Of a DNA stretch of 12,730 bases, positions 1-12,730 are shown piece by piece; the first letter of the stretch is position 1, and each line of letters begins with the position of its first letter. The translations under genes and the position numbers were made by a program. Origin of the DNA: Gemmatimonadota bacterium (lineage in GTDB: Bacteria > JBHIER01 > G020348925). The notes under the pieces were generated by a model. It was not told where the DNA came from, made no database searches, and saw only the letters and a program-made list of their open reading frames with translations. Location of the stretch: contig CP070758.1 of assembly GCA_020348925.1 (NCBI GenBank), positions 4,857,341-4,870,070 of the forward strand, in the 5' to 3' direction.

Positions 1-723
1 GGCGCTGATGATGGCCCCCACATAGGACTCGAAGAGATCAGCCCCCATTCCGGCCACGTCGCCGACATTGTCCCCCACATTGTCGGCGATGACGGCGGGG
101 TTCCGCGGGTCGTCCTCGGGGATTCCCGCTTCCACCTTGCCGACCAGGTCAGCCCCCACGTCTGCGGCCTTCGTGTAGATCCCACCCCCGACCCTGGCGA
201 AGATGGCCACCGACGAGGCACCAAAACCAAATCCGGGGATGATCTTCAGAAAATCGGGAGCGTTATGAAACAGAAAATAGAGGATCGTCAGTCCCAAGAT
301 CCCGATGCTGACCACACACATGCCCATGACTGCCCCGCCGCGGAAGGAGACCCGGAGCCCGTCGTTCAAACTTCTCTGGGCCGCCGCCGCCGTTCTGGCG
401 TTTGAGCGAACGGCAACGTTCATGCCGATGAATCCAGCCAGTCCTGAGCAGAGTGCACCGAAGACGAAAGCAAAGGCCACGGAAACTCCCAGACCAGGTA
501 GAACGCCAAGTACAATCGTGACGAGGACGACAAAGAGAGCCAAAATCCGATATTCCCGGCTTAAGAAGGCCAAGGCGCCCTCTTTAATTGCCCCGGATAT
601 TTCTCTCATTCTTTCCGGTCCTTCATCCTGCTTCAATACATAACGAATGAGGTAGAGCGCGAAGACCAGTCCGAGCAATCCAGCACCTGCTGCGATGAGT
701 GGTACGCCGATCTGTGAGACCAT
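1..723 (-). CDS. hppA: Membrane-bound ion-pumping pyrophosphatase, N-terminal part (runs off the left edge)
   Basis: This integral membrane pump hydrolyses pyrophosphate and moves H+ or Na+ across the cytoplasmic membrane. The 241 codons visible read open from an ATG at 723 to the window edge. A family protein is usually about 650-800 residues, so roughly a third is seen. Hydrophobic segments lie near residues 5-29, 60-100 and 130-153. The catalytic signature [18 protein letters not shown] is at 181-198, followed by the acidic substrate and Mg-binding stretch DDPRNPA...DNVGDNVGD at 204-222. These motifs make the family assignment very safe. The ion specificity and K+ dependence depend on residues outside the window. 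An AAAGGAG Shine-Dalgarno lies 7 bases before the ATG. The gene starts 18 bases after pth ends, so it is probably the last known member of the prs-rplY-pth transcript. It could recycle pyrophosphate made by biosynthesis and tRNA charging. Confidence 0.96.
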
Positions 724-741
724 ATCATCACTCCTTTCGGA

Positions 742-1287
742 TCAGTTAAACGTATTCATTGTCTGCTCCAGCCCGTTGCATAGAATAGACAGGACCGCTT
801 CTGTGGCCTGAAGCACCGCGTCCCGAATGACCGTCTCCTCCTCGGGCAGGAAATCATCCAGGACAAAATCGACCAGATCACCATCAGGAGGAGGACTCCC
901 GATGCCTACCCGGACTCTGGGAAAAACCTCTGTGTTCAAACAGTCGATAATTGAGGCCAAGCCATTATGGCCGCCGTCACTACCCGAGCGCCGAATACGA
1001 ATCTTGCCGAGTGGAAGATAGCAATCGTCACACACCACGATCAGCCGGTCAAGTGGGACGTCGTGCTCCTGTACAAGTTGGGCGACAGAAAAACCGCTTT
1101 CATTCATATATGTGACCGGCTTGACAATAAAAAAACCGGCCTCCTTGTATGTGCCGGTACCTATGATGTAATGTTCTCCACCGGCCATAAGTCCGATATG
1201 AAATCGGCTGGAGATTTCTTCGACGACTCGAAATCCGACGTTATGTCTCGTCCGCGTGTAACGATCTCCCGGATTTCCTAAGCCCAC
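742..1287 (-). CDS. pth: Peptidyl-tRNA hydrolase
   Basis: Pth frees tRNA from peptidyl-tRNA that drops off the ribosome; it acts in the cytosol and is normally essential. Visible family motifs are GLGNPG at the N-terminus, RTRHNVGF with the catalytic His, KPVTYMNESG, the DD of VCDDCYLPLGKIRIR, and SGSDGGHNGLASI with the second conserved His-Asn pair. The given start is a GTG at 1287 (181 aa). It is the only ATG/GTG/TTG in frame, because an upstream in-frame stop lies at 1336-1338. This start is suspect: it removes the first beta strand that precedes GLGNPG in the family, and no good Shine-Dalgarno stands before it. In frame upstream, an ATA at 1309-1311 follows GAGGGG and would give ENRFYAIVGLGNPG, the expected N-terminus (189 aa). 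The gene lies 87 bases after rplY and 18 before hppA. The prs-ctc-pth order is classical. Confidence 0.95.
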   Translation of the reverse strand: MGLGNPGDRYTRTRHNVGFRVVEEISSRFHIGLMAGGEHYIIGTGTYKEAGFFIVKPVTYMNESGFSVAQLVQEHDVPLDRLIVVCDDCYLPLGKIRIRRSGSDGGHNGLASIIDCLNTEVFPRVRVGIGSPPPDGDLVDFVLDDFLPEEETVIRDAVLQATEAVLSILCNGLEQTMNTFN

Positions 1288-1374
1288 AATGGCATAAAAA
1301 CGATTCTCTATTTTCCCCTCAACCTCGACTCGAAGTCATCGGATTCGAAAAACCTGAAAAGAGTGCATTGAAGA

Positions 1375-2061
1375 TCAGGAGGATCCTTCTTCCTCCTTCT
1401 CTTTCTCTTTCTCCTCTTTCGCCTCACCCTTCTCGATCACTTCAGGTTCTTCAACCTCTTCTTCTTTTTCCTCCTCTACCGGCACAGCCTCTTTTATAAC
1501 CGTTGGCGGAACAACCGTGACCACGGCTCGCTGTGCCTCTGTTAAAACGCGCGCTTTCTCCACGGTGATATTCTCAACGTGGATTGAGTCACCCACATCC
1601 AGATTCTCAATGTTGAGCTCAATATGCTCCGGAATGTTCGTCGGTAAACACTCAACCTCTATCTTATGCAAAATATGCTGAACGATCCCTCCCTTCTCCC
1701 TGACACCGATCGGTGTTCCGATAAGTGTAACCGGAATCTCCAATTGGATATTCTCAGTCAGTGAGATATGATGTAAGTCCACATGGAGCAGATCTCCTCT
1801 CACTGGGTCTCGCTGCATCTCTTTAAAGATCACTTTCCGATCTTTGCTTTTCTCACTACCCAGCTGAAGCGTAATAAGCGCCGTATCTCCGTGTATTGAA
1901 TGGAGAAGGGTGGTTAAGTGTTGGGAATCAATGGCAAGTGGTACGGTCTCCTCACCCCTTCCGTATAGGACGGCATGGGTCTTACCGTTCCTGCGCATAC
2001 TCTTGGCAAATCCCTTTCCGGTCTCACTTCGCTTTTCAGCCTTCAATACAACATCAAGCAT
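1375..2061 (-). CDS. rplY: 50S ribosomal protein L25, long Ctc/TL5 form
   Basis: L25 binds 5S rRNA in the large ribosomal subunit. At 228 aa this is the two-domain form (called Ctc in Bacillus, TL5 in Thermus), not the about 95-aa form of E. coli. Residues 1-95 are the 5S-binding domain, with the typical RSETGKGFAKSMRRNGKTHAVLYG segment in two parts near 11-35 and FKEMQRDPVRGDLLHVDL near 79-96. The middle, about 100-185, is the TL5 beta domain (IPVTLIGTPIGVREKGGIV, HIELNIENLDVGDSIHV). From about 194 to the end the chain is almost only Glu, Lys and Val, a long acidic low-complexity tail of the kind many L25/Ctc proteins carry. The ATG at 2061 has AAAGGAGAG close upstream. It starts 23 bases after the end of the prs reading frame, so the two are probably co-transcribed. 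L25 may be stress-induced, as Ctc is in Bacillus, but nothing here shows that. Confidence 0.96.
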   Translation of the reverse strand: MLDVVLKAEKRSETGKGFAKSMRRNGKTHAVLYGRGEETVPLAIDSQHLTTLLHSIHGDTALITLQLGSEKSKDRKVIFKEMQRDPVRGDLLHVDLHHISLTENIQLEIPVTLIGTPIGVREKGGIVQHILHKIEVECLPTNIPEHIELNIENLDVGDSIHVENITVEKARVLTEAQRAVVTVVPPTVIKEAVPVEEEKEEEVEEPEVIEKGEAKEEKEKEKEEEGSS

Positions 2062-2084
2062 TACTTTCTCTCCTTTGTACCGCC

Positions 2085-3017
2085 TTAATCAAAGAGTGAA
2101 CTGATGGAACGTTCCTCGTGAATTCTCAAAATAGCCTCTCCCAGAAGTTCCGCCACAGAAAACACCATGACCTTTGGACTCCTCTTTTCTTCAGGGACAG
2201 GGATTGTATTGGTAACAAATAAACGCTTAATGGACGAATTCTCAATTTTTTGAACGGCATCACCCGACAGGACGGGATGTGTGCACGCGACATAAATCTC
2301 TTGTGCGCCTTACTTCTCCAAGGCCAGTGCCGCTTCAATTATTGTGCCACCTGTATCTATCATGTCATCTCTGATCAAGATGTTTTTCTTATCAACTTCA
2401 CCGATAATATTCATGACTTCAGCCACATCCGGCTTGGGCCGACGTTTATCCACAAGAGCCAGACCGGCCCCGAGACGTTTCGCGTAGGCTCTGGCCATGT
2501 CGATGCTCCCGGCATCAGGTGCCACCACGACGAGATCGGATATCTCCATATCTTTGAGATATTTACTGAATACGAGGGACGAATAGAGATGATCAAAGGG
2601 GATATTGAAGAATCCCTGTATTTGAGCGGCATGGAGATCCATGGTCACAACTCGATCCGCACCAGACGTGGAGATCAAATCTGCCACCAATTTCGCTGTG
2701 ATCGGAACACGTGGCTGGTCCTTCCTGTCCTGGCGAGCATATCCGAAGTACGGGATGACGGCTGTCACTTGCTTGGCAGAGGCTCGCTTCACAGCATCGA
2801 TCATAATGAGCAGCTCCATCAGATTGTCCGTTGGAGAATGGGTCGATTGGAGGATAAAGACATCGGCCCCGCGGACGTTCTCACAAATCTTAATGGATAT
2901 CTCACCGTCGCGAAAGCGTTTGACCTCAGCCGATCCCAGAGGTATTTTCAAATACGCGCTGATCTCTTGGGCCAACGTGACGTTCGCGTTCCCGCAAAAA
3001 AACTTTATACCATCCAC
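2085..3017 (-). pseudogene. prs: Ribose-phosphate pyrophosphokinase (PRPP synthetase) with an internal in-frame TAA
   Basis: Prs makes PRPP from ribose 5-phosphate and ATP, feeding purine, pyrimidine, His, Trp and NAD synthesis. The reading frame from GTG 3017 gives 235 residues with class I Prs motifs: FRDGE near 35-39, RQDRKD at 95-100, the catalytic DLHA at 127-130, and the PRPP loop DDMIDTGGT at 217-225. Codon 236 (2310-2312) is TAA. The same frame then continues without gap as GAQEIYVACTHPVLSG and on to EERSISSLFD and a normal TAA at 2085-2087, 310 residues in all, close to the family's about 315. So this is one nonsense codon, not a frameshift. The stop aligns with a variable position just before the conserved Gly-Ala. 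The remaining 74 residues include conserved C-terminal fold, so the short product would probably be inactive. No start with a Shine-Dalgarno is seen just after the stop. Sequencing or assembly error, recent mutation or readthrough are all possible. Confidence 0.9.
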
Positions 3018-3091
3018 AGCTACCCCTTCATGAGCAATGTGTGAAAATTGTTAGGACTGGGTCCTTTTTTGGAATCCGTTCTCTTGTATCT

Positions 3092-3166
3092 TGGCTGGGG
3101 CGGGAGGATTCGAACCTCCGAATGCGGGATCCAAAGTCCCGTGTCTTACCACTTGACGACGCCCCA
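3092..3166 (-). tRNA. tRNA-Gln (anticodon UUG)
   Basis: Read on the minus strand this is a full cloverleaf of 75 bases including an encoded CCA. The acceptor stem TGGGGCG pairs with CGCCCCA, the discriminator is G and CCA follows directly. The anticodon stem is CGGGA/TCCCG with loop CTTTGGA, giving anticodon TTG. The T arm GGAGG-TTCGAAT-CCTCC is perfect, and the D arm contains the AAGTGGTAAGAC core. U1 and G73 are typical of glutamine tRNA. It lies 101 bases after spoVG and 74 before the prs start. Glutamine tRNA next to prs or ispE is also known in other bacteria. It may be processed from the longer transcript; I see no strong promoter of its own. Confidence 0.97.
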
Positions 3167-3267
3167 GAGTGGATCATATCGTTAAAACTGGTCGTTCTCT
3201 TCGCTCACATACACATACAATCGACGATCGGATGCTCATTATCGGCTCGGATAATGAATAATACGTG

Positions 3268-3606
3268 TTACTCGGAGAAATCGGTTTCGACTCCACTCTC
3301 ATATTCCACCTCCGAGGTCAATGGCATCGGAGATTCCAGCGGACCCGTCTGCTTCTCCAGTTCAGCATAATACGCATCCAAAACTTTGGTCTCGAGGTAC
3401 TCCCGCATTCTGGGATTAATAGGATGGGCCACATCCTGATGTCGACCATTGGGCCGTTTCCGACTGGGCATGGCTACAAAATGTCCATCCTTTCCCCGAA
3501 TAATCTTGAGGCCGCGTATGACAAATTCATTGTCAAATGTAACATTGGCAAAAGCTTTTAAACGCTCCTCATCGCGCAGGGAAATACGAACCTCTGTGAT
3601 CTCCAC
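3268..3606 (-). CDS. spoVG: SpoVG family DNA/RNA-binding regulator
   Basis: SpoVG is a small nucleic-acid-binding protein. It affects septation and sporulation in Bacillus and acts as a broad regulator in Staphylococcus, Listeria and Borrelia. The 112-aa product has the whole family core: EITEVRISLRDEERLKAFANV, the FVIRGLKIIRGKDGHFVAMPSRK segment in two halves near 28-50, HQDVAHPINPRMREYLE near 56-73, and an acidic, variable C-terminus. The start is a GTG at 3606 preceded by AGGAGGAG. It follows the ispE stop by 3 bases, so its ribosome site lies inside the end of ispE and translation is probably coupled. In Bacillus spoVG lies between ispE and prs too, with purR, yabJ and glmU around it; those are absent here. 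No sporulation gene is visible, so a role outside sporulation is likely. Confidence 0.95.
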   Translation of the reverse strand: MEITEVRISLRDEERLKAFANVTFDNEFVIRGLKIIRGKDGHFVAMPSRKRPNGRHQDVAHPINPRMREYLETKVLDAYYAELEKQTGPLESPMPLTSEVEYESGVETDFSE

Positions 3607-3609
3607 GGC

Positions 3610-4476
3610 TCACTCCTCCTCTTGTGGATTGACCGGTTTTGTCACAAAAACATCCCATTCCGGGCTGCAAATCCGTTGAGCCGCTTTACGGGCCTCCTCC
3701 CAGGTCACAAAGAGACCGTAAGTTGTAGAACCGCTCCCGGTCATCGCTACCGCGGAAGCCCCCTCCGTGTGTAATACCTCTTTTGCTCTCTCAATAATGG
3801 GAAACCTCCGGGCCACCCCGCCCTCCAGATCGTTCGCAATCAAGAATTTAAGGCCATGAAGATGAACCCTCCCTTTGTAAGAAAGGCTTTTTAAATTAAC
3901 ATATTTACTGTTCTTTGTCAAGCTTATTTTTGCACTTTTATAGGCAGAGGCACTTGAGACCATCACCCTGGGATAGATGAGGACAAATCCTACGTCGCCC
4001 CAACCCGGGTTAAAATATTCGAGATCTTGCCCCCTCCCCCTGGCCAAGGCGGTCCCTCCCCTGAGAAAAAAAGGGACATCGGATCCAAGCTGTGCCGCAA
4101 GAGAAAAGAGTTCACTTGGTGAAACAGATAGATCCCAAAAGTTTACAAGACCCCTGAGCACTCCGGCACTATTACTGCTCCCCCCACCCATCCCCCCTCC
4201 CACTGGTATTATTTTATGAATCGTTATCTCAACCCCCTTTCGAATACCGTATGTCTCTCTCAAGAGATGTGCACTTCGGAACGCGAGGTTGGCCTCATCC
4301 TTCGGGACCAAAGGATGATCGCAACGGATCCGAATAGACCGAGGGTGGGACTTCAGTTCAATTTTGTCGCAGAGATCGACGGTCTGGAGAACAGTTTCAA
4401 TCTCATGATACCCGTCGGACCTTCGACCCAGGACCCTCAATCCGAGATTGATTTTAGCATACGATATGAGTTCCAT
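3610..4476 (-). CDS. ispE: 4-diphosphocytidyl-2-C-methyl-D-erythritol kinase
   Basis: IspE is the ATP-dependent kinase of the MEP (non-mevalonate) route to isoprenoid precursors, and belongs to the GHMP kinase family. From the ATG at 4476 the protein has 288 residues, near the family norm. The N-terminal AKINLGL gives the conserved Lys8. The ATP-binding glycine-rich loop PVGGGMGGGSSNSA is at 91-104, GSDVPFF supplies the catalytic Asp133, and MTGSGSTTYGLF near the C-terminus is GHMP motif 3. A longer frame with GTG at 4539 adds 21 residues (VYIQQGDRF...). I prefer 4476 because MELISYAKIN fits the family, although its Shine-Dalgarno is weak. It ends 3 bases before spoVG. The upstream neighbour is the DUF2723 gene, about 140 bases away. 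MEP-pathway use is usual for Gram-negative bacteria. Confidence 0.95.
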   Translation of the reverse strand: MELISYAKINLGLRVLGRRSDGYHEIETVLQTVDLCDKIELKSHPRSIRIRCDHPLVPKDEANLAFRSAHLLRETYGIRKGVEITIHKIIPVGGGMGGGSSNSAGVLRGLVNFWDLSVSPSELFSLAAQLGSDVPFFLRGGTALARGRGQDLEYFNPGWGDVGFVLIYPRVMVSSASAYKSAKISLTKNSKYVNLKSLSYKGRVHLHGLKFLIANDLEGGVARRFPIIERAKEVLHTEGASAVAMTGSGSTTYGLFVTWEEARKAAQRICSPEWDVFVTKPVNPQEEE

Positions 4477-4555
4477 GCGTTCCGGACTCCATTGTTTTCT
4501 CTTCAATATTAAAAATCGGTCTCCCTGCTGAATATACACTTTCCATCATTCCAGA

Positions 4556-4660
4556 TCAATCCACATCTTTCTCACTCATTCCGACCACAGAAAGATACGG
4601 TTTCGTCTCCTTCGCTAAGGCGTCTCTGACCTGTGTTGGGATTTTAAAAGGGCTTCGCAT
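4556..4660 (-). CDS. Possible 34-residue small protein (weak)
   Basis: A short frame from ATG 4660 to TGA 4556 overlaps the last 46 bases of the DUF2723 gene in another frame. It then fills much of the space before ispE. It reads MRSPFKIPTQVRD and later KPYLSVVGMSEKDVD, a balanced composition rather than the odd mix usual for shadow frames. An AGGG lies 8 bases before the ATG. I recognise no family. It could equally be chance, or the remnant of a longer gene. It is listed only because the sequence after the DUF2723 stop looks coding and no other feature explains it. Confidence 0.2.
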   Translation of the reverse strand: MRSPFKIPTQVRDALAKETKPYLSVVGMSEKDVD

Positions 4661-6522
4661 CTCTGAAGCCCTGTGCGCGCCTCCTCATTATTCGAATCAA
4701 TCCACAGAGCCTCTCGAAAAGCTTCGACAGCCTCGCCACAACGCCCCTGTTGGGAAGAGTATAACCCGCGGCTCGTCCACATATTGGTGTAAAAGGAGAT
4801 CACGGTATTATGAAAATAGTCATCATAGATACGATCGTGCAGCCCACGATAGCGAAATTCGAGTTTCGGCAGAGGAAGAAATCGACCATCCCGATAGAAT
4901 CGATGGGCGAGACCCTCCGGTACTTTGACGTACTCCGAGCCGATTGATCCCTCTGCTTCCGGTGTCACGTAGACTGGTCGTGAATCGATGCTCTTCAGAA
5001 TGAAACTGTCGATCATGCCTACATATTTGTTCTGAATCGCGACGGGATCGTAGGGTTCATCCTTCTCGAATTTCTCCAGTTCCACGAGAAAATCCGAAAC
5101 TTCACCCTGCGACGCCTCAAGAAGCCAGGGAGACTGACGGCGCAACTGAGGGTAATACCAGGATCGCCGCAGCAACTCCTGCTCTATTAACACGACATCC
5201 GGCCGCATTCCTTCAACATATTGAAAATAGTAGAGCGCTGAACAGAAAAAATCCCACTGGCGGCTGATGATGATGCCTCCTCGATCAACACCCTTCAGAA
5301 GATTGTGGGTGTAATCGTGCACAAAGTACTCCTTGCTCCGATCCACCTCGGTGTAATGGCTCCAAAGAGGGACAAGGGGTGTAAACAAAATCAATCCGGT
5401 GAAAGCATACTGAAAAATTTTTAAGCGCCCTTTGAGCGCTTCATACACCTGTGCCAAACCCAGCCCGATCCAAATGGCCGTCATAACGTAACAGGGCAGA
5501 AAATAGGATTCGATATCATGAATATCATAGTTTATGGCGTAGAGAAGATCGACGACGAACACACTCACAGTGAACCACAGAATCCGCCTTTCTCTTCGGT
5601 ACAGCCTCCACAGACCCACCATCGCCACAGGGATAAAGAAAGGGCCGAATTGCCCGGGAAAAGTCGCGAAAAAGAGAACCAGCTGTTTGGTCGCAATATC
5701 CAGGGAGGAAAACATCCAGACCTGATACTGTTTTCCCGACAGGTGGCGCAGAAGGTTGCCGATCGTCTCAGGATTCCCCCAGTCCAAAACGGGCTGTACA
5801 GCCGATCGAATCGGTAGATACAGATAGACGGACAGGCCCACAAGAAATGGAGGGAAAAGGACGGGGAACGCGCGGCTGGTCAGCCGTTTCAATCCTTCTC
5901 CGGTCACAAGAAGGTACACACAGGCCGGTGCCAGGACAATAAGGGTCATATGGTTGGCCATCCCCAGACCGAAGAGAAAGGCGAAGAGGACGTAAAACCC
6001 GGGCGATTGTTTTTCGCCGGCGTGGCCTTCCCCCTTCGCCTTCAACACGCACAGGGTGACGACAGCGATAAAAAAGGCGTGAAGTGAGTATACTTCCGTC
6101 ACGAGAGCCTGCGTCCAGAAGGTTTGCGAATAGCCCAGGAGAAGTGCCGAAGCCGCAGCGATGCACAGGATGAGGGGTTTCGGGTTTTTCCCTGGAGCGC
6201 TTGTATGTGTTCCCCCTTCCCGGTACCCCATCAGATGGCACATTAATAAGTACATGAAAAAAACCGTCAGTGCGGCGAAGAGTGCGGACAAAAGATTCAG
6301 TTGGAAGGCCTTATTGGTACTCAGGGGAAGGATTAAAAAAAGCCTCCCTATAAGTGTGTAGAGTGGATATCCCGTGGGGTGAGCTATACCGAGGGTGGCG
6401 CAGACGGTGGTCAATTCCCCGCTGTCTATGAACGTCACCGTCGGGGCTAATGTAAGGACATAGATTGTCAGGGCTAATATTGAGACGAGGATGCCCACTC
6501 CGAAACGGAGCTTCCTGCCCAT
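4615..6522 (-). CDS. DUF2723 family multi-pass membrane protein with C-terminal TPR (putative glycosyltransferase-like)
   Basis: The protein has 635 residues from ATG 6522. The N-terminal half is a DUF2723 domain (the family that includes eukaryotic TMEM260, reported to be a protein O-mannosyltransferase). A first membrane helix lies near 8-26, followed by APTVTFIDSGELTT with the conserved Asp33 and Glu36 in the first extracytoplasmic loop, then AHPTGYPLY. About ten further hydrophobic helices run to near residue 380. The rest is a soluble region ending in a tetratricopeptide-like stretch (GEAVEAFREALWIDSNNEEA near 594-613). Fold and topology suggest a GT-C enzyme using a lipid-linked sugar on the outer face of the membrane; the substrate is unknown. 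The frame could begin at a TTG at 6543, but ATG 6522 has AGGGA before it and starts right at the first helix. It lies 39 bases after lemA. Confidence 0.85.
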   Translation of the reverse strand: MGRKLRFGVGILVSILALTIYVLTLAPTVTFIDSGELTTVCATLGIAHPTGYPLYTLIGRLFLILPLSTNKAFQLNLLSALFAALTVFFMYLLMCHLMGYREGGTHTSAPGKNPKPLILCIAAASALLLGYSQTFWTQALVTEVYSLHAFFIAVVTLCVLKAKGEGHAGEKQSPGFYVLFAFLFGLGMANHMTLIVLAPACVYLLVTGEGLKRLTSRAFPVLFPPFLVGLSVYLYLPIRSAVQPVLDWGNPETIGNLLRHLSGKQYQVWMFSSLDIATKQLVLFFATFPGQFGPFFIPVAMVGLWRLYRRERRILWFTVSVFVVDLLYAINYDIHDIESYFLPCYVMTAIWIGLGLAQVYEALKGRLKIFQYAFTGLILFTPLVPLWSHYTEVDRSKEYFVHDYTHNLLKGVDRGGIIISRQWDFFCSALYYFQYVEGMRPDVVLIEQELLRRSWYYPQLRRQSPWLLEASQGEVSDFLVELEKFEKDEPYDPVAIQNKYVGMIDSFILKSIDSRPVYVTPEAEGSIGSEYVKVPEGLAHRFYRDGRFLPLPKLEFRYRGLHDRIYDDYFHNTVISFYTNMWTSRGLYSSQQGRCGEAVEAFREALWIDSNNEEARTGLQRCEALLKSQHRSETP

Positions 6523-6561
6523 ATGTCCCTGACTTCCAATCAAAGCATCTTCAAGAAACGT

Positions 6562-7167
6562 TTAAAATTCAACCTTCGGAGCCTCTCCAGCCTCCTCCGG
6601 AGCTTCGAAGTAGGCGCCGAGTTTGAAGCCGAACATGCTGGCAAAGATATTGGTCGGAAACCGACGGATGTAGCCGTTGTAAGCCAACACGGCGTCGTTG
6701 AATCGTTTTCTTTCCACAGCAATACGGTTCTCGGTTCCGGCCAGCTCATCCTGGAGCCGGATGAAATTCTGATTGGCCTTCAATTCGGGATATCGTTCCA
6801 GCACCACCATGAGTCGGGAGAGCACCCCGGACAGTCCATCCTGGGCTTGCTGGAATTGAGAAAAGGCCTGAGGATTATTAATGATCTCCGGGCTGATATT
6901 CAGCTGTCCCACTTTGGCCCGGGCTTCAGTCACAGCGGTAAACGTTTCCCGCTCGTGTTCGGCGTATCCCTTCACTGTTTCCACCAGGTTCGGAATGAGG
7001 TCGAAGCGCCGTTTGTACTGATTTTCCACCTGGGCCCAGGCATTTTTGACGGTTTCATCCTTCGTAATCATCGTGTTGTATTTTCCGGCAACCAGCCCTA
7101 TTGCCAGAAGAATTAAAACTACGATGAGTGCCAGCACAATGATGAGAGTCCGTGCACCTTTGCTCAT
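6562..7167 (-). CDS. lemA: LemA family membrane-anchored protein
   Basis: LemA proteins are small, single-helix membrane proteins with a long helical bundle; their biochemical role is unclear. The 201-aa product has an N-terminal membrane segment near 8-27, then the family signature YNTMITKDETVKNAWAQVEN and QYKRRFDLIPNLVETVKGYA. The middle part ends in YPELKANQNFIRLQDELAGT, and ENRIAVERKRFNDAVLAYN follows. A variable C-terminus closes it. The length is usual. ATG 7167 is preceded by GGGAGGA. lemA is very often next to a TPM-domain gene, as here, where the TPM gene (8062-8823) lies in the same direction with a nucleotidyltransferase gene between them. The pair is thought to act together at the envelope, by inference from that conserved linkage. 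Confidence 0.95.
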   Translation of the reverse strand: MSKGARTLIIVLALIVVLILLAIGLVAGKYNTMITKDETVKNAWAQVENQYKRRFDLIPNLVETVKGYAEHERETFTAVTEARAKVGQLNISPEIINNPQAFSQFQQAQDGLSGVLSRLMVVLERYPELKANQNFIRLQDELAGTENRIAVERKRFNDAVLAYNGYIRRFPTNIFASMFGFKLGAYFEAPEEAGEAPKVEF

Positions 7168-7228
7168 AATACATTCCTCCCGTTATCAAAGTATTTTGCG
7201 ATAGAGGTTCAATTAGAGATGGCGATAA

Positions 7229-7960
7229 TTAAACCGTAAGGGTGTCCACATCCTTCGAGAGCTTATCAATCTCCTCCACATACAGATCAAAAAGATCGTT
7301 CATTTCGGAGGCCGGGATCTTCTCTTCACCCCTGCCGATCTTCAGGAGCCGGAGAAACAGGTCCTTGTTGAGGTGGAACCTGTCACACACGTGCTGCAAC
7401 AGATCGGCCCGTTTGACCACATGCTCCTCGTCCGTGATGTACAGAAGTGCCCGAAAAACAGGGGCAAAGGCAGCTAACGAGGAGGAGACGAGGGCTGTCA
7501 GTGTTTCGACCTTTCCCTGGCTCTCCAGAAACTCCTGTCGAAGATGAAGAAGTTTCCCTTTCAACTCCCGCTCAGCTTGCACGCGAAGATCCGACTTGTC
7601 AAAGCTCAGATCGGCAAGAAGATCCTCCCCGTGAATGACTTCGTACGCAGATTTCATCTCCTGGAACTCTACAGGAAAGGTATCGAGCGAAGTTCTGATG
7701 TATCCCTCGGTCAGAAACAGTGGTGTGGACACGTTGCGTTTCCGCCATTTCGGAAGACATTTGCGATAGGCAATCAGCTCTGAGGGACTGTTATCTTTGA
7801 CCACGATGAGAAAATTCAGATCGGATTTCTTGGGAATATACTCCCCCCGCGCCCCACTTCCGAAAAGTATCACAGAAACCAGGTTATTACCGAAAGCCCT
7901 TTTCAGATCATCACAAAATTCTGAAAAGATCTCCTCTGGAATTTTTGGAATTTTCGCCAT
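7229..7960 (-). CDS. Nucleotidyltransferase-domain protein of unknown substrate
   Basis: This 243-aa protein has an N-terminal Pol-beta-type nucleotidyltransferase fold. LFGSGARGEYIPKKSDLNFLIVV at 32-54 gives the Gly-Ser helix start (G34-S35) and the first metal-binding Asp47. The usual second acidic residue of the D-x-D/E pair is Asn49. Substitutions of this kind occur in other nucleotidyltransferase-domain proteins of similar size. The remainder, about 110-243, is helical, Leu- and Glu-rich, and could be a nucleotide- or partner-binding helical domain like that of kanamycin nucleotidyltransferase-like proteins. I can name no substrate. GGAGGTGACAG stands just before ATG 7960. It is not the short MNT half of a MNT-HEPN toxin pair, as it is longer and no HEPN gene adjoins it. 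It lies between the TPM gene and lemA in the same direction. Confidence 0.8.
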   Translation of the reverse strand: MAKIPKIPEEIFSEFCDDLKRAFGNNLVSVILFGSGARGEYIPKKSDLNFLIVVKDNSPSELIAYRKCLPKWRKRNVSTPLFLTEGYIRTSLDTFPVEFQEMKSAYEVIHGEDLLADLSFDKSDLRVQAERELKGKLLHLRQEFLESQGKVETLTALVSSSLAAFAPVFRALLYITDEEHVVKRADLLQHVCDRFHLNKDLFLRLLKIGRGEEKIPASEMNDLFDLYVEEIDKLSKDVDTLTV

Positions 7961-8020
7961 CTGTCACCTCCGGATTACTACTTTTCAAATACATTACTCT
8001 TTTCTAAAACTTTAATCAAT

Positions 8021-8044
8021 CTCTGTGTCTCTGTGCTTCTGTGG
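8021..8044. repeat. Short tandem-like CACAGA repeat in the spacer after the TPM gene
   Basis: On the minus strand this 24-base stretch reads CCACAGAAG, CACAGAGA, CACAGAG, near-copies of an 8-9-base unit. From memory, similar CACAGAG-rich tracts recur between genes in many bacterial genomes; I cannot check copies outside the window. It lies in the 101-base gap between the TPM gene stop and the nucleotidyltransferase start, untranslated in the genes called here. Confidence 0.5.
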
Positions 8045-8061
8045 CTTATGAATCATGCGGG

Positions 8062-8823
8062 CTAAAATCCCCTCCCTGCACCTCCACCACCACTCAATCC
8101 CCCTCCAAACCCGCCAAACCCGCCGCCGCCGAACCCACCCCCAAAGCCACCGTAGCCGCGACCTCCCCCCATCATACTGCCCAAAAACAGCCAGGGCAAA
8201 AATCCCATCCTGCGACCGAAAAGAAAAAAGATAAAGAGAAAGAAGAGGAGGCTGCCCAGAATGCTGCCTCCCCTGCGTCGCCCGGGAGGCTTCCTCCTCA
8301 CGGGTCTCACCGCAGGTTCCCCAGTTAATTCAACCCCCGCATCTTCAGCTATGGTGGCTGCTACCACAGCCGTGGCATTGTACAGTCCCTGGCCGAAATT
8401 GTCACTCCGAAGTAGCGGCACAACATATTCGTCCAGAATACCACCGACCTTACCATCAGGGAGGATTCCCTCAAATCCGTAGCCAACTTCAATGCGGATT
8501 TTTCGCTCTTTCAAAGTGAGAAAAATGAGAACTCCGTTATCCTTACCCTTCTGACCAAGACCCCAAGCCTCGTAGAGTCGATTGGCGTAGTCGGTGTATT
8601 CCTCCCCACCGATGTCCGGCATTGTCGCGACCGCGACCTCCGCTCCGGTTTTCTCCTTTAACTCAGCTATGAGGTCGGTCATACGTTGTTTATCCGAGGA
8701 CGGAAGAATATTGGCAAAGTCGTTGACGTATCCAACCGGCCTCGGGAATTCCTGGGCCGTGGCCGGTGCAGCAAAAAGAAATATTAAAAAGAACAGAAAT
8801 ACGTTTTTATACACGTGGTTCAC
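8062..8823 (-). CDS. TPM-domain (YgcG-like) exported membrane protein
   Basis: TPM (TLP18.3/Psb32/MOLO-1) domain proteins are exported and membrane-anchored, with suggested roles in membrane or photosystem repair and, in some cases, phosphatase activity. Residues 1-23 form a signal peptide with a likely cut after ATA (APATA-Q). The TPM domain spans about 28-155: PVGYVNDFANILPS, LKEKTGAEVAVATMPDI, YANRLYEAWGLGQKGKDNGVL and KIRIEVGYGFEGILPDGKVG are typical. A second membrane region follows a basic stretch (RRKPPGRRRGG), about 187-218, and the tail from about 218 is nearly all Gly, Phe and Tyr. This Gly-rich end is common in the family. The start is GTG 8823; a second GTG lies 3 codons on. The Shine-Dalgarno is weak. 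It is the first gene behind the strong promoter at 8896-8924. Confidence 0.92.
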   Translation of the reverse strand: MNHVYKNVFLFFLIFLFAAPATAQEFPRPVGYVNDFANILPSSDKQRMTDLIAELKEKTGAEVAVATMPDIGGEEYTDYANRLYEAWGLGQKGKDNGVLIFLTLKERKIRIEVGYGFEGILPDGKVGGILDEYVVPLLRSDNFGQGLYNATAVVAATIAEDAGVELTGEPAVRPVRRKPPGRRRGGSILGSLLFFLFIFFLFGRRMGFLPWLFLGSMMGGGRGYGGFGGGFGGGGFGGFGGGLSGGGGAGRGF

Positions 8824-8895
8824 TACTTTGCGATTTTCTCCGAATCCAACAAAGACACGAGATCGTACTACATTCCGTAGAATTTGAGTTGTATC

Positions 8896-8924
8896 AATAT
8901 AGCAGAAAGTCTGTGCGTTGTCAA
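8896..8924 (-). promoter_or_regulatory. Strong sigma70-type promoter ahead of the TPM gene
   Basis: On the minus strand TTGACA (8924-8919) and TATATT (8901-8896) are separated by exactly 17 bases. This is a perfect -35 and a one-mismatch -10. Transcription should begin near 8889, leaving a leader of about 65 bases before the GTG at 8823. It is the best promoter in the window and probably drives TPM-nucleotidyltransferase-lemA and perhaps genes beyond. Confidence 0.75.
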
Positions 8925-8930
8925 CAGACT
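8908..8930. promoter_or_regulatory. Inverted repeat over the -35 of the TPM promoter (possible operator)
   Basis: The arms AGTCTGT (8908-8914) and ACAGACT (8924-8930) are perfect 7-base complements with 9 bases between. They flank and partly overlap the TTGACA element, so a repressor bound here would block RNA polymerase. There is no T-run after it on either strand, so it is not a good terminator. The regulator is unknown. Confidence 0.4.
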
Positions 8931-8957
8931 CCTTCTTGAGGGCATTTCTTCAGAGCC

Positions 8958-9710
8958 CTAAGACCCCTCTTTGTGTGACGACCGTGCCCATTTCTCAAGT
9001 GTCAAACGCCCGCCACGCAATCTCCCATAACTGAAATGATTGATCCAATCCCCTGTATTCAAATAAAGTTTCCCGTCTTTTTCTTCCAATGCAGGGAAAT
9101 GGATGTGGGCCAGAACGACGACATCGTATCCTTCTTCAAGCTTCTTCATCGCCGCCTCCCGATATGCTTGGTTATTCCAACCCGGCCGCTTGGACTTCGA
9201 CTTGTTTCGGCTCCATCTTGAAACCCATCTGGCCAGGGGTAGACCGAGATCTGGATGAAGAAGCTTGTAAAGCCATATGCAGACTGAATTCCTCATAATC
9301 CATCGCTGAAGGCGATAGCTCCGCTCCCTCCCAATCATCCCGTCCCCGTGGGAAATGAAGAAAGAGAGACCCTGATGTTGCGTCTCAAAGCTCCCCTGTC
9401 TTACGTCGAGGCCGATCTCTTGGATCAGATATGGTCCTATCCAGACATCGTGATTTCCGGTGATAAAGACAATCCGGGTCCCGGCCTCTTTTACATCGGA
9501 CAATTTTTTTAATATCCTAAAATAGCAATTGGGAACGGTTTTTCTGTATTCGAACCACAAATCGAAGAGATCTCCAACAACGTAAAGTACCTCGGCCTTT
9601 TCCCGTACGTGATCGAGAAAAGAGTCGAGGCGTTCTTCTTTCTCGCGCTCGATGTCCGCAGAATCACCGCCCAGATGGGCGTCGGAAATAAAATAGATGT
9701 CGGATTTCAA
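8958..9710 (-). CDS. lpxH: UDP-2,3-diacylglucosamine diphosphatase family metallophosphoesterase
   Basis: LpxH cuts UDP-2,3-diacylglucosamine to lipid X in lipid A synthesis, at the inner face of the cytoplasmic membrane. The 250-aa protein has all calcineurin-type metal motifs in order: DAH (D10, H12), GDLFD (46-50), GNHD (86-89), HGD (121-123) and AHIH (201-204, where GHxH is more usual). FDLWFEY at 49-55 and the insert with YKLLHPDLGLPLARWVSRWS near 148-167 are lipid-binding features. They match the form found in Bacteroidota and relatives better than E. coli LpxH. The start is uncertain: TTG 9710 is the only standard start codon I see close to the first beta strand, with AAAAGG 8 bases upstream. 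Its own promoter lies at 9760-9788. A specialised phosphatase other than LpxH cannot be excluded, but lipid A synthesis is the best guess. Confidence 0.85.
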   Translation of the reverse strand: MKSDIYFISDAHLGGDSADIEREKEERLDSFLDHVREKAEVLYVVGDLFDLWFEYRKTVPNCYFRILKKLSDVKEAGTRIVFITGNHDVWIGPYLIQEIGLDVRQGSFETQHQGLSFFISHGDGMIGRERSYRLQRWIMRNSVCIWLYKLLHPDLGLPLARWVSRWSRNKSKSKRPGWNNQAYREAAMKKLEEGYDVVVLAHIHFPALEEKDGKLYLNTGDWINHFSYGRLRGGRLTLEKWARSSHKEGS

Positions 9711-9759
9711 TGCATCAACCTTTTCATGTTCCTGACTTCTTGCTTCTTTTCGCGAACAT

Positions 9760-9788
9760 AGTATATACCCTAAAATCTATTTTTTCAA
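9760..9788 (-). promoter_or_regulatory. Likely promoter for lpxH
   Basis: On the minus strand TTGAAA (9788-9783) and TATACT (9765-9760) stand 17 bases apart, near sigma70 consensus. Start of transcription would fall near 9753, giving a leader of about 43 bases to the TTG start of lpxH. It lies in the divergent spacer, well clear of the kbl promoter. Confidence 0.6.
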
Positions 9789-9896
9789 AGGAAAAATGAT
9801 TTCCCTGCCTATTTTTCACTTGAATATAATTCTAAAAATGTATATGTTTTACCTTGATTTTTTCATGGTACAACGATGTTAAAGAACCCCTTGGTT

Positions 9897-9916
9897 TTAA
9901 TGACTTCAGTCATTAA
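9897..9916. promoter_or_regulatory. Palindrome ahead of kbl (probable operator or activator site)
   Basis: TTAATGACTTCAGTCATTAA has two 9-base arms that are exact complements around a TC centre. It ends 15 bases before the TG of the extended -10 and overlaps the place where a -35 should be, where no good -35 is seen. This suits a dimeric regulator of kbl-tdh. The TGAC-N4-GTCA core has the layout of CRP/FNR-family sites such as those described for HcpR, but the owner is unknown. Confidence 0.6.
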
Positions 9917-9931
9917 TTATTTGAAAAATCT

Positions 9932-9940
9932 TGGTATAAT
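9932..9940 (+). promoter_or_regulatory. Extended -10 promoter for kbl-tdh-thrS
   Basis: TGG followed by TATAAT (9935-9940) forms an extended -10 with a perfect hexamer. No good -35 lies 16-18 bases upstream; that place is taken by the palindrome at 9897-9916. Transcription should start near 9947, about 33 bases before the kbl ATG. The leader is too short for a T-box or attenuator. Confidence 0.65.
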
Positions 9941-9979
9941 CCAATAAGGGTCACAAAGACAATATTGAGGAGATACGAT

Positions 9980-11221
9980 ATGTTTGGAAAGATGAAAGAG
10001 GATCTTCAGAAGGAGCTCACCGAGATAACACAGGCAGGTCTTTTCAAAGAGGAACGGATTATTGTTTCTCCCCAGGAGGCGGACATTGACGTGGAGTATC
10101 CGGCCGGTAGCCCCCCGGCGGAAGTCATAAACTTCTGCGCCAATAACTACCTCGGTCTCTCCAGCCATCCCGACCTGCTTGACGCGGCGAAAAAGGGACT
10201 GGACAGTCGGGGCTACGGCATGTCCTCGGTCCGTTTTATCTGCGGGACCCAGGATATCCACACGGAATTGGAGAAGAAGATCTCGGAATTTCTGGGAACT
10301 GAAGATACAATTCTCTATTCCTCATGTTTCGACGCCAACGGTGGCCTCTTCGAGGCCCTTTTCAAAGCAGAGGATGCCATCATCACCGACGCCCTCAACC
10401 ACGCCTCCATCATCGACGGTATACGGCTGTGCAAAGCCCAGCGATACATTTACCAGCACGCCGACATGGCCGACCTGGAGGAGAAACTGAAAGAGGCCCG
10501 GGACGCCCGGTACCGCGTTGTTGCCACGGACGGTGTTTTCTCCATGGACGGCGACATCGCCAAGCTGGACAAGATCTGCGACCTGGCTGATCAATACGAC
10601 GCCCTCGTCATGATCGACGATTCCCACGCCACCGGATTCATCGGCAAGACGGGACGCGGCACCCACGAATATCGAGGGGTGATGGGACGAGTGGACATCA
10701 TAACGACCACCTTGGGAAAAGCCATGGGCGGCGCTTCCGGCGGCTGCACCTCCGGTCGAAAGGAGATTGTGGCCATGCTGCGCCAACGATCCCGGCCATA
10801 TCTCTTCTCAAACACCCTCTGTCCGGTTGTCGTGGCTGCAGCCATCAAGGTTATTGACCTGCTGTCTGAAACAACGGATCTGCGCGATAAGCTCGAGTGG
10901 AATACGAAGCATTTCCGGGAAGAGATGACGAAAATTGGCTTCGACATTACACCGGGCGATCATCCCATCGTGCCCATCATGCTCTACAACGCAAAGCTGG
11001 CCCAGGACATGGCTCGCGATCTCTATTTCGAGGGGATTTACGTCATCGGTTTCTCCTATCCGGTTGTGCCCAAAGGTGAGGCCCGTATTCGCGTTCAGAT
11101 TTCAGCAGGTCATGAAAAGGAACACCTTGACAAGGCCATCTCCGCTTTCTCAAAAATTGGCGAGAAATACGAGGTTCTGGGCAAGACAAAGGACCGGATC
11201 ATAGAAAAATACGGCTTATGA
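9980..11221 (+). CDS. kbl: Glycine C-acetyltransferase (2-amino-3-ketobutyrate CoA ligase)
   Basis: Kbl is a PLP enzyme that splits 2-amino-3-ketobutyrate with CoA into glycine and acetyl-CoA, the second step of threonine breakdown. From ATG 9980 the protein has 413 residues, slightly longer than E. coli Kbl (398), and it resembles that protein along its full length as I remember it. Motifs are [10 protein letters not shown] at 51-60, [10 protein letters not shown] near 83-92, [12 protein letters not shown] near 114-125, [11 protein letters not shown] near 137-147, the cofactor-pairing Asp213 in [10 protein letters not shown], and the PLP lysine Lys247 in [31 protein letters not shown] is near the C-terminus. 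A TTG at 9965 is in frame, but ATG 9980 has GAGGAGA (9967-9973) at good distance. It is the first gene of the plus-strand unit, 42 bases before the dehydrogenase that makes its substrate. Confidence 0.97.
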
Positions 11222-11263
11222 CACGTTACACCCGTAAATTCATAGATACAGGATCAATTGAAA

Positions 11264-12208
11264 ATGAAACGAATACTCATAACAGGGGTCCACGGTCAGA
11301 TAGGAAGCGAGCTCATCGAGGAGCTCCAGAACCGATACGGTATGGAAAACGTTGTTGGTGTTGATATAAAAGAACGCCCGTCTCCTACCAGCGGTATTTG
11401 TGAAATTGTTGACGTCAGTCATAAAACCGGCATCCAGAATATTATTGAAAAATATAATATTGATACGGTTTTTCACCTGGCATCGCTTCTCTCTGTGAAG
11501 GGCGAAAAAAAACCTGATCTCGCCTGGGATGTCAATATGAATGGCCTCAAGAACATCCTCGATCTGGCCAGAGACTATACAATGAAAGTATTCTGGCCCA
11601 GTTCCATCGCCGTATTCGGTCCGAATTCACCGAAGAAAAATACACCTCAGTCGACTGTTCTGGATCCCAATACCATGTACGGGATTACGAAGGTGGCCGG
11701 CGAGTTGCTGTGCAATTACTATTTCGAGAAGTTTGCCGTGGACGTTCGAAGCGTCCGCTATCCGGGCATCATCAGTTACAAGACGGAACCCGGCGGTGGA
11801 ACCACCGATTATGCTGTGGAAATATTTCTCGAAGCCGTGAAGAAGAAAGAGTATACATGCTTTGTCGGACCTGAAACGCGACTCCCCATGATGTACATGA
11901 CCGACGCGATCAAGGCTGCTCTTGATATCATGCAGGCCGAGGTATCCCAGGTGAAAATCCGTACCAGCTACAACCTGACCGCAGTGAGTTTTTCCGTAGC
12001 GGAGCTCGTCATCGAAATAAAGAAGTATATTCCGGAGTTTACCTGTCATTATGCTCCGGACTTCCGACAGAACATCGCCAATTCCTGGCCCCAGGTCATA
12101 GACGATTCTGAGGCAAGGCAGGATTGGAACTGGGAACATCGATACGACCTCTCTTCAATTGTGAAAGATATGTTGGTGAAACTTTCCGAAAGGTTAAATT
12201 ACGTCTGA
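11264..12208 (+). CDS. tdh: NAD-dependent L-threonine 3-dehydrogenase, short-chain (SDR) type
   Basis: This enzyme oxidises threonine to 2-amino-3-ketobutyrate with NAD+, the first step of the route completed by Kbl. At 314 residues it belongs to the extended SDR (UDP-galactose-epimerase-like) family, not to the zinc-dependent MDR family of E. coli Tdh. The Rossmann motif TGVHGQIG is at 7-14 and HLASLLSVKGE at 71-81. The catalytic Ser113/114 lie in WPSSIAVFGP, and Tyr139 and Lys143 in MYGITK. RYPGIISY, PGGGTTDYAVEIF, LPMMYMTDAI and the C-terminal PDFRQNIANSWPQVIDDSEA are hallmarks of SDR threonine dehydrogenases. An in-frame TTG at 11258 has AGGA closer to it, so the start could be 2 codons earlier. 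The gene sits between kbl and thrS, all in one direction. Confidence 0.94.
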   Translation: MKRILITGVHGQIGSELIEELQNRYGMENVVGVDIKERPSPTSGICEIVDVSHKTGIQNIIEKYNIDTVFHLASLLSVKGEKKPDLAWDVNMNGLKNILDLARDYTMKVFWPSSIAVFGPNSPKKNTPQSTVLDPNTMYGITKVAGELLCNYYFEKFAVDVRSVRYPGIISYKTEPGGGTTDYAVEIFLEAVKKKEYTCFVGPETRLPMMYMTDAIKAALDIMQAEVSQVKIRTSYNLTAVSFSVAELVIEIKKYIPEFTCHYAPDFRQNIANSWPQVIDDSEARQDWNWEHRYDLSSIVKDMLVKLSERLNYV

Positions 12209-12244
12209 ATTTTAAAATGGAGCAAGAAGAGACAGAGGCGAAAA

Positions 12245-12730
12245 ATGGCTGATATAAAAATAAAACTACCAAACGGTGAATCGAAGTCTATCCCAAAGGG
12301 GAGCAAGGTCGAAGACCTTCTCCCAGATTTGGGGATCAAACCTGAAGAGGCTTTGGCAGCAAAGGTGAATGGGAGAATGGTGGATGTGTATTATCCACTG
12401 GAGAAAGATACTGAGCTTGAGGTCATTCAATCGAACACCGAAGAGGGATTGGATATCCTTCGCCACACGACGGCTCACGTCATGGCCCACGCCGTGCTTC
12501 GTATCTTTAAAGACGTCGAATTCGCCATCGGACCGACCATCGAGGATGGTTTTTATTATGATTTCGATCTCACAGAAACCCTCTCGCCCGAACACTATGA
12601 GACTATCGAAAATGAGATGCATAGGATTGTGAATGAGGATATTCCTATCCAACGCATAGAGATGACCAAGGCGGAGGCTCACAAGAAACTTGAGGAGCAG
12701 AAGGCGAAGTTCAAGATCGAACTGCTCAAC
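12245..12730 (+). CDS. thrS: Threonyl-tRNA synthetase, N-terminal part (runs off the right edge)
   Basis: ThrS charges tRNA-Thr and edits mischarged serine. The 162 codons seen run open to the window edge from ATG 12245; a full enzyme is about 640 residues. Residues 1 to about 62 are a TGS domain (IKLPNGESKSIPKGS). From about 68 the editing domain begins, with DILRHTTAHVMAHAV containing the H-x-x-x-H pair (His74, His78) and AIGPTIEDGFYYDFD, both typical of bacterial ThrS. GAGG lies about 6 bases before the ATG. It starts 36 bases after tdh, with no terminator or leader structure between, so it may share the kbl promoter. The conserved Cys/His editing residues and the catalytic core lie outside the window. 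Confidence 0.97.
   Translation, partial: MADIKIKLPNGESKSIPKGSKVEDLLPDLGIKPEEALAAKVNGRMVDVYYPLEKDTELEVIQSNTEEGLDILRHTTAHVMAHAVLRIFKDVEFAIGPTIEDGFYYDFDLTETLSPEHYETIENEMHRIVNEDIPIQRIEMTKAEAHKKLEEQKAKFKIELLN

Follow-up and report, generated by a model that had tools for sequence, protein, structure and literature searches.

The literature counts PRPP synthetases among the enzymes essential for life (PMC6332680). The prs gene found in the window (the whole 12,730-nucleotide stretch of DNA that was analyzed) shows full-length homology to the class I enzymes of B. subtilis (1DKR) and E. coli (4S2U), with all near-invariant residues kept, and differs from them by one in-frame TAA at codon 236. Local assembly errors and chimeras are a known problem of uncurated metagenome-assembled genomes (MAGs) and give rise to wrong protein-coding genes in databases (PMC7111523). 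The genome studied here is likewise a gapped draft MAG with several genes cut by a single stop and a chimeric-looking join in rpoC. The prs break differs in being confined to one codon.

The interrupted prs frame and its conservation

The prs frame is found on the minus strand at positions 3017-2085 of the window. Its translation spans 311 codons, of which a single internal one (2310..2312, codon 236) is TAA. The 5' part (2313..3017, 235 codons, GTG start at 3017) matches positions 2-234 of the ribose-phosphate diphosphokinase profile TIGR01251 (E = 9e-91). The 3' part (2085..2309, 74 codons plus the terminal TAA at 2087-2085, in the same frame) matches positions 237-309 (E = 1.7e-23), so that the 235- and 74-residue parts cover adjoining stretches of the profile. 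When the stop was read through as X, the product aligned end to end with residues 3-309 of B. subtilis Prs 1DKR (E = 1e-105). The locus has the full-length homology of a class I Prs (TIGR01251), and its reading frame is interrupted by the TAA at codon 236. Neither the open frame nor the homology flanking the TAA is ambiguous, and chance is not at issue. A first-pass annotation made from the sequence had placed a lone TAA at codon 236 (2310-2312), had the frame carry on as Prs to a second stop at 2085-2087 and had quoted Prs motifs, including EERSISSLFD. Translation confirmed the coordinates, the TIGR01251 matches on both sides bore out the continuation, and the motifs are found in frame.

The neighbors listed here are on the same strand. 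Downstream of prs is an intact ctc (bL25/Ctc, 1375..2061, by profile search). Upstream are an ordinary glutamine tRNA, tRNA-Gln(TTG) (3092..3166), and an intact ispE (3610..4539, by profile search). The genes ctc, pth, spoVG and ispE around prs form a common gene order.

We aligned the prs frame with Prs from 109 other genomes. No other member of the same phylum was among the comparison genomes; the nearest prs is approximately 64-66% identical, and viral contigs gave nothing closer. A stop at aligned codon 236 was found in none of the 109 relatives. This position is variable, with K in 21, R in 16, A in 15, N in 12, E in 10, H in 9, G in 9 and other residues in the remainder. None of the 68 near-invariant columns (at least 93% conserved) is altered in the window prs; changes in at least one of these columns are seen in 71 of the 109 relatives. 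After the stop, identity to the relatives is 0.496, a typical value next to the mean of 0.483 between relatives. Judged from these comparisons the gene is free of decay, its 3' part being as conserved as that of the relatives. The normal conservation of the 3' part indicates that selection acted on it up to the very recent past, or continues to do so. An in-frame TAG in the prs of one comparison genome (G002) turned out to be merely its terminal stop, and no internal stop in a full prs was found among the relatives examined.

Conservation of both parts would also be expected of a split two-chain Prs, in which two independently made chains (residues 1-235 and 237-310) associate. The chance of such an arrangement appears close to negligible. 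A frame scan found the first in-frame ATG, GTG or TTG after the TAA only at codon 48, and the lack of a usual start over this distance speaks against independent synthesis of a C-terminal fragment. The break falls inside the C-terminal phosphoribosyltransferase-fold domain, and the C-terminal domains of Prs form a dimer (PMC6332680). The enzyme is never split in the relatives (0/109).

Genetic code and readthrough of the TAA

Reassignment of TAA was considered and is contradicted by stop codon usage. In 2.0 Mb of the genome, 827 long open reading frames end in TAA (296), TGA (354) or TAG (177). Since 296 of the 827 terminate with TAA, this codon is a working stop. All three stops are also seen in the neighbors of prs, as the first-pass annotation had said of the flanking genes: TGA ends pth, ctc and ispE, TAA ends spoVG and LemA, and TAG ends a large membrane protein and LpxH. 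Its view that a changed genetic code is unlikely agrees well with the genome-wide counts.

Readthrough of the TAA, whether programmed or by a suppressor tRNA, would give a full-length Prs; the same annotation had raised readthrough as an option. The enzyme is required and many residues are tolerated at codon 236, both of which fit readthrough. We nevertheless regard it as very unlikely. TAA is a normal terminator in this genome, and the stop is not conserved in any of the relatives. Folding of the RNA at and downstream of the stop gave no significant structure relative to shuffled sequence (z = +0.57). A search for suppressor tRNAs, which had been proposed as a check, found no TTA anticodon among 38 tRNAs (tRNA family model, anticodons by ARAGORN), a list that is incomplete. 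The TAA might also be real and fixed, with this uncultivated bacterium, whose lineage has no relative among the comparison genomes, making its only PRPP synthetase by readthrough, perhaps as a way of controlling nucleotide synthesis; we consider this extremely unlikely. Readthrough and the split enzyme have nothing positive in their favor.

Some usual isoacceptors, e.g., Ile(GAT), Ala(TGC) and Glu(TTC), are absent from the tRNA set, which fits an incomplete draft.

Need for PRPP and search for a second prs

A real nonsense mutation of very recent origin, carried by the sampled population and either compensated or present only in dying cells, would account for a clean stop in a prs whose remainder is intact. 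Compensation could come from a second prs located where the assembly is missing sequence, or from uptake of nucleosides and amino acids. Some relatives carry two prs genes above the family cut-off, and the assembly is approximately 96% complete with gaps. Against this, only a single prs was found when the assembly was searched, so the other copy that the first-pass annotation had suggested elsewhere in the genome is not present in the assembled part. The de novo gene purF is intact and therefore PRPP is needed. PhnN is a known bypass enzyme; its match here is far under the cut-off (56.5 vs 156 bits) and was rejected as a bypass candidate, the model also scoring below the cut-off in most control genomes. 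With these points on both sides, we consider a real nonsense mutation improbable.

The draft genome and its other broken genes

The genome is presented as one 5.04 Mb contig. In the 2.0 Mb read, 103 runs of exactly 100 N were found, and the contigs between these joins are a few to tens of kb long. The window (4857341-4870070) lies exactly between two such runs (4857241-4857340 and 4870071-4870170) and thus corresponds to a single contig (12.7 kb) of a draft bin. The short contig that adjoins it (4854329-4857240) has the same 141 bases at both ends and may be circular or an artefact of the assembly graph. The repeat points to a de Bruijn assembly of short reads with k = 141. At 5023295-5026822 there is a run of 3528 N, which differs from the usual 100-N joins and may be a gap.

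A coding-potential scan of the 2.0 Mb found single in-frame stops in prs and in 18 further candidates. Seven of the 18 resembled one protein across the stop and were scanned against Pfam with X at the stop. One Pfam domain spans the break in five of the seven: a protein kinase (181466, TAG), a beta-lactamase-family hydrolase (5030479, TGA), a subtilase (67272, TAA), a metallo-beta-lactamase fold protein (791305, TAA) and a DUF4249 protein (3233606, TAG). In a sixth (907827, TAG) the stop lies inside a row of HEAT repeats, and the seventh, a FlgD-like protein (52940, TGA), was below the cut-off. At least six proteins besides prs are therefore cut by a single in-frame stop in 2.0 Mb, and TAA, TAG and TGA are all represented. 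These breaks could be errors or true pseudogenes.

As a control, the 2.0 Mb were searched by filtered tblastn with the proteins encoded in 400 kb of another complete genome and with those found around prs in relatives. The set covered 100 distinct conserved genes, two of which are broken, namely the RNA polymerase gene rpoC and, by its stop, prs. One more match was flagged on the plus strand opposite ispE; it was a shadow frame and was discarded. The first ~65 codons of rpoC, present as the only copy, are found in one frame at 4652975-4652781. The sequence then jumps to a second copy of approximately codons 25-65 (~40 codons, ~70% DNA identity), and the remainder continues in another frame beyond this second-copy join (region 4652560-4653060). 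On a plain reading this would be a misjoin of rpoC from two related organisms. Neither a broken prs nor a broken rpoC should be compatible with a living cell. The break in rpoC, an essential gene, indicates that the draft carries errors in genes of this kind.

The TAA in prs very probably reflects a local error of the sequence or assembly, or an unfixed variant that entered the consensus of a draft MAG. This explanation remains because a code change, a second prs and readthrough are all without support. The genome is an uncurated draft and shows further errors (100-N joins, single-stop breaks and a broken single-copy rpoC). Given these other broken genes, the TAA is most probably an error and not biology. 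The first-pass annotation had listed a read or assembly error among its explanations, and the breaks in other genes of the draft, rpoC included, support it. The stop, the single prs, the draft state of the genome and the other breaks are observed; an error or an unfixed variant at this very base is inferred. A single wrong base, or the entry of a rare variant into the consensus, would have turned a codon of prs into TAA at one position of the draft, and the organism almost certainly has an ordinary full-length class I Prs. Some points count against an error: most of the other single-stop breaks affect genes of dispensable kinds and may represent real pseudogenes, and the rpoC misjoin differs in kind from one substituted base. 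The interruption of prs is nothing novel. The case serves mainly as a caution: for draft genomes from metagenomes, a lone in-frame stop in an essential gene should first be set against the error rate of the draft. Here two of the 100 conserved genes compared (prs and rpoC) are broken.

Also counted against a plain error is third-position GC, which differs between the two parts of prs (0.574 in the 5' part vs 0.446 in the 3' part), a difference reached by only approximately 5% of the 109 relatives. This drop in GC makes a join close to the prs stop possible.
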